DNA from: Thermorudis peleae
GTDB taxonomy: Bacteria; Chloroflexota; Chloroflexia; Thermomicrobiales; Thermomicrobiaceae
Assembly: GCF_000744775.1 (NCBI RefSeq)
Contig: NZ_JQMP01000004.1
Coordinates: 310,001 to 374,000 of the forward strand
DNA: 64,000 bases
Direction: 5' to 3'
Within the stretch, counting starts at the first letter, position 1; every line of letters begins with the position of its first letter. The notes under the pieces were generated by a model, which saw only the letters and a list, made by a program, of their open reading frames with translations, searched no databases and was not told the DNA's origin. The translations under genes and the position numbers were made by a program. Shown piece by piece: positions 1-64,000 of the stretch.

Positions 1-194
1 AGCTTGGGCGTAAGCCAGAAGTTGGTGATGAGATCCAAGTTGGTAACTATCGACTGCGCGTCGAGGCCCTCGATGGTCTCCGCATTTCCCGACTTCGACT
101 GAGTCCAATCCAGCCTGGCGAGGAAGTACTGGAGGAAACAGCCAGCACGCCCGCATCTCCCACTGCAGGGGATGCCAAAGCGTCGCGCTCGTAG
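1..194 (+). CDS. C-terminal end of a CorC/HlyC transporter-associated-domain protein (5' truncated)
   Basis: Only the last 63 codons are present, in the frame that starts at base 3; the stop is TAG at 192-194. The visible pattern GRKPEVGDEI, then YRLRVEALDG, then RISRLRL matches the end of the CorC_HlyC domain, which follows the CBS pair in CNNM/CorC membrane proteins linked to Mg2+/Co2+ efflux or haemolysin C-like function. The tail of about 25 residues after it is rich in Ser, Thr, Pro and Ala, as is common at the C-terminus of this family. The membrane and CBS parts lie outside the window, so the full architecture is inferred. It faces the next gene convergently with an 8-base gap. Confidence 0.7.
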   Translation, partial: LGRKPEVGDEIQVGNYRLRVEALDGLRISRLRLSPIQPGEEVLEETASTPASPTAGDAKASRS

Positions 195-202
195 CAGCGC
201 GC

Positions 203-1078
203 TTACGAGCCGATTAACTTGTCAACACTCGCAGGTGAAGACGTTCCACGTGGTCGAAACCACTGTCGTTCAATGACTGAGACGACCTCCTTGGCCGATT
301 CCTCGATTGACTTACCCGTAATATTCACCAACGGCCAAGGGTAGCCCCGTCGGGCAATCCGCCGGAAATAAATCAGCTCTTCGGCGACTTTCTCGGGATC
401 GGCATATTCACCTGGCAGTGTCCCGCCAAGCGCTTGGAGCCGATTCTGGCGAATCCGCACTAACTCATCCTTATCGATGATGAGCCCAACGATTTTCCGT
501 TGATCGATCTGTTCAAGTTGCGGTGGAATCGGCACGTTGAGAACAATCGGCACGTTTGCGACCTTCCAGCCTGAAAGTGACAGGTAGACACTCAGTGGCG
601 TTTTTGACGTGCGGGAGACACCGACCAGCACAATATCGGCTTCATCAAGCGTGTCGAGCCCTTGTCCGTCGTCATGGCGGACCGTGTACTGAATGGCATC
701 AATCCGCTGGAAGTAATCAGCGTCAATGCCGCGGGCTGCGCCAGGACGCAAAATTGGGCGAACACCCACTTTCTGTGAAATCTGGCCCAATAAGGGACCA
801 AGTAAGTCGACATGGTCAATCAACCGCTGGCGACATTCACGTAAAAGGAACTGTCGCAGCTCCACGAGAACGATCGTATGCACAATAATGGCGTTGCAAC
901 GCGCCGCTTCTTCAACAATATCGAGGATCTGGTTCTTCGTACGCACACCAGGGTAGCGCTCGATGGTGAAATCGACACCCGGAAACTGCACTTGCGCCGC
1001 CTCGACAGCAGCCTGGGCCGTCGACCCTAAGCCATCAGAAACGATAATAATCGTGCAGTGAGGGCGGACGTTCTCCAT
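203..1078 (-). CDS. Pyruvate,phosphate dikinase / PEP synthase regulatory protein (kinase-pyrophosphorylase, DUF299 family)
   Basis: A 291-residue protein of the usual length for this family, which switches PPDK or PEP synthase on and off by ADP-dependent phosphorylation and Pi-dependent dephosphorylation of a Thr next to the catalytic His. The start fits TIIIVSDGLGSTAQA, and the characteristic P-loop-like motif GVSRTSKTPLS sits at about residues 153-163. KIVGLIIDKDEL and the late EELIYFRRI segment are also typical. I chose ATG at 1078 because AAGG lies 11 nt upstream; an in-frame ATG at 1126 would add 16 residues with no family similarity. No PPDK or PEP synthase gene is in the window, so the partner cannot be decided. 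It is divergent from the glycosyltransferase gene at 1212. Confidence 0.9.
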   Translation of the reverse strand: MENVRPHCTIIIVSDGLGSTAQAAVEAAQVQFPGVDFTIERYPGVRTKNQILDIVEEAARCNAIIVHTIVLVELRQFLLRECRQRLIDHVDLLGPLLGQISQKVGVRPILRPGAARGIDADYFQRIDAIQYTVRHDDGQGLDTLDEADIVLVGVSRTSKTPLSVYLSLSGWKVANVPIVLNVPIPPQLEQIDQRKIVGLIIDKDELVRIRQNRLQALGGTLPGEYADPEKVAEELIYFRRIARRGYPWPLVNITGKSIEESAKEVVSVIERQWFRPRGTSSPASVDKLIGS

Positions 1079-1211
1079 GTTGATCAGATCCTTCCCAACG
1101 CAGCCTGGTTTCATTTGAGAGAGCATACGCCGCTTCTGTATGGCTCGCCAACGAGGCGTGTGCGTACGTGATAGAATCGCGCGCGAGGAAAGCTGGTAGA
1201 CGAACTCGACA

Positions 1212-3602
1212 ATGGTACGAGAGCAAGCAACGCAACCTGAGCAGACAATACAGCAGCCTTCGCGGTTACCACGAACAGTGCAGCTGCCCCAACCATCTTT
1301 CGCCTGGTCGTGGCAACTCCTCCACCCTACTCTTGAACAGGTTGCCTATACACTTCTTGCCCTCGCCGCAATCGTCACGCGCTTTTGGGATCTCGGCTCG
1401 CGCGCTCTTCACCACGATGAATCGCTCCACGCCTATTTCTCGTGGGTCTATGCAGAAGGCCGAGGGTATATTCACCACCCGCTGATGCATGGGCCGGCGC
1501 TTTTTCATCTGGTTGCTTTAGCGTTCCTCCTCTTTGGATCAAGTGATTTCGCCTCGCGGATTCCCGCTGCTTTGTTTGGCGTTGCGCTGGTCCTGATGCC
1601 CGCTTTGTTACGTGATGAACGACTCCTCGGGCGTTGGGGCGCGTTGATCGCTTCACTGCTTCTGCTTTGCTCGCCAAGCATCCTCTACTACAGTCGTTTT
1701 ATCCGCCATGACATTTTTGCTCTAGCCGGCACCGCATTACTCGCCATTGCGATATTGCGCTATCTTGAACATCCCGAACGCCGCTGGCTGATTACTGGTC
1801 TGGCAACAATCGGGTTCCTCCTCACCACACACGAGGTCACCTACATTCTCATCGCACTGTTCATCATCTTTCTGGGCATCGCCGTGGCCTTTCGCGTTGC
1901 ACCAGCACTGTTCTGGGTTGCTGGCGCTGGATTGGTCGCTGAAGGCGCACTCATAAGCATTCTCCACCGGCTCGGTGTTGGATCCTTGCCAGCAATCCCG
2001 TGGGAAAACCCTTCGTGGCCGATGGTACGGGCCTTCCTGATCGCGCTCCTTGTCCATCCCCTCATCGTCGGGACAGCTGGCGTTCTCCTCCTGTGCATCC
2101 TAGCAGCACTTTGGGTTCTCAACCGCGCGCGTCAGCCAGGAGAAGGATGGATTGACGGGTTGCTTGGCCAAGCGCCGCCAGGCTCCGTTGCCTACGCCCT
2201 GCACACGGGACTTCGTGATCAAACGGGGCTCGTTGCCGGAATTACGATTGCGCTCGCGATTTTTGTCACACTCTACACGAGCATCTTCACGAATCTCGGC
2301 GGACTGCTCAGTGGTACATTCGGCGCAATTGGATATTGGCTTGGGCAGCATGACGTTCAACGCGGTGAGCAACCGTGGTTCTACTACCTTTTGCTGACAC
2401 CACAATACGAGTTCATCGCTGTTTTGCTCTTTCCCATTGGTATTCTCCTGGTTGTCGCGCAAGCCATTCGAGCGCTGATCCGCGGCCATGAGCTGAGCAG
2501 TCGTTGGCGTCTGCGCGCATTCCTTGCATTTTGGAGCCTTGGCATTCTCGCCGCATTGTCATGGGCTGGTGAGAAGATGCCGTGGCTCGTTGTCCACATT
2601 GCGTTGCCACTCACTTTGCTTGCAGCATCACTGCTCGGCGGTCTGGCGGAATATCTTGTGCGGCATTGGGCACACTGGGAAACACGACAACGACGCCTTG
2701 CCGTAGGGCTAGCTGGGCTCAGCGGACTCTTGCTCGCAGCGTGGTTCTTCGCGTTTGCCTGGGCAAGTGCAGGCCCGTATACCACAGTGCAGAACCAGCT
2801 TCAGCGCGTGCCACGACCAGAAGCCCTGGCCCACTGGCGCTGGCTGTGGCTACCGCTGCTGCTCTTACTCGTGCTCATCCTTGCGCTCAGCATTGACCGT
2901 CGTTTACGGCAGTTCACGCTCGGTGTCGCCCTCGGTTGCACGGCAATTCTGCTCCTCGCGCAGATTCACGTTGGGTGGCGGCTCACCTACCGCCAGGGCG
3001 ATGTCCCGCTCGACATGTTGGTCTATGTTCAGACATCGCCCCAGGTTGTCCAGCTCACGCATGAACTCGAGACGCTCTCGCACGAGACAACTGGCGGCAT
3101 GGGCCTCGATATCTGGTATGACTCAGGCACCCAATGGCCGTTTAACTGGTATTTGCGGGAATTTCCCAATGCGCGATACTTCGGCACCTCGCTCAGCTCT
3201 CTCCCCGCACAACCGCCATCGATCATTCTCTACTCACTCGAGTTCCTGACACCACAAACCGACACGCTGTTGCGCAGTCGCTATACGGTGATCGAATATC
3301 CGATGCGCTGGTGGTTCCCCGAAGAGCAGACGTATCGACGGTTCGCGATTGCGCCAGAACTGAAGAATCCGGCACGGCAAAACTATCAAACCTCACAACC
3401 GCCGCCCTATAGTGCAGGTGATGTCCTTCGCAGTGTCTGGTCAAGTATTGCGAGCCTTGCCAAGCCAGACGAGCAGGCAAAGCTCTTCCGGCTCGTCATG
3501 TATCGAGAGCTACCAGCCCCGATTGGGTCGTACCGGTTCCGTGTCTACATCCGTAACGATCTCGTCCCATATTTCGACCAACTCCACTATGGAGGACAAT
3601 AG
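1212..3602 (+). CDS. GT-C fold membrane glycosyltransferase, Agl23/TIGR03663-like
   Basis: A 796-residue polytopic protein with about a dozen hydrophobic segments. After a soluble start, the first membrane helix (about 45-62) is followed by a loop with SRALHHDESLHAYFSW at about 62-77. The Asp-Glu pair there is the kind of acidic motif GT-C enzymes use to bind a polyprenyl-phosphate sugar donor. RFIRHDIFAL (about 163-172) and the soluble end with QWPFNWYLREFPNARYF (about 640) are typical of the family described as flippase-activity-associated Agl23. Role inferred: sugar transfer at the outer membrane face for a surface glycan or glycoprotein. The next gene starts 10 bases after the stop and shares the C-terminal motif, so the two likely work together. 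The start is weakly supported by an RBS. Confidence 0.82.
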   Translation: MVREQATQPEQTIQQPSRLPRTVQLPQPSFAWSWQLLHPTLEQVAYTLLALAAIVTRFWDLGSRALHHDESLHAYFSWVYAEGRGYIHHPLMHGPALFHLVALAFLLFGSSDFASRIPAALFGVALVLMPALLRDERLLGRWGALIASLLLLCSPSILYYSRFIRHDIFALAGTALLAIAILRYLEHPERRWLITGLATIGFLLTTHEVTYILIALFIIFLGIAVAFRVAPALFWVAGAGLVAEGALISILHRLGVGSLPAIPWENPSWPMVRAFLIALLVHPLIVGTAGVLLLCILAALWVLNRARQPGEGWIDGLLGQAPPGSVAYALHTGLRDQTGLVAGITIALAIFVTLYTSIFTNLGGLLSGTFGAIGYWLGQHDVQRGEQPWFYYLLLTPQYEFIAVLLFPIGILLVVAQAIRALIRGHELSSRWRLRAFLAFWSLGILAALSWAGEKMPWLVVHIALPLTLLAASLLGGLAEYLVRHWAHWETRQRRLAVGLAGLSGLLLAAWFFAFAWASAGPYTTVQNQLQRVPRPEALAHWRWLWLPLLLLLVLILALSIDRRLRQFTLGVALGCTAILLLAQIHVGWRLTYRQGDVPLDMLVYVQTSPQVVQLTHELETLSHETTGGMGLDIWYDSGTQWPFNWYLREFPNARYFGTSLSSLPAQPPSIILYSLEFLTPQTDTLLRSRYTVIEYPMRWWFPEEQTYRRFAIAPELKNPARQNYQTSQPPPYSAGDVLRSVWSSIASLAKPDEQAKLFRLVMYRELPAPIGSYRFRVYIRNDLVPYFDQLHYGGQ

Positions 3603-3612
3603 GGGAGTGTCA

Positions 3613-5493
3613 ATGGAATCGCATCAGGTCTGGGCTCAGGCTATGTATACCGAGGCTGAAACCACAACTGCTGATCCAGTACTTGACCACCGGCTTGATC
3701 TCACACGGGTTCGTCGCTTCGTGCTCGCGAGTGGGCTCATTCTCGTGCTCGCACTTGGCATACGACTTATTGGATTCGGCAATTACCCACTGAGTCCTCA
3801 CGAGGCCCAACTCGCCTACGATGCGCGGTCACTCCTGCGCGGTGAATCCGTTTCCGCAAGCGGTCTCAGTCAGCCGCTGACCACGCTGGTCACCAGCTTG
3901 TCCTTCTTTCTCTTTGGTGAAGGCGATGGTACAGCGCGCCTCGTCGCTCTTGTTGCCGGGCTTATCGCGCTTGCTGGGCTTCTCGCCGCAGTTCGACGGC
4001 ATGATCCCGCCGTTGCCCTTGCGGCTGGCGTTCTTGCTGCAATTTCCCCAGTCTGGACTGCGCTTTCGACACGGCTGGACGGCGGATCGCTCTTGCTCGC
4101 GCTCACGTTTTGCCTCGTTGCCATAAGTCAAAATCCTGGCCCCGCTACCTCCTGGCGTGCCGGAGTACTCGGTGCACTTGCCGGTTTGCTGCCCCTCACG
4201 CATCCACTCGGTTGGCTTGTGCTGCTCGCCCTCGTTCTGTGGGGAGCACTGCGACGAACACTCACTCCACCAACGATGGCTGTTAGCTTCGGGAGTGCGA
4301 TCCTTTCTCTTATTCTTGGCGCAAGCTTTTTCTTCACGCACCCAGCTGCCTTAGGAATCTTCCTTGGACAGAGTATGCACATGCTCTGGAATGCAACACT
4401 GGCTCACCCATTTGCTCACTGGCAACTGCCGATCTTCCTGCTGTTTACTGACGCATTCCCGATGTTCGTCTTTGCCCTGATTGGCATTGTTTGGTCGATA
4501 CGCGACCAGACGCGCACACACTGGCCCCTCTTCCGGATTGCAGCACTCTGGACAGCGCTCACGACTCTGCTCGCACTTGTCAGCGGGGAACAATCCTTGG
4601 TGCTCTTTGGGTTGCTCGTTACTCCCTTGACAGTGCTTGGGGGAATTGGACTCGCACGGCTTGTTGCGGCCACGCCATGGCGAGCCCTGCGCCAAGGAAC
4701 TGATCTCGCACTCTTCGGCGCAATCCTTTTGCTCTTTTTAGCGGCCGTTAGCTTACTGGGCCGGCTTATCGACGGGCCTGGGAATGAGGGGATCAGCTGG
4801 TGGCTGAATGTCCTCAGCCTTGCGCTGCTCACCCTCGCAATCCTGCTTGGTGTGGCAACGCTCTGGCGCAGTGCTACCGCCCGCTGGGCTGCCCTTACGT
4901 TTATCGTCTTGTTCTTACTTCTTGGTCTTGACGTGCGAACTTCAACAATGCTTCAAGCGACAAATACGGTTCGTTCAGGAGAGTTGTTGCTTGCTGATAT
5001 GCCCTCCCCCGGCCTACGCTCCCTCGCCAATCGCATTCGGCAGCTGAGTGAGGACACAACAACCTTCCAAGCTGATAGCCAGGATCCGACAGGCGGGCAT
5101 GGCCTTCGCATTGGTATCGATCCTGCGCTTGCCCAACCGTTCCGCTGGTACTTCCGCGATTTCCCGCACGTTGTCGTGCAAGCAGGGCTGACACCAACAA
5201 CACGTCCAGACCTGGATGTGCTGATCAGCACGGAGAATCTTCCACCGTCATCAACCTTCGTGGTTCGCAGCTTCCCGTTTTCCTTGGAACTTGCACCAGC
5301 CTATGCAACACCGAATTGGAAAACGCTTCTTACTTCTGCCATCAGCCCACGCGGTCTTAAGCATTACTTTGGGTTTCTCATTGAACGACGCGTCGCGACG
5401 CCTGCAGCACCAACAACCTTCGCTCTTGGACTGAAACCAGATCTTGCACAGCGGCTGTATGGCACAACGACGAGCACAACCCCGACGCAATAG
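3613..5493 (+). CDS. Second GT-C-like membrane protein paired with the Agl23-like glycosyltransferase
   Basis: A 626-residue polytopic membrane protein. I chose ATG 3613 because AGGGGAG precedes it; an ATG at 3589 overlaps the upstream gene. The first periplasmic loop carries LSPHEAQLAYDARSLL at about residue 59, in the same place as the HHDES loop of the upstream protein but with His-Glu in place of Asp-Glu. The C-terminal soluble part has QPFRWYFRDFPHVV at about 508, clearly related to the upstream PFNWYLREFP motif. Known: PMT/ArnT-type GT-C proteins have this layout. Inferred: a diverged partner or second transferase working on the same lipid-linked substrate. The substrate cannot be read from the sequence. 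Confidence 0.75.
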   Translation: MESHQVWAQAMYTEAETTTADPVLDHRLDLTRVRRFVLASGLILVLALGIRLIGFGNYPLSPHEAQLAYDARSLLRGESVSASGLSQPLTTLVTSLSFFLFGEGDGTARLVALVAGLIALAGLLAAVRRHDPAVALAAGVLAAISPVWTALSTRLDGGSLLLALTFCLVAISQNPGPATSWRAGVLGALAGLLPLTHPLGWLVLLALVLWGALRRTLTPPTMAVSFGSAILSLILGASFFFTHPAALGIFLGQSMHMLWNATLAHPFAHWQLPIFLLFTDAFPMFVFALIGIVWSIRDQTRTHWPLFRIAALWTALTTLLALVSGEQSLVLFGLLVTPLTVLGGIGLARLVAATPWRALRQGTDLALFGAILLLFLAAVSLLGRLIDGPGNEGISWWLNVLSLALLTLAILLGVATLWRSATARWAALTFIVLFLLLGLDVRTSTMLQATNTVRSGELLLADMPSPGLRSLANRIRQLSEDTTTFQADSQDPTGGHGLRIGIDPALAQPFRWYFRDFPHVVVQAGLTPTTRPDLDVLISTENLPPSSTFVVRSFPFSLELAPAYATPNWKTLLTSAISPRGLKHYFGFLIERRVATPAAPTTFALGLKPDLAQRLYGTTTSTTPTQ

Positions 5494-5544
5494 GGGCATT
5501 CGCGACACAATGTACGCACGAAGTCAAGGAGGAATCGGGTCGTC

Positions 5545-6240
5545 ATGGCACGCATTCTCGTCGTTGAGGACGACCAACGGATTGCCGATCTGCTCAGAGT
5601 CTTCCTCCGGCGCGAGGGTCACGAGATTATCACAGTTGCAAGTGGCGAAGAAGCGCTTCGCCAGTTTGGCGACATCCAACCAGACCTCGTCATTCTTGAC
5701 TTGATGCTCCCTGGTATTCACGGACGTGAGGTGTGTCGTGCCATTCGCATGCGCCACGATACCCCAATCATTATGCTGACTGCCCTCGATGACGAGCGCG
5801 ATGTTGTCGAGGGGCTTGATCTCGGCGCCGACGATTATGTCACCAAGCCGTTTAAGCCTCGGGAACTTTTGGCGCGTGTTCGGGCTGCCCTACGACGGGC
5901 AAGTGGGAAAGCGGCATTGGTGAAAGAACTGATCGTTGGCGATCTCCAGATCAATACGGCTGATCGCACGGTGACAGCGAATGGCCGCCCGATCGCGTTG
6001 CGCCCTCGCGAATTCGATCTCCTCGTCACCCTCGCCCAGCGCCCCGGCTCCCTCTTCACGCGGGAACAATTGCTTCGCCTTGTCTGGGACTGGGAGATTG
6101 ATGAAGAGACGCGCACCGTCGATGTGCATGTCAACCGACTTCGCCAGCGGCTTGCTGGCACGAAGGTAACGATTGAAGGCGTACGCGGCCTGGGATATCG
6201 ACTTGTGGTGCACGACACCCTATCGGCTGACACGGTGTAA
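5545..6240 (+). CDS. OmpR/PhoB-family response regulator
   Basis: A 231-residue two-domain regulator. The receiver domain (1-120) has the acidic pair E8-D9-D10, the phosphoacceptor D52 in ILDLMLPG, and the Lys of YVTKPFKPREL near 103. The C-terminal winged-helix domain (about 130-225) contains RPREFDLLVTLAQRPG and TVDVHVNRLRQRL, typical of OmpR/PhoB DNA-binding domains. A good AAGGAGG lies upstream of the ATG. The sensor kinase follows after an unusually long 115-base gap that holds direct repeats (see 6277-6312). The regulon is unknown; the secreted protein at 7851 is a likely co-regulated partner. Confidence 0.93.
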   Translation: MARILVVEDDQRIADLLRVFLRREGHEIITVASGEEALRQFGDIQPDLVILDLMLPGIHGREVCRAIRMRHDTPIIMLTALDDERDVVEGLDLGADDYVTKPFKPRELLARVRAALRRASGKAALVKELIVGDLQINTADRTVTANGRPIALRPREFDLLVTLAQRPGSLFTREQLLRLVWDWEIDEETRTVDVHVNRLRQRLAGTKVTIEGVRGLGYRLVVHDTLSADTV

Positions 6241-6276
6241 TCGGTCGTGGCAGCCATCCCCTTGCACGATTGATAC

Positions 6277-6312
6277 GGTTACGCTCCGGTTACAGAGGCA
6301 CAGTAGGGTAAC
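6277..6312 (+). promoter_or_regulatory. GGTTAC direct repeats, possible operator for the response regulator
   Basis: Two exact GGTTAC hexamers start at 6277 and 6288, exactly 11 bases apart, and an inverted copy (GGTAAC) lies at 6307-6312. Direct repeats with an 11-base period are the known binding pattern of OmpR/PhoB-family regulators, and this site sits between such a regulator and its kinase. Autoregulation of the kinase and the gene after it is inferred. Confidence 0.4.
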
Positions 6313-6355
6313 AATAGCACTGGGGAAACCTGGTGCGACATAAGGAGTTGCAGCA

Positions 6356-7849
6356 GTGCTGCGAAGCGTCCGAGCCCGCATTTTTGTTGGATGTATTGGG
6401 GTGGTGCTTGTTATGGTGCTGACAACAGCGATGGCGGCGAGTGTACCGATTCGCCACTTCCAGCGCCAGCTCGCTGTTGAGCGGCTCCAAACACTGGCGG
6501 TTCCGCTCGCGACGGGCGTCACCTCGTTAGGCGAACGCCCTGGTGCGACAGCCGCAACCATTCAGACATACCTCACGCAACAAGCTGAACGGCTTCAAGC
6601 CCGACTGCTGATCTTCGATAGCCAAGGCACCTTGTTGATGGATTCAGCACCCAATACCCCTCTCCCTCCAAGTATGGTCAGCGCGTTGCAGCAGCGTATG
6701 CGCGACAATGCTGACACGCTCCTTGCCATTACGCGGCCTCCGAACCGGCCGATGGCAATTAATGGCGGGGTCATCGATCAACAGCAAGTTATCTTCGCTC
6801 CGATTCCACGGAGCGGCGGAGCAGTTCTGGTGCTGCTGACCTCACTCAGTCCAGCACCAATCGCCCGGAGCCTTTTGTTCCCGTTGAGCCTCTCCCTCTT
6901 GCTGGGACTCATCGCAGCAGGTGGGGCAACGTGGTTTATCAGCCGTGCGATTGCTGGCCCCATCGAACGACTTACGCGTGCAGCGGACGTCGTAGCAGCT
7001 GGCCAACTCAACGTGGTGCTGCACGAAGAAGGACCGGATGAGGTTGGGCGCCTGGTGCGGAGCTTCAACGCAATGGTGCGGAGTCTTCGGGCTACGTTCG
7101 AGAGCCAACGGCAGCTTCTTGCCAACATCGCACATGAATTGCGTACCCCACTTACGGTTATCCAGGGCTATGCACTGGCACTCCGTGAGCAGACATTCGA
7201 CGATCCGCAGGAAGAACTCCAAGCGCTTGAGATCATCAACGATGAGAGCGAGCGAATGAGCCGACTGCTAACGCAGTTGCTGCAACTCTCGCGGCTCGAG
7301 ACAGGGCAGCGGCAGCCTGCTCTTGTTCCAGTCGCACTTGCTGACCTTGTTCAACGAGCGTTCCAACGGCATCGCCTTGCTGCGGAGCAAAACGGGATCC
7401 ATCTCGAGAACGCTGTCGATGCGAATTTTGAGCTTGCCGTCGACCCCGATCTCTTTACCCAACTTTTCGATAACTTACTTACCAATGCACTCCGGCACTG
7501 CCAGACTGGTGCTGTTATTCGCATTGCCGCTGAGCGTAGTATCGATCCTGTAACGCACCAACCAATTGCACGTATCACCGTGAGCGATACCGGATCCGGT
7601 ATTCCGCCAGAGGCACTGCCTCACCTCTTTGACCGTTTCTACCGTGTTCCTGCAGAGCGTGCGGCTGCAGAGACGGAGAGCGGGTTTGGCCTCGGGTTGG
7701 CGATCGTACGAGAGATCGTGACTGCGCACGGAGGCACGATCACAGTCGAGAGCCAACTCGGCAAGGGCACAACGTTCACGATTACGTTGCCGGTTCAGTC
7801 GAACCTACGGTCTGTATCGGCTGAACTTGCACGGAAGGAGGGTATCTGA
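6356..7849 (+). CDS. Membrane sensor histidine kinase with HAMP domain
   Basis: A 497-residue kinase starting with GTG, preceded by AAGGAG at a spacing of 8. Layout: transmembrane helix about 9-30, an extracytoplasmic sensor region about 31-165, a second helix about 172-196, HAMP about 195-247, a HisKA domain with the phosphoacceptor H260 in LLANIAHELRTPLTV, and a HATPase_c domain with the N-box NLLTNALRHC, G1 SDTGSGIPPE and G2 GFGLGLAIVREIV. All catalytic elements are intact. The sensor region resembles no ligand domain I can name. The next gene starts one base after the stop, so the secreted protein is likely made in the same transcript. Confidence 0.93.
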   Translation: MLRSVRARIFVGCIGVVLVMVLTTAMAASVPIRHFQRQLAVERLQTLAVPLATGVTSLGERPGATAATIQTYLTQQAERLQARLLIFDSQGTLLMDSAPNTPLPPSMVSALQQRMRDNADTLLAITRPPNRPMAINGGVIDQQQVIFAPIPRSGGAVLVLLTSLSPAPIARSLLFPLSLSLLLGLIAAGGATWFISRAIAGPIERLTRAADVVAAGQLNVVLHEEGPDEVGRLVRSFNAMVRSLRATFESQRQLLANIAHELRTPLTVIQGYALALREQTFDDPQEELQALEIINDESERMSRLLTQLLQLSRLETGQRQPALVPVALADLVQRAFQRHRLAAEQNGIHLENAVDANFELAVDPDLFTQLFDNLLTNALRHCQTGAVIRIAAERSIDPVTHQPIARITVSDTGSGIPPEALPHLFDRFYRVPAERAAAETESGFGLGLAIVREIVTAHGGTITVESQLGKGTTFTITLPVQSNLRSVSAELARKEGI

Positions 7850-7850
7850 G

Positions 7851-8552
7851 ATGAATCGGCTGCTTTCGAGGAAGTTACTTGTCCTCATTGCAGTCATCAG
7901 TGCATTTGCAGCGTTGATCGTGGGTGGCAGTGCTTTGCTCGTCGCTGCCCAGGGTGAGACAACCCCGACGGCGACACCAAGCACGACCCCAACGACAACA
8001 ACCAAAGCCCGGTGCGTCATGCCGAACACGCAGGGGAAAGGTCCGCTCAGCAACCTGCTGAACGAGTTGGTGCAGAACAACATCATTAGCCAGCAACAGG
8101 CCACGCAGATTCAGCAGTTTATCGCCAACCGAGCACAACAGCAGTGCGCGCAGCGGCTCATTCTGCCGGAAGCTGAGATCCTGAGCACTGTCGCGCAGAA
8201 GACCGGCCTGACGGTCGATCAGCTCCTGCTTGAGCTGCGGAACGGCCAGACGCTTGCTGCTGTTGCCCAAGCGCACGGCGTTAGTCAGGACCAGCTGAAG
8301 AGCGCGCTCCTTGATGTGGCGAAGACGAACGCCAACACGCTCGTGCAGCAAGGTGTTCTCACGCAGGATGTTGCCAACAGCGCACTCAACGCGCTGTCGC
8401 AGCGGCTCGATACCTTGCTGACACAGCAGTGGCATGGCCGATACGGCGCTGGCTTCCCGAACTTCGGACGTGGCCATGGCTGGGGCCATCACAAGGGCGC
8501 TCAGCCATCAACGAACGCAACGCCAACACCCTCCTCAGGGAGCAGTGTCTAG
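7851..8552 (+). CDS. Secreted helical-repeat protein co-transcribed with the two-component system
   Basis: A 233-residue protein with an N-terminal signal peptide (Lys-Leu rich start, hydrophobic stretch about 8-28, then AAQGETTPT), followed by a Thr/Pro-rich linker. The rest is mainly helical and Gln-rich: NNIISQQQATQIQQFI, then a repeat-like segment with LTVDQLLLELRNGQTLAAVAQ and VSQDQLKSALLD, and a basic Gly/His-rich end. A good GGAAGGAGGG lies before ATG 7851. Short secreted helical proteins of this kind often sit beside envelope-stress two-component systems (for example CpxP-like genes); that similarity is positional only. I cannot assign a function. Confidence 0.8.
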   Translation: MNRLLSRKLLVLIAVISAFAALIVGGSALLVAAQGETTPTATPSTTPTTTTKARCVMPNTQGKGPLSNLLNELVQNNIISQQQATQIQQFIANRAQQQCAQRLILPEAEILSTVAQKTGLTVDQLLLELRNGQTLAAVAQAHGVSQDQLKSALLDVAKTNANTLVQQGVLTQDVANSALNALSQRLDTLLTQQWHGRYGAGFPNFGRGHGWGHHKGAQPSTNATPTPSSGSSV

Positions 8553-8611
8553 CGACGCTTTCGCCGTATCCCTTTCTCTTGCACACTACCTGCAGCCGCC
8601 GCAGTCGCCGT

Positions 8612-8637
8612 GGGGGTGGTCGGAACTGACCACCCCC
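8612..8637 (+). terminator. GC-rich hairpin after the two-component operon
   Basis: Perfect 10-bp stem GGGGGTGGTC / GACCACCCCC with a 6-base loop, 60 bases after the stop of the secreted-protein gene. It is followed by GCTCTCCGTTTCTG, so the U-tract is poor. Confidence 0.6.
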
Positions 8638-8672
8638 GCTCTCCGTTTCTGTAGAGAGGCATAGCCTGGCCT

Positions 8673-8701
8673 TTGCTCTTGGTTCCAGAACCTGCTAGGA
8701 T
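8673..8701 (+). promoter_or_regulatory. Candidate sigma-70-type promoter for dxs
   Basis: TTGCTC (8673-8678) and TAGGAT (8696-8701) are separated by 17 bases and lie just upstream of the dxs start, after the hairpin that ends the previous operon. Assigned by motif only. Confidence 0.4.
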
Positions 8702-8749
8702 CAGCCGCAGCCATGACATCGCGCCGCATGCCGGCGAGGAGGAACAGGG

Positions 8750-10624
8750 ATGTATCTTGAACAGATCAATAGCCCACAAGATCTCAAGAGGCTCACGATT
8801 CCGCAACTCGAAGTGTTAGCGCAAGAAATTCGCCAGACAATTATTGAGACCGTGATTGGCAAAACCGGTGGGCACTTTGCTCCCAACCTCGGCACGGTTG
8901 AACTCACCTTAGCGTTGCACTACGTCTTCGACTCGCCACGGGACAAGATCGTTTGGGATGTTGGGCATCAAGCATATCCACACAAACTCGTAACCGGCCG
9001 CCGCGATCGCTTCCATACAATCCGGCAAGAAGGCGGACTTAGCGGTTTTCTCCAGCGCGAAGAAAGCGAGCATGACATCTTTGGTGCCGGACACGCGAGC
9101 ACATCCATCTCCGCAGCCCTAGGCATCGCCGTTGCAGGGCAACTTAAAGGTGAGCGTTTCCACACCGTCGCCGTTATTGGCGACGGCGCGTTAACGGGAG
9201 GTATGGCCTATGAAGCGTTGAACAACGCTGGGAGTCTTCAAGTACCTCTCATCGTTGTTCTCAATGACAATGAGATGTCCATTGCCCCGAATGTCGGCGG
9301 ACTCGCGAAATATCTGAGCCGCATCCGCGCCAATACACGCTATCGCCAAGCCAAAGCAGAAATTGAGCGGCTTCTCCGCCGATTGCCACAAGGTGATCTC
9401 TTGCTTAACCTGAGTTATCGCTTTCTCGACGGCCTCAAAGAGGCGGTCTACCATACCATGATTTGGGAAGAGCTCGGCTTTACCTACATCGGCCCGATTG
9501 ACGGGCACAATCTCCGAGAGCTCATCGAGACGTTCCAGCTCGTTAAGCAGATTGATGGGCCGGTTTTTGTCCATACGCTCACGGTCAAAGGCAAGGGATA
9601 TCAGCCAGCAGAGGATGACCCATTCAAACATCACAGTGCGGCCGTGAAGGTGCCAGGCGCTCCGCCGACGCCACCGCGGTATCAAGACGTGTTTGGCGAA
9701 ACCCTTACCCAGCTTGCTTATCACGATCCGCGCATAGTCGCTATTACAGCAGCGATGCCTGATGGCACTGGTCTTTTGCCGTTTGCTAAAGCGCACCCTG
9801 AGCGCTTCTTCGATGTCGGCATCGCTGAGCAACATGCTGTTACCTTCGCCGCGGGCCTCGCAACGCAAGGGATGCGTCCCGTTGCAGCGATTTACTCAAC
9901 ATTTCTGCAGCGTGCCTACGACCAAGTCATTCATGACGTGTGTATTCAGCGACTGCCGGTTGTGTTCGCGCTCGATCGCGCTGGCCTCGTTGGAGAAGAT
10001 GGCCGAACGCATCATGGCGTCTTCGACTTTGCCTACCTCCGTTGCTTACCGAATATGGTGGTGATGGCACCAAAAGACGAAGACGAGTTACGGCATATGC
10101 TGAAAACCGCCATTGACTATGAAGCAGGGCCAATCGCGCTCCGCTATCCGCGAGGCTCAGGCGTTGGTGTTCCGCTTCTGGGCGATCCTCATTCGCTACC
10201 AATCGGTCGCGGTGAACTCCTGCGAGAAGGACGCGACGTTACCCTCCTCGCGATTGGCTCGACTGTTCTGCCAGCTGAGCGAGCGGCGGACATCCTCGCG
10301 GAAGAAGGCATTGAAGCAACGGTCATTAATGCACGCTTTGTCAAGCCGCTTGACCGTACGCTCATTCTCGATGCCATCCGTGAAACTGGCTTGCTCGTGA
10401 CGATTGAGGAAGCACAAGCCGCTGGTGGCTTCGGCAGCGCCGTTCTCGAGCTGCTCGCAAACGAAGGCACCCAGATACCCGTGCGCGTGCTTGGCTTAGC
10501 AGACCGCTTCTACGATCATGCTTCGCAATCGTCGCTCCGGAAGCAGGCGGGGATCGATGCAGAGAGCATCGCCAGACAGGCACGCGCACTCGTTCGGCAG
10601 GCTCGACACACGCCGGTGTCGTAG
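8750..10624 (+). CDS. dxs: 1-deoxy-D-xylulose-5-phosphate synthase
   Basis: A 624-residue enzyme, the normal length for DXS. It condenses pyruvate and glyceraldehyde 3-phosphate in a thiamine-diphosphate-dependent reaction, the first step of the MEP isoprenoid pathway. Visible motifs: [10 protein letters not shown] near 70-79, the ThDP/Mg site [15 protein letters not shown] (144-158), the catalytic-Glu region [15 protein letters not shown], and [15 protein letters not shown]. The ATG follows GAGGAGGAACAGGG. It is probably the first gene of a run that continues with rsmG 17 bases later. No other MEP-pathway gene is in the window. Confidence 0.97.
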
Positions 10625-10641
10625 CACCTACCTCCTGTGCC

Positions 10642-11502
10642 ATGACACGCGCCGCTCATCCCGCTGACCTGTCGGTGCTCCGCGAAATTGCCGAAGCCTG
10701 CGATCTTCGGCTTTCGGCTGCCCAATTGGAGCAGTTTGCCCAGTATGGAACACTGCTGCTGTCGTGGCGGGAGCGGATCAACCTTACTGGTATCACGGAC
10801 TGGCAAGGGCTCCAGCGTACGCTCTTCGGGGACGCGCTTGCGCTTGTGCCACTCATCCTTCACTACTGCCAAATACAGCGCTCAGGAGGTTGTTCTTCGC
10901 TCCAAGATGCCGCACATGCAACAGGCGGATCCTCCACTGCGTCCATACCTGGCTGTCAGCTCCTGGACGTTGGAACAGGCGCTGGCATTCCTGGGATTCC
11001 CCTGAAGCTTGCGCTACCCGATCTGAACCTTACCCTGCTTGAAGCAACCGGCAAGAAAGTTGCATTTCTGGAGCATGTTCTGCAGGCCCTCGGCCTTACT
11101 CACGTGCTCGTCATCCAGGGACGCGCCGAGGAGATTGCACACAATCCAGGTTATCGCGGGCACTTTGACCTTGTTACCGCCCGCGGCCTCGCGCCGTTAC
11201 CAACGCTTTTGGAACTCTGCCTCCCGTTTCTTCATGTTGGCGGGTATGGCATCTTCCCCAAAGGGCCACGAGTCGATGTCGAAATCCATGCAGCGCACTA
11301 TGCTCTCCACATCTTGGGCGGCACGATCGTTGACGTTCGCACCCCGCCTCATCCAGCCCTCGCGACAACTCGCATCGTTGTTGTGCGACTTGATCGTCCA
11401 GTTCCATCGAACTATCCACGCCGTGCTGGTATTCCGCAAAAACGGCCTATTCTTTCCCGCGGTACGGCTGCCAGGGAAGACGAAAAGGAAGGTATATCAT
11501 GA
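10642..11502 (+). CDS. rsmG: 16S rRNA (guanine-527-N7)-methyltransferase RsmG
   Basis: A 286-residue SAM-dependent methyltransferase that modifies G527 of 16S rRNA. The SAM motif is LLDVGTGAGIPGIPLKLAL, followed by LEATGKKVAFLEHV, the RGLAPLPTLLE segment and the typical C-terminal RRAGIPQKRPI. It is longer than most family members because of a Ser/Gly-rich insertion of about 25 residues just before the SAM motif (around residues 75-105). Its stop overlaps the start of the following selenoprotein candidate by four bases (ATGA), which points to translational coupling. Confidence 0.93.
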   Translation: MTRAAHPADLSVLREIAEACDLRLSAAQLEQFAQYGTLLLSWRERINLTGITDWQGLQRTLFGDALALVPLILHYCQIQRSGGCSSLQDAAHATGGSSTASIPGCQLLDVGTGAGIPGIPLKLALPDLNLTLLEATGKKVAFLEHVLQALGLTHVLVIQGRAEEIAHNPGYRGHFDLVTARGLAPLPTLLELCLPFLHVGGYGIFPKGPRVDVEIHAAHYALHILGGTIVDVRTPPHPALATTRIVVVRLDRPVPSNYPRRAGIPQKRPILSRGTAAREDEKEGIS

Positions 11503-12848
11503 GCAGTCAGCACGTTGTCATTATTGGTGGAGACGCAGCGGGCATGAGCGCTGCCTGGCAAATCCGCCGGCTACGACCAGATTGGACAATTACCGTCTTT
11601 GAACGAGGGCAGTACACATCCTATTCGGCGTGAGGGCTGCCATACTTCATCGCCGGTCTGGTCGACGACATAGGCACGCTTATTGCACGCTCGCCCGAAG
11701 CCCATCGGCGTGGAGGGATTGATCTCCGTCTCGGCGAAGTAGTTTGTGAGATTGATGCGACAGCTCAACGGGTCGTGGTTGAGCGTTCTCAGGGCCAGGT
11801 TTACACAGAGCCATACGACCAACTCGTGATCGCCACCGGCGCACGCCCGCGAACGCTCGCGCTACCCGGTCAAGATGCTGCTGGCGTCTTCACCCTCACC
11901 ACTATCCCTGATGCACTGGCAATCCGCACTTGGATTGAGCATGAGCGCCCACGACACGCTGTTGTCGTTGGCGGCGGCTACATTGGCCTTGAGGCCACTG
12001 AAAGCCTTGTCGTGCGCGGCATCTCCACGACGTTGATCGAACAAGCACCGCAGATCATGAACACGCTTGACCCGGAGATGGCACACCTCGTTGCTGAAGC
12101 CATCGAAAAATCTGGCGTTGAACTCCGCCTCCAAGACCGTATCACCCAGCTGCACATACAGCAGGGACGCATTCAGAGCATCTCTGTGGGTGATGACGTC
12201 CTTCCTGCTGACCTGCTGATTTTTGCCCCTGGCATCGAGCCAAACAGTGACCTCGCCCGGGAAGCAGGTATTGCTCTCGGTGTCGCCAACGCGATTCACG
12301 TCGATGAAACCTTGCACACTAGCGCTCCGAACGTCTGGGCAGCCGGAGACTGTGCTGAGACGTTTCATCTTGTAACACGGCGTCCGGCATGGATTCCGCT
12401 CGGAACAACAGCCAACAAGCAAGGTCGAATCTGTGGACAAAACGTTGCCGGAAACGCTTACCGGTTTCCCGGCGTTGTCGGAACTGCTATCACCAAATTC
12501 CTCGATCTTGAAATTGCACGCACTGGCCTCAACGAACGTGAAGCACAGCAGGCTGGGATCACATACGCAACGGCGACGATCCGGAGCACAACCCGTTCGG
12601 GATATTATCCAGGAAGTGCCCCCATTACCGTGAAGTTGCTTGCTGAGCGCGGCAGTGGGCGGCTCCTTGGGGGACAGATTGTTGGCGGAGTAGGAGCAGG
12701 CAAGCGCATTGACACGCTTGCTGTTGCGTTACATGCTGACCTCGATGTTGAGGCATTCCAGTGGTTTGACCTTGCGTATGCTCCGCCCTTTTCTCCTGTT
12801 TGGGACCCTGTCCTGATCGCTGCCCGACAACTTGCGCGCACCATCTAG
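11499..12848 (+). CDS. Probable selenocysteine-containing CoA-disulfide-reductase-family flavoprotein (in-frame UGA at codon 45)
   Basis: Read through one TGA (11631-11633), this frame gives a complete 449-residue FAD/NAD(P)H pyridine nucleotide-disulfide oxidoreductase. FAD-binding IIGGDAAGMSAA is at 8-19, the active-site segment ERGQYTSYSA-U-GLPYFIAG at 35-53, the NAD(P)H motif VVVGGGYIGLEATES lies near 155-170, and VWAAGDCAET near 280. A C-terminal dimerisation domain follows. In CoA-disulfide reductases and NADH oxidases the UGA position holds the single redox Cys (S-x-x-CGLPY). No other stop or frameshift is present, and a SECIS-like hairpin follows the UGA. Sec insertion is inferred; the alternatives are a nonsense mutation or a sequencing error. 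The ATG overlaps the rsmG stop. A naive call would start at ATG 11775 and lose the active site and part of the FAD domain. Confidence 0.85.
11631..11676 (+). promoter_or_regulatory. Candidate bacterial SECIS element with its UGA codon
   Basis: UGA is at 11631-11633. Downstream, UCG-CC (11650-11654) pairs with GG-U-CGA (11660-11665), leaving a bulged U at 11662 and a five-base apical loop GGUCU at 11655-11659. A lower stem UGCC (11638-11641) / GGCA (11673-11676) can close it. The loop begins 21 bases after the UGA, within the spacing known for bacterial SECIS. The E. coli fdhF SECIS has the same GGUCU apical sequence and a bulged U, but there the bulge is on the 5' side. Function is inferred from this resemblance. 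Confidence 0.65.
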
Positions 12849-12866
12849 AAGCAAAGGGGGATGACA

Positions 12867-13868
12867 ATGCCGAGGACACCGGCGCAAGAAACCATACTTG
12901 ATCTTGTCCAGGGATACCGTACGAGTGCTGTGGTCATGCTCTTCGCAGAATTGGGCATTATTGATGCCCTTGCTCCTCAGCCACTGCCAACGACCGAACT
13001 TGCTCACCGCCTTCATGTTGATACGCAAGCACTGGGACGCCTGCTGCGTGCTGGGAAGGCCCTTGGTCTCGTCACAGAGCGCAATGGCACGTGGGAGGCA
13101 ACGCCGCTCAGCCTTGCAACGCTCAATACCGCCTCGCCTTACTCACTCAGTCATGCGATTCGTCTCCAGAGCGTCTTTGCGCGTCGCTGGTCACGGCTTC
13201 ACGAAGCCGTGCAGACCGGCCATAAACCTGCGGCAAATCAACAGAACGAAGACCGTGTCGATTGGGTACGCCTCTTCACCCTAGGGCTCTACGAGCTTGC
13301 AAGAATGGTCGCCGACGATGTCGCAGCAGCGCTACTTCCCCTGCTCGACAAAAGCGCGGCCCCCAGGATTATCGATCTTGGTGGCGGCCACGGCGCCTAC
13401 AGCGTCGCCCTTGTTCGCCAGTTGCCCACAGCACAGGCTGTTATCGTTGACCTTCCCCCAGTCATTGCTGTGACCCGTCAACTGGTACAGCAGTACGCTT
13501 TTGCTGATCGCCTTCTCCTGCAAGAAGGCGACTTCTTTGTTGATGCGCTCGGCCACGACTACGATTTGGCCCTTCTCTTCGGCATTCTCAACAGTGAGCC
13601 CGAGGAGCGTGCCCTCCGTCTACTCCAGCGCACGTGGGCAGCACTTCGGCCAGGCGGATGGCTGGCCATCCGTCACTGGGATGAGACAAGTCTCGACTAC
13701 GCACTCATGGATCTTCACATGCTGCTTTCAACGGACAACGGGCATGTCCCCAGTGAGGAAGAAATGCGCGCATGGCTGACATCAGCTGGGTTTACAGGAT
13801 TCAGGCTGATGCCAATCCCAACACTTCCGCATGAAATGCTGATCCTAGCTCAACGACCACCTGCCTAG
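12867..13868 (+). CDS. SAM-dependent O-methyltransferase with dimerisation domain (acetylserotonin/caffeate OMT-like)
   Basis: A 333-residue methyltransferase. The N-terminal winged-helix dimerisation region (about 10-100) contains LPTTELAHRLHVDTQALGRL and GLVTERNG. The SAM site is IIDLGGGHGAYSVALV (about 170-185), followed by VIVDLPPVI, then LLFGILNSEPEERALRLL and RPGGWLAIRHWDE. I prefer ATG 12867 because AAAGGGGG sits at normal spacing; ATG 12861 is too close to it. The gene follows the selenoprotein candidate by 18 bases, so they are probably co-transcribed. The substrate is unknown; this family methylates hydroxyl groups on small aromatic or polyketide-like molecules. Confidence 0.85.
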   Translation: MPRTPAQETILDLVQGYRTSAVVMLFAELGIIDALAPQPLPTTELAHRLHVDTQALGRLLRAGKALGLVTERNGTWEATPLSLATLNTASPYSLSHAIRLQSVFARRWSRLHEAVQTGHKPAANQQNEDRVDWVRLFTLGLYELARMVADDVAAALLPLLDKSAAPRIIDLGGGHGAYSVALVRQLPTAQAVIVDLPPVIAVTRQLVQQYAFADRLLLQEGDFFVDALGHDYDLALLFGILNSEPEERALRLLQRTWAALRPGGWLAIRHWDETSLDYALMDLHMLLSTDNGHVPSEEEMRAWLTSAGFTGFRLMPIPTLPHEMLILAQRPPA

Positions 13869-13912
13869 ACGTCTGCGCGTAAGATTCAGGGGTGCGTAGG
13901 ATGGAGAGGCCG

Positions 13913-14935
13913 ATGAGCAAAACGCGTCAAGCGCTTCGGATCCAAGCCATTGAACGTGACATTACACCACTGCCGCTCCTCACTCCTGAACTCTCGATCG
14001 TCGTTCCGGTCTATGACGAGGCCGAAAGCTTACCTGTGCTGTATGAGGAACTCTGCAGGGTGCTTCAGCAGCTACCACTCTCGGCAGAAATGATCTTTGT
14101 CGACGACGGAAGCCGTGACGGCTCCGTCGACATCCTGCGTGCGTTGCACGCGCAAGATGAACGGGTACAAGTAATCGAATTCCGGCGAAATTTTGGCAAA
14201 AGTGCAGCACTCCATGCTGGCTTCCAGGCAGCCCGCGGACGAGTCGTTGTCACCCTCGATGCTGACTTGCAAGACGTACCAGCTGAGATTCCGCGACTCC
14301 TTGAGGCATTAGCTGATGCAGACCTCGTCAGCGGCTGGAAATACCAGCGACAAGATCCTGCCTCGAAGCGCTGGCCATCCCGCTGGTTTAACTTTGTCGT
14401 TCGCCACCTCACAGGGGTACCACTGCACGATTTTAACTGTGGGCTGAAGGCGTACCGACGTGAAGTCATCGAAGAGCTTTCACTCTACGGCGAACTCCAC
14501 CGGTACATTCCAGTCCTTGCTCATCATCGAGGGTTTCGCGTAACTGAAGTTCCGGTTGCGCATCGGCCACGTCGGTTTGGCCATTCCAAATTTGGCTCTG
14601 CGCGATTCTTCCGTGGATTTTTTGACCTGTTGACTGTGCTCTTCCTCACGCAATATACGCGACGGCCACTCCATCTCTTCGGCTGGTTTGGGATGATCAG
14701 CCTCGGGCTTGGCTTTATGATCAACGCATACCTCAGCCTCCAGTGGTTCATGGGACATCCGATTGGGCACCGCCCCCTGCTACTCCTTGGAGTCCTCCTA
14801 ATGATTTTCGGTGCCCAGTTCTTCCTCACCGGGCTCCTCGGCGAATTGATCACCAATGCGAGCGCTCGCCCAGAATATAGCATTCGCCAGCATCTGGCTC
14901 ATCGGGCAAGGGTCGCACAGCGTGATGGCGAATAG
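13913..14935 (+). CDS. Family 2 glycosyltransferase (DPM1/GtrB-like, membrane-anchored)
   Basis: A 340-residue protein. The GT-A domain starts with LSIVVPVYDEAESLPVL, then FVDDGSRDGSVDILRAL, the metal-binding TLDADLQDVPAEIPRL, and DFNCGLKAYRREV. Two C-terminal transmembrane helices (about 245-270 and 280-305) are those of polyprenyl-phosphate glycosyltransferases, which charge undecaprenyl phosphate with a hexose at the inner membrane face. Such donors are the substrates of GT-C enzymes like those at 1212 and 3613; the link is inferred. GGAGAGG precedes ATG 13913; ATG 13901 is also possible. The stop overlaps the next gene by 11 bases. Confidence 0.9.
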   Translation: MSKTRQALRIQAIERDITPLPLLTPELSIVVPVYDEAESLPVLYEELCRVLQQLPLSAEMIFVDDGSRDGSVDILRALHAQDERVQVIEFRRNFGKSAALHAGFQAARGRVVVTLDADLQDVPAEIPRLLEALADADLVSGWKYQRQDPASKRWPSRWFNFVVRHLTGVPLHDFNCGLKAYRREVIEELSLYGELHRYIPVLAHHRGFRVTEVPVAHRPRRFGHSKFGSARFFRGFFDLLTVLFLTQYTRRPLHLFGWFGMISLGLGFMINAYLSLQWFMGHPIGHRPLLLLGVLLMIFGAQFFLTGLLGELITNASARPEYSIRQHLAHRARVAQRDGE

Positions 14936-15878
14936 TAGATCCTCCGACACCTTCCAATCCACGACGCTTGAATGGCCTTGCTGCCCCGGTTGTCAGGCCA
15001 ATGACCCTCGTCCACTGCACACGGTATGGGACTTCACAACCGATACGCGAGCGAGCTTTGTCCTTGTGCAGTGCGGTCAGTGCGGGCTGTGGTATCTTCG
15101 TCCACGACCAACCCCTGCGATCCTTGCTCGATACTATTCTGCAGCCTATCGCCCATTTCGGCGATCAGGGATCATGAGACAAGCGTATCGGGCAGCGCTG
15201 TTGCGAGAAGCACATGCGCTCTGGCCGTATCTCGCCCCACCACGCCGTGTTCTTGACGTTGGGTGCGGAGACGGCACGCTCCTGCAGATCATTCGTGAAG
15301 CGGGCAATCCACAGGTTGCTGGTTTAGAGCCGAGTGAGCACGCTGCAACGCACGCTCGAGAGCATCTCCAGCTTGATATCACGGTCGGGACGCTCGAGAC
15401 GGCTCACTGGCCAGCAAACACATTCGATACCGTGCTCTTACGCCATGTACTGGAACATCTTCCTGAACCAGCCCACGCCCTCAAGCACATTGGACGGCTG
15501 CTTCGTCCAGGTGGACACCTGATTCTGTGGGTTCCAAATTGTGATTCCTGGGCGGCGCAATGGTTGAAGCGTTACTGGATCGGCTACGATCCGCCTCGCC
15601 ATCTCGTGACATTTTCTACCCAGACGTTGCGACAGCTCCTGATTCAGCAGGGATTTCATCCTCGTACCATCGCCCATGAGTGGTACGGCATCGAATGGGC
15701 ATGGGGGATCCGGCTCTGGCTGCACCAACGCTTACGAGCAGGCAGACAGCTGACGCAGATCCTTGGCTGGCTTCATCCAGGGATAACGCTTGCAAGTACG
15801 CCTCTCAGTGCGCTTGCAGCAGCGCGCGGCCGGTCCGGGCGAATTCGGGTCGTTGCGCAGTGGCTTGGCACTCGCTGA
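14925..15878 (+). CDS. Class I SAM methyltransferase with N-terminal zinc-ribbon-like cysteines
   Basis: A 317-residue protein. The N-terminus has CCPGCQ and then CGQCGLWYLRPRP about 35 residues later, a four-cysteine zinc-ribbon-like arrangement often fused to Methyltransf_23 domains of polysaccharide-modifying enzymes. The SAM motif is VLDVGCGDGTLLQII (about 105-119), with LRHVLEHLPEPAHAL and RLLRPGGHLILWVPN after it. It is translationally overlapped with the GT2 gene, which suggests a joint role in making or modifying a surface glycan. ATG 14925 is chosen because longer frames would run deep into the upstream gene. The exact substrate is unknown. Confidence 0.85.
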   Translation: MANSRSSDTFQSTTLEWPCCPGCQANDPRPLHTVWDFTTDTRASFVLVQCGQCGLWYLRPRPTPAILARYYSAAYRPFRRSGIMRQAYRAALLREAHALWPYLAPPRRVLDVGCGDGTLLQIIREAGNPQVAGLEPSEHAATHAREHLQLDITVGTLETAHWPANTFDTVLLRHVLEHLPEPAHALKHIGRLLRPGGHLILWVPNCDSWAAQWLKRYWIGYDPPRHLVTFSTQTLRQLLIQQGFHPRTIAHEWYGIEWAWGIRLWLHQRLRAGRQLTQILGWLHPGITLASTPLSALAAARGRSGRIRVVAQWLGTR

Positions 15879-15920
15879 CCGAGCCATCAATCTGCTACAA
15901 TGTGGTGATGAGGCAAGCGC

Positions 15921-15993
15921 GCCCTCGTAGCTCAAGGGATAGAGCGCTTGGCTTCGAACCAAGAGGTTGGGGGTTCGAATCCCTCCGAGGGTA
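15921..15993 (+). tRNA. tRNA-Arg (anticodon UCG)
   Basis: The cloverleaf can be drawn directly: acceptor GCCCTCG/CGAGGGT, D-arm GCTC...GAGC, anticodon stem CTTGG/CCAAG with loop CTTCGAA (anticodon TCG), and T-arm loop TTCGAAT. The 3' CCA is not encoded. The first acceptor pair is a G-U. It reads CGA and related Arg codons. Confidence 0.93.
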
Positions 15994-15997
15994 CGAG

Positions 15998-16024
15998 AGC
16001 GAGGCATGTGCCTCGCTGTTTTTT
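15998..16024 (+). terminator. Intrinsic terminator after tRNA-Arg
   Basis: Stem AGCGAGGCA / TGCCTCGCT followed directly by GTTTTTT, 5 bases after the tRNA. This is one of only two hairpins in the window with a real U-tract. Confidence 0.85.
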
Positions 16025-16094
16025 CACTTGGTTTGTGCACGATTGGTATACTCGCCTGTTGGCGTACAGCAAGGACGGGAGGGACAGGGGAAGC

Positions 16095-16550
16095 GTGATC
16101 CACGGCGTCGAAATTAAGCGACTCGTGACCCACGCCGATGAGCGCGGCTCCCTCACTGAACTGATTCGCCGAGACGACGCATTTTTTGAAGGATTCGGCC
16201 AGTGCTATGTCTCAATATCCTATCCTGGGGTGATCCGTGCTTGGCATTGGCATAAGAAGCAAACAGACTATTTCGTCTGCATCCGTGGCATGATCAAAGT
16301 GCCCCTTTTTGACCTTCGCCCAGACTCACCGACATACCGCGAACTCAACGAGTTCTTCCTTGGCGATGACAATCGCATTGTCCTCAAGATTCCACCGGGT
16401 GTAGCCCATGGATTCAAAAATATCGGCACAGAACCTTGTTACTTGCTCAATTTCCCAACTGAGCCCTATAACCCGGATGATCCTGACGAATATCGATTGC
16501 CCTACAACACGCCAGAAATTCCGTATTCATGGGAAATCCGCTATCACTAA
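16095..16550 (+). CDS. dTDP-4-dehydrorhamnose 3,5-epimerase-related cupin (RmlC-like)
   Basis: A 151-residue beta-barrel protein, shorter than classical RmlC (about 180 residues). Key segments are ERGSLTELIRRDDAF, YPGVIRAWHWHKKQTDYFV with the expected His residues, and IPPGVAHGFKNIGTEPC. RmlC converts dTDP-4-keto-6-deoxyglucose to the L-rhamno form; short homologues also include sugar 3,4-ketoisomerase and epimerase-like proteins, so the exact reaction is open. GTG 16095 is chosen because AGGGGAAGC precedes it and upstream codons run into the tRNA terminator. rfbB (24158) and rfbD (59902) are in the window but far away. Confidence 0.78.
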   Translation: MIHGVEIKRLVTHADERGSLTELIRRDDAFFEGFGQCYVSISYPGVIRAWHWHKKQTDYFVCIRGMIKVPLFDLRPDSPTYRELNEFFLGDDNRIVLKIPPGVAHGFKNIGTEPCYLLNFPTEPYNPDDPDEYRLPYNTPEIPYSWEIRYH

Positions 16551-16566
16551 TGGCGAAGGATAGACA

Positions 16567-17877
16567 ATGATAACGCCCTATCCGTCTGCATTGACAATCC
16601 AGCCTGTTACCCGTCCAGTCAATGCAGAAGTCGTACTCCCCGGGTCCAAAAGTGTCACGAATCGCGCTTTACTGCTGGCAGCGCTTGCCCGCGGACAATC
16701 GGTACTGACTAGCGCGCTTTTTAGCGATGATACTGCCGTCATGAGCGACTCACTACGGCGGCTCGGGATAGCAGTCGAAGAGCACCCGACGACGTCAACG
16801 TTTCGCGTCATCGGCTGTGGTGGACGCATTCCTGCTGGACATGCGACGCTCTTTGTTGGCAATTCCGGGACAACTGCCCGCTTCCTCACTGCCGCACTCG
16901 CTCTTGGTCATGGAGAGTACATCCTCGATGGTCTTCCGCGCATGCGAGAACGGCCGATGCAGCCGCTGCTCGATGCCCTGCAACAGCTTGGCGTCGACGC
17001 GACATCCCTCGCTGGTACTGGTTGTCCGCCAATTCGGGTTCGCGCCAACGGACTACGTGGTGGTCAGGTGACATTACCTGGCACGTTGAGTAGTCAATAC
17101 CTCAGTGCTTTGCTGATGATTGGGCCGTGTACGCACGATGGTCTTGACATTACTGTTGTCGGTGAACTCGTCTCTCGGCCCTACATCGACATGACCATTG
17201 CGACCATGCGTGCTTTTGGGGCTGAGGTTCACGTGAGTCAAGATGGCCGCCATTTCCAGATTGCCGGCCAGCAGGGTTACACTGGGCGCTCCTACGTGGT
17301 TGAACCAGACGCCTCAGCTGCTTCGTATTTCTTTGCGCTGGCCGCGGTTACCGGAGGCCGGATCACGGTTCAGCATCTTGGTCGCCGGTCATCGCAAGGA
17401 GATCTCCACTTCGTCGATCTCCTGGCAGCGATGGGTTGTCGCGTCACGATGAATGAAGACGCCACGACGGTGGAAGGGCCAGCACGGCTGCGCGGTATTT
17501 CAGCCGATATGAACGCGATCTCCGACACGGTGCCAACACTCGCGGCAATTGCGCCGCTTGCCGAAGAGCCTGTCAGGATTTCGAATGTTGCGCATATCCG
17601 TCACAAGGAGACCGACCGTATTCACGCGCTGGTCACGGAACTTCGTCGCTTAGGCGTTACGGTTGAAGAATATCCGGACGGCTTGACGATCTACCCGGCC
17701 ACGACTCTCCGCCCTGCAGCAATTGAGACCTATGACGACCATCGGATCGCGATGAGTTTCGCAATCCTTGGAGCGGTACGACCGGGGATCACGATCCTGA
17801 ATCCTGCCTGTGTCGCCAAGACGTTTCCAGATTTCTTCACCCGGCTGGAGTCCGTCCTTGCACCAGCCCGTGTCTAG
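16567..17877 (+). CDS. aroA: 3-phosphoshikimate 1-carboxyvinyltransferase (EPSP synthase)
   Basis: A 436-residue enzyme joining shikimate 3-phosphate and PEP, the sixth step of the shikimate pathway. Visible: [17 protein letters not shown] with the substrate-binding Lys near residue 22, [43 protein letters not shown] and [13 protein letters not shown]. All family signatures are intact. AAGGATAGACA precedes the ATG, 16 bases after the cupin gene. It converges with aroC and the two stops overlap by four bases (17874-17877), so the last two aromatic-pathway genes face each other on opposite strands. Confidence 0.97.
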
Positions 17878-18944
17878 AGCCGTGCAGCCCGATTGAGTAG
17901 ATAGAAATCAGCCAAAACGAGTAAGAGCATCGCCTCAGCAACGGGGACAACACGTGGACAGATGGATGGATCATGGCGGCCTTCAACCGTGATCGTGCGA
18001 GGGTTGCCAGCGATATCAACCGTCTGCTGCGGGCGGGCAATTGATGATGTGGGCTTCACGGCCAGACGAACAACAATCGGCTCGCCAGTTGAGATGCCAC
18101 CAAGCATCCCCCCAGCATTATTCGTTACCGTGCGCACACGTCCTTCAGCATCAACGGTAAACGGGTCGTTGTGTTGGCTGCCACGCATGCGCGCCGCGCC
18201 GAACCCCTCCCCAATCTCAACACCTTTCACTGCCGGGATGCTGAGCATTGCTTGGCCAATAACAGCGTCAAGCTTGTCCATCGTTGGCTCGCCGAGTCCA
18301 GGGGGAACGTTTACTGCATGCACTTCAACGATGCCGCCCACGCTGTCATGCTCTTCTTTGGCTGCCAAAATCGCTGCAACCATTTTCTCAGCCGCCACTG
18401 GATCAGGACAGCGAACGGGATTACGATCAATCTCTTCCCGGTCAAACGTCTCGATTTCAATACCGGCTAACTCACGGACAAACGCGTAGACTTCAATCCC
18501 CGCAGCAATACGCAGGAGTTGACGGGCAATAGCACCAGCTGCGACACGTCCCCAGGTCTCACGCGCACTTGAGCGCCCACCTCCGCGATGATCGCGATGC
18601 CCATATTTGATCCAGTAGGTATAGTCAGCATGGCCAGGCCGGAAGACATCGCGCAGCGGTTCATATTTTGAGGAATCGACATCCGCGTTATAGGTAATGA
18701 GCGAAATCGGTGCTCCAGTCGTTTTGCCGTCAAACACGCCCGAGAGAATTTGTACGCGGTCGCGTTCGCTCCGCGGAGACGTGACTGCGCTTTGGCCAGC
18801 ACGACGCCGATCGAGATCACGCTGAATGATCTCTTCGGACAGTGGAAGGCCAGCAGGACAACCATCGACAACAACGCCCAGCGCTGGGCCGTGTGATTCT
18901 CCCCAGGTGGTGATCCGGAAAAGTCGCCCGAACGTGCTTCCCAT
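17874..18944 (-). CDS. aroC: Chorismate synthase
   Basis: A 356-residue enzyme of normal length that eliminates phosphate from EPSP to give chorismate, using reduced FMN. Signatures: [23 protein letters not shown] at the start, [44 protein letters not shown] and the C-terminal [18 protein letters not shown]. It lies 9 bases after the GNAT gene on the same strand, so it is probably the last gene of the 21.6-17.9 kb leftward unit. Confidence 0.97.
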
Positions 18945-18953
18945 TTGCGTTCG

Positions 18954-19841
18954 TTACCCTTTCAATCGATGGTCATGGATCTCGACCTCGTCGTCAAGTG
19001 GTACCGGCTCACCAAGCCAACGGCCGTAGATATCGTAATCGAAGCTTGGAGTGTGATGAAATCCGAAGCGCTCATAGAGCGCTCGGCTACGGCGATTGCG
19101 AGCCTGAGTGCTCAGCGCTACTCGATGCGCGCCGCGCTGGGCAAGGAGCCAAACGGCCCACGTGAGAGACGCGAGGCCATAGCCCTGGCCTTGATAGTCG
19201 CGCCCAACAGCCAGGCGGTCAAGATGCCCCCAGCCACGCATCCTCGTGACCCCAACGTAACTGACCGCTTCCCCTTGTGCATTGCGCCCAAGATAAACAT
19301 CGACCTGGGGATCCGCGAGATAATCAGTGAATTCCGCCTCACTGTTACGCCAAAGCCAAGAAAACGCCGTGTGGTCAACCGAGAGTAATTCACCAAACAC
19401 AAACGGATCGTCAGGCGAGACGCGCTCAAAACGCAGGCGCCCATCAGGCATTGGAGGATGAAAGACTGTCAGTTCATAGACAAGGATCTGCTCGATCAGC
19501 GTAAAACCAACGTTGGCGTAGAAGATGGGACTGCGCCGTTCATGCTGCTCTTGCATGACCAGCAACCGTGCGCCGTGCTCATGGGCAGCTTCACTGACGT
19601 AATCGAGCAGCACTGGAGCATGCTGGTTTGCAGATAACTCGAGAATGCCGATGATCTCGCTCCGATGACGCCACGGACCAGCAATAACGTATTCTCCACT
19701 CTCCGGAATCCAGCATGAAAGCCCAGGATATGCCGAGAGATGTTGTGCCAACGTTTGAGGCGTATACCGACTTGACCACGACAAGCGAACCCGATGGGCA
19801 TCACTTGGTAGTAGCGGTGTGATGGTGTATCGACGTGCCAC
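18954..19841 (-). CDS. GNAT-family N-acetyltransferase, probably two-domain
   Basis: A 295-residue protein. The C-terminal half is a clear GNAT fold: YVGVTRMRGWGHLDRLAVGRDYQGQGYGLASL holds the acetyl-CoA-binding Q/R-x-x-G-x-G/A loop (QGQGYG), and RNRRSRALYERFGFHH is the usual motif-B end. The N-terminal half (about 1-150) also reads like a degenerate GNAT domain, with ARLLVMQEQHERRSPIFYANVGF, so this may be a tandem GNAT. The start is GTG with a weak RBS. It sits between the binding-protein gene (20 bases) and aroC (9 bases). The substrate is unknown. Confidence 0.8.
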   Translation of the reverse strand: MARRYTITPLLPSDAHRVRLSWSSRYTPQTLAQHLSAYPGLSCWIPESGEYVIAGPWRHRSEIIGILELSANQHAPVLLDYVSEAAHEHGARLLVMQEQHERRSPIFYANVGFTLIEQILVYELTVFHPPMPDGRLRFERVSPDDPFVFGELLSVDHTAFSWLWRNSEAEFTDYLADPQVDVYLGRNAQGEAVSYVGVTRMRGWGHLDRLAVGRDYQGQGYGLASLTWAVWLLAQRGAHRVALSTQARNRRSRALYERFGFHHTPSFDYDIYGRWLGEPVPLDDEVEIHDHRLKG

Positions 19842-19861
19842 AGTTCACCACGATTCTCTGT

Positions 19862-21619
19862 CTACGAGCCGGCAATCCATACACGCTCAAGCCCAAGTAT
19901 TCCCAATGGCGTCAAGGGTAAGCCATGAACACGCGGCTGCACGAGGATATAGGCAACGTCTTGATAGAGTGGCACAACAATTGCCGCATCGAGCAGTTGC
20001 TGCTGCACAGCACGATAGATGGCCACTCGGACAAGAGGATCAGTCGAGTGAGACGCACGGTCAAGCAACGCATCGATCTGCGGATCGTTGTACCCAAGCA
20101 TGTTGTCTGGACTATCAGAGCGGAAGAGTGTGCTGAGAAATGCTTCAGGGTCGGGATAATCGGCCAGCCAGCTGACGAGAAAGCACGCAAAGCGATGGTG
20201 GGAGAGGTCAGCCAGATAATCTGGCCAGTCGTAGTTCAGCACGTGCACGGGGACATGGATGTCGCGCTCCAGAGCCTTGGCAAGAACAACCAGTACGTCA
20301 CTCCCTCCAGAACTGAGTTCGAGCGGAGCCGACGCTGTTACAGCATGGAGGATTGAGCTTGCCGCGGCAGGATCAAAAGGCACGAGCGACGCAGTCCAGT
20401 CTTGTCCGAGCACCCCGGCGGGCACAATGCCCTTCGCCTCTACGACACGATCTTGCAGTGTGACATGGACAAGTTTGGTGACATCGATCGCTTGCACCAG
20501 CGCTCGCCGAACCGCGGGATCGGTAAAAGGCGGTAGATCGGGATTGATGAAGAGGAAATTTCCTTCAAACAATGGCTGCATCTGCAGTTGGTTGCGATAA
20601 GGCGAGCGAGGGGCAAGAATACGGTCAAGTTCGTTTAATGGGACATCAGCAAGATCAATTTGCCCTTGCTCATATTGCGTCACTGGATCAAGCGCATCGA
20701 GGCCGAGCTTTATGCGCACCTCGTGCAGGATCGGCGGCGATGGTCGATAAGAAGGCACCCCCTCAAGGACGAGCAGTCGATCACTCCACTGGGCTACCCG
20801 GAACGGACCGCTCCCATTTGGATGTTTCCACCAATTTGGCCCTGTCTCTACATTCGCTTGGCTCACAATGAACGCAGGCGGAGTGGCGAGCCGAAGTAAC
20901 AGTGTTGGAGAAGGGCGAGTGAGTTGAATTTCAAGCGTTTGATCATCGATGATGCGAATGCCAGGTATATCGTTGCGTCGACCAAGCATCCGATCTTCCG
21001 CGCCAACAAGATCGCGGAAAACATTCCAGGCAGGAAGCTTACGACCATCGCCGCCGACAAGGGCCGGGTCTGTTGCCCGCTCGAAGCTGTATTTCACGTC
21101 CCACGCGGTCAGCGGCGTTCCATCCTGAAATGTGAGTTTGTCGCGAAGCGTGATCGTGTAGGTCAACTGATCAGCTGAGACACGCACCTGCTGGGCAAGT
21201 GCGGGGATTGGCATAAGGTGATCATCGAAGTCAATCAGGCCACGAAAGATTTGACGGATAACAAAGGCAGAATCTGCATCCTGGACAAGAGCAGGATCAA
21301 GCGTTAAGACACCCTGTGGCGATCCAAGCAATGTCAGCACTTGCGGGCCATGAGCCGGCGGTGACGGGCTCGGCGCAGGTGCAACCAGCACCGTTTCCTG
21401 CTCAGGACTCGGCGGTATCGTCGCAGGAGCAGAGCGTGCTGGCTCGCGGCGTTCGGGTGTCTGGGTAGGCAATGGGGTAGAGAAAGGCAACGACGCCATC
21501 GTTGGCGTTGGGAAAAGACCAGTGTTATAGCGTGCAGCAAAAAGCAACGCGGGGCCAGCAACAAGCACGACGCAGAGAATGCAGAGTGCAATCCACCATC
21601 GCGTTAAGGGCGTCCGCAT
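19862..21619 (-). CDS. Family-5 extracellular solute-binding protein (peptide/nickel type), membrane-anchored
   Basis: A 585-residue protein. A basic start and hydrophobic helix (about 6-30) anchor it, then a Pro/Thr-rich linker (about 35-95) leads to an SBP_bac_5 domain: GVLTLDPALVQDADSAFVIRQ, LTYTITLRDKLTFQDGTPL, TAWDVKYSFERA, and the hinge region with RRALVQAIDVTKLV. No lipobox is obvious, so it is probably held by the uncleaved helix. I start it at ATG 21619, where the signal anchor begins; upstream codons to 21868 lack a plausible signal sequence. No permease or ATPase genes adjoin, so it is an orphan binding protein. Confidence 0.88.
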   Translation of the reverse strand: MRTPLTRWWIALCILCVVLVAGPALLFAARYNTGLFPTPTMASLPFSTPLPTQTPERREPARSAPATIPPSPEQETVLVAPAPSPSPPAHGPQVLTLLGSPQGVLTLDPALVQDADSAFVIRQIFRGLIDFDDHLMPIPALAQQVRVSADQLTYTITLRDKLTFQDGTPLTAWDVKYSFERATDPALVGGDGRKLPAWNVFRDLVGAEDRMLGRRNDIPGIRIIDDQTLEIQLTRPSPTLLLRLATPPAFIVSQANVETGPNWWKHPNGSGPFRVAQWSDRLLVLEGVPSYRPSPPILHEVRIKLGLDALDPVTQYEQGQIDLADVPLNELDRILAPRSPYRNQLQMQPLFEGNFLFINPDLPPFTDPAVRRALVQAIDVTKLVHVTLQDRVVEAKGIVPAGVLGQDWTASLVPFDPAAASSILHAVTASAPLELSSGGSDVLVVLAKALERDIHVPVHVLNYDWPDYLADLSHHRFACFLVSWLADYPDPEAFLSTLFRSDSPDNMLGYNDPQIDALLDRASHSTDPLVRVAIYRAVQQQLLDAAIVVPLYQDVAYILVQPRVHGLPLTPLGILGLERVWIAGS

Positions 21620-21837
21620 AGCCTGTTCCCATCCCTCCTCATCCGTGATTGTACGCTGGTCAACGCCGAAGCTCAGTTGCCTCCGCAATCTGGTAGGCTT
21701 GACAGTGGGGGACAGCGACAAGTGAGGTGCAGGGCGTAACTGACGGCCATCCTTGAACGATGCTGCGATCAGCCATGAAGCAGCGTGGTCGCTGGCATAT
21801 GAGGGATGGTACACGATCAGAAGGGCGCAAGGACAAA

Positions 21838-23073
21838 GTGCGCGCGAACTGGTTAACTGCACTTGCAACAGTGGGCAGCCTTCTCGTCCTCCTCGTCTTT
21901 GCGCGCTCGAGCCTGGGATTGCTCACGCAGCCGAATATTACTGTTATGACCCCACGCCCTGGAGAAACAATTACGAGGAGCACGACAACGATCCGCGTCC
22001 AAGTGGTTGGCTCACGCCCACTCCAGCACGTGCAACTGCTGCTGAATGGACAAGAAGTGCAGCCGGCTGTCTATACGGTGAGCGCGCAGACGTGGAGGCT
22101 CGAATACGAAACAGCACTTTCAGCCGGACAATACACTGTCACGGTTATAGCCCGCGATGACCAAGGCCATACAAGCCAGCGGGCATGGTCGTTCTCAGTA
22201 GCCAATAGCGCAAGTCAACTCTTACTTCAGCTTCGCGAACCGCTGCCCACTGACCGATATGCAGCTGGCATTGTGCCGATCTTGCTCACGATCCCTGGTG
22301 ATCTCACCCCGGCAATCATTGACCTCCGGATTGACGGAGAACCAATTCTTTCGCCGACATGGCAGCAGGACACCACAAGCCACGTAACAGTGATTCGCGC
22401 GGTTGCAAGCCTCACCCCAGGCACGCATGAACTTGCTGCGGCAATCACCACCCAAACCCGGGAAGGAGCAACAGGGCGCTGGAACATTACCGTTGTTGCC
22501 GATCCTGCAAGTGCTACAGCTCGCTACTTTGCAGAGACGGGACAGGTTTTGCGTGGAGCCTTTAAACGCTTCTGGGAAAGCCATAATGGAGCAGCCCTCT
22601 TTGGCCCGCCGATTAGTCCGGAGCTTGCAACGTCCGACGGGCGCTTGATCCAATACTGTGTCAACGCCCGACTTGAGTTGCACCACGACGGGACAGTCAC
22701 CCTCGGTCTGCTGGGAATAGAACTCCGAGGACATCCAGATCCAGCCGTGACTGATCCGCACCAGCCTGGCGTGCTCTATTTCCCAGAAACTGGCCATACA
22801 CTTTCCGGTATTTTCCGTACCTTCTGGGAGCAAAATGGCGGGCTCGCAATCTTTGGTTTCCCGATTTCTGAGCAGATTCGCGAGGGTGATCACTGGGTAC
22901 AGTATTTCGAGCGGGCACGGTTTGAGCGACCGGTTGGGCCGGAATCGACCGCAACCGTTACCTTAGCGCCATTGGGCGCCGAGCGCTGGCAGCGTGAGGC
23001 AAATCCCGGCTCACCGCTGTTCAGCGTACCCGCGGCCGCAGCACGCGTTACCCTGAGGATTGCTGCTGGATAG
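21838..23073 (+). CDS. Secreted/anchored protein with an Ig-like domain and two ETGH-type repeats
   Basis: A 411-residue protein. GTG 21838 has AAGGACAAA before it and gives an ideal N-terminal anchor (LTALATVGSLLVLLVFA); ATGs at 21760, 21775 and 21799 would add a basic extension. An Ig-like region follows (ITVMTPRPGETITRS ... WSFSVANS, about 30-125) and a second beta-rich region (about 130-225). Then come two related repeats of about 75 residues: ARYFAETGQVLRGAFKRFW...ALFGPPISPEL...QYCVNARLE and LYFPETGHTLSGIFRTFW...AIFGFPISEQI...QYFERARFE. I know these repeats from secreted Chloroflexota proteins; they have no function I can name. It is divergent from the binding-protein gene. Confidence 0.78.
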   Translation: MRANWLTALATVGSLLVLLVFARSSLGLLTQPNITVMTPRPGETITRSTTTIRVQVVGSRPLQHVQLLLNGQEVQPAVYTVSAQTWRLEYETALSAGQYTVTVIARDDQGHTSQRAWSFSVANSASQLLLQLREPLPTDRYAAGIVPILLTIPGDLTPAIIDLRIDGEPILSPTWQQDTTSHVTVIRAVASLTPGTHELAAAITTQTREGATGRWNITVVADPASATARYFAETGQVLRGAFKRFWESHNGAALFGPPISPELATSDGRLIQYCVNARLELHHDGTVTLGLLGIELRGHPDPAVTDPHQPGVLYFPETGHTLSGIFRTFWEQNGGLAIFGFPISEQIREGDHWVQYFERARFERPVGPESTATVTLAPLGAERWQREANPGSPLFSVPAAAARVTLRIAAG

Positions 23074-23428
23074 CAGTGAGAATAGCGCGGACAACATCAT
23101 CAACAGTGAGCACACCAGTATCAAGTATCAGATCGGCATGAGCACGTGCATCAGCAAGTCGCTCCTGTTCGATCTGATAGAGCCACGCGGGCCAATCCGG
23201 ACCGCGGCGTTGGCGAATCACCGCGAGACTCGCATCAAGGAACACAAGCAACGCCGGACCAACACGACGCCAAAGGTCATGAATTGCTGAATGCTCTTGG
23301 CCAACGACGACGACTTCAACGCCGCGATCTTGCAAAGCCTTGGCGATTGTGGATTTACCGGCCCCGCAGGGACCGACCAGCACAACACGATGCGGAAACG
23401 GCTGAGAGCTCAGTTGCGCAGACATCAT
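23048..23428 (-). CDS. Small P-loop nucleotide-binding protein, kinase-like
   Basis: A 126-residue protein with a Walker A motif, VVLVGPCGAGKSTIAKAL at about 14-31, a possible Walker B-like LLVFLDASL, and ARAHADLILDTGVLTVDDVV near the end. The last is the HADLVLDT-like segment seen in shikimate kinase, gluconate kinase and adenylate-kinase-like folds. It is shorter than any of these enzymes, so the substrate is unknown. Its start overlaps the stop of the phosphatase gene by four bases (23425-23428), indicating coupling, and its 3' end overlaps the convergent secreted-protein gene by 26 bases. Confidence 0.72.
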   Translation of the reverse strand: MMSAQLSSQPFPHRVVLVGPCGAGKSTIAKALQDRGVEVVVVGQEHSAIHDLWRRVGPALLVFLDASLAVIRQRRGPDWPAWLYQIEQERLADARAHADLILDTGVLTVDDVVRAILTAIQQQSSG

Positions 23429-24138
23429 CGCGTCAACGGTACGGTGAGACGGAGCTTGCGAATAGGCTGCTCTGCACCGCCAGCAGCTAACGATAAGACG
23501 ACGACGGTCATATCATCATTCGGGCGGCCACGATCGGCTGCAATCGCTTGCTGGAGCAACTCGTCAGCAGCACACTCCGCCGTAACAGCCACTGCAAAGA
23601 TCGCCTCGACAGCGGCTGGCAACGTGAAGGGACAGGACCACCGCTCCCCCGCATGTATGACCCCATCACTGACAATGACGACACGCGTCTCGGCTTCCAT
23701 CGGCAATTCAAAAACGTGTGGACGCGTATGACGGTAGATACCAATGCGCTCGCTCTGATCATCGACAAGCGAGATCACCCCATCACGCCAAAGGACAACT
23801 GGGACAGTACTATTGCGAGTGATAACAAGAGAGCGCGATGCAAGATCGACCGAAAGAATGCACAACTCTGCCGAAACTTTGCCTCCGCGTGTCGCAAACA
23901 GGTAATCGTGGGCAGCACGTGCTGCCGCTCCATCACGCACCCCAGCATTGAGCAAGGAAACGACTTGTCCCGCAACCTGCAAACTGAGCAGCTTCGCAGC
24001 TGCCCCTGTTCCTTGACCATCAACCAATACAACCGAGAACCCACCAGCAGGGCGCTCAATGACCTCCGCCGTATCACCGCTCTCGCGGGTTCCGTAGCGA
24101 TGTGTTTTTGCAATGGCGAAGTCGATAGTGAGCGGCAT
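23425..24138 (-). CDS. SpoIIE-type PP2C phosphatase domain protein
   Basis: A 237-residue single-domain protein. Metal-binding motifs of SpoIIE/RsbU phosphatases are recognisable: VVLVDGQGTGAAAKLLS, later VVIVSDGVIHAG, and the C-terminal RPNDDMTVVVLSL. These enzymes dephosphorylate anti-sigma-factor antagonists. No sensor, kinase or STAS gene adjoins, so the target is unknown. I start it at ATG 24138, which has GGAG at a spacing of 7 and lies 19 bases after rfbB; a longer frame overlaps rfbB. It is coupled to the small P-loop gene. Confidence 0.82.
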   Translation of the reverse strand: MPLTIDFAIAKTHRYGTRESGDTAEVIERPAGGFSVVLVDGQGTGAAAKLLSLQVAGQVVSLLNAGVRDGAAARAAHDYLFATRGGKVSAELCILSVDLASRSLVITRNSTVPVVLWRDGVISLVDDQSERIGIYRHTRPHVFELPMEAETRVVIVSDGVIHAGERWSCPFTLPAAVEAIFAVAVTAECAADELLQQAIAADRGRPNDDMTVVVLSLAAGGAEQPIRKLRLTVPLTR

Positions 24139-24157
24139 TGCCGTGCTCCGCAGGGCA

Positions 24158-25201
24158 CTAGCCCATGCGTTGGCGGGAGCCGTAGTTTCGCGCAGCATAC
24201 GCAGCGAATTCCCCTTGCTTCATCGGTTCCCACCAGTCGCGTCGCTGCTGGTACCAGGCAACCGTTTGGCGTAATCCTTCCTCAAACGAGACAGTTGGTC
24301 GCCAGCCAAGAGCCATCAGTGCTTGCGGATCGACAGCATAACGCCGGTCATGGCCAGGCCGATCAGTGACATAGGTGATCCACTCGTCCGAGCAGTGTAA
24401 GAGGCGCAAGATCGCACGGACAACCTCACGATTTGGGCGATGATTTCCAGCCCCGATGTTATAAATCTGGCCCGGCTGACCATCCGCCAGGGCAAAGGCG
24501 ATTGCTCGACAATGATCAGTCACAAAGAGCCAATCGCGCTCTTGCAAGCCATCGCCATAGATTGGCACCGGTTTGCCTTCAAGAACATTGGTAATCGCCA
24601 GTGGAATGAGCTTCTCTGGGTGCTGATACGGGCCATAGGTATTTGCGCCTCGCGTTACGACGACAGGCAAGCCATAGGATGCATAGTAAGACAAGGCGAG
24701 GAGATCAGCTGCAGCTTTGCTTGCCGCATATGGATTGCGCGGGCGTAACGGCGCTGCCTCATTCACAGCGCCGACAAGGACCTCGCCGTAGACCTCATCC
24801 GTACTCACGTGCACAAAACGCCGAACGTGATAGGCGAGCGCAGCATTCAGCAAGACCTGTGTTCCCAGGACATTGGTCTGGATGAATGGTGCTGGCTCGA
24901 GGATCGCGCGATCGACATGCGTCTCAGCCGCGAAGTGCACAACGGCGTCACATCCAGCCATTGCTGCCGCAACAGCCTTAGGATCGGCAATATCGCCTTG
25001 GATGAACGTGACAGCGGGAGCACTGAGCTCATCCGCGAGATTCGCAAGGTTACCCGCGTAGGTCAGCTTGTCAAGTACCCGTATTTCGGAAATCCCGGCA
25101 GCGAGGAGAAGACGCACGAAGTGACTGCCAATAAAGCCAGCGCCTCCCGTCACTAACACACGGCGAAATGTTTGAAGTTTGTCCGTTACATCCTGCACCA
25201 T
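24158..25201 (-). CDS. rfbB: dTDP-glucose 4,6-dehydratase
   Basis: A 347-residue extended short-chain dehydrogenase. NAD-binding RVLVTGGAGFIGSHFVRLLL is at about 14-33, the catalytic STDEVYGEV and the YxxxK motif PYAASKAAADL follow, then RGANTYGPYQHPEKLIP, which is diagnostic for RmlB. It makes dTDP-4-keto-6-deoxyglucose, a precursor of rhamnose and other deoxysugars. It heads a leftward unit with the phosphatase and P-loop genes. rfbA (the nucleotidyltransferase) is not in the window. Confidence 0.94.
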   Translation of the reverse strand: MVQDVTDKLQTFRRVLVTGGAGFIGSHFVRLLLAAGISEIRVLDKLTYAGNLANLADELSAPAVTFIQGDIADPKAVAAAMAGCDAVVHFAAETHVDRAILEPAPFIQTNVLGTQVLLNAALAYHVRRFVHVSTDEVYGEVLVGAVNEAAPLRPRNPYAASKAAADLLALSYYASYGLPVVVTRGANTYGPYQHPEKLIPLAITNVLEGKPVPIYGDGLQERDWLFVTDHCRAIAFALADGQPGQIYNIGAGNHRPNREVVRAILRLLHCSDEWITYVTDRPGHDRRYAVDPQALMALGWRPTVSFEEGLRQTVAWYQQRRDWWEPMKQGEFAAYAARNYGSRQRMG

Positions 25202-25376
25202 GGACCTGCCCGCCTAGACAGCCAACCACCGTAGGAGAAGGCTACCAAAGCGCTGCCCACAGCGACGAGCGGGCACATGCGCAGCCGTCATGACTTTTCT
25301 CCTAGCCATTATGTCCAAGCTTCCTAGCCCTTTTGTCTTGTCTTGATAGGACTAAAGACTACACTACAAAGTGACA

Positions 25377-25407
25377 CTAGTACTCAATCGACAGGCGAGA
25401 GTACTAG
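25377..25407. repeat. 9-bp perfect inverted repeat with 13-base loop
   Basis: CTAGTACTC at 25377-25385 and GAGTACTAG at 25399-25407. It has no U-tract on either strand, so it is not a terminator. It could be an operator or the first hairpin of the candidate RNA. CTAG, normally rare, occurs several times in the surrounding 100 bases. Confidence 0.55.
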
Positions 25408-25534
25408 AAAAGAGAGAAGGCTCTGTATACTGGAGGGAAGGGGGATCACTTCCATGAAGTGGAAGAGCTGGAAGTGGGGCTAATTGTCGCGAACGAGGGC
25501 TAAGACCTGGTAGTGGGTATTATGCCAGGAGAGG

Positions 25535-25577
25535 GCGCCATCTCGATTTCTTTAAATCGAGTGGCGCTTTTCTTTTT
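25535..25577 (+). terminator. Strong intrinsic terminator
   Basis: GCGCCA-T-CTCGATTT (25535-25549) pairs with AAATCGAG-TGGCGC (25554-25567), 14 bp with one bulged T and a CTTT loop, followed by TTTTCTTTTT. This is the best terminator in the window. It lies 133 bases upstream of the HD-GYP start. Confidence 0.9.
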
Positions 25578-25661
25578 GGGGACTTTCCTACCATAGCAAA
25601 ACATGACGAAAATACCAGCAATTCATAGCTGAAGACCATAGACGCTGCTATCACAAAGCTC

Positions 25662-25667
25662 TACAAT
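25662..25667 (+). promoter_or_regulatory. Possible -10 element for the HD-GYP gene
   Basis: TACAAT lies 43 bases upstream of ATG 25710, after the terminator. The -35 region (about 25639-25644) is poor, so this is a weak call. It matters because it would let the gene be transcribed independently of the upstream RNA. Confidence 0.3.
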
Positions 25668-25709
25668 GAGACACTGAGTAAGGTAAGGATTGCCATTGCG
25701 TATTCAAGT

Positions 25710-27020
25710 ATGCGACGCAAAACAAGCCTGATTATTGCCGTAACTATGCTCGTAGCTTTAACAGGGGGGCTGCTCGCAGGAGTAGGCCCCTACCTATGGC
25801 AGCCGATCTGGTCCCCCCTAATGGTTTTTGCCGCACTTGTCCTGTGTGCTGGCATTGTCATTGGCGATAGCCTTACGATCTTCTTTCCAGTGAAGCAATT
25901 TGACTTAGGCTTCAATGTGTCCTCAGCGCTAAACTTCGCCGCTGCGCTCTCCCTTGGTCCTTTGTGGGGGGCGATCATCGCAATAGCAGGGTCAACACTT
26001 AATGATCTGCTTGAGAAGCGAGCCCCTATTAAGATGATAGTTAATGCCTCGAATTATGGATTGCAGACCTTTATTGCAGGTTGGATATATTACTCCTTTG
26101 CCAACCCGCAACTCAGCCCGCTTGACGGCAAGCACAATTTCGTGATTATGCTCATCGCAGCTGCTGCTGCAAGCATCACACAATCTGTCGTCTTAATTAC
26201 AGTAGTCTCTTTAGCTATCGGAGCAGATTTCTTTACCCTCTGGCGGAAAACTACGCTTAGTATGGTCGTTGAGTTTCTTGCTATGCCGACCCTTGGTGCA
26301 CTTTATCCCGTGCTTGCACATCAAAATCCACTAGCGCTCGTGTTAATGATCATTCCCCTTGTCGGGCCATACTTAGCCTTCCGCAATTACTACAAGCTCC
26401 AACAAGAGACACGTGAGACGTTTGAATTACTCGCCGATCTCCTCGATAAGCGCGACGTCTATACCTCAGAACACTCGCAGCGAGTCACGAAACTTGTGGA
26501 AAAGATCCTTAATCAATTCCCGGATTTGCCAAGCGCACAACGCGAGACGATCATCGCTGCCGCGCGCATCCATGATCTTGGCAAGATTGCGATCAGTGAT
26601 GCTGTCTTACTGAAGCCTGGTCGACTAACCGAAGAAGAATTTGAAGCCATCAAGCAACATCCGATTGAGAGTAGTGAGATCTTAGGGCGGCTGACCCCAT
26701 ACCGTGAAATCGCACTCATTGCCCGGCATCATCATGAACGATGGGATGGGACTGGCTATCCCGACGGGCTTGCTGGAGAACAGATCCCCTTTGGGGCACG
26801 CGTTATTGCGGTCGCCGATACCTATGACGCGATGACAAGTAACCGGAGCTACCGGCGTGCTCGCTCCCACGAAGAAGCGATTGCCGAGATTCGTCGTTGC
26901 GCAGGAACCCAATTTGACCCCGTTGTTGTTGAGGCATTTCTGCGAGCAGTAGGCGCAAATGAACCAGTCCCCGCGCATACACCTGCGACAACTGTCCAAC
27001 CATCGATCGTTGATTCCTAG
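25710..27020 (+). CDS. Membrane HD-GYP domain phosphohydrolase (probable cyclic-di-GMP phosphodiesterase)
   Basis: A 436-residue protein. The N-terminal 225 residues form about six to eight membrane helices resembling MASE-type sensor regions. The HD-GYP domain follows, with [13 protein letters not shown] (about 247-259), the HD pair HDLGK at 288-292, [14 protein letters not shown] at 340-353 and [18 protein letters not shown]. These metal-binding and GYP residues are intact, so hydrolysis of c-di-GMP is expected. The start codon has no clear RBS. Base composition upstream and in the first 500 bases is more AT-rich than neighbouring genes, which may hint at acquisition. It stands alone: the gene before it is divergent and trmD follows 65 bases later. 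Confidence 0.9.
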
Positions 27021-27085
27021 CGACAACGCCAAGCCCAAACCACGCCATTTCTGGTAGGCTCTCCTCTAGCAGTGGAGGGTCGCGC

Positions 27086-27853
27086 GTGCGCTTTGACGTC
27101 TTTACTATTTTCCCTGGTATGTTTAGTGGTCCACTGAGCGAAAGCATTCTCCGGCGCGCTCAAGAGCGCGGGCTTGTCAGCGTCCATCTCCACAATATCC
27201 GTGATTGGACCACTGACAAGCATCGCTCAGTCGACGATGAACCCTACGGCGGCGGGGCAGGCATGGTCATGATGGCGCCGCCAATTGTCCATGCAGTTGA
27301 AGACGTGCTCGGCGCAGAATTGCACACCACGCCCGTGATTTTGCTCACCCCCTCAGGCGAGAGATTTACCCAAGACATTGCCCGTGAGCTTGCACAATTT
27401 CCCCGCCTCGCCCTTATCTGCGGGCGCTATGAAGGGATTGATGACCGAGTACGGATTATCCTCAACGCACGAGAACTCTCGATTGGTGATTACGTGCTCA
27501 CCGGCGGAGAGCTAGCGGCTGCCGTTATCATCGATGTTGTCGCAAGACTGATACCAGGGGTGATTGATCCGGAATCGCTGGCTGAAGAATCGTATAGCTC
27601 GGGATTACTGGAATATCCACAGTACACGCGCCCACCAGTCTTTCGTGGACTTGCAGTCCCGAGCGTATTACTGAGTGGGAATCATGCGAAGATTGCTGAA
27701 TGGCGGCGTCAGCAAGCACTATGCCGAACCAAGGCTCGGCGTCCAGACCTTCTCCAGCGTGCCAATCTCACACCGCGCGACTGGAAACTGCTTGCGGAAT
27801 GCCCCCCTGATCCGTTTGCCCATCCTGAAATGGCAGAGAGGACGGAGTCGTGA
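27086..27853 (+). CDS. trmD: tRNA (guanine-37-N1)-methyltransferase
   Basis: A 255-residue SPOUT-fold enzyme methylating G37 of tRNAs reading CCN, CUN and CGG codons. Motifs: [19 protein letters not shown] at the start, [14 protein letters not shown], the knot region [13 protein letters not shown] and [13 protein letters not shown]. The GTG start has GGAGGG at a spacing of 6. Unusually there is no rimM, rpsP or rplS next to it; the following gene overlaps it by four bases and encodes a small membrane protein. Confidence 0.96.
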
Positions 27854-28122
27854 CCCTGTCGATGTTCGTCGTTGGCTCATTGTTTGGCTGGCTCCTCGTT
27901 GGCCTCCTCGCGGGATGGCTCGCCGGCCTCATGACTCGAGGACGAGGATTCGGCTGTCTTGGCAACATTGCTATCGGCCTTGTCGGTGCGATCATCGGTG
28001 GCTATCTGTTCTCGCGACTCGGCTTCCATGGACCAGTCGGCTTCTTTGGCAGTGTTTTGATTGCAGCCATTGGCGCAGCACTCTTACTGGTTGTGCTCTC
28101 AGTACTCCGCGGCACGTCATAG
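27850..28122 (+). CDS. GlsB/YeaQ/YmgE-type small membrane protein (transglycosylase-associated family)
   Basis: A 90-residue protein with three hydrophobic segments (about 3-27, 36-55, 62-84) and the family's Gly-rich pattern, [30 protein letters not shown]. Family members are induced by stress in many bacteria; their molecular role is unknown. GTG 27850 overlaps the trmD stop by four bases (GTGA), so the two are translationally coupled. Confidence 0.85.
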
Positions 28123-28136
28123 ACGCAGAGTAGACC

Positions 28137-28871
28137 ATGTTTGAGGCAAACAGCAGTCCACTGATTGAACTTGACCATGTCTCGAAGATCTATCGCCAAG
28201 GTCAACGTGACTACTGGGCGCTGCGTGACATTACACTGAGCATTCCCCGGGGAAGCTGGTATGCAATCATGGGGCCGTCGGGCTGTGGCAAATCGACATT
28301 CCTCAATCTCCTTGCAGGCATCGACCGGCCAACGAGTGGGATCGTGCGTGTAGCCGGCACAACGCTGAACGGACTCAGCGAAGAGGCGTTGACCCGCTGG
28401 CGTCGCCACACTGTCGGTATTGTTTTCCAATTTTTTCAACTGCTGCCAACGCTGACAGTGCTCGAGAATGTGGAACTCCCCCTGATCTTTGCCGGAACGC
28501 GACAAGCGCGAAAGCGAGCACAACTGCTTCTGGACCGTGTCGGCGTAGCCCATTTAGCTGATCGTCTTCCGCCAACACTCTCTGGCGGCGAACAGCAACG
28601 TGTTGCTATCGCCCGTGCGCTCGCCAACGATCCACCGCTTATCCTGGCCGATGAGCCAACAGGCAATCTCGATTCAGCAGCCAGTGAGCAGGTAATGCAG
28701 CTTTTCCAAACTCTTTGGCAGGAAGGGCGGACAATTGTCCTCGTCACCCACGATTCAGCCGTTGCCCAGTGGGCACAGGCTACCGTGCATCTCCGGGATG
28801 GCCAGATCATCGATCTCGTTGAGAACAGCGCAGGACAGGGAACCCCCGAGCACGTACCGCATTACGGATAG
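28137..28871 (+). CDS. ABC transporter ATP-binding protein, MacB/LolD type
   Basis: A 244-residue ATPase with Walker A GPSGCGKST (about 43-51), signature LSGGEQQRVAIARAL, Walker B LILADEPTGNLDS and the switch His in VTHDS. IVFQFFQLLPTLTVLENVELP is typical of the MacB/LolD/FtsE clade that pairs with FtsX-like permeases. Its likely partners are the permease at 31048 and the adaptor at 33386. They lie beyond an oppositely oriented binding-protein gene, so the exporter operon appears to have been split. It follows the GlsB-type gene by 14 bases. Confidence 0.92.
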   Translation: MFEANSSPLIELDHVSKIYRQGQRDYWALRDITLSIPRGSWYAIMGPSGCGKSTFLNLLAGIDRPTSGIVRVAGTTLNGLSEEALTRWRRHTVGIVFQFFQLLPTLTVLENVELPLIFAGTRQARKRAQLLLDRVGVAHLADRLPPTLSGGEQQRVAIARALANDPPLILADEPTGNLDSAASEQVMQLFQTLWQEGRTIVLVTHDSAVAQWAQATVHLRDGQIIDLVENSAGQGTPEHVPHYG

Positions 28872-28875
28872 CAAA

Positions 28876-28906
28876 CGCCCTGCCAGGAAACTCCCCTGGC
28901 AGGGCG
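28876..28906. terminator. Bidirectional hairpin between convergent genes
   Basis: Perfect 11-bp stem CGCCCTGCCAG / CTGGCAGGGCG with a 9-base loop, between the ABC ATPase stop and the binding-protein stop. The tail on the minus strand is only TTTGC, and on the plus strand there is none. Confidence 0.6.
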
Positions 28907-28935
28907 CTCATCATGCCTCTACAGCGCAACGCCGT

Positions 28936-30828
28936 CTACGAGGTACGCTTCCACTCGCCAATATTCCAGAGATCTGACTCCCAGGTTGACGAGCGATAAC
29001 CCGTGAGCGTCTTCGAAGCCGCTGCCACGCTCGCTCGATGGACGAGCGGAATTTCAACGACATCGGTCACGCTGATGCGATTCACCTCACGGAACAATTG
29101 GATTTGCTTATCAGGATTCATTTCGCTCTTCAGCGAATCAATGACCTTGTCCATATCGGGGTTCTTATACCGGGTGATGTTGTCGCCAGACCAGTTATTG
29201 GCCTTGCTGGCAATGCGTGATGAATGGTAGCGCTGTGTCCAGCTGTAGGGATACAGCGACGATGGGCCATTGGTGTACATCTCAATGTCGGCATAGAAAT
29301 GGGCATACGTGTCAGGATTGCCAGCTTCCGAGGAGAAGAAGACCTTGGAATCGATGCTCTTGAGATCAACCTTGAAGCCGATCTTTTCAAGCGAGGCTTT
29401 CACAATTTCCTGGGTTCGCTGCCGAATTTGGTTAATCGAAGTTTGGTAAAGGATTTGGAGCGGCTTGCCATTGTAGACGCGTACACCATTGGGACCCATC
29501 TTTGCCCCAGCCTCATCGAGCAGCGCCGCAGCCTTATCGAGGTTATATTCCCACTTGAGATCAGGATTCTTGTACTTCTCAGGGGCATTGAGGTTATTCG
29601 CAGTTGTCTTGCCAGTCTGACCATAGAGCTGATTGACAATAACATCACGCTGGATAGCTAATGCCAGCGCCTGACGAATCTTGGGATTGCTGAAGAACGG
29701 ATGGGGCACATCGGGCTCCGAGCGCGCACCGTCCTTTTCCGTATTCGGATCAGCAAAGTTGACCATAATCCGTTCTGTGCCGGTCCCTGGCCAAATGACA
29801 AGCTTGCCTTTGCCTGCCTGTTCGAGCTGCTTGAGGACAGTCGCCTCGACCTGCAGATTCCAGGCATAGTCGTACTCACCGGTCTGGAGAACTGCCCGCG
29901 CAGCACTCGTGGCATCGCCACCGCCTTTGAGCTCAATGCGGTCGAAGTATGGCTGCCCCGGCTGCCAGTAGTCCTGGTTAATCTCATAGACGACGACGTC
30001 ACCAGGATTGAACTGCACGACCTTATAGGGCCCGGTACCAATCGGCTTGAGGTTAAATGGCGCGTTCCGGGCATTTGCCCCAACATAGTCCTTCAAGACA
30101 TGCTGCGGCAAGATGAGGCCCAAAAGACCAACAAACGGGCCAAACCAACCCGGCGTCGGCTGCTTAAAGTACACCTTAACCGTGTAGTCATCGAGGATTT
30201 CGACACGGTCAACCGGCTCATAGGTGGCATACGTTGTCGCTGCCGTCGCCTTATTCGATGCAAATTCAAAGGTAAACTTCACGTCATTTGCCGTAAATGG
30301 CTGGCCATCGTGCCACTTCACACCCTTGCGGAGTTTCCAAACGACCCACATGCCCTGTGGATCGAGCGTGCCTTTGTCAACACTCGGAATCTCAGTTGCC
30401 AGTCTCGGCTCAAGCTCTTCCTTTTCATTCACATAGGCAAGCGCCTCAAAGACAACATTTGACGCATCAAAATCCTTGGTTCCTTGCGAGAGGTGTGGGT
30501 TGAGGATCGTTGGCGCTTGCCACCAGAGTAACTTCAGCGTCCCACCACCACCGCGTTTTCCAGTGCCGGCCGTCGGCGTCGTCCCGGCAGCAGCTTGCAG
30601 AGTCGGTGAGGCAGCACTCGCAGCCTTCGTTGGGGTTGTTGTTGCTTGAGTTGCTGGAGTTGCTGGCGCAGCTGTTGGGGTCGCATTCCCGCCGCCACCA
30701 CATGCCGCAAGCAGCGCCGCGATTGTCGGGGCACTCAACCCCAGGACAGCGGCTCGTTTGAGCAGCTCGCGGCGAGAGATCAAACCAGCGAGCGCTTCGG
30801 CACGGAGTTGTTCAACGAGCTTCTCCAT
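28936..30828 (-). CDS. Family-5 solute-binding lipoprotein (oligopeptide/dipeptide ABC type)
   Basis: A 630-residue protein. The signal has a twin-arginine look (ISRRELLKRAAVLG, R19-R20) and ends in a lipobox LLAAC with C43, so it is probably a lipoprotein, possibly exported by Tat. A Thr/Ala/Pro linker (about 48-95) precedes the SBP_bac_5 domain: GTLKLLWWQAPTILNPHLSQ, VWKLRKGVKWHDGQPF, TANDVKFTFEFA, and the helical region ALALAIQRDVIVNQL. No permease genes adjoin; it has a 219-base upstream region shared with the divergent permease at 31048. Ligand unknown. Confidence 0.93.
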   Translation of the reverse strand: MEKLVEQLRAEALAGLISRRELLKRAAVLGLSAPTIAALLAACGGGGNATPTAAPATPATQATTTPTKAASAASPTLQAAAGTTPTAGTGKRGGGGTLKLLWWQAPTILNPHLSQGTKDFDASNVVFEALAYVNEKEELEPRLATEIPSVDKGTLDPQGMWVVWKLRKGVKWHDGQPFTANDVKFTFEFASNKATAATTYATYEPVDRVEILDDYTVKVYFKQPTPGWFGPFVGLLGLILPQHVLKDYVGANARNAPFNLKPIGTGPYKVVQFNPGDVVVYEINQDYWQPGQPYFDRIELKGGGDATSAARAVLQTGEYDYAWNLQVEATVLKQLEQAGKGKLVIWPGTGTERIMVNFADPNTEKDGARSEPDVPHPFFSNPKIRQALALAIQRDVIVNQLYGQTGKTTANNLNAPEKYKNPDLKWEYNLDKAAALLDEAGAKMGPNGVRVYNGKPLQILYQTSINQIRQRTQEIVKASLEKIGFKVDLKSIDSKVFFSSEAGNPDTYAHFYADIEMYTNGPSSLYPYSWTQRYHSSRIASKANNWSGDNITRYKNPDMDKVIDSLKSEMNPDKQIQLFREVNRISVTDVVEIPLVHRASVAAASKTLTGYRSSTWESDLWNIGEWKRTS

Positions 30829-31047
30829 GGACTATCCCCCTCCTCCAAGTAGGTTCTTATACGATCCCTAACCCAGCACCGCTGGCACGACTCGAACGTC
30901 TTGCCATGCATATACAAGGCGATACATTACAGGAAACCGTAACAATGATGCAAGGGGCTGGCTCGGCTGAAGTACCATCGGCGAAGAGACTAAAATTGGA
31001 GCGTATTCGCCGGTGGATGGGCGAATTCGGCCGGAAAGCGTACCCGA

Positions 31048-33393
31048 ATGGTGAGTCTTGCTCTCAAGAAAGCCTGGCGCGATTTTCGTGCGCGTCCATT
31101 GCGGAGCTTATTAACCGCCATTGGCATTACGCTCGGAGTCAGCGTCCTGATCGCCGTCCTGGTTACCGGGCGACTGCTCGTTGAGGCCCAGCGTGCCACG
31201 TACGCGCAAACATATCAGCCTGATATTACAGCCTATGCCTACCCTGCAACCCCAGCACTGCTCAGCGTTGTAGCCCGCCGCGAGAACGTGGCAGGGGTTG
31301 AAAGTCGCGCCGTGCAATTCACCCGACTGATCGTCGGCTCTCGCCGTCTCTATGCCCAGTTGACTGGCGTCGACGATTTCTCGCACATGCAGCTTGATGT
31401 TCCGACCCTGATTACCGGACGCTGGCCAGAGCATGGGGAAGTTGTCGTTGATATCACCGCCAGAGCCCTCATTTCGCTGCACCTTGGTGACCTCATCGCC
31501 CTCCAGCCAACGCCCGGCGATCCAATAACCTACGCTCGTGTCGTGGGCTTCGTTCGCGCCCCAGCGACACTTGCAGCAAGCATTGGCAATCAGATCATTC
31601 TGTACGCTCCCGCGCGTGATGTTCGAGCCAACCTTGGTATAGCAAGTGACAATACGTTGTTGATCCGAACCGTACAACCCTCGCTCGCTGGCACAACCGC
31701 ACAGGAACTCCAACGCTTCGTTGCCCGGCGCGGAATCAGCACCGGCGGCTGGACGGTGCGTGATCCACGAGAGCTAACCGGCAGCCGTGAGCTGCAAACA
31801 CTTCTTGCATTACTGCGCGCATTTTCGCTTTTGGCACTCGGTATCAGCGTTTTTCTTGTCGCGAACACCATTGCGGCAATCTTGCTTGAAGAGCGGCATG
31901 TCCTTGGCGTGCTCAAAGCAATTGGCGCATCGCATCATGCAATCGCGATCATGGTTCTCGTCCAGGCAGCGCTGTTTGGCCTTCTCGGTGCGATTGCCGG
32001 ACTCGGTAGCGGAATCCTGCTTGGACGTGCCATCACAGGCTACCTGGCGAATCTCGCTGGTCTGCTCCTGCCGGCTTATCACTTCCAGATTGTCGACGGC
32101 GCTCTTGCGCTTGCGGCGGGAATCGGTGTAAGCCTGCTCGCAGCCGCGCTCCCTTGCTGGCAAGCCTTGCGCACGCCTTCGGCTCTGCTCCTCAGGGAAA
32201 CACAGCAATCAACAGGACGTTCACTTAGCATCGGCACACAGATACGCGCTCACGAGCGGACGTTCTTTTTGCTTGTGCTTGGTGCTCGCAACCTCTTCCG
32301 ACGGCTTGGCCGCGCGACGATCACGGCCCTGATCGTTGCAACAGCAGCTGCTGCCTTTGCGAGTAGCCAAACGGTCTCGCTTTCCATCGATCGGACAATT
32401 GCTGGCCTCTACGATCGCTACCGCGCCGAAGGATGGGTCCTTTTCGGACAACTTGCCCCAACGAGCTTCGCGACGCAACTTGAACGCACTGATCCGGACA
32501 TTCTACATGCAGAGGCCTGGGAACGTACCTCGGGTGCTATTGGGAGTGTTGCAACAGATATTTGGGGGGTACCAGCAGAGACGACGATTTACCAACCTCA
32601 CCTCGTTGCCGGAACGTGGCTCCGACCAGCACTACCAATGGCTGCCGTGCTGACGCAAAACTTGGCGCAACGTGTTGGCGCGCAGGTCGGTAGTGTCGTG
32701 CGACTCGATATGGATCGACAGTCCGTACTCATCCAAGTTGTGGGCATTGTTGACGATGACAGCACGTATCTGGGTGCAACAACGGTGGGCAAAGTCTTTC
32801 TTCGTGCCAACGACCTTGAGCGACTTCAGGGACACGGAGGGCATGCACGGCTCTTTGGGCTTCAACTCTTGTCGAGCGCTCCCCATGCTGTTGACACTGC
32901 CTTAGAGGGCCTGGAACAACAGTACCGCTCTCTTCGTCCGATTACGCTTGCGATCTATCAGGACCAAGAAGTAGCCAAGCAAGTTATTGCGATTCTCGCG
33001 CTTCTCTTGCGCGCTATGGTGCTCATTGTGCTCGTGATCGGTATTGCTGGCATTGCAAATACCCTTCTCCTGAACCTCACAGAGCGGCGACGCGAGGTCG
33101 GCATTCTGCGTGCACTCGGGGCGAGCACCGGCCAGCTGCTCCTCCTGATTACCGGTGAAGGACTTGGCATGGGCATCATTGGGCTGACACTCGGCTTAGC
33201 CGCGAGCTACCCGATCGCCCAAGCGCTCATAGCGCAAGCGGGGGAGCGCCTCTTCCGCATTCATCTCGCGCTCTCATTTGCCACTCCACTGCTTGCCTGT
33301 GCGTTGACGCTGACTGCTGCAGCACTGGCAAGCATCGGGCCTGGGTTCGTTGCGGCTCGTCTTCGCCCAGTTGAGGTCTTGCGTTATGAATAG
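31048..33393 (+). CDS. FtsX/MacB-like ABC transporter permease, duplicated form
   Basis: A 781-residue permease. N-terminal LKKAWRDFRARPLRSLLTAIGITLGVSVLIAV is the standard FtsX-family start with one helix, followed by an extracytoplasmic MacB-type domain (about 45-235), three helices (about 245-380), then a second copy that begins with LVLGARNLFRRLGRATITALI at about 405 and ends with three more helices, including LTERRREVGILRALGAS. This two-copy layout is typical of lipoprotein or macrolide exporters of Gram-positive and Chloroflexota type. It overlaps the HlyD-like gene by 8 bases. The ATPase is likely the gene at 28137. Confidence 0.9.
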   Translation: MVSLALKKAWRDFRARPLRSLLTAIGITLGVSVLIAVLVTGRLLVEAQRATYAQTYQPDITAYAYPATPALLSVVARRENVAGVESRAVQFTRLIVGSRRLYAQLTGVDDFSHMQLDVPTLITGRWPEHGEVVVDITARALISLHLGDLIALQPTPGDPITYARVVGFVRAPATLAASIGNQIILYAPARDVRANLGIASDNTLLIRTVQPSLAGTTAQELQRFVARRGISTGGWTVRDPRELTGSRELQTLLALLRAFSLLALGISVFLVANTIAAILLEERHVLGVLKAIGASHHAIAIMVLVQAALFGLLGAIAGLGSGILLGRAITGYLANLAGLLLPAYHFQIVDGALALAAGIGVSLLAAALPCWQALRTPSALLLRETQQSTGRSLSIGTQIRAHERTFFLLVLGARNLFRRLGRATITALIVATAAAAFASSQTVSLSIDRTIAGLYDRYRAEGWVLFGQLAPTSFATQLERTDPDILHAEAWERTSGAIGSVATDIWGVPAETTIYQPHLVAGTWLRPALPMAAVLTQNLAQRVGAQVGSVVRLDMDRQSVLIQVVGIVDDDSTYLGATTVGKVFLRANDLERLQGHGGHARLFGLQLLSSAPHAVDTALEGLEQQYRSLRPITLAIYQDQEVAKQVIAILALLLRAMVLIVLVIGIAGIANTLLLNLTERRREVGILRALGASTGQLLLLITGEGLGMGIIGLTLGLAASYPIAQALIAQAGERLFRIHLALSFATPLLACALTLTAAALASIGPGFVAARLRPVEVLRYE

Positions 33394-34363
33394 ACGCTGG
33401 ATCATTGGGATCGTTGCTGTCCTACTCCTTGTCGGGATCGGCAGCGTGCTGATTGTCCGCAATCATCGCGCATCGTCGGGATCAATCTGGACAGTCAAGC
33501 GCGGAACACTGGAAGGAACGATCGAGCTTGATGGACGCATTGCAGCATTGCACCCCATCACGGTCACAAGCAGTATTGACGACCGCGTCCAGATTGTTGC
33601 TGTGACACCAGGAGACACGGTTCAAGCCGGGGATATTCTGGTCCAGCTCGACCGCAGACCCATTGATGAGCAAATCATGCAGGCAAAGCAGCAGCTTGAG
33701 CAGGCAGAAGCAGCCCTCTCAAGCACCCTTCAGAATACACAAGCCAGTGCTGAAGAGAAGGTGCATGCTGAAGCACAACGCCGGAATGCACAAGCTGCCT
33801 ATGATCAAGTTCGTGCGAATCTGGCCAAAACCCTGATCGTTGCCCCCGCTGATGGCATCGTCACAGACGTTAACGTCAGTCCTGGAGCACCGGTGAGTGC
33901 CGGTGCTGTTGTTGTGACTCTCGCGGCATTCAATGACCTTGGTGTAACGGTAACCATGGACGAGACCGACATCCGCTACCTGAGCACTGGCCAACCCGTT
34001 GAGGTGACGGTCGATGCCTTCCCAGGCCAAACATTTCCAGGGACCATCAGCCGCATTAGCCAAGCCGCTCAACAGCAAGGAGGCGTCACGAGCTTTACTG
34101 GTCAGGTTGCACTCACACCACAGCCGAATGCGCCGTTACGTCCTGGCATGACCGCTACAGTGCGAGTCCAGGCCATTCTTCGTCGTGATGTGCTCCTTGT
34201 TCCAGAGCGCGCATTGCACACTGTCGGACAGCGCACGTTTGTCACCGTTATTGGACCGAACGGCCAGCAGAGTGAGCGTGAAGTGACAGTGGGCTTGCGC
34301 AGCAATGGGATGGCGGAGATTGCTGCCGGGCTGAGCGAAGGCGAACGAGTGCTCCTCCCGTAA
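33386..34363 (+). CDS. Membrane-fusion (HlyD/MacA-like) efflux adaptor
   Basis: A 325-residue protein with an N-terminal transmembrane helix (about 5-24), a split biotinyl-lipoyl domain (GRIAALHPITVTSSI and ADGIVTDVNVSPGAPVSAG), a short coiled coil between them (about 90-145, Gln/Ala/Glu-rich), and beta-barrel parts VTVDAFPGQTFPGTI and RPGMTATVRVQAIL. It is the adaptor of a tripartite-like or MacAB-type exporter. It overlaps the permease gene by 8 bases. ATG 33386 was chosen over an upstream in-frame start within the permease because it begins directly before the helix. Confidence 0.9.
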   Translation: MNRRWIIGIVAVLLLVGIGSVLIVRNHRASSGSIWTVKRGTLEGTIELDGRIAALHPITVTSSIDDRVQIVAVTPGDTVQAGDILVQLDRRPIDEQIMQAKQQLEQAEAALSSTLQNTQASAEEKVHAEAQRRNAQAAYDQVRANLAKTLIVAPADGIVTDVNVSPGAPVSAGAVVVTLAAFNDLGVTVTMDETDIRYLSTGQPVEVTVDAFPGQTFPGTISRISQAAQQQGGVTSFTGQVALTPQPNAPLRPGMTATVRVQAILRRDVLLVPERALHTVGQRTFVTVIGPNGQQSEREVTVGLRSNGMAEIAAGLSEGERVLLP

Positions 34364-34391
34364 CATAATCACCCCATCTTTAGTCCTGGTC

Positions 34392-35768
34392 ATGACTGAG
34401 AAACGTTCCCTATCACGCATCCGCGCCTTACGGTCGATAACGCGAGATGGGGGAAATACTGACTGTGAAGAGCAGGCATGGTATCGCATGACGCTGAATC
34501 CGACTGTTCCCTTGGCCACCTTACTACCACCAGAGCCAGCATCATGTGAGGAGACTGGACTCGAGACCAGCTTTCTGCTTGATCTGCTGCTGAAGTTGCT
34601 CTACACGCAGGGAGCATTGCCTGCCTATGTCCTCGTCGAACAACTCTGCCTACCCTACCCGCATGTGGTTGAACGTGTGCTGAGCCAAGCCAAGCGCGAA
34701 GAACTCATCGAGGTGACGGGAACAAACGGGCTCGGAGAACTTGGCTATCGTTACAGTCTCACCAGCCAGGGAACACGCCGTGCACGCGAAGCTCTCGAAC
34801 GGAACGGCTATATTGGCCCAGCTCCCGTACCCTTTACCGCCTACCTTGAAGTCGTACGGGAACAATCGCTGCAAAGACTGCGGGTACAGCGCGACGCACT
34901 GCTCGCCGCACTCGGTGGCCTACATTTTGAACAATCCCTTCTTGAACAACTCGGCCAAGCGCTCAATAGCGCGCATGCAATTTTCTTGTACGGCAAGCCA
35001 GGTAACGGGAAGACAGCGCTCGCGCAACGCTTCGCCGCTATGTTTGGCGGCACGGTTCTTATTCCGCATGCAATCATCATTGACCAGCAAATTATCCGGA
35101 TCTTCGATCCGCACGTTCACCATGCCATCGAGTTGCCGCGGCGAACGATTGGCGATCGGCGTTGGGTACGGTGCGAGCGTCCAAGCGTCCTCGTTGGCGG
35201 TGAATTGACACTTGATGCATTCGATCTGAAGCCTTCGTCCCAACCAGGAGTCATGGAAGCACCAATCCACCTGCGCGCGAATAACGGCGTCCTCATTATC
35301 GATGACTTTGGGCGACAAGCATTCCAGCCCCAGGCACTCCTCAACCGCTGGATCATTCCTCTCGAAGAGCGCCGAGATTTCCTGACACTACGCAATGGCA
35401 AGCAGATCGAGGTTCCATGGGATGGTCTGCTCGTCCTCTCAACGAACCTTTCACCATCAGCGCTTGCCGACGAAGCTTTTCTGCGAAGAATTCCAGCTAA
35501 GATCGCCCTCGGCAACCCTTCAGTACAGCAGTTTGCAAAGATTTTTGAGGATCAGTGTCGAGCATTTGGCATTCCGTTTGACCCAACAGGCTTGGCCTAT
35601 CTGTTACGTACGCACTATGTGGGCAAACGGGAGCTTCGGGCATGTCACCCGCGTGACATTCTGCGTAACCTTGTTGGCGCAGCACAGTTTCTTGGAATTG
35701 AGCCGCGCTTAACACCAGCGCTGATTGACCGTGCGTGCCAGACCTATTTCGTCGATCACGCGCGTTAG
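34392..35768 (+). CDS. Winged-helix plus AAA ATPase of unknown function
   Basis: A 458-residue protein. The first 150 residues contain a winged-helix-like domain (FLLDLLLKLLYTQGALPAY, then VVERVLSQAKREELIEVTG and YRYSLTSQGTRRA). The AAA part has Walker A GKPGNGKTALA (201-211), Walker B IIDDFGRQ (302-309), sensor 1 LVLSTN near 352 and an arginine-rich LRRIPAKIAL after it. The lid contains HPRDILRNLVGAAQFLG. Related ATPases are widespread in Chloroflexota and other environmental phyla, but I know of no studied member. ATG 34392 has a weak RBS; ATG 34489 is an alternative that would drop a basic, low-similarity stretch. It stands between the exporter and a terminator. Confidence 0.8.
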   Translation: MTEKRSLSRIRALRSITRDGGNTDCEEQAWYRMTLNPTVPLATLLPPEPASCEETGLETSFLLDLLLKLLYTQGALPAYVLVEQLCLPYPHVVERVLSQAKREELIEVTGTNGLGELGYRYSLTSQGTRRAREALERNGYIGPAPVPFTAYLEVVREQSLQRLRVQRDALLAALGGLHFEQSLLEQLGQALNSAHAIFLYGKPGNGKTALAQRFAAMFGGTVLIPHAIIIDQQIIRIFDPHVHHAIELPRRTIGDRRWVRCERPSVLVGGELTLDAFDLKPSSQPGVMEAPIHLRANNGVLIIDDFGRQAFQPQALLNRWIIPLEERRDFLTLRNGKQIEVPWDGLLVLSTNLSPSALADEAFLRRIPAKIALGNPSVQQFAKIFEDQCRAFGIPFDPTGLAYLLRTHYVGKRELRACHPRDILRNLVGAAQFLGIEPRLTPALIDRACQTYFVDHAR

Positions 35769-35779
35769 GTAGAAAGCAG

Positions 35780-35820
35780 GCCTGCCCCCGTCACGTTGGT
35801 ACGGTGTGGCAGGCTCTTCT
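35780..35820. terminator. Terminator-like hairpin between convergent genes
   Basis: Outer stem GCCTGCC / GGCAGGC and inner stem CCGT / ACGG, followed on the plus strand by TCTTCT. It lies between the AAA ATPase stop and the speE stop. Confidence 0.6.
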
Positions 35821-35844
35821 ATGATGTCGAAGATAGGAGAGGCG

Positions 35845-36792
35845 CTACGGCTGAAAGCCCGGGAAACGGAGATTGACTTCGGGCATAAGTGGATGGGTCT
35901 CAGCAGGCCGACCAGCAGCCAGCGATTCGTCAAGAAATTGCTGTAAAAAGACCGGCAACTGGAACGCCGCGCGGTGCACCGCCGGGCTGTAGTAGCGACA
36001 CGCCGAGATACCGCGCTCGTTCATACGTGCAAGGAGCACAGCCTCGTCAACCGTTGCCGGATCAATCGATCGAGCGCCAAGAGTAAAGCTCCAGGCTCCA
36101 TCATAGGACTGCACCGTCGTAAGGTATGTGCGAGCGATGGGCAAGACGCGCCGCAGGAGAATATAGGTCGCAGCCGTTTGAGCCGGAAGCAGGAATGGCG
36201 ATTCAGTTTGCTGGACAACGATCCCGTCATCCGTCAGCATATCAGCAAGTGCCTGATAAAACTCACCAGCAAAGAGCACAGCACCGGGTGTTGTGCCAAT
36301 CGGATCAGGTCCATCGACGATGATAATGTCATAGCGGGACGGGCGAGCTTGAACAAACGCAAATCCATCCTCAAACCGCAGGTCAACACGAGGATCATCA
36401 AAGGCATTGGCGTGAATCGCTGTCAAGTGGCGACGGCAAACCTCAACCACATCGCGGTCGATCTCCACCATCGTCACGCGCTCGACCGTATTGTGCTCAA
36501 GCACCCGCCGCAATGCTCCCCCATCGCCGCCGCCGACGATCAGCACCTGCCGTGGCGCAGGGTGAGCAAGCATCGCTGGATGGACGAGCATTTCATGGTA
36601 GCAAAACTCATCGCGTTCGGCCGTCTGGATAACGTTGTTCAGAACCAGCGCCCGGCCGAACAGCACCGTATCAAGAACCGCAATCTCCTGGTAGGGCGAC
36701 GTCCGCCGCTCCAGCGTCTCCCGAACTTTAAGCCAAATACGTTGACTTGGCACTTCAGGGTCGTCAGTATGCCACAGACCACTATCAATCAA
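35845..36792 (-). CDS. speE: Polyamine aminopropyltransferase (spermidine synthase)
   Basis: A 315-residue enzyme moving an aminopropyl group from decarboxylated SAM to putrescine or another polyamine. Motifs: TSPYQEIAVLDT, VLNNVIQTAERDEFCYHEMLVH, the nucleotide site LIVGGGDGGALRRVLEH, EIDRDVVEVCRRHL and IIVDGPDPIGTTPG with the catalytic Asp. Thermophiles often use agmatine or longer polyamines as acceptor, so the exact acceptor is open. Its ATG lies inside speH (8-base overlap), giving a coupled two-gene polyamine operon. Confidence 0.94.
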   Translation of the reverse strand: MIDSGLWHTDDPEVPSQRIWLKVRETLERRTSPYQEIAVLDTVLFGRALVLNNVIQTAERDEFCYHEMLVHPAMLAHPAPRQVLIVGGGDGGALRRVLEHNTVERVTMVEIDRDVVEVCRRHLTAIHANAFDDPRVDLRFEDGFAFVQARPSRYDIIIVDGPDPIGTTPGAVLFAGEFYQALADMLTDDGIVVQQTESPFLLPAQTAATYILLRRVLPIARTYLTTVQSYDGAWSFTLGARSIDPATVDEAVLLARMNERGISACRYYSPAVHRAAFQLPVFLQQFLDESLAAGRPAETHPLMPEVNLRFPGFQP

Positions 36793-37135
36793 CGATGACC
36801 CCCCTCGTCACTTGCATCACCTCCATCCGCTCCGGATTGAAAAACTCGCGGAGCACTGGGACAGCCGCATCCGGCTGTGTGTGTTCGCCACACGTGAAAA
36901 TATCAACAGCAGCATAGCCAAGCTCTGGCCATGTGTGAATACTTAGGTGTGACTCCGAGAGGATGGCGATGCCACTCACACCGTTATACGGTTCCCAGGG
37001 GAAAATCTGGAGGTCGCGGAGCGTCGCACGGGTTGCTTTCACCGCTTCGCGCAAGGCTTCCTCGATCTTGGGAAGGGAGTCAATATTTTTACATCCCCAG
37101 AGCTCGACAATCACATGTCGACCCAGGCTCTTCAC
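36785..37135 (-). CDS. speH: S-adenosylmethionine decarboxylase proenzyme (prokaryotic SpeH type)
   Basis: A 116-residue proenzyme, typical of the short prokaryotic class. It self-cleaves between E61 and S62 in LSESHLSIHTWPE, making the Ser into the pyruvoyl group; the catalytic His (H67) and Cys (in DIFTCGEHTQP) are present. The product, decarboxylated SAM, feeds speE. The GTG start has GGAGG 10 bases upstream. An upstream region of over 400 bases separates it from a convergent terminator hairpin and the aminoacylase gene. Confidence 0.95.
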   Translation of the reverse strand: MKSLGRHVIVELWGCKNIDSLPKIEEALREAVKATRATLRDLQIFPWEPYNGVSGIAILSESHLSIHTWPELGYAAVDIFTCGEHTQPDAAVPVLREFFNPERMEVMQVTRGVIVD

Positions 37136-37444
37136 TCCCCCTATACCTCCGTTTACTTAGCGAGATCACCCCCCAACGCCCTGTACCACAACTGGGCGCG
37201 AACAACGCTCTATCATAGCGCATGAACCCCGAAATGGCAAGCAGGCACCCAGCAGATGGAAGACAAACGAGCACAGTACGGCGATCACCGACCGCTACGC
37301 ATACTCGTAGCAACGCCAGAGAAGCCTTAGAGCACCCTTCTTGACAAGAGCGGCCTTGTTGCCATTACCGATGACATAACAGAACAGCAAACGTAGCTTG
37401 TAGCCAGGCATGATCGAAACGCACAGCCCCAGTAACACACGAGG

Positions 37445-37473
37445 TTGTCCTCGTTATGTTAACATGCTATACT
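37445..37473 (+). promoter_or_regulatory. Orphan sigma-70-type promoter
   Basis: TTGTCC (37445-37450) and TATACT (37468-37473) with an exact 17-base spacer. This is the best promoter match I found by eye in the window. It points toward the aminoacylase gene, which is on the other strand, so it would produce an antisense or small RNA starting near 37480. Confidence 0.45.
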
Positions 37474-37535
37474 TGCGGTGAGGGCGGAGCAGATCCCCCT
37501 GCCCGTCCTAACCCCAATCCCTTCCCTTCCCTTGG

Positions 37536-37566
37536 CGCGGAGCACTCTGTCCCCCGGTGCTCCGCG
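37536..37566. terminator. Perfect 10-bp hairpin after the aminoacylase gene
   Basis: CGCGGAGCAC / GTGCTCCGCG with an 11-base loop, just past the stop of the leftward gene at 37572. There is no U-tract on either strand. It could also end the RNA made from the orphan promoter. Confidence 0.55.
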
Positions 37567-37571
37567 TCGTA

Positions 37572-39188
37572 TTATTCGGGGCACCCAGCAACACCCCAAC
37601 GTAACACGCGTCCTGGCCGAGCGCCAGTGTGTTGCCCATAGGCAACGACTGGCACGCCATTAACCAGTACCCACTCAATGCCACATGGATACTGATGGGG
37701 ATTTGCCCATGTCGCCCGCTCCGCAACCGTCGCAGGATCAAAAACGACGATGTCCGCTCGATAACCTGCAACAAGTCGACCACGTTCTTTCAGTCCGAGG
37801 CGCATCGCCGGCAACGCCGTCATCTTACGCACCGCTTCGGGCAACGACAGGACACGCTCATCGCGGACATAGTGGCCAAGCACACGGGGGAACGTACCAT
37901 AGGCACGCGGATGCGGCTTACCACGCGACAGCGGGCCATCGGCAGCAAGCGCCGAGCCATCTGAACCAACCATCACCAGCGGATGCTGCAAAATCGTGCG
38001 GACATCCTCTTCGCTCATCGCGAAACGGATGATGCTGACTTCGCCACCAGCTTCTTCCAAGAGTTGCAAGGTCAGCTCGCTCGGATCAAGCCCGCGTTGC
38101 GCTGCTATGTCGGCAAGCGATTGTCCCTCAAGCGAGGGATCTGGTGCAAAGGAGGCAATAATCAGGTCAGCGAATGTGCATCCCCGCAAGAGCGGCACCC
38201 AGCCATCAACGCCTTCGGTTATCTGCTGTCGTATCAGCGCACGCTGTGTTAGATCCTGCAGCCGCCTCAGGAGTTGTGGTATGCCACCACTCAGCGCCCA
38301 AGGCGGCAAGACTGCTGTAAGCGTTGTACTGCTCGCAACATAGGGATATTGGTCGGCCATGACGTCAATGCCGTCGCCTCGGGCCTGTTCAAGCAACCGG
38401 AGTAACGCTGGGGCACGGCCCCAGTTCTGCCGACCAGTGGCCTTCAAATGGGAGATCTGGACCGGCACGCCAGCCTGCCGTCCAATGGTTATTGCCTCGT
38501 CAATGGCCTCAGCAACCGTATCGCCTTCTCCGCGAATGTGGCTGGCATAGATGCGGCCCATTTCGCGGAGCACGCGAGCCAGTGCAATCAGTTCTTCGGT
38601 CTGAGCGTACATACTCGGAGCATAGATCAGTCCTGTCGAAAGACCAAGCGCCCCCTGCTCCAACTCAAGACGAAGTCGTTCTTGCATTTGCCGCAGTTCG
38701 ACTGGCGTTGGCGGTCGTTGCTCAGTCCCCATGACTGCGGTACGAAGTGAGCCATGGCCGACCAGAAAAGCAACGTTGAGCGCGATTCCGCGCTGTTGGA
38801 GCTTGTCCATGAATTCACCAGTCGTCTGCCATGTCCATTGCTGCAGTTCATCATCAACCGGTGCAAGTGCACGTAATCGAGCCTCAACCACTGGTGTTCG
38901 TGGGCCAGGCGACGTGCCACAGTTACCGACAACTTCGAGCGTTACTCCCTGCATCACTTTGCTCATTGCCCGGCCGTCAACGAGGAGAGGCAACTCAGAA
39001 TGGGTGTGAATATCGATAAACCCGGGGGCGACAGCTTTGCCGGTTGCATCAATGACTTGCCGTGCAACCGCACTCTCGAGCCGGCCAATGTGCACGATGC
39101 GATTCCCTTCGATCGCGACATCAGCAACGAACCCAGGCCGCCCACTACCGTCAAAAACCGTGCCGTTGCGAATAAGCAGGTCAAGCAC
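37572..39188 (-). CDS. N-acyl-D-amino-acid deacylase family amidohydrolase (D-aminoacylase type)
   Basis: A 538-residue metal-dependent amidohydrolase. Key elements: APGFIDIHTHSELPLLVDG with the HTH ligands, VVGNCGTSPGP with the family's metal-bridging Cys, YASHIRGEGDTVAEAIDEA, VQISHLKATGRQNWG, and VMVGSDGSALAADGP with the catalytic Asp. The closing part is the usual composite beta domain. Family members hydrolyse N-acyl-D-amino acids or related cyclic amides; the substrate here is not known. GTG 39188 has GGGAG before it and overlaps the stop of the HAD gene by 8 bases. Confidence 0.9.
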   Translation of the reverse strand: MLDLLIRNGTVFDGSGRPGFVADVAIEGNRIVHIGRLESAVARQVIDATGKAVAPGFIDIHTHSELPLLVDGRAMSKVMQGVTLEVVGNCGTSPGPRTPVVEARLRALAPVDDELQQWTWQTTGEFMDKLQQRGIALNVAFLVGHGSLRTAVMGTEQRPPTPVELRQMQERLRLELEQGALGLSTGLIYAPSMYAQTEELIALARVLREMGRIYASHIRGEGDTVAEAIDEAITIGRQAGVPVQISHLKATGRQNWGRAPALLRLLEQARGDGIDVMADQYPYVASSTTLTAVLPPWALSGGIPQLLRRLQDLTQRALIRQQITEGVDGWVPLLRGCTFADLIIASFAPDPSLEGQSLADIAAQRGLDPSELTLQLLEEAGGEVSIIRFAMSEEDVRTILQHPLVMVGSDGSALAADGPLSRGKPHPRAYGTFPRVLGHYVRDERVLSLPEAVRKMTALPAMRLGLKERGRLVAGYRADIVVFDPATVAERATWANPHQYPCGIEWVLVNGVPVVAYGQHTGARPGRVLRWGVAGCPE

Positions 39189-39876
39189 GGTGCTCCCTCT
39201 CCTCTCGTGATGGACGGTTCAGCATGGCCGATCGATGTAACCAGGGTAACAGCGCATCGAGCCGCGGTAAAAGCACGTCGGCTAGTGCGAGTCCTGGCAA
39301 TTCGGCGGTATAGCGGTTTGGTACCGCGACACAAAAGAGGCCGGCCGCTTTCGCAGCAGCGATGCCAAGCGGAGCATCTTCAATGGCGAGCGTGGAAGAC
39401 GGTGAGACACCTAACTGTTGCACCGCAATCCGATAGCAGTCTGGAGCAGGCTTTCCGCGTGCCACATCATCGCCAGTCACGATAGCGGCAAAGGAAGCAT
39501 AGCGGGTCAAGAGCGGCAAAAGGCGCTCCACATAGCGACGATGGCCAGATGTTGCCAAGCCAAGTGGTACGCCTTGCGCTGCAAGCTCAACGAGCGTTTC
39601 CGCAACACCGGGCATCAGGGTAATGCGCTCAACATAAGAGTCAAAGAAGACTGCCTCGCGCTCTGCAAGGAGTGCCGTCGGATCACACGGAAGGTGAAAG
39701 TAGTCCACAATCTTCCGCGCAGAATCTCGGACCCGAAGGCCAAACAGTTCACGAACGAGACCTTCATCGAGCGCACATCCGTATTGCGCCAAGACATCGT
39801 TCCAGGCAGCAAGCTGTGCAGGCTCACTATCAACCAGTACCCCATCAAGATCAAAAATCACCGCAGAGAGATGCAA
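39181..39876 (-). CDS. HAD-superfamily hydrolase, beta-phosphoglucomutase-like
   Basis: A 231-residue protein with all four HAD motifs: VIFDLDGVLVDSEP (nucleophile Asp and acid/base Asp), LATSGHRRYVE with motif II, the Lys in ARGKPAPDCY, and IEDAPLGIAAAKAAG. The cap is of the small helical type found in phosphoglycolate phosphatase and beta-phosphoglucomutase-like enzymes. I choose TTG 39876 because AAGGAG sits 6 bases upstream and the protein then starts right before the first HAD strand; a longer frame to 39957 overlaps the upstream gene. Substrate unknown. It is coupled to the aminoacylase gene by overlap. Confidence 0.87.
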   Translation of the reverse strand: MHLSAVIFDLDGVLVDSEPAQLAAWNDVLAQYGCALDEGLVRELFGLRVRDSARKIVDYFHLPCDPTALLAEREAVFFDSYVERITLMPGVAETLVELAAQGVPLGLATSGHRRYVERLLPLLTRYASFAAIVTGDDVARGKPAPDCYRIAVQQLGVSPSSTLAIEDAPLGIAAAKAAGLFCVAVPNRYTAELPGLALADVLLPRLDALLPWLHRSAMLNRPSREEREHRA

Positions 39877-39907
39877 ATCACACTCCTTCGCCCCGTCATC
39901 GTCACAT

Positions 39908-40972
39908 TTAGCGCATACGCAGCCGTCCCAGGATGCCAGCACGCTGCTCGGCGGCACGAAGCAACCCAGCTGCAGCCATTTGGAGGTATACTACGCCATC
40001 TAACTCCGCACGCCAGGTTTCGGGCAAGCCATCGGCGCCAACCACGGTGCCAACGAGAGCACCCGTCAATGCACCGATAATACGCGTTGCACCACCAGCA
40101 TTGACCGCAAGCGTAAGTGCACGGCGAGCATCGTTTGAAGCAACTGCAAAGGAGTAAAACGCTGCAGCCACCGCTTCATGCGCAGCTGGGCCATGGCCAA
40201 GTTGAACCAGATGGGCAAGATCGCGCTCAATGTCGCCACCGGTCGCAGCAAGCGCTGCTGCCTGACGGATATTGGCGGCAACGAGATCTTCGTCGATAAA
40301 GTGCAACACATCTTCAAGGAGCAATTCCGGTGGTACCTCACCAGCAGCAAGGGACCGTACTGCATAGGCAACAGCCAATGCAGCATTGAGCGTTGTGAGA
40401 TCACTGTGCGTCATGCCGAGTACGCGCATGACATCGCGGGTGAAGAGTTCAACGTTGAAGGGAGCAAGCGCATGCAGAAGGCCAATAGGAATAACACGAG
40501 AAAGGGGCGCTGCGCTTGGTGGTTCAACATCAGCTAACCCTTGCTGAAACTGGTCAGTTTCAGCAGCGCGGGCAAGTGCTTGCCGTGTTGTTGCATCAAC
40601 GAACGCGCCCGCTTCACCGTCCAGCACGCGCAGGAAGCGATAGCCGATCGCTGCGGGATCAAGAAATCCTCGGCCACTCACAATGCCTTCTACAACACAC
40701 AACGCAAGTTCCGTCTGATCAGTAAAGCGCCCGGGCGGGAGTGCCGGTGTCGTTGCAGTAGCCGGACGAGCAAGGTAGTGATCGACCCAACCGTATTGGA
40801 CGGCAATTTCTTCTCGACTCAAGCCATCAACCGGCGCTCCCAAGGCATCACCAATAGCAAGGCCAATTAGGCAACCAAGAAACTGTGCCGTACCAGGATG
40901 TTCCGTCGGCTCATGCATAGGCTGACCATCGTCCTTACGTGCCATCTCCGGAAGGATGTACAATGGGCACAC
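39908..40972 (-). CDS. ADP-ribosylglycohydrolase-family protein, probably catalytically inactive
   Basis: A 354-residue all-helical ARH-fold protein: FLGCLIGLAIGDALGAPVDGL near residue 31 is the standard first motif. Known active members coordinate two Mg ions through a T-D-D-T motif and a late G-G-D-T-D motif. Here these read FTDQTELAL and NAGGATRIIGALTGA, so one Asp of the first pair is Gln and both Asps of the second motif are replaced. Loss of catalysis is inferred; a binding or structural role is possible. GTG 40972 has AAGG at a spacing of 5. It is first in a leftward unit with the HAD and aminoacylase genes. Confidence 0.8.
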   Translation of the reverse strand: MCPLYILPEMARKDDGQPMHEPTEHPGTAQFLGCLIGLAIGDALGAPVDGLSREEIAVQYGWVDHYLARPATATTPALPPGRFTDQTELALCVVEGIVSGRGFLDPAAIGYRFLRVLDGEAGAFVDATTRQALARAAETDQFQQGLADVEPPSAAPLSRVIPIGLLHALAPFNVELFTRDVMRVLGMTHSDLTTLNAALAVAYAVRSLAAGEVPPELLLEDVLHFIDEDLVAANIRQAAALAATGGDIERDLAHLVQLGHGPAAHEAVAAAFYSFAVASNDARRALTLAVNAGGATRIIGALTGALVGTVVGADGLPETWRAELDGVVYLQMAAAGLLRAAEQRAGILGRLRMR

Positions 40973-41166
40973 TTATACCTTGACTGAGTATTCTTCCAGA
41001 AAGATCGAAATCCAACACTGACGCAAGGAAAGAGCAGAGCATCTTGGACGCTAGACCAAGGCAGCACCATGGCCGTTGCTGCTCTGCACTTGCGTTCAAG
41101 GCAAGAATACCGGATACTCCGAAATGGCGGCAGAGGGATCTGCTGCAAGGAAGGACGCTGGCAACC

Positions 41167-41526
41167 ATGTACCTGACAGATGCACTGGAACGCGTCCGGC
41201 AACGGCTGGTTCAAAACCAGGCACGGCCCGAGACGTTGCGGCTCGTTGACAGTGTCATGGAAACGGCCCAGCGCACAGGGGGTGATCAAGCCCAGGTCCG
41301 TTCACTCCTTGAGCTTGTCCGGCGATTAATGCGAACGCCGGTCGCGCATTCCAACATTGCAGTTTACGACGACCTTGCTGTGCTTGAGGAGCAACTCGTT
41401 CAGGCAGCTGCTGAAGCAGCCGCAGCCCGCGAAGCGGAAGAAAGCCGGCCGTTGCCGAAACCCAAGAAGTACTATCGGCAGCTGCGTGAGCGCGAGCGGG
41501 AACAAAAGCGGCGCGAACAACACTAA
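41167..41526 (+). CDS. Hypothetical helical protein
   Basis: A 119-residue protein that I do not recognise. It is predicted to be almost wholly helical. The first 80 residues are amphipathic (LTDALERVRQRLVQNQARPE ... LLELVRRLMRTP), and the C-terminal 40 residues are strongly charged (Ala/Glu, then Pro-Lys, then Arg/Glu-rich REREREQKRR), suggesting a coiled coil or nucleic-acid contact. ATG 41167 follows AAGGAAGG, at a longish spacing. It is 37 bases upstream of the dehydrogenase gene on the same strand. Confidence 0.6.
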   Translation: MYLTDALERVRQRLVQNQARPETLRLVDSVMETAQRTGGDQAQVRSLLELVRRLMRTPVAHSNIAVYDDLAVLEEQLVQAAAEAAAAREAEESRPLPKPKKYYRQLREREREQKRREQH

Positions 41527-41563
41527 GGAAGGCCCACGGGAACAGGGAGGGAGCAGCACTTCT

Positions 41564-42562
41564 ATGCGTGTCTACCGGGTCGTGCAATTTGGGTTAGGGC
41601 CGATTGGCCAGGAGATTGCCCGACTCGCGGCAACGCGGAGATCCTATGCGCTCGTTGGAGCAATTGACATTGACCCGGCAAAGGTCGGGAAAGACGTCGG
41701 GGAAGTAATCGGACTTCCCGAGCCTCTTGGCATTCCTGTGCGCAGCGACGCTGAGGCTGTGCTCGCCGAGACAAAACCTGACTGCGTTCTGCACACGACG
41801 GGTTCCTCCTTCCGTCAGGTCTTTCCACAACTTGAGCTCATTGTGCGGAATCAGGCTAACATCGTCTCGACGTGTGAAGAACTCGCCTTCCCTGCCGCAC
41901 AGCACCCGGACCTGGCCGCACAGCTTGATGCGCTGGCTCGTCAGTACGGCGTTACCGTCCTTGGCACTGGTGTTAATCCTGGGTTTGTGATGGATACGTT
42001 GCCACTGGTGTTCAGCGCCGTCGCTCAGCAGGTAACAGCAGTCCGTGTTGAGCGCATTCAAAACGCCTCGACGCGCCGTCAGCCACTGCAAGCCAAGATT
42101 GGCTCAGGCAAGACCGTTGAAGAGTTTCAAGCGCTTGTTAAGGCTGGCACTGTTCGCCACGTCGGTCTTCGCGAATCAGTGGCTCTTCTGGCTGCCGGGC
42201 TCGGCTGGCAACTCGATGGGTATGATGAAACCATCGAGCCAGTTCTTGCTGATCACCGCATTCAGACAGCGTACTTCACCGTTGAACCGGGCCAGGTTTG
42301 CGGTGTTGATCAAATCGGGCGAGGCTACGTCGACGGCAAAGAACGGATTACGCTCCATTTGAAGATGTACCTTGACGCTGATCCTGCGTATGATCGCATC
42401 TTGCTTGAGGGGCCAATGCCACTGGAGCTGGTGATTCCAGGCGGATTACAGGGTGACCGGGCAACCACAGCAATTGCCCTCAACGCCGTTCCACGCGTCG
42501 TTGCTCATGCTCCGGGCCTGGTTACCATGGTCGATTTGCCAATCATTACTGCACAATCATAA
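41564..42562 (+). CDS. NAD(P)-dependent dehydrogenase similar to 2,4-diaminopentanoate dehydrogenase / dihydrodipicolinate reductase N-domain
   Basis: A 332-residue protein. Rossmann motif VVQFGLGPIGQEIARLA (about 6-22), AIDIDPAKVGKDVGEV, then CVLHTTGSSFRQVFPQ and GVNPGFVMDTLPLV, as in the Ord-type 2,4-diaminopentanoate dehydrogenases and their many relatives annotated as dihydrodipicolinate reductase-like. Clostridial Ord acts in ornithine oxidation, but ortAB and oraSE partners are absent here, so the substrate is only a guess. ATG 41564 lies downstream of GGGAGG. It heads a run of rightward genes that ends with an aminotransferase. Confidence 0.8.
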   Translation: MRVYRVVQFGLGPIGQEIARLAATRRSYALVGAIDIDPAKVGKDVGEVIGLPEPLGIPVRSDAEAVLAETKPDCVLHTTGSSFRQVFPQLELIVRNQANIVSTCEELAFPAAQHPDLAAQLDALARQYGVTVLGTGVNPGFVMDTLPLVFSAVAQQVTAVRVERIQNASTRRQPLQAKIGSGKTVEEFQALVKAGTVRHVGLRESVALLAAGLGWQLDGYDETIEPVLADHRIQTAYFTVEPGQVCGVDQIGRGYVDGKERITLHLKMYLDADPAYDRILLEGPMPLELVIPGGLQGDRATTAIALNAVPRVVAHAPGLVTMVDLPIITAQS

Positions 42563-42601
42563 CGATGAGCGATTGGTCAGGAGAACGAACGGGTTTGGGA
42601 C

Positions 42602-43279
42602 GTGGATATTCCGACACGATTGGAACGGGAGATGTGGCGAGCAGAACAATTTGATCGCGTAGCACTCTTCTTTGACATGTCAAATCTCTACTTTGCTGCC
42701 CGTGATCTTGGCGTACGCATCGACTACAGCAAGCTCCTTGACTTCCTCGTCGATGGACGTCGCCTCTACTGCGCCTACGCCTACGTTGTCCTCTCCACCG
42801 AAGACAGTTCGGCTGTGCCGTTCTTAACGTGGCTACGCCGCAACGGATTCCGTGTCACCGCAAAAGCGCTGCGCCGTCAACCTGATGGTACGCTACGCGG
42901 GAATTTGAACCTTGAATTAGCGGTCGACATGCTGACACAAGCGCCATATTACGACGTTGCGGTATTAGTCAGTGGTGACGGTGATTTTACCTACCTTGTC
43001 GAAAGCGTCCAGCGGCTGGGGAAACGCGTTGAAGTTGCCTCGACACCGCGCAACACCTCGGTTGAACTCCTTGAGGCTGCCGATCGATACATCGACCTCG
43101 AAGCACACCTGAGCGCATTCAGCCAGCCACGTCCAGCCGCACCATCGCAACCCAGTAACGAATGGCAACCTCGTCCAAACGTTACACGTCCACAAGAAAA
43201 CGAATCATCGTGGCGCAGTCGACTTTTCGGCTCGCGTCCTTCCCCAGAAGAAGGGCAAGAGGATGAGCTTGATCGCTGA
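42602..43279 (+). CDS. NYN-domain protein (LabA/DUF88-like putative ribonuclease)
   Basis: A 225-residue protein. The PIN-like NYN fold shows the acidic catalytic positions in VALFFDMSNLYFAARDLG, the middle AYAYVVLSTED, and YDVAVLVSGDGDFTYLVES, followed by a Pro/Ser/Arg-rich tail of about 60 residues likely to be disordered. NYN domains are predicted nucleases acting on RNA; the target is unknown. GTG 42602 is the best upstream start; ATG 42632 is also possible. Its 3' end overlaps the peptidase gene by 17 bases. Confidence 0.85.
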   Translation: MDIPTRLEREMWRAEQFDRVALFFDMSNLYFAARDLGVRIDYSKLLDFLVDGRRLYCAYAYVVLSTEDSSAVPFLTWLRRNGFRVTAKALRRQPDGTLRGNLNLELAVDMLTQAPYYDVAVLVSGDGDFTYLVESVQRLGKRVEVASTPRNTSVELLEAADRYIDLEAHLSAFSQPRPAAPSQPSNEWQPRPNVTRPQENESSWRSRLFGSRPSPEEGQEDELDR

Positions 43280-44396
43280 GCTGGCAACGCGTCGAGATGC
43301 ACTGCTCACTACCCTTGCAACGCTGGTCAACTATGAATCACCGAGTACGGAGAAAGCTGCGGTTGACACACTGAGTGCTTGGCTGCAAGCGCAATGCCGC
43401 GCACTGGGTGCAGAGGTTACGGTTCACCCACAACAGCACTACGGTGACCTGACCGTAGCGCGGTGGTATGGAGCTGATCAGTCCCGCTCACCACTTCTTG
43501 TACTCACGCATATCGACACTGTTTGGCCACTAGGCACAATCCGTGAGCGCCCTTTTCGAATCGAGGGAGAGCGCGCCTTTGGCCCCGGCATCTTTGACAT
43601 GAAAGCCAGTGTGGCCATGATGCTCGAGGCAATACGATGGCTTCGAGCCAACAACCGGCTTCAGCGCTCAATCGTCTGGCTTATCACCACCGAGGAGGAA
43701 GTCGGCAGCCCGGTTTCGCGTCCCTTGATCGAAGCATTCGCGCGCGAGGCCGCTTATGTCTTATGCCTTGAGCCTCCAACGCCACCGCGCGGTGCGCTCA
43801 AGACAGCACGCAAAGGCGTGGGCATGTTCTCACTGCGTGTTCGTGGACGCGCAGCACATGCCGGCGCTGATCCTGACCGTGGCGTGAGCGCAATTGTTGA
43901 ACTCGCCCATCAAATTCTCGCCATCCAACGTCTTGCCGACCCGACCCAGGGAACGACGATTAATGTCGGCGTGATTGGTGGCGGCACACGACCGAATGTA
44001 GTTGCGGCAGAAGCATGGGCGCAGATTGACGTCCGCGTCACAACCCTTGCAGAAGCCGAGCGCATAACGCAAGCCCTGATGACACTCCGGCCTGTGCTAG
44101 AAGGCACCGAACTCAACGTGACTGGCGGCATCAACCGTCCACCAATGGAACGGACGCCAGTGATCGCTGCGGCCTTTGCGCGTGCTCAGGAAATTGGGCG
44201 CGAACTTGGTATCACGCTCGAAGAATCGGCAACTGGCGGTGGCAGCGACGGCAACTTCACGGCCGCCTTAGGTGTCCCAACGCTTGATGGGCTCGGCTGT
44301 CCGGGCAACGGCGCTCACGCCGTCGACGAGCATATCTCCATCCCCGGTCTTCTGGAGCGCACCGCACTGCTCATTGCCCTGCTCGAGCGCCTCTAA
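43263..44396 (+). CDS. M20-family metallopeptidase (carboxypeptidase G2/ArgE/DapE type)
   Basis: A 377-residue zinc peptidase. Ligands are visible: LVLTHIDTVWP (His), FGPGIFDMKASVAMM (bridging Asp), TTEEEVGSPVS (catalytic Glu-Glu), LCLEPPTP and GNGAHAVDEH (last His). The dimerisation domain is inserted around 185-295 with VRGRAAHAGADPDRGVSA. It most resembles the glutamate-carboxypeptidase branch. The substrate is probably an N-acylated amino acid or a small peptide. It overlaps the NYN gene and precedes the aminotransferase by 26 bases. Confidence 0.92.
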   Translation: MSLIAELATRRDALLTTLATLVNYESPSTEKAAVDTLSAWLQAQCRALGAEVTVHPQQHYGDLTVARWYGADQSRSPLLVLTHIDTVWPLGTIRERPFRIEGERAFGPGIFDMKASVAMMLEAIRWLRANNRLQRSIVWLITTEEEVGSPVSRPLIEAFAREAAYVLCLEPPTPPRGALKTARKGVGMFSLRVRGRAAHAGADPDRGVSAIVELAHQILAIQRLADPTQGTTINVGVIGGGTRPNVVAAEAWAQIDVRVTTLAEAERITQALMTLRPVLEGTELNVTGGINRPPMERTPVIAAAFARAQEIGRELGITLEESATGGGSDGNFTAALGVPTLDGLGCPGNGAHAVDEHISIPGLLERTALLIALLERL

Positions 44397-44422
44397 CGCA
44401 GGATGAAGGAAGGAGCCACGCG

Positions 44423-45706
44423 ATGTCCGCTCAGCTGAATCCACTCGAGATTATCCCGCGTGTCCTGACACGCTATTCCCCGGTCGTCGTTGACCATGCC
44501 CAAGGACTCTATGTGTGGGACATTCACGGCGAGCGGTGGGCAGATTTTACCTCCGGGATTGCCGTGGTCAACACGGGCCACTGTCACCCACGCGTGGTTG
44601 CAGCAATCCGGGAGCAGGCTGGCAAGATCATTCACGCGCAAGCGAACATTCTGGCGCACGAGCCGATGCTCCGCTTGGCACAGGTGATTACCGCAACATT
44701 ACCACCGCAACTCAATCAAGTCTTCTTCAGCAATTCGGGAGCCGAAGCGGTCGAAGGAGCCGTCAAACTTGCCAAAGTCGCGACTGGCCGGCCTGCGGTG
44801 ATTGCCTTCCGCGGCGCGTTCCATGGGCGGACGCACCTCGCAATGGCCTTGACAACCTCGCGGGTCAAAGTGCGCGGTCACTATGAACCCCTCGTCCCTT
44901 CTATTTACCACGCCCCGTATCCCTATCCGTTTCGGGCCCCAGCAGGCATGACGCCTGATGACGTGGCCCGTGCCTGCATTGCGGAACTCGAGCGTCTCTT
45001 CCAGACCATGGTCATGCCTGATGATGTTGCGGCAATCATTGTCGAACCAATGCTGGGAGAAGGCGGATATATTCTGCCTCCGACGCTCTTCCTGCAGGAA
45101 CTCCGCCGGATCTGCGACGAACACGGGATCCTGCTGATTGTTGATGAAATCCAGACGGGGGTTGGTCGCACTGGACGGATGTGGGCATTTGAGCACTTTG
45201 GCATCGTCCCGGATATTGTCACCATGGCCAAAGGCATTGCCTCAGGGCTCCCGCTCTCTGCGGTGGTTGCCAATCGTGACCTCATGGATCGATGGGCACC
45301 TGGCGCGCATGGTGGCACGTTCGGTGGGAACGCCGTCGCCTGTGCAGCAGGCGTCGCCACGTTTGAGGTCATGCGCGAAGAGCGGTTGCCGGAGAACGCC
45401 GAACGGATTGGCCACTACCTCATGGGGCAACTCCGTGAACTCCAGCAGGAATTCCCGATCATCGGCGAAGTTCGGGGGCTCGGGTTGATGATCGGGGTCG
45501 AACTGGTTCATCCGGATGATCGTTCGCCCAATCCAGAAGCGGTGAAGCGTGTCATTCAGCACGCGCAAGAACGGCGTACGCTGCTTATCACGGCTGGCGA
45601 GCATGACCAGGTCATTCGGGTCATCCCGCCGCTCATCATCACCCAAGAGCAGGCAGACGATTTCCTGACCGTCTTCAGTGAGGCCCTCAAAGCGGCACAG
45701 TCATAG
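44423..45706 (+). CDS. Class III aminotransferase (4-aminobutyrate/omega-amino acid type)
   Basis: A 427-residue PLP enzyme. Signature LLIVDEIQTGVGRTGRMWAF with the cofactor Asp, followed by VPDIVTMAKGIASGLPLSAVV with the Schiff-base Lys near 270, and GNAVACAAGVATFEV. Also SNSGAEAVEGAVKLAK and FRGAFHGRTHLAMALT. It belongs to the GabT/aspartate-aminotransferase-family group that uses omega-amino acids. With the M20 peptidase and the Ord-like dehydrogenase upstream, it suggests a short pathway for breaking down diamino or acylated amino acids (inference). Confidence 0.93.
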   Translation: MSAQLNPLEIIPRVLTRYSPVVVDHAQGLYVWDIHGERWADFTSGIAVVNTGHCHPRVVAAIREQAGKIIHAQANILAHEPMLRLAQVITATLPPQLNQVFFSNSGAEAVEGAVKLAKVATGRPAVIAFRGAFHGRTHLAMALTTSRVKVRGHYEPLVPSIYHAPYPYPFRAPAGMTPDDVARACIAELERLFQTMVMPDDVAAIIVEPMLGEGGYILPPTLFLQELRRICDEHGILLIVDEIQTGVGRTGRMWAFEHFGIVPDIVTMAKGIASGLPLSAVVANRDLMDRWAPGAHGGTFGGNAVACAAGVATFEVMREERLPENAERIGHYLMGQLRELQQEFPIIGEVRGLGLMIGVELVHPDDRSPNPEAVKRVIQHAQERRTLLITAGEHDQVIRVIPPLIITQEQADDFLTVFSEALKAAQS

Positions 45707-45709
45707 ACA

Positions 45710-45746
45710 ACACGGGGAGAGGATATTGCTTGCCTTCTCCCCGTGT
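45710..45746. terminator. Bidirectional hairpin between convergent genes
   Basis: Perfect 11-bp stem ACACGGGGAGA / TCTCCCCGTGT with a 15-base loop, four bases after the aminotransferase stop. No U-tract on either side. Confidence 0.6.
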
Positions 45747-45777
45747 AGCACAAGCCAGCTACGGGCTTTTGGTCAGA

Positions 45778-46575
45778 TTACGCCGAGTGGACGTAATCGG
45801 TAAACGCGTTCGCATCCGGCTCAAAATCGCCGAGGAGTTCCTGTATCTGCTCCCAAGCACCACGTAACGCACGGCGAACGCGGGCGCGTTGTGCTTCATT
45901 CAAGAGGCCGAAGTACACGAGCGCCGCAGTTGCACCACCCCAGAAACCGATGGCAACCAGATCTCCGACGGCTTGACGAATGTCAGACACGATGCGCTCT
46001 ACCGGCGATACTGAGCGCGCTGAGCGGCGCAACACCGGTAACCGATCTTGCGGACGCTGTGCGCGGACACGATCGGCGAGTTCAGCCACGGCTCCACCGA
46101 CCGCCTCAGCACTTTCGCGCGCCTTTGTTGGCAGTGTCTGCTGTATGGTAGAGGCAACGGCTCCCGCCCGCTCACGCGCAGCACTTAAAACACGCTCAGC
46201 CTCTTGTAAGGCCTCCTGGGCAACGCGCTGCGTTGTTGGCGCAACATCACGTTGTACGAGCTTGCTCAACCGCTCTCGCTCGACCTCAAGATGCTTCAAG
46301 GCTTCGCGTGTCCGCTTCGGCAGTTCCTTCCGCGTACGCTCCGTCACATCACGAAGTGCACGGCCATCGTAGCGTGCAAGCCGTTCTCGCGCTTCACGGA
46401 CAGCTTCGCGCACAGCGTCGATCGCCGGTTCAATCTCAAGCTCCTCGGCCAGCCTCGCTGGCAGTGGCTTGGGGCGCTGCCGTCGACGCTGCAACACGAA
46501 CGCTGCCGCACCCGCGAGTGCAGCCCCACCAGCCAATGCACCAAGAACGCGCCACTCTTGGCCTTCCTGCACCAT
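45778..46575 (-). CDS. Membrane-anchored amphipathic coiled-coil protein
   Basis: A 265-residue protein that I do not recognise. An N-terminal hydrophobic segment VLGALAGGAALAGAAAFVL (about 10-28) is followed by about 170 residues of charged amphipathic helix (for example REARERLARYDGR, RTREALKHLEVERERL, VAQEALQEAERVLSAARERAG), then a second hydrophobic segment LVAIGFWGGATAALVYFGLL near 215 and a short acidic end. The layout is like apolipoprotein/YtxH-type membrane proteins. ATG 46575 has GGAGGG at a spacing of 7. It is divergent from the phosphoesterase gene, with a 222-base shared upstream region. Confidence 0.72.
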   Translation of the reverse strand: MVQEGQEWRVLGALAGGAALAGAAAFVLQRRRQRPKPLPARLAEELEIEPAIDAVREAVREARERLARYDGRALRDVTERTRKELPKRTREALKHLEVERERLSKLVQRDVAPTTQRVAQEALQEAERVLSAARERAGAVASTIQQTLPTKARESAEAVGGAVAELADRVRAQRPQDRLPVLRRSARSVSPVERIVSDIRQAVGDLVAIGFWGGATAALVYFGLLNEAQRARVRRALRGAWEQIQELLGDFEPDANAFTDYVHSA

Positions 46576-46797
46576 TGGATCGCCCTCCCTCCAGTCGTGC
46601 GGCATCTCGCCGACGAAACTCAGTGATGCGCCCATTGCGCATGGTGCAATGATGCGCAGGACCACAACAGACATGCAACTCTGCATTCTTGACAGACGCG
46701 CTATACTACACAGCCGCAGTGCGCGTTCACGCGCACATCCTGGTAACCCGAACAGACTGTGTGTGGCCAAGCAGAAGCGCTGAGGTAAGCAAAACGC

Positions 46798-47532
46798 GTG
46801 ATCATCTTGCTCATCTCTGATATTCACGGGAATTTGACTGCGCTTGATACTGTCCTCACCGCTGCTGGGCCGGTCGATGCCGTCTGGCAACTCGGTGATA
46901 TTGTTGACTACGGACCACATCCTCGTGAATGCCTTGCACGCGTTCGCGCGCTCCGCCCGCATGTTAACCTTGCTGGTAATCATGATCTTGCTGCGCTCGG
47001 CAAAATTCCAACGGAAAGTTTTAACCGTCTTGCTCAGCAGTCATTACGCTGGACGAAGCAACAACTCACGGACGAAGACCGCGCTTATCTCCAAGCGCTT
47101 GCCCTGATCGCGACTGCTGATCACTGTACGCTTGTGCATGGCAGTCCACGGAGCCCCATTTGGGAGTACATCATAAGTACCCCAATTGCCCTGGCTAACT
47201 TTGAGTATTTTTCTACCCCCATCTGCTTCTTCGGTCATACCCACGTTCCCTTTGTCATCAGTGAGCATGCAGCGCAACGCGGAGAGCAGCCGATGATCCC
47301 AACGGATGGCGATGCAATTCAGCTTGACCCTGACGAGCGATACCTTATTAACCCCGGCTCTGTTGGACAACCACGTGACGGTGACCCTCGGGCTGCCTTT
47401 GCGCTCTACTATCCTGAGGAACGGCGCATTGTCTTTCGGCGTGTTCTATACCCTGTCGAGCAGGTTCAAGCAGCAATGCGTGCTGCCAAGCTGCCAGAGC
47501 CACTGATCGAGCGGCTTGCACTTGGGATCTAA
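46798..47532 (+). CDS. Calcineurin-like metallophosphoesterase (YfcE/MJ0936-like)
   Basis: A 244-residue protein with every metal-binding motif in order: LISDIHGN (about 5-12), QLGDIVDYG, LAGNHDLAALG, LVHGSP and FFGHTHVPF, ending with NPGSVGQPRDGDPRA. Family members are phosphodiesterases or phosphatases acting on nucleotides or phosphoproteins. The insertion after GNHD and the strongly conserved C-terminal GSVGQPRD are standard. Start GTG 46798; the RBS is weak. Substrate unknown. Confidence 0.9.
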   Translation: MIILLISDIHGNLTALDTVLTAAGPVDAVWQLGDIVDYGPHPRECLARVRALRPHVNLAGNHDLAALGKIPTESFNRLAQQSLRWTKQQLTDEDRAYLQALALIATADHCTLVHGSPRSPIWEYIISTPIALANFEYFSTPICFFGHTHVPFVISEHAAQRGEQPMIPTDGDAIQLDPDERYLINPGSVGQPRDGDPRAAFALYYPEERRIVFRRVLYPVEQVQAAMRAAKLPEPLIERLALGI

Positions 47533-47606
47533 CGCGGCATACGTGAAATATACGGTATGCTAGAGCGTATGCGACAGGCCGACCAGGCGGAGGAGGATGG
47601 GGCTGG

Positions 47607-48056
47607 GTGTATCGACGCGTAATCGTACCGGTTAGTGGCGTGCCCAGCGATCGGCGGGCTCTTGATCTTGCCGCAGCAGTATGTAGCCAGGGAGGCACGG
47701 AACTCACCCTTGTTTACGTGCTCGAAGTGCCCCAGCGTTATGCCCTTGACGTGGAACTTCCTGACGAGATCGAACATGGAGCAGCAATCCTTGAAGCTGC
47801 CGCTGCCTATGCACAACGCTTGGGCCGTGGACGCTGGAAGCGCATCAACACGGAACTGCTCCAAGCTCGCGTTGCTGCTGCTGCAATCGTTGACGAAGCA
47901 ATTGAGCGAGCAGTTGATGCCATCATTATGGCAACAACGAGCCGTTGGCATCTCGGTGTGCTAACCCAGGGTGAGACACTACCCTATGTCTTGACAAATG
48001 CTCCGTGTGACGTCATCGTCATTCGGGTGGCAGGAGAGGAAGAGGCACTTCCGTGA
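47607..48056 (+). CDS. Universal stress protein (UspA domain)
   Basis: A 149-residue single Usp domain. YRRVIVPVSGVPSDRRALDLAA at the start and IVDEAIERAVDAIIMATTSR followed by APCDVIVIRV at the end. The nucleotide-binding loop (G-x2-G-x9-G-S/T) is degenerate: the segment after MATTSR reads HLGVLTQGETLPYVLTNA, so ATP binding is doubtful. GTG start with GGAGGAGG 10 bases upstream. Its stop overlaps the first RCK gene start by four bases (GTGA), so it is coupled to the potassium-regulation genes. Confidence 0.85.
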   Translation: MYRRVIVPVSGVPSDRRALDLAAAVCSQGGTELTLVYVLEVPQRYALDVELPDEIEHGAAILEAAAAYAQRLGRGRWKRINTELLQARVAAAAIVDEAIERAVDAIIMATTSRWHLGVLTQGETLPYVLTNAPCDVIVIRVAGEEEALP

Positions 48057-48490
48057 ACATTGTGATCGTCGGCTGCGGTCGTGTTGGGGCTCGGTTAGCC
48101 ATTGACTTGGTCAACGAAGGCCATCATGTCGCAATTGTTGACTTGAAGCAAACAGCGTTCCGTCGCTTGCCAGAACGCTTCCCTGGCCAACTCATCATCG
48201 GCACTGGGATTGATGAAGACGTGCTGCGCTCCGCCGGCATTGAATCAGCTGACGCCTTCATCGCCGTCACCGACAATGACAACACCAATATCATGGCCGC
48301 CCAGATTGCTCAGGTACTCTATCGGATTCCAACGGTGATTTTGCGCATTTACGACCCAGAACGAGCAGAGATCTATCGTGAATTAGGGCTCCACGTGATT
48401 TGCCCGACAACAGCAGTCGCAACCAAGATCGAGGATGCCATCCATCAAGCACAGCAAGCGACATCAGCGTCAACAACTGAGCAGCGGTAG
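48053..48490 (+). CDS. RCK_N (TrkA-N) NAD-binding protein, single domain
   Basis: A 145-residue Rossmann protein: NIVIVGCGRVGARLAIDLVNEGHHVAIVDL, IIGTGIDEDVLRSAGIESADAFIAVTDNDNTN, and ending after TVILRIYDPERAEIYRELG. It contains only the RCK_N domain, with no RCK_C. Pairs of a short and a full TrkA-like protein regulating a K+ uptake system or channel are common in thermophiles. It lies 14 bases before the full-length partner. No TrkH or channel gene is in the window. Confidence 0.88.
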   Translation: MNIVIVGCGRVGARLAIDLVNEGHHVAIVDLKQTAFRRLPERFPGQLIIGTGIDEDVLRSAGIESADAFIAVTDNDNTNIMAAQIAQVLYRIPTVILRIYDPERAEIYRELGLHVICPTTAVATKIEDAIHQAQQATSASTTEQR

Positions 48491-48504
48491 GTGGGAGCGG
48501 TAGC

Positions 48505-49170
48505 ATGTATATCTTAGTCGTCGGCGGTGGCAAAGTTGGCTATTACTTGACAAAGACGCTGGTCAATGAAGGATACGAGGTCTTTTTGATTGAAAAGAAC
48601 CCGATTAAGGTCCACATCTACCGCGAACGGTTCGGTGCCATTGTGATGCAGGGCGATGGCGCGGAAGTAGCGACACTGGCTGCTGCTGGCGCTGGACGTG
48701 CGGATGTTGTCATTGCCGTTACTGGTGACGATGAGGACAACCTTGTTATTTGCCAAATCGCCCGCGAGCGATTTGGCGTGCGGCGGACCATCGCCCGCGT
48801 GAATAATCCAAAGAACGAAGAACTCTTCCGTCGCCTCGGGGTTGATGTCACCGTCAGCCAAACAAACGTGATTCTCAGCTTGATCGAGCAGCAGATTCCT
48901 GAGCGTCCGTTTGTTCATCTCATGGCTCTCCGCCATGCTGACCTTGCGATCGTTGAGATTAAGGTAGCCGAAGATTCTCCGGTGATTAACCAACCAATCT
49001 GGCAGATCCCATTTCCTCCCGAGGTCATTGTCACGGCAATTCTCCGCCGCGGCGAGGTTATCATCCCAACAGGGCAAACAATCGTTGAACCTGGCGACGA
49101 ACTGATTGTGGTGACGAAGCAACAGCGCGAGGCAGAATTGCGCGAACTGCTAACCCACACGACGGCATAG
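48505..49170 (+). CDS. trkA: TrkA-type potassium uptake regulatory protein (RCK_N + RCK_C)
   Basis: A 221-residue protein. The RCK_N domain has LVVGGGKVGYYLTKTLVNEGYEV, MQGDGAEVATLAAAGAGRADVVIAVTGDDEDN and ARVNNPKNEELFRRLGVDV; the RCK_C domain (about 140-215) has IVEIKVAEDSPVINQ, ILRRGEVIIPTGQTIVEPGDELIVV. It gates K+ transport in response to NAD(H) and probably acts with the single-domain partner upstream. It ends 12 bases before a 34-bp perfect palindrome. Confidence 0.9.
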   Translation: MYILVVGGGKVGYYLTKTLVNEGYEVFLIEKNPIKVHIYRERFGAIVMQGDGAEVATLAAAGAGRADVVIAVTGDDEDNLVICQIARERFGVRRTIARVNNPKNEELFRRLGVDVTVSQTNVILSLIEQQIPERPFVHLMALRHADLAIVEIKVAEDSPVINQPIWQIPFPPEVIVTAILRRGEVIIPTGQTIVEPGDELIVVTKQQREAELRELLTHTTA

Positions 49171-49182
49171 GCTCGTACAATG

Positions 49183-49216
49183 AATGAGGCGAGAGGGAAT
49201 TCCCTCTCGCCTCATT
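49183..49216. terminator. 34-bp perfect palindrome, bidirectional terminator candidate
   Basis: Arms AATGAGGCGAGAGGGAA and TTCCCTCTCGCCTCATT are exact reverse complements with no spacer. It sits between convergent trkA and glutamate dehydrogenase genes. Neither side has a U-tract. Confidence 0.65.
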
Positions 49217-49247
49217 GGTTGCAGAGCACGTTGCAGACGCTCGCAGT

Positions 49248-50531
49248 CTATGGATAGATGCCCCGCAGCCGGGTAATTTCGGCAACGCGCTGAATCGCAA
49301 GCGCGAGGGCCGCTGTCCGCATGTGAACATGGTAGCGCTCAGCCATAGCATGGATCGCACGGAAACTGCGCGTCATAATCGCCTTGAGGCGATCGTTTAC
49401 TTCTTGTTCAGTCCAATAAAAATGCTGCAAGCTTTGGACCCACTCAAAGTAGGAGACGGTTACCCCACCAGCGTTCGCATAGATATCGGGAAGCAAGACA
49501 ACGCCACGGTCATAGAGTATCTGGTCAGCTTCGGGTGTTGTTGGGCCATTCGCGGCTTCAGCAATCAAGCGCGCTTTGATACGTGAGGCATTCTCTTCAG
49601 TAATCTGATTCTCTAATGCAGCTGGGACGAGAATGTCACACGGCAGTTCAAGGAGTTCTTCGTTGCTTACAGCTTCCGCATCTGGGAAGTTAATGACACT
49701 TCCTGTACGTCGCTTATGCTCGAGGACTGCGGCAATATCCAGCCCCCGTGAGTTCCAGATACCGCCATGGGAATCCGAGACACCGACGACGCGGCAGCCG
49801 AGTTCAGTAAGCAGGCGAGCAACGGTCGAGCCCGCATTGCCAAAGCCCTGGACAACCGCTGTCGCGCTCGTCAGGTCAAGCCCCATGACCTTGGCAGCTT
49901 CCTCAATAGCGAACACAACACCGCGGCCCGTTGCTTCGTTTCGTCCTTCTGAGCCACCAAGCTGAATCGGCTTGCCGGTAACGACTGCTGGCACAGCGAC
50001 TCCACCATGGTGCATGCTGTAGGTATCCATGATCCATGCCATAATCTGTGGATTCGTGTTCACATCGGGCGCCGGAATATCGGAATACGGGCCAATCAAT
50101 GCAGAAATTTCAGTCGTATACCGGCGGGTAAGGTTCTGCAACTCGTTCTGCGACAGCTGCTTTGGATCAACCTTAACACCACCCTTAGCCCCACCATACG
50201 GCAGGCCAACGACTGCGCATTTCCAGGTCATCCACATTGCAAGCGCTTTGACTTCGTCGAGCGTGACATCCGGATGATAGCGAATGCCGCCTTTGCCCGG
50301 TCCAGCTGCCAGATTGTGATGGACGCGATAGCCGGTAAAGACCTGCACTGATCCATCGTCCATCTCAACCGGGAAATGCACAATCAACTCGCGTTTGCAC
50401 TCGCTCAAGATCCGTCGCAAGTCGTCATCAAGCCCGATGACATCCGCGGCGATGTTGAACTGCTCAACGGCAACATCAAACAGTGTCCGCTCCGGTTTCG
50501 GCCGAATCGGCAAGGTGACAGTCGCAGTCAT
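49248..50531 (-). CDS. Glu/Leu/Phe/Val dehydrogenase, probable glutamate dehydrogenase
   Basis: A 427-residue enzyme of the hexameric family. Substrate region GPGKGGIRYHPDVTLDE, catalytic Lys in LPYGGAKGGVKVDP, the PAPDVNT motif, and the NAD(P) site VVQGFGNAGSTVARLL near 215. The length and GPYSDIPAPDVNTN fit NAD(P)-dependent glutamate dehydrogenases of thermophiles. It links ammonia and 2-oxoglutarate metabolism. ATG 50531 has GGGAG at a spacing of 4; upstream residues to 50594 are not conserved. It shares strand with gatB, 94 bases upstream. Confidence 0.94.
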   Translation of the reverse strand: MTATVTLPIRPKPERTLFDVAVEQFNIAADVIGLDDDLRRILSECKRELIVHFPVEMDDGSVQVFTGYRVHHNLAAGPGKGGIRYHPDVTLDEVKALAMWMTWKCAVVGLPYGGAKGGVKVDPKQLSQNELQNLTRRYTTEISALIGPYSDIPAPDVNTNPQIMAWIMDTYSMHHGGVAVPAVVTGKPIQLGGSEGRNEATGRGVVFAIEEAAKVMGLDLTSATAVVQGFGNAGSTVARLLTELGCRVVGVSDSHGGIWNSRGLDIAAVLEHKRRTGSVINFPDAEAVSNEELLELPCDILVPAALENQITEENASRIKARLIAEAANGPTTPEADQILYDRGVVLLPDIYANAGGVTVSYFEWVQSLQHFYWTEQEVNDRLKAIMTRSFRAIHAMAERYHVHMRTAALALAIQRVAEITRLRGIYP

Positions 50532-50625
50532 GGCTCTCCCTTTCCTTCTGTCAAGTAGGCAGCCAGCAACCCGGCGTTGGGGATAGCCGCGCACGGTGCG
50601 GCGAGAAGCAGAAGCGCCGGCAGAC

Positions 50626-52077
50626 TTAGTCCACCGGCGCTTGCAATGCTTCTTCGAGCAGTTCCCTTGCTACTGCGGGGTTCGCCCGCCCGCCAAGCGC
50701 TTTCATGACCTGCCCAAGCAAGAACCCCAGTGCTGCACTCTTGCCACGGCGATAGTCGGCCACCGCTTTGGGGTTCTGCTCAAGCACCGACTGCACCACT
50801 GCACGGAGCTGAGCAACGTCGCTCACCTGCGCCAGCCCTTGCTCGGCGACAATCGTCTCGGGATCTTTCCCGGTCGCGCAGACAGCTTCAAGTACATCTT
50901 TGGCTGTCAACGCGTTGATCGTCCCGTTCTCGACAAGCGTTACAAGCTGGCGCAATTGCTCCGGACGGATGCCGAGGCCACTGAGAGAAAGCCCACGCTC
51001 TCGCATCAGCGCAAAGAGCGGGCCAGTAATCCAATTCGCCACTGCTTTCGCCCGTTGTCGGTCACCCTGGAGGCATGCCTCAAAGAAGTCGGCGACTTCC
51101 CGCTCTTCAGTGAGCAACGCCGACTCTTGCGGGGAAAGTCCATACTCCGCCTGAAACCGTTCCCAGCGTGCGAGCGGGAGTTCTGGCATCGCCGCTCGGA
51201 TTTCAGCAACCTCAGCCTCAGTAAGGAAGAGCGGAGGGAGATCTGGCTCGGGGAAATATCGATAATCCTCCGCGTATTCTTTCGTACGTTGTGATACAGT
51301 CATCCCTTGGTCTTCAAGCCACCCGCGGGTCTCCTGAATAAGCTGTTCGCCGCGTTGTAATGCCGCTCGTTGGCGCTCGACTTCGTAGGCGAGCGCTCGT
51401 TCAACGGAGCGGAAGCTGTTCATATTCTTAATTTCAACTTTGGGGCCAATGATGCTCCCATCTCGGGTACGCTGTGAAATATTGGCATCACAGCGGAACG
51501 CCCCTTCCTCCATATTCGCAGTTGAGACGCCAAGGTAGCGCAATACTTGTCGGAGCGCCATAAGGAACGCGCGCGCTTCTTCCGGCGAGCGCAAGTCAGG
51601 TTCAGTGACGATCTCAATCAGCGGAACGCCAGCACGATTGACATCAACGAGGCTGTAACCTACTCCTCCATCATTCGCATGGACAAGCTTGGCGGTGTCT
51701 TCTTCGAGATGAACGCGGCGAATGCCCACCCGCTTGCGCACGCCGTCATGTTCATATTCGAGATAGCCATTCACGCAGAGCGGGAGATCGTATTGTGAGA
51801 TCTGATATCCTTTCATAAGGTCAGGGTACATATAATTTTTGCGGTCAAATTTACTATAGGCTGGAATCTGACAATTGAGCGCTAAGCCGGTCATGATGGT
51901 ATACCGCACGGCCTGCCGGTTGATAACGGGCAGGGCTCCAGGCAGACCAAGGCACACCGGGCAAACATGGGTATTTGGCTCCGCCCCAACATAGTCAGCG
52001 GAGCACCCGCAGAACATCTTGGAGCGCGTCAACAGTTGGGCGTGGACTTCTAGCCCAATAATTGTCTCGAATTCCAA
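50626..52077 (-). CDS. gatB: Aspartyl/glutamyl-tRNA amidotransferase subunit B
   Basis: A 483-residue protein, the normal length. Motifs: [37 protein letters not shown], the [18 protein letters not shown] segment, [11 protein letters not shown], and [17 protein letters not shown]. The C-terminal YqeY-like tail is intact. GatB activates Glu-tRNA-Gln or Asp-tRNA-Asn by kinase action. gatA and gatC are not next to it. I chose TTG 52077 because GGGGG sits 7 bases upstream and the protein then starts at the family's N-terminus; ATG 52134 is an alternative. Confidence 0.94.
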
Positions 52078-52247
52078 GGCACAGCCCCCATTTCCATCGC
52101 TAGTATAACAAGCTTTCTCGAGCAAGACGTCCAACGGGAACCAAGTATGTTACGCTTAGCACAGAGAAGTGGGTATGGTGCTGGCGTTGTATCCAAGACA
52201 GGACAATACGCCAGCTTGTATCGGCAAGCAGATCAAGGGTTGTGCGC

Positions 52248-54728
52248 ATGGCGCTCAAGACCGAGCAGCGGCTTGTCACTGTAACGATTAACGGGCAGCA
52301 GTATACCGTTCCCGAGGGGATGACCATTCTCGAAGCCTGCCGGATGGTTGGCATTGAAGTCCCCAACATGTGCTACCAACCTTTGCTTCGTCCATGGGGA
52401 TCATGCCGGATCTGCACTGTCGAGATCCTGGGGCGGCGTGGCGGACTTGTTGAATCGTGTGCTGCCCAAGTGCGCGACGGAATGGAAATTGCCACCAATT
52501 CCCCGGCATGCGAAGAAGCACGCCGCTTTGTCCTCGAAATGTATTTGATCGACCATGCACTTGACTGCCCAACCTGCGATAAATCGGGTGAATGTTATCT
52601 GCAAGACAACACCTACTTCCACAATGTCCGTCCAAGCCCGTACGATCGTCCAAAGATCGCTCGCCCATACAAGCACTTTAGTGATGTTATCGATTACAAG
52701 TGGGAACGTTGTATCATCTGCGCCCGCTGCACTCGTGTCTGCGATGAAGTCATTGGTGTTACGGCGATCGAAATCCTCAACCGCGGGCTTGAGGCAGAAG
52801 TCAGTCCAGCCTGGGGAATTGACCTACGTGACACGACGTGCACTTCATGCGGCATGTGCATCGCAGTGTGCCCAGTCGGCGCACTGACTGACCGCAAGTT
52901 TGCCCACCATCCATGGGAACTTGACACAACCGAGACCATCTGCGGCTTTTGCGATGTCGGCTGCACACTCAACGTTGAACATAACCGCGGCCTCGTCCGA
53001 CGCGTGACCCATCTCTGGGAACGCGGCTTGAATTACGGCTACACCTGCGTGCGCGGAAAGTGGGGCTACGAACACGTCCAGCATCCGGATCGGTTAGAGC
53101 AAGCATATCGCCGCCAAGGCGATGCCCTTGTGCCGGTATCCCTTGACGAGGCACTCGATTTCGCCGCCGAGCAACTTCGCCACTACCAAGGCAACACGTT
53201 TGCCGCATTAGCCAGTCAAGATGCAACCAATGAAGAACTCTATGCCCTCCAGCTTTTCACCCGGGCTGTCATGGGTTCAAACAACATCGACCGCTTGGCA
53301 ACACCGGCACAGCGCGCCGTTGAACAGGCCTTGCTCGACTCCTTCGGCCTGCCAGTGAACACAAACTCTGTGCAAGAACTCTTTACCGATACCGCGTGCG
53401 CCTTGGTTGTTGGGCCGAGCATTGGCGAGCACGCGCCAGTCGCAAGCTATTGGCTCTACTGGAGCCGAAACACGCGCGAAGCCAAAACGATCGTCATCAG
53501 CCATGATCATTATCCGCTCTGTGACCGCGCAGAAGTCTGGATTCGCGCGTCACGCGGCAGCGAAGCGGCCATTTTGCATGCTATGGCGCGCGTTATCGTC
53601 GAAGAAGGCTGGGCTGCACCCGTACTTGACAACGAGAGCTTCCGCGCCTGGCAGAACGCGATTCGCCGGATTGACGTGGCAGCGGTTGCCGCGCAAACGG
53701 GCGTCTCGGTGGAATTGATTCGTAAGGCTGCTGAACTCTACGCAACTGGCGGCGTTGGCGCCGCAGCCCAACGCCCTGACGGAGGCTACCCGCCAAGTGC
53801 GATCTTCCACACGCTCGCTCACGAGCAGAATCCGGCAGATGTCTATGCGGCCACGATTGCACTGCACAACCTGGCTCTGCTGACCAATAACGTCGGTCGA
53901 CCAGGCGCCGGAGTTGTAGCCTTCCGCGGCCCAGCGAATGCCCAGGGCGCGCTTGACATGGGATGCCACCCAGCTCTCTATCCTGGCTATCAACCAGTGG
54001 CAGATCCGACCACGCGACACGCGTTCGCGGTTGCCTGGCTTGGACGATGGAACCAGCAAGCACCACGGCTGAACGGCTTTGCGCCCCTGGCCACGCTACC
54101 AGAGGCACCAGGTTATGGTCTTGCGGAGTTAACACAGGCAATCCAGCGCGGTGAGATTCGGGCACTGTGGCTTGTGGGATCGAGCCATACCTTTGCGAAG
54201 CCACTTGACGCCAGCTTTCTCGCAGCGCTTGAACAACTCGAGTTCCTGATGGTCGAGGATTGTTTCCCCAGCGAACTAACCGAGCGCGCACATCTCATAT
54301 TGCCCGGCGCGATGTTCCTGGAGAAGGACGGCACCTACACAAGCGCTGACCGCTTCGTCCAACGCCTGCGTATTGCGGTCAACCCACCAGGAGACGCGCA
54401 TTCGACGCTGTGGTACGTCCAAGCAATTGCCCAGCGGCTTGGCTACACCATAGCTGTTACGCACCCGGGACAACTCTTCCAAGAAATTGCGCACCTTGCG
54501 CCGATCTATCGCGGGATTTCGTATCCCCGGCTTGAGCGTGGTCCACTGCCATGGCCGCTCCATGATGCGGTAAGCGCTGGAGATGCGGTTGTCTTCCTCG
54601 GCCCGAATGTTCCAGGCGGGAAGTGGGGAATTTGGCTTCAACAGGCAGCGTTTGGTGCAGCGAGTGCACTGCGCTTTGATGACGGGCTTGCACGCGAGCG
54701 GCTGCGCTTCGTTGTGCCAGCGATCTGA
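52248..54728 (+). CDS. NuoG-like / formate-dehydrogenase-like iron-sulfur molybdopterin-fold subunit
   Basis: An 826-residue protein. Iron-sulfur motifs: 2Fe-2S Cys at about 42, 53, 56 and 71; the His-Cys3 NuoG motif HALDCPTCDKSGEC (about 103-116); two ferredoxin clusters CIICARCTRVC and CTSCGMCIAVC; then CGFCDVGC...YTCVRGKWG of the molybdopterin domain. In formate dehydrogenases a Sec/Cys follows the NN-x-D segment; here GSNNIDRLATPAQRAV has Ala (codon GCA 53307-53309), so formate oxidation is unlikely. The likely role is electron transfer as complex I subunit G or in a related NADH/ferredoxin complex. ATG 52248 fits AAGGG at a spacing of 8. The NuoI-like gene follows 14 bases later. Confidence 0.85.
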   Translation: MALKTEQRLVTVTINGQQYTVPEGMTILEACRMVGIEVPNMCYQPLLRPWGSCRICTVEILGRRGGLVESCAAQVRDGMEIATNSPACEEARRFVLEMYLIDHALDCPTCDKSGECYLQDNTYFHNVRPSPYDRPKIARPYKHFSDVIDYKWERCIICARCTRVCDEVIGVTAIEILNRGLEAEVSPAWGIDLRDTTCTSCGMCIAVCPVGALTDRKFAHHPWELDTTETICGFCDVGCTLNVEHNRGLVRRVTHLWERGLNYGYTCVRGKWGYEHVQHPDRLEQAYRRQGDALVPVSLDEALDFAAEQLRHYQGNTFAALASQDATNEELYALQLFTRAVMGSNNIDRLATPAQRAVEQALLDSFGLPVNTNSVQELFTDTACALVVGPSIGEHAPVASYWLYWSRNTREAKTIVISHDHYPLCDRAEVWIRASRGSEAAILHAMARVIVEEGWAAPVLDNESFRAWQNAIRRIDVAAVAAQTGVSVELIRKAAELYATGGVGAAAQRPDGGYPPSAIFHTLAHEQNPADVYAATIALHNLALLTNNVGRPGAGVVAFRGPANAQGALDMGCHPALYPGYQPVADPTTRHAFAVAWLGRWNQQAPRLNGFAPLATLPEAPGYGLAELTQAIQRGEIRALWLVGSSHTFAKPLDASFLAALEQLEFLMVEDCFPSELTERAHLILPGAMFLEKDGTYTSADRFVQRLRIAVNPPGDAHSTLWYVQAIAQRLGYTIAVTHPGQLFQEIAHLAPIYRGISYPRLERGPLPWPLHDAVSAGDAVVFLGPNVPGGKWGIWLQQAAFGAASALRFDDGLARERLRFVVPAI

Positions 54729-54742
54729 GAGGATGAGAAAAC

Positions 54743-55174
54743 ATGCTTGATGAAGTGAAAGGGTTCGTCGTTACACTCCGGCACTTCTTCAAGCGGCCGG
54801 TCACGGTTCAGTGGCCAGAGAAGAAGCGTGATTTTCCCCAACGCTTCCGCGGTCTTCCGTCACTCCGCTCCGATCCTGAAACGGGCGAAGCGCTCTGCGT
54901 CGCTTGTGGACTTTGCGCACGTATCTGCCCCACGAGCTGCCTTGAGATGCACGTCGTTCCCTCAGAAGAGGGTGACCGGGAACTCGGCGAATTCATCTTG
55001 CGGGCTGGCCGCTGCATGTATTGCGGCCTCTGCGCCCAGGTTTGCCCGGTTGACGCTATTACGATGAGCGGTGAGTACGAGCAAGCTGTGATGGACCGCG
55101 AAGGATTGATTTACGTCAAAACCGAGCTGGCTGCTATCGGCTCGCAGCGCCCAAGCTGGTGGGACGCTGCTTGA
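54743..55174 (+). CDS. nuoI: NADH-quinone oxidoreductase subunit I-like ferredoxin protein
   Basis: A 143-residue protein with two 4Fe-4S motifs, CVACGLCARICPTSC and CMYCGLCAQVCPVDA, and the NuoI-type lead-in VTVQWPEKKRDFPQRFRGLP. It passes electrons between peripheral and membrane arms of complex I. The surrounding genes do not include other nuo subunits, so this nuoG-nuoI pair stands apart from any full operon. A hairpin terminator follows at 55201. The start is ATG after GAGAGGATGAG. Confidence 0.88.
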   Translation: MLDEVKGFVVTLRHFFKRPVTVQWPEKKRDFPQRFRGLPSLRSDPETGEALCVACGLCARICPTSCLEMHVVPSEEGDRELGEFILRAGRCMYCGLCAQVCPVDAITMSGEYEQAVMDREGLIYVKTELAAIGSQRPSWWDAA

Positions 55175-55200
55175 TTCGACACGAGGGAGAGAGGGAAGAT

Positions 55201-55243
55201 GCCGAGCGGGGTCACGATCACGATTGCCCCGCTCGGCTCTTTG
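55201..55243 (+). terminator. Terminator after nuoI
   Basis: Perfect 11-bp stem GCCGAGCGGGG (55201-55211) / CCCCGCTCGGC (55227-55237) with a 15-base loop, then TCTTTG. Confidence 0.7.
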
Positions 55244-55265
55244 TCACGCTGGAAGGAGGGATGCA

Positions 55266-56684
55266 ATGCAAGTTGCCGATATGCGAGTTGAGCGCGATTC
55301 GCTAGGCGAGGTTCACGTTCCAGCTGATGTGCTGTATGGCGCACAGACGGCCCGAGCTGTTGCCAACTTTCCCATCAGCGGACAGCGACCGCATCGGGAT
55401 TACATCGTTGCCATTGCGCAGGTCAAGCTTGCCGCAGCGCGTGTCAATCACCGTGCAGGTCGCCTGAACGACGATGTCGCACGCGCGATTGAGCAGGCAG
55501 CTCAAGAAATTATCGATGGCCAGTGGCACGAGCACTTCGTCGTCGACCCCTATCAGGCTGGCGCTGGCACCTCACACAACATGAACGCCAACGAGGTCAT
55601 CGCTAATCGGGCCAATGAAATTCTCGGCGGCCGTCGCGGCGAGTACAAGCCAGTTCATCCTAACGATCATGTGAACCTTGGTCAATCGAGTAACGACGTT
55701 ATTCCAACTGCCGCACGCCTTGCACTCCTGCGTGCAACGCCTCGGCTTCTCGAGGCGCTTCGGCAGCTGAGTGAAGCATTCTGCCAAAAAGCTCAACAAT
55801 TTGTGGGATACACGAAGACCGGACGTACGCATTTGCAAGATGCTGTACCCATTCGCCTAGGCGATGAGTTCTCAGGTTACGCGGCAGCCCTTCGCCGCGC
55901 AGCTGACCGCATCGCCAGTGCTCGCGAAGCGTTGTACGAACTCAACCTTGGTGCAACTGCTCTTGGCACCGGTATCAATGCTTTCCCGGGCTATCGCAAG
56001 GCTGTTGCTGCCGAGCTTTCGGCGATCACTGGTTGGCCATTGCGACCGGCATACAATACGTTTGAAATTACGCAAAGCCATGCGGATTTTGCCCTCCTTT
56101 CAGCAGCGCTCCGGAACGCTGCGCTTGAAGTCATCCGGATTGCGAACGATATCCGCTTGCTCAGTTCAGGACCTCGAGCCGGGCTTGGCGAAATTATCCT
56201 CCCCCCGGTTCAACCGGGTTCGTCGATCATGCCCGGGAAGGTCAATCCCTCCATTGCTGAAATGGTCAATATGGTGGCCTTCCAAGTTGTCGGCTATGAC
56301 CACGCTGTTGCGCTCGCAGTCCAAGCTGGTCAGCTTGACTTGAATGTCTGGACTCCACTCATCATCGCTAACTTACTCTGGGCAATTGATATCTTCACCA
56401 ATGCACTGCAGACGTTCCGTACCCGCTGCATTGAAGGGATTACGGCGAACGAAGCTCGGCTGGCTGAACTCGCTCACGGCAGTATTGCTCTCGCCACGAT
56501 TTTGACGCCGAAGATTGGCTATCTGCGTGCTGCCGAGATTGCGAAGAAGGCCTGGGAAACGGGCAAGACGGTGCGCGACGTCGTCGTCGAGGAAGGAGTA
56601 CTCAGTCCGGAAGAAGCAGATGTCATCCTTGATCCGGCGAAGATGGCCTTGCCGCAGGATCCAGATGCGAATCAGTGCTCGTAA
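55266..56684 (+). CDS. Aspartase/fumarase superfamily lyase, probably aspartate ammonia-lyase
   Basis: A 472-residue enzyme. It has the AGAGTSHNMNANEVIANRA segment, PNDHVNLGQSSNDVIPTA, the catalytic flexible-loop signature GSSIMPGKVNPSIAE, and GQLDLNVWTPLI. The AGAGTS form and the C-terminal GVLSPEEADVILDPAKM look closer to AspA than to FumC, but class II fumarase cannot be excluded without alignment. The reaction is aspartate to fumarate plus ammonia, or malate to fumarate. ATG 55266 follows GGAAGGAGGG at a spacing of 5. Confidence 0.85.
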   Translation: MQVADMRVERDSLGEVHVPADVLYGAQTARAVANFPISGQRPHRDYIVAIAQVKLAAARVNHRAGRLNDDVARAIEQAAQEIIDGQWHEHFVVDPYQAGAGTSHNMNANEVIANRANEILGGRRGEYKPVHPNDHVNLGQSSNDVIPTAARLALLRATPRLLEALRQLSEAFCQKAQQFVGYTKTGRTHLQDAVPIRLGDEFSGYAAALRRAADRIASAREALYELNLGATALGTGINAFPGYRKAVAAELSAITGWPLRPAYNTFEITQSHADFALLSAALRNAALEVIRIANDIRLLSSGPRAGLGEIILPPVQPGSSIMPGKVNPSIAEMVNMVAFQVVGYDHAVALAVQAGQLDLNVWTPLIIANLLWAIDIFTNALQTFRTRCIEGITANEARLAELAHGSIALATILTPKIGYLRAAEIAKKAWETGKTVRDVVVEEGVLSPEEADVILDPAKMALPQDPDANQCS

Positions 56685-56704
56685 GCACCGCGCAACAAGA
56701 CAAG

Positions 56705-56722
56705 AGGAGGCGAGAGCCTCCT
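56705..56722. terminator. Short GC hairpin with GAGA tetraloop
   Basis: AGGAGGC / GCCTCCT closed by the GNRA tetraloop GAGA, in the 57 bases between the lyase and the aldehyde dehydrogenase genes. No U-tract. Its 5' arm resembles an RBS. Confidence 0.45.
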
Positions 56723-56741
56723 ATCATGGAAGGAGCGAGCG

Positions 56742-58178
56742 ATGGCACGCGAATATCCGTTTTACTGCGCTGGCGAGTGGCGCACATCGCCCAACCGACT
56801 TGAAATCCGCAGTCCGTATAACGACGAACTGGTCGGCATCACCTACGAAGCCACGGAGCAGGATCTCGAAGATGCCATTGTTGCAGCCGAGCAGGCCTTT
56901 GCTGTGACACGGCGCCTGCAAAGTTACGAACGGGCGGAGATCCTCCAAAAGCTGGCAGATGGGCTACGCCGGCGACAAGAAGAATTCGCCCGGCTCATTA
57001 GCCTCGAGTCGGGGAAACCGATTCGTGATGCGCGGGTTGAAGCTGCGCGTGGCGTTTTTACGTTGCAGACTGCCGTTGAAGAAGCCAAGCGCATTGGTGG
57101 CGAAGTTATTCCGCTTGACCTGATGGCAAGTTCACAAGGGCGCTTTGGCATAACGAGGCGGTTTCCGATTGGACCAATTGCTGGCATCTCACCATTTAAC
57201 TTTCCCCTCAACCTTGCTCTCCATAAGATTGCGCCAGCAATCGCTTCGGGGAACACCATTGTTCTCAAGCCTCCGAGCCGTGACCCGCTCACGATGCTCA
57301 CCTTCGCGGAACTCCTGGAAGAGGCAGGAGTCCCCAAGGGGGCGGTGAGCATTATGCCGATGACACGTGCGGTCGGTGATCGCCTCGTGACTGACCCACG
57401 CTTCAAGCTCCTCACCTTCACCGGTTCTCCAGATGTTGGTTGGGACTTGAAAGCCCGCGCTGGGAAAAAGAAAGTGGTGCTTGAACTGGGCGGCAACGCT
57501 GGGGTGATTGTTGATCGCACGGCAAACCTTGATGTCGCAATCCCGCGCATCCGCACTGGCGCGTTCTCCTACGCTGGCCAGGTCTGCATCTCGGTCCAGC
57601 GCGTCTATGTCCATCGAGCACGTTGGGATGAATTTGTCGAGCGGTTCGTTGCAGCTACGCGTGAGCTTAAGATTGGCGACCCGCTTGACGAGACCACTGA
57701 CGTTGGGCCGATGATCGACAACAAGGCTGCCCAGCGTACACAGGATTGGGTTGAGTCAGCCGTTGCAGAAGGAGCAAAGGTGCTCGTTGGCGGCAAGGCC
57801 GAAGGCCGCTTCTTCCAGCCAACCGTCTTGGTCGATGTCCCGAAGCAGCATCCAGTCTGCCAGCGAGAAGTCTTTGCTCCGGTGGTCGGACTCTGGCCAT
57901 TTGATGATTTTGAAGAAGCACTAGCAGCAGTCAACGACTCGGCCTACGGCCTGCAAGCTGGCGTCTTCACTGGCAATCTTGAACATGCGCTCCGTGCTTT
58001 TGAGACACTCGAAGTTGGCGGTGTGATTATCAACGATATTCCGACCTATCGCATTGACCACATGCCGTACGGCGGCGTGAAGGACTCGGGCCTCAGCCGC
58101 GAGGGGCTGCGCTATGCGATTGAGGACATGACTGAACCCCGCCTGGCCGTCTTCAACCGCGTGCCTATTCAAGAGTAG
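56742..58178 (+). CDS. NAD(P)-dependent aldehyde dehydrogenase (ALDH superfamily)
   Basis: A 478-residue enzyme. Cofactor region GPIAGISPFNFPLNLALHKIAP, TFTGSPDVGWDLK, the catalytic Glu in VVLELGGNAGVIV (about 252-264), the catalytic Cys in GQVCISVQRVYV (about 290) and the C-terminal PYGGVKDSGLSREGL. The closest groups I recognise are the non-phosphorylating GAPDH-like and lactaldehyde dehydrogenases common in thermophiles, but substrate cannot be assigned. AAGGAGCGAGCG precedes ATG 56742. It ends next to a 13-bp hairpin that lies inside the opposite MGMT frame. Confidence 0.92.
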   Translation: MAREYPFYCAGEWRTSPNRLEIRSPYNDELVGITYEATEQDLEDAIVAAEQAFAVTRRLQSYERAEILQKLADGLRRRQEEFARLISLESGKPIRDARVEAARGVFTLQTAVEEAKRIGGEVIPLDLMASSQGRFGITRRFPIGPIAGISPFNFPLNLALHKIAPAIASGNTIVLKPPSRDPLTMLTFAELLEEAGVPKGAVSIMPMTRAVGDRLVTDPRFKLLTFTGSPDVGWDLKARAGKKKVVLELGGNAGVIVDRTANLDVAIPRIRTGAFSYAGQVCISVQRVYVHRARWDEFVERFVAATRELKIGDPLDETTDVGPMIDNKAAQRTQDWVESAVAEGAKVLVGGKAEGRFFQPTVLVDVPKQHPVCQREVFAPVVGLWPFDDFEEALAAVNDSAYGLQAGVFTGNLEHALRAFETLEVGGVIINDIPTYRIDHMPYGGVKDSGLSREGLRYAIEDMTEPRLAVFNRVPIQE

Positions 58179-58806
58179 TCAGCGAAAGAGCGAAGCAAAG
58201 CAAGAGAATGCCAGCTAAAGCTGGCATTCTCTGTATTCCTGTGCCGCAGCTTGGCGTTGCATACTGCTGCTCAAGCGCGAGCAAAGCGCGCTTGCGCTCG
58301 ATTCCCCAGCGGTATCCGCCGAGTCCGCCGTCTGATCGGACAACGCGATGGCAAGGAACAAGTACGGCGATGGGATTTGCCGCACACGCACGGGCGATAG
58401 CACGGGTTGCGGTCGGCTGACCCAGTTTCCTAGCGAGATCAGCATAGGTGCGCGTCTGACCACAAGGAATTGCACGGAGCAGTTCCCAGACTCGACGCTG
58501 AAACGGCGTTCCGTTCTGGATATCAAGCGGAATCTCATCAAGCGCATGCTGTTGCCCTGAAAGAAAAGCGATGATCCGCTCCACCCATGCAGCCAAGGAG
58601 GCGTCATCACGTACGAATGCATTATCATTCCCATCCTGGTGAACGGCCGCTTCGGCCTCCTCGGCAGTATCAGCAAAAGCGAGCAGACGAATTCCCTGCT
58701 CACTCGCAGCGAGCGCCATCCAGCCGAGCGGCGTCGACGCAAGCGCGAAGCGTCCGGGAGTATGCGGTGTATTGAGACGCACCTTGCACCTCGTTCCTGG
58801 TGTCAC
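58165..58806 (-). CDS. ogt: Methylated-DNA-protein cysteine S-methyltransferase (MGMT/Ogt family)
   Basis: A 213-residue repair protein. The helix-turn-helix NGTPFQRRVWELLRAIPCGQTRTYADLA and the active-site PCHRVVRSDGGLGGYRWG are intact. It removes O6-alkyl groups from guanine in a suicide reaction. The usual end is near ALLALEQ; here the frame continues for about 35 extra residues (YATPSCGTGIQRMPALAGI..., hydrophobic) through a 13-bp perfect hairpin and 14 bases into the aldehyde dehydrogenase gene, so the tail looks like a lost stop codon. The start overlaps the nfo stop by four bases. Confidence 0.9.
   Translation of the reverse strand: MTPGTRCKVRLNTPHTPGRFALASTPLGWMALAASEQGIRLLAFADTAEEAEAAVHQDGNDNAFVRDDASLAAWVERIIAFLSGQQHALDEIPLDIQNGTPFQRRVWELLRAIPCGQTRTYADLARKLGQPTATRAIARACAANPIAVLVPCHRVVRSDGGLGGYRWGIERKRALLALEQQYATPSCGTGIQRMPALAGILLLCFALSLTTLE
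58203..58232. terminator. 13-bp perfect hairpin inside the MGMT 3' extension
   Basis: AGAGAATGCCAGC / GCTGGCATTCTCT with a TAAA loop, 25 bases after the aldehyde dehydrogenase stop. On the plus strand it is followed by GTATTCC. It probably serves as the terminator of the aldehyde dehydrogenase gene while being translated on the other strand. Confidence 0.65.
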
Positions 58807-59696
58807 TGCCCATCACTCACTTGCTGGACTAATGATCGAAGTACCTGCAGGTTCTCCCTGTCCTCGTGGAGGTCTTGGCTCTTCTCCGTCTCGAGCAGGG
58901 CTGGATGATGTTGGAAGCGTGGATCATTCACTAACTGGCGAAAGCCTTCAAGACCGATTTTGCCTTTCCCAATATGCTCATGGCGGTCAACGCGCGAACC
59001 ACGCTCGCGCTTGGAATCATTGAGGTGAAAGACGCGCAGCCGGTCAAGCCCCAGCACGTTGTCAAATTCGGCCATCGTTTGCGCGTAACCATCAGGAGTT
59101 GTCAGTTCATAACCAGCGGCGAAAACATGGCATGTGTCGAAACAGTATGCGATCCGCTCAGGCTCACGAACCCGTTCAGTGATAGCAGCAAGTTCCTCAA
59201 ACTTTGCTCCAATCGTCGTTCCCTGGCCAGCCGTTGTCTCGAGCAAGGTAACAACGCGGTAGCCAGGGAGTTCGGCATGGACACGGTTCAATGCTTCAGC
59301 AATCCGCCGAATTCCTTCTTCCAAACTCGATGTCCCATAGGCACCCGGATGTGTTACTAAATAGGGAATACCGAGCCGTTCACAGCGTTCCAGCTCCTCA
59401 CGGAAGGCAGCGATCGATTTCTCCCAGAGCGCATCATCCGGACTTGCGAGATTGATGAGATATGAATCATGGGCAACGACAATCCGCAAGCCCGATTCTT
59501 GCCAACGCCGTTGGAACGCCTCAACCTCTGCATCGCTCAGCGGGCGGGCTTTCCATTGGTTGCTGCTCTTTGTAAAAACTTGGAGGGCATCACAGCCAAC
59601 TTGCAACGCCCGTTCGATCGCTTTGTCAATGCCTCCTGCGATCGATTCATGGGCCCCAAACCACACGGATGTTGTCCTTTCGCCTTTCCATCGCAC
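58803..59696 (-). CDS. nfo: Deoxyribonuclease IV (apurinic/apyrimidinic endonuclease IV)
   Basis: A 297-residue TIM-barrel zinc nuclease of the usual length. Motifs: FGAHESIAGG near the start, ALQVFTKSSNQWKARP, LVTHPGAYG, LLETTAGQGTTIGAKFEEL, YCFDTCHVFAAGYE and VFHLNDSKRERGSRVDRHEHIGKG. It cuts at abasic sites in base-excision repair. Coupled to the MGMT gene by ATGA overlap, so two DNA-repair genes form one unit. ATG 59696 and GTG 59666 are both possible starts; the latter begins right at the family's N-terminus. Confidence 0.94.
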   Translation of the reverse strand: MRWKGERTTSVWFGAHESIAGGIDKAIERALQVGCDALQVFTKSSNQWKARPLSDAEVEAFQRRWQESGLRIVVAHDSYLINLASPDDALWEKSIAAFREELERCERLGIPYLVTHPGAYGTSSLEEGIRRIAEALNRVHAELPGYRVVTLLETTAGQGTTIGAKFEELAAITERVREPERIAYCFDTCHVFAAGYELTTPDGYAQTMAEFDNVLGLDRLRVFHLNDSKRERGSRVDRHEHIGKGKIGLEGFRQLVNDPRFQHHPALLETEKSQDLHEDRENLQVLRSLVQQVSDGQ

Positions 59697-59901
59697 TGTT
59701 TCCCCAACAGGAGTATGACGAATACCAGAGCATGCTGCCAGTGTGCCCGTGCCCCGTCAAGAGCGAGCAAGAGGAAGCCACAATAGCCTATCGGGGACAA
59801 AGCGACGTAGCGTATCCTGTGGCGATCCAACCGGGGACTGTCACCTACACTAGAGACGACAACGAGGGTGCGGAGGCTCAAACGAGGAGCACGAGACGGC
59901 A

Positions 59902-60747
59902 ATGGCAACAAAACGTGTCGTGATTACCGGAGCCAATGGACAACTTGGGCAAGCACTCCAACGAACCTGCCCAGAATGGGCTGAAGTGATTCCACTCCAT
60001 CGCAGTGACTGCGATGTTACGGATCCGGATGCAGTCGCCGCACAGATTTTGCCCCTCCAACCAGCCATTATCCTGCACTGTGCAGCTTGGACGAACGTCG
60101 ATGCCTGTGAACGCGATCCCCTTCAGGCCTATCGCATCAACGCGCTCGGCGTCCAACACGTCGCCGCAATCGCTCAGCGCGTTGGGGCGCATCTCATCAT
60201 GATCTCCACAAACTATGTGTTCGATGGCGAATCAGCGGAGCCATATCACGAATTTGCTTCCCCTCATCCCATTAATGTTTATGGTTGGAGTAAGCTCATG
60301 GGCGAAGAAGCCGCTCGCGCTCTTTGCCCACACCATACTATTGTCAGGACAGCAATGCTCTATGACCGAACAAGCCGCAACTTTGTGACGACCGTCCTGC
60401 GGCTTGCCCGTGAACAATCCGTGCTGCGCATGGTCTATGACCAGTTCGGCAACCCAACATTTACTGACGATCTGGCGCGTGCTCTTTGGACACTCGCAAG
60501 CAAGGGTGTGTATGGAACATACCATCTTGTCAATAGCGGGCACGCGTCATGGTACGACTGGGCTCGTGCAATCGTACAGATTGCCGATCTGCCTGTTGCC
60601 GTCGAGCCGATCCCAGCAAGCGCCTATCAGCGCGCTGCCCGTCCGCCGCGCAATGGTGTGCTAACCAGTCTCGCAGCGCCAGCGCTTGGCATCACACTGC
60701 CGGACTGGGAAGACGCGCTTCGTCGCTGCCTCCGTGGCGAATCTTAA
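59902..60747 (+). CDS. rfbD: dTDP-4-dehydrorhamnose reductase
   Basis: A 281-residue extended SDR. Cofactor motif VVITGANGQLGQALQ (about 6-20), DCDVTDPDAVAAQIL, NYVFDGESAEPYHE, and YGWSKLMGEEAAR with the YxxxK pair. It performs the last step to dTDP-L-rhamnose. It overlaps the acetyl-CoA synthetase gene by four bases at their stops and is far from rfbB and the RmlC-like gene. The upstream region is 205 bases. Confidence 0.92.
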   Translation: MATKRVVITGANGQLGQALQRTCPEWAEVIPLHRSDCDVTDPDAVAAQILPLQPAIILHCAAWTNVDACERDPLQAYRINALGVQHVAAIAQRVGAHLIMISTNYVFDGESAEPYHEFASPHPINVYGWSKLMGEEAARALCPHHTIVRTAMLYDRTSRNFVTTVLRLAREQSVLRMVYDQFGNPTFTDDLARALWTLASKGVYGTYHLVNSGHASWYDWARAIVQIADLPVAVEPIPASAYQRAARPPRNGVLTSLAAPALGITLPDWEDALRRCLRGES

Positions 60748-62699
60748 GCGTTGCCGCTCCCGTCAGCACCTGCTGATGACGGTGTCCCACCAGTTTGCAG
60801 CGATGACTTCAACTGTAGCCAGGCCGCGCGGGCTTCTTCAACGCTTCCCTCGTCTTCAATGGTCGAGATATCGCCAGGGTCACGGTCAAGCACGACCGCC
60901 TTGAGTACACGCCGCATGATCTTGCCACTGCGTGTCTTTGGTAACGTTCGGACGAAGTTCAATTCACCAATGACTACGACTGGCCCTAACTCTCGACGCA
61001 CTGTTTCAAGCAATTCACGCTCCAACTCGGGCGATGGGGTATAGCCTTGTTTCAACGTGACGAACGCAGAGACGACTTCGCCGCGAACCGGGTCAGGGCG
61101 TCCTGTAACACCAGCTTCAGCCACGGCTGGATGACGTAAGAATGCCGTTTCAACTTCGATCGTGCCGATGCGGTGTCCAGCTATCTTGATAATCTCATCT
61201 GCCCGACCAGCAAACCAGAAATAGCCATCGTCGTCAACCATGGCAGCATCACCAGTGAAGTAGACACCGGGGATGCGGTTCCAATAGTCGCGCGCATACC
61301 GTTCAGGATCACCCCAGAGCATTGGTGTCAACCCTGGGAAAGGCCGCTGGATCACAACAATGCCCCGTTCACCAGGACCACAGCGTTGCCCTTCGGGCGT
61401 CATGACGGCAACATCCATGCCAGGAAGTGGCAGGCTCGCCGAGCCGGGCTTAATGGGCAGCATGGCTATCCCATAGGGATTGCCAATCACTGGCCCACCC
61501 GTTTCGGTCTGCCACCAATGGTCAATAACGGGGATACGGTCAGCAAAGACGTCCTTCTGCAGCCACTCCCAAGCTGGCGGATTCAGCACTTCCCCAGCGC
61601 AAACGACACGCTCAACGGAGGTCAGATCGTAGCGTCGTGCTGGTTCAGCACCATACTTCATCAGCATTCGCACTGCTGTCGGTGAGGTAAAGATCCCTGT
61701 GACGCGATTTTCATCGATAATCCGGTAGAACGTCTCCGGGCCGGGATAATCGAGCGCGCCTTCATACGCAATCGTTGTACAGCCAATCAAGAGCGGGGCA
61801 TAGACAATATGGCTATGGCCAACGATCCAGCCAATATCAGATGTTGACCACCAGATATCATCTGGTTTCAGGGCAAAACACCACTCCGCCGTACTCCGAA
61901 TGCCGACTTGATAGGCACCATGGGTATGGACGGCGAGCTTTGGCTTCGCCGTTGTTCCCGATGTGGCGAGGATAAACGCCGGCTCGTTTGCTTCCATCAG
62001 TTCAACCTGATCGGATTGGTCATGACCGAGCGCAAGGAATGACTCCCAGTCGAGATCCCGTCCAGGCTGCATTGGCACGGGATCGTTTCGGCGACGCAAC
62101 ACCACGACCGATTGAACTGACTCAGCTCCCAACGCCAGCGCCTGGTCAACGATCTCCTTCAACCGGACGGGGTTACCACGTCGCCAGGTGAAATCGGCCG
62201 TGAAGAGCGCCTTTGCTCCGGCCATGGTGAGCCGATCATGCAGCGCACCAGCACCAAAACCTGCGAAGACGACAATGTGCATTGCCCCAATACGCGTGGC
62301 GGCCAGCATGAGCATGATTGCCTCGGGGCATGTCGGCATGTAAATCCCGATGCGATCACCTTTTTGGATGCCGAGGCCTCGAAGCGCCGCGGCGATTCGT
62401 CGCACCTGACGTAGGAGTTGGGCATAGGTGAAGACGCGGCGCTCTCCCCACTCTGTCTCAGCAATCAGCGCCGCATGCCCACCGCGACCGCGTGCAACAT
62501 GTACATCGAGCGCCGCGTAGGCAAGATTGGTCAGTCCATCGACAAACCAGCGGAACGTCGGTGGCTCCCACACAAACGTCTGCGTCCAGGGACGAAACCA
62601 GAAGGCCTTCTCGGCTGCCCGTGCCCAAAAGCCTTCGGGATCCTCCAACCCCTCACGCCGCCAACGTGCGACCACTGGATTAATGAGTTCAACTGCCAT
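60744..62699 (-). CDS. acs: Acetyl-CoA synthetase-like AMP-forming acyl-CoA ligase
   Basis: A 651-residue adenylating enzyme of Acs length. Motifs: FILATSGTTAKPKLAVHTHG (A3 core, with the usual GKPKG read as AKPKL), WWSTSDIGWIVGHSHIVY, WWQTETGGPVIGNP, YFTGDAAMVDDDGYFWFAGRADEIIKIAGHRIG and the C-terminal PKTRSGKIMRRVLK with the regulatory Lys. It activates acetate, or possibly propionate. The non-canonical A3 core suggests a subgroup distinct from classical Acs. ATG 62699 has GGAGG at a spacing of 6. Confidence 0.9.
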   Translation of the reverse strand: MAVELINPVVARWRREGLEDPEGFWARAAEKAFWFRPWTQTFVWEPPTFRWFVDGLTNLAYAALDVHVARGRGGHAALIAETEWGERRVFTYAQLLRQVRRIAAALRGLGIQKGDRIGIYMPTCPEAIMLMLAATRIGAMHIVVFAGFGAGALHDRLTMAGAKALFTADFTWRRGNPVRLKEIVDQALALGAESVQSVVVLRRRNDPVPMQPGRDLDWESFLALGHDQSDQVELMEANEPAFILATSGTTAKPKLAVHTHGAYQVGIRSTAEWCFALKPDDIWWSTSDIGWIVGHSHIVYAPLLIGCTTIAYEGALDYPGPETFYRIIDENRVTGIFTSPTAVRMLMKYGAEPARRYDLTSVERVVCAGEVLNPPAWEWLQKDVFADRIPVIDHWWQTETGGPVIGNPYGIAMLPIKPGSASLPLPGMDVAVMTPEGQRCGPGERGIVVIQRPFPGLTPMLWGDPERYARDYWNRIPGVYFTGDAAMVDDDGYFWFAGRADEIIKIAGHRIGTIEVETAFLRHPAVAEAGVTGRPDPVRGEVVSAFVTLKQGYTPSPELERELLETVRRELGPVVVIGELNFVRTLPKTRSGKIMRRVLKAVVLDRDPGDISTIEDEGSVEEARAAWLQLKSSLQTGGTPSSAGADGSGNA

Positions 62700-62829
62700 T
62701 GCGCACCTCCTCTGCACCAGTTCCCGAGGCCGCCCGTCAGTTGTGCTTCATTGAGGCATGTGTACCTAGTGTATCGGGATAATCGGCAATGGCGCAAGCA
62801 AGAGGCGCGCAACGGTCGCTGCGGTGGGA

Positions 62830-64000
62830 TTAGTCCTGTGCGGCGTCCAGCGCGTGGGCAAAGACGTCGACGGCCATATCAACCTGTTCACGAGTAAGGA
62901 GCAATGGTGGCAAAAAGCGTAGCGTCGTCGTTGTTGCCGGCAGCGCAAGAACGCCCGACTCTTGCATGGCACGCAAGACAGGTGTGGCTCGCAGCTTCAG
63001 CTCAACGCCGATCATGAGTCCCCGCCCCCGCACTGCACGAACAAGCGGATGGCGCAATTGCTGCAACTGCTCAAGAAAGTACGCTCCGATATCAGCGCTA
63101 TGGGCAATCCAGCCTTCGTCATGGAGCGTTTGCAACGTAGCAAGCCCAGCCGCACAGGCCAACGGGTTACCGCCAAAGGTACTGCCATGTACACCGCTCG
63201 GTAAGCAGGAGGCGATCTCCTCCGTCATCAGTGTCGCACCAATCGGCACGCCATTGGCCAATCCCTTGGCAAGACAGAGGAGATCAGGGCTCACACCATC
63301 ATGTTGACAAGCAAACCATGCCCCGGTACGAAAACCCGTCTGCACTTCGTCAAAAATGAGAAGGGCACCGGCTTGACGGGTAATCTCGCGCGCAGCGGCA
63401 AGATAACCCGGTGGCGCAGGGAAGATCCCTCCCTCGCCTTGGATCGGCTCGAGAATCACCGCAGCCGTCGCTGTATCAACAGCGGCAGCAAGGGCATCGC
63501 GATCGCCAAATGGTACGTGTTCGGCTTCAGCCAGGAGGCCAATGAATCGATCGCGATACTTCTTCTCAGCAGTCGCCGCCAAGGCTCCAAGGGTACGGCC
63601 GTGATAGCCACGACGGGCTGCAACAATCTTGCGTCGTCCAGTCACTGCCCAGGCAAACTTGAGCGCTGCCTCAACGGCCTCTGTGCCTGAGTTGGAAAGG
63701 AAGACGCGGCGCAAGCCTGCTGGAGCAATCGCCAAGAGTTGCTCAAGAAAGGCGGCCCGCGTATCGTTAGCAAACGACTGATGGCAGTTCAGTAGTCGAC
63801 CAGCTTGTTCAACGATTGCAACAGTGACGCGTGGGTGCGCGTGGCCGAGAATGTTGACTCCATAGTTGCTCATCAGATCGAGATAGCGTCGTCCTTCGCT
63901 ATCCCAAAGCCACACGCCTTCGCCCCGCACGAGGGCAATTCCACGCTTTGCGTACAGCGGAGGTTGGAGTTGCTGGTCTGCTGCAAGGACAGCATCAGTT
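62830..64000 (-). CDS. argD: Acetylornithine / LysW-aminoadipate-semialdehyde aminotransferase (5' end outside window)
   Basis: About 389 codons are present; the frame runs off the window at 64000. The N-terminal part reads LYAKRGIALVRGEG then VWLWDSEGRRYLDLMSN, as in ArgD/LysJ. SNSGTEAVEAALKFAW, GYHGRTLGALAATA, LLIFDEVQTGFRTG and LAKGLANGVPIGATL (with the PLP Lys) follow. It makes acetylornithine in arginine synthesis or the LysW-bound intermediate in lysine synthesis; neighbours needed to decide are not in the window. It lies 130 bases from acs on the same strand. Confidence 0.88.
   Translation of the reverse strand, partial: TDAVLAADQQLQPPLYAKRGIALVRGEGVWLWDSEGRRYLDLMSNYGVNILGHAHPRVTVAIVEQAGRLLNCHQSFANDTRAAFLEQLLAIAPAGLRRVFLSNSGTEAVEAALKFAWAVTGRRKIVAARRGYHGRTLGALAATAEKKYRDRFIGLLAEAEHVPFGDRDALAAAVDTATAAVILEPIQGEGGIFPAPPGYLAAAREITRQAGALLIFDEVQTGFRTGAWFACQHDGVSPDLLCLAKGLANGVPIGATLMTEEIASCLPSGVHGSTFGGNPLACAAGLATLQTLHDEGWIAHSADIGAYFLEQLQQLRHPLVRAVRGRGLMIGVELKLRATPVLRAMQESGVLALPATTTTLRFLPPLLLTREQVDMAVDVFAHALDAAQD

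Follow-up and report, generated by a model that had tools for sequence, protein, structure and literature searches.

The locus

The window, i.e. the whole stretch of DNA that was analysed (64,000 nucleotides from Thermorudis peleae), contains a gene which carries one in-frame TGA and lies directly downstream of rsmG. The genes and features that matter here are the following:

8750..10624, + strand: dxs, upstream of rsmG; the order dxs-rsmG-reductase is kept in relatives with a Cys copy and in at least one relative with a Sec (selenocysteine) copy
10642..11502, + strand: rsmG (16S rRNA methyltransferase G), whose end shares 4 nt (ATGA, with the stop codon of rsmG) with the start of the predicted selenoprotein gene
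11499..12848, + strand: predicted selenoprotein gene of the CoA-disulfide-reductase/NADH-oxidase family, FAD/NAD(P)H-dependent, 449 codons and a stop (from the translation and the NCBIfam, Pfam and PDB matches)
11631..11633, + strand: in-frame TGA, codon 45, read as Sec, aligned with the catalytic Cys
11649..11665, + strand: candidate bSECIS upper stem-loop, which fits the bSECIS model as published, but, for its own sequence alone, does so no better than chance

The read-through translation of 11499-12848 has the motif TSYSA-U-GLPYFIAGL around codon 45 and, beyond this TGA, no second lesion in the 449 codons, only the normal terminal stop. A GGAAGG sequence lies closely 5' of the ATG. The original prediction had described a single TGA in an otherwise intact frame whose ATG is coupled to rsmG, and the translation and the ATGA overlap agree with both statements. 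It had also anticipated that gene callers would place the start at 11775; the GTG at this position is indeed the earliest ATG, GTG or TTG codon after the TGA. The gene is also a case for annotation: callers that start it at 11775 would give a protein without its active site.

The dxs-rsmG-reductase order is common to the window, six relatives with a Cys copy and one relative with a TGA copy (L027). Elsewhere in the window, a tRNA-Arg (TCG) is found at 15921-15994, where the program-made ORF list has several overlapping spurious frames.

Enzyme family

The Pfam domains of the predicted protein, all over their gathering scores, are Pyr_redox_2 (PF07992), Pyr_redox (PF00070) and Pyr_redox_dim (PF02852). 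The best of its 72 NCBIfam matches is TIGR03385 (CoA-disulfide reductase, CoADR; 459 bits, E-value 1.5e-137), with a score which is lower than the curated equivalog cut-off of this model (578.8 bits). Among solved structures, the protein matches an NADH oxidase (PDB 6ruz) and the CoA disulfide reductases 5l1n, 3kd9 and 4fx9. Codon 45 aligns with the Cys of the C-G-[LI]-P-Y motif in all three structure alignments (6ruz, 5l1n and 3kd9). The structural characters of the CoADR/NADH-oxidase family are present: the two-domain FAD/NAD fold with its dimerisation domain, and, in S-x-x-C-G-x-P-Y, one catalytic Cys, for which the window protein is predicted to have Sec.

The original prediction spoke of a CoA-disulfide-reductase-family enzyme. 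The Pfam, PDB and best NCBIfam matches bear this out as regards the wider family, and, considering these structure and profile matches together with the TIGR03385 score, we name the protein a member of the CoADR/NADH-oxidase family. The narrower name "CoA-disulfide reductase" and the corresponding substrate are not secured, because the equivalog cut-off is missed. CoA disulfide, persulfide or O2 are candidate substrates.

The catalytic column in homologues

The homologues come from whole genomes, both of relatives and of the phylum, and from contigs of named genomes; the catalytic column is present in 82 of them. It is occupied by Cys in 76 sequences and by TGA in six (the window included), with no other residue, and no other column of this alignment exceeds 90% Cys/Sec. 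The five TGA copies other than that of the window carry the TGA at the same codon: three of them (L025, L026 and L027; 57-58% identity) come from a single different genus in the same family, L032 from a different family of the order, and L047 from the desulfobacterium Desulfoferrobacter suflitae. Homologous coding sequence is thus found on either side of the in-frame UGA, and the Cys of the Cys-containing homologues falls exactly at the UGA, which are two of the characters expected of a selenoprotein gene. Aligning this column and looking for Sec homologues in related strains were checks suggested along with the original prediction, and both support it.

One more homologue (L035, in contig C33 of genome G027) has the Cys at the catalytic column and an in-frame TGA at residue 297, which probably reflects misassembly or damage to the gene. 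It was left out of the count of TGA copies, as its TGA is elsewhere and its catalytic Cys is kept.

Purifying selection

In this code UGA normally means stop, and the GTG at 11775 is where gene callers would begin, so that one may regard the gene as a pseudogene: the UGA would be a true stop resulting from a nonsense mutation, and the gene would either be decaying or give only a 357-residue fragment from 11775. Several observations speak against it. Five homologues, from two phyla, have TGA at this very codon, and there is no second lesion. The three closely related TGA copies have a dN/dS of 0.13-0.15 over the whole frame (0.07-0.16 for codons 4-92 and 0.14-0.15 for codons 93-447), which argues against decay, since purifying selection acts across the whole frame in these copies. 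Decay of the relatives' copies had been named beforehand as an outcome that would count against Sec; it is not what these values indicate. When the window is compared to its relatives, codons 4-44 and 46-92, on the two sides of the TGA, are conserved as much as the remainder. The 357-residue fragment would have neither the N-terminal FAD-binding motif nor the active site, and the Sec machinery of the genome is complete (see below). The chance that one random stop falls on the catalytic codon is about 1 in 449. On the basis of the dN/dS values, the same-codon TGA in relatives and the absence of other lesions, we reject the pseudogene, which we consider very improbable.

Selenocysteine decoding in the genome

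The search of the full genome for selA, selB, selC and selD, which had been proposed as a check, found all four: SelA (559 bits), SelB (333 bits), a tRNA-Sec with a UCA anticodon (73 bits) and SelD (376 bits). The latter has its own in-frame TGA in its catalytic motif, CAGUAGK. By its sequence, the selD gene (L017:1366-2541, contig C3), with one TGA in HCAGUAGK, is a selenoprotein gene itself. Two genes for the alpha subunit of formate dehydrogenase (FdhA; L149 and L150, on contigs C1 and C3) have a TGA at the canonical Sec site, with the motif ARIUHSSTV in both (NQARIUHSSTVPGL). The selenoproteins of the genome were sampled family by family. Considering the machinery and the TGA codons of selD, the two FdhA genes and the reductase, Sec decoding is, as judged by sequence, probably used for at least four genes. 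selA and the tRNA-Sec are also present in the majority of the family's genomes, and in all four of the searched relatives that have a TGA copy (G002, G007, G011 and G025).

The window contains a third FdhA/NuoG-like molybdopterin oxidoreductase (52935-54590, LATPAQRAVEQALL), whose frame has no stop codons. Inspection by eye shows neither Sec nor Cys in the position of the Sec/Cys ligand, and this oxidoreductase may have diverged to a form that lacks the ligand.

UGA is decoded as Cys in some lineages, and the homologous residue is Cys here, so it could be supposed that code variation or suppression inserts Cys or another residue at codon 45 rather than Sec. The genome encodes a bona fide tRNA-Sec (anticodon UCA) together with SelA, SelB and SelD, however, and the other in-frame TGAs that were seen fall at canonical Sec sites (SelD, FdhA), which makes this decoding hardly credible. 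Least probable of all is a sequencing or assembly error: TGA is one base away from TGC and TGT, but we reject a misreading because separate genomes agree on the TGA (three belong to a different genus in the family, and two are more distant).

We conclude that the UGA at codon 45 very probably encodes Sec, and that the product would be a full-length flavoenzyme of 449 residues with Sec45 as its single catalytic residue. The machinery, the column of Cys or TGA and the Sec relatives that do not decay all agree with the original prediction on this point.

A candidate bSECIS element

In the minimum-energy fold, the apical loop GGUCU (11655-11659) starts 21 nt past the UGA. We applied the published bSECIS model as quoted in PMC13188914. 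The six TGA copies (window and five others) all conform to it, as do 31 of the 76 Cys homologues (41%) and 19-37% of the shuffled sequences. For the hairpin fold, the z-scores against shuffled sequences lie at about -0.5 to -0.8 in windows of 50-76 nt, and a 121-nt window gives +0.3. At the fixed position of the stem, the TGA copies have a mean of 5.2 pairs out of 6 vs 3.1 for the Cys copies; three of the six TGA copies are very similar to each other, and part of the stem is a consequence of the conserved residues V/I-G/A-G-L-V-D-D. The hairpin is compatible with the Sec reading and lends it slight support. We rejected it as decisive evidence, because the controls often pass the model and the z-scores are unremarkable.

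Proposed mechanism

SelB and the Sec-tRNA (UCA) would decode the UGA, guided by the stem-loop about 21 nt downstream. In the CoADR from Pyrococcus, the active-site Cys and bound CoA form a mixed disulfide, which is reduced by NAD(P)H (PMC6026696). By homology with this enzyme, Sec45 is expected to form a selenenylsulfide, Sec-Se-S-CoA. NAD(P)H would reduce the FAD, and the electrons would then pass to the Sec45-Se-S-CoA bond (or to a bond with the substrate). The selenolate set free in this way may then attack another disulfide, persulfide or polysulfide, a role that Cys has in the enzymes already characterised. Sec45 would be a better nucleophile and a better leaving group.

Probable exchange of Sec and Cys

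In a quick maximum-likelihood tree, six proteins from a sister genus, all with Cys, form a group with the window protein (97% SH-aLRT), and L025-L027, from the other genus with TGA copies, stand on a branch of their own. Even over well-supported branches, at least four changes of the TGA label are required. These changes and the shared dxs-rsmG-reductase order suggest that Sec and Cys have probably been exchanged, in either direction, at one locus inside one family.

A further hypothesis is that the Sec form has gained chemistry which is absent from the syntenic Cys orthologues (for example the reduction of peroxide or persulfide through a Sec-Se-S-CoA state), with repeated Sec/Cys exchange at one locus in one bacterial family. 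We regard it as unlikely; if it were true, these genes would be a natural experiment on the reasons for keeping or losing Sec. Since Sec and Cys copies occur in one gene order, and since the sister genera all keep the Sec machinery, one could study here what causes the exchange and what follows from it. The Sec form also offers a test of what selenium adds to flavin disulfide reductases, because catalysis in this family relies on a single Cys with CoA as its partner.

Comparison with known systems

The original prediction was that of a probable new selenoprotein. The Sec reading stands and the gene is a new member, but the family itself has been known with Sec since 2006 (PMC1794560, PMC9312934, PMC13188914), so that we rejected the idea of a new selenoprotein family. 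A Sec-containing "NADH oxidase" was listed in Geobacter metallireducens by Zhang et al. 2006 (PMC1794560), an instance from the GOS metagenome was reported under PRK09564 (PMC2398784), and the catalogues of 2022 and 2026 contain a "FAD-dependent oxidoreductase (CoA-disulfide reductase)" under TIGR03385, with the motif UGxP (PMC9312934, PMC13188914). Within the literature searched, we found no publication on the Sec form from Chloroflexota or on its biochemistry. The gene of the window is a new example in a known selenoprotein family, probably with repeated Sec/Cys exchange.

The catalogued Sec FAD-dependent oxidoreductase (TIGR03385/COG0446, for example WP_011365774.1) belongs to the same family as the window protein, and likewise has Sec in place of the single catalytic Cys, in a U-G-x-P motif (UGLP in the window protein). 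It is from Desulfobacterota, whereas the window protein is from a distant lineage, probably Thermomicrobia (Chloroflexota). For the TGA copies of this study, the tree points to several separate exchanges between Sec and Cys.

Regarding the Cys enzymes, the best sequence match among solved structures (residues 4-444) is an NADH oxidase of the CoADR family, from Thermus (PDB 6ruz/6rvb/6rvh). It has the same motif, with Cys where the window protein has Sec. The CoA disulfide reductase from Pyrococcus horikoshii (PMC6026696) matches the window protein over its full length, but it is an archaeal Cys enzyme, while the window protein is bacterial and is predicted to contain Sec.
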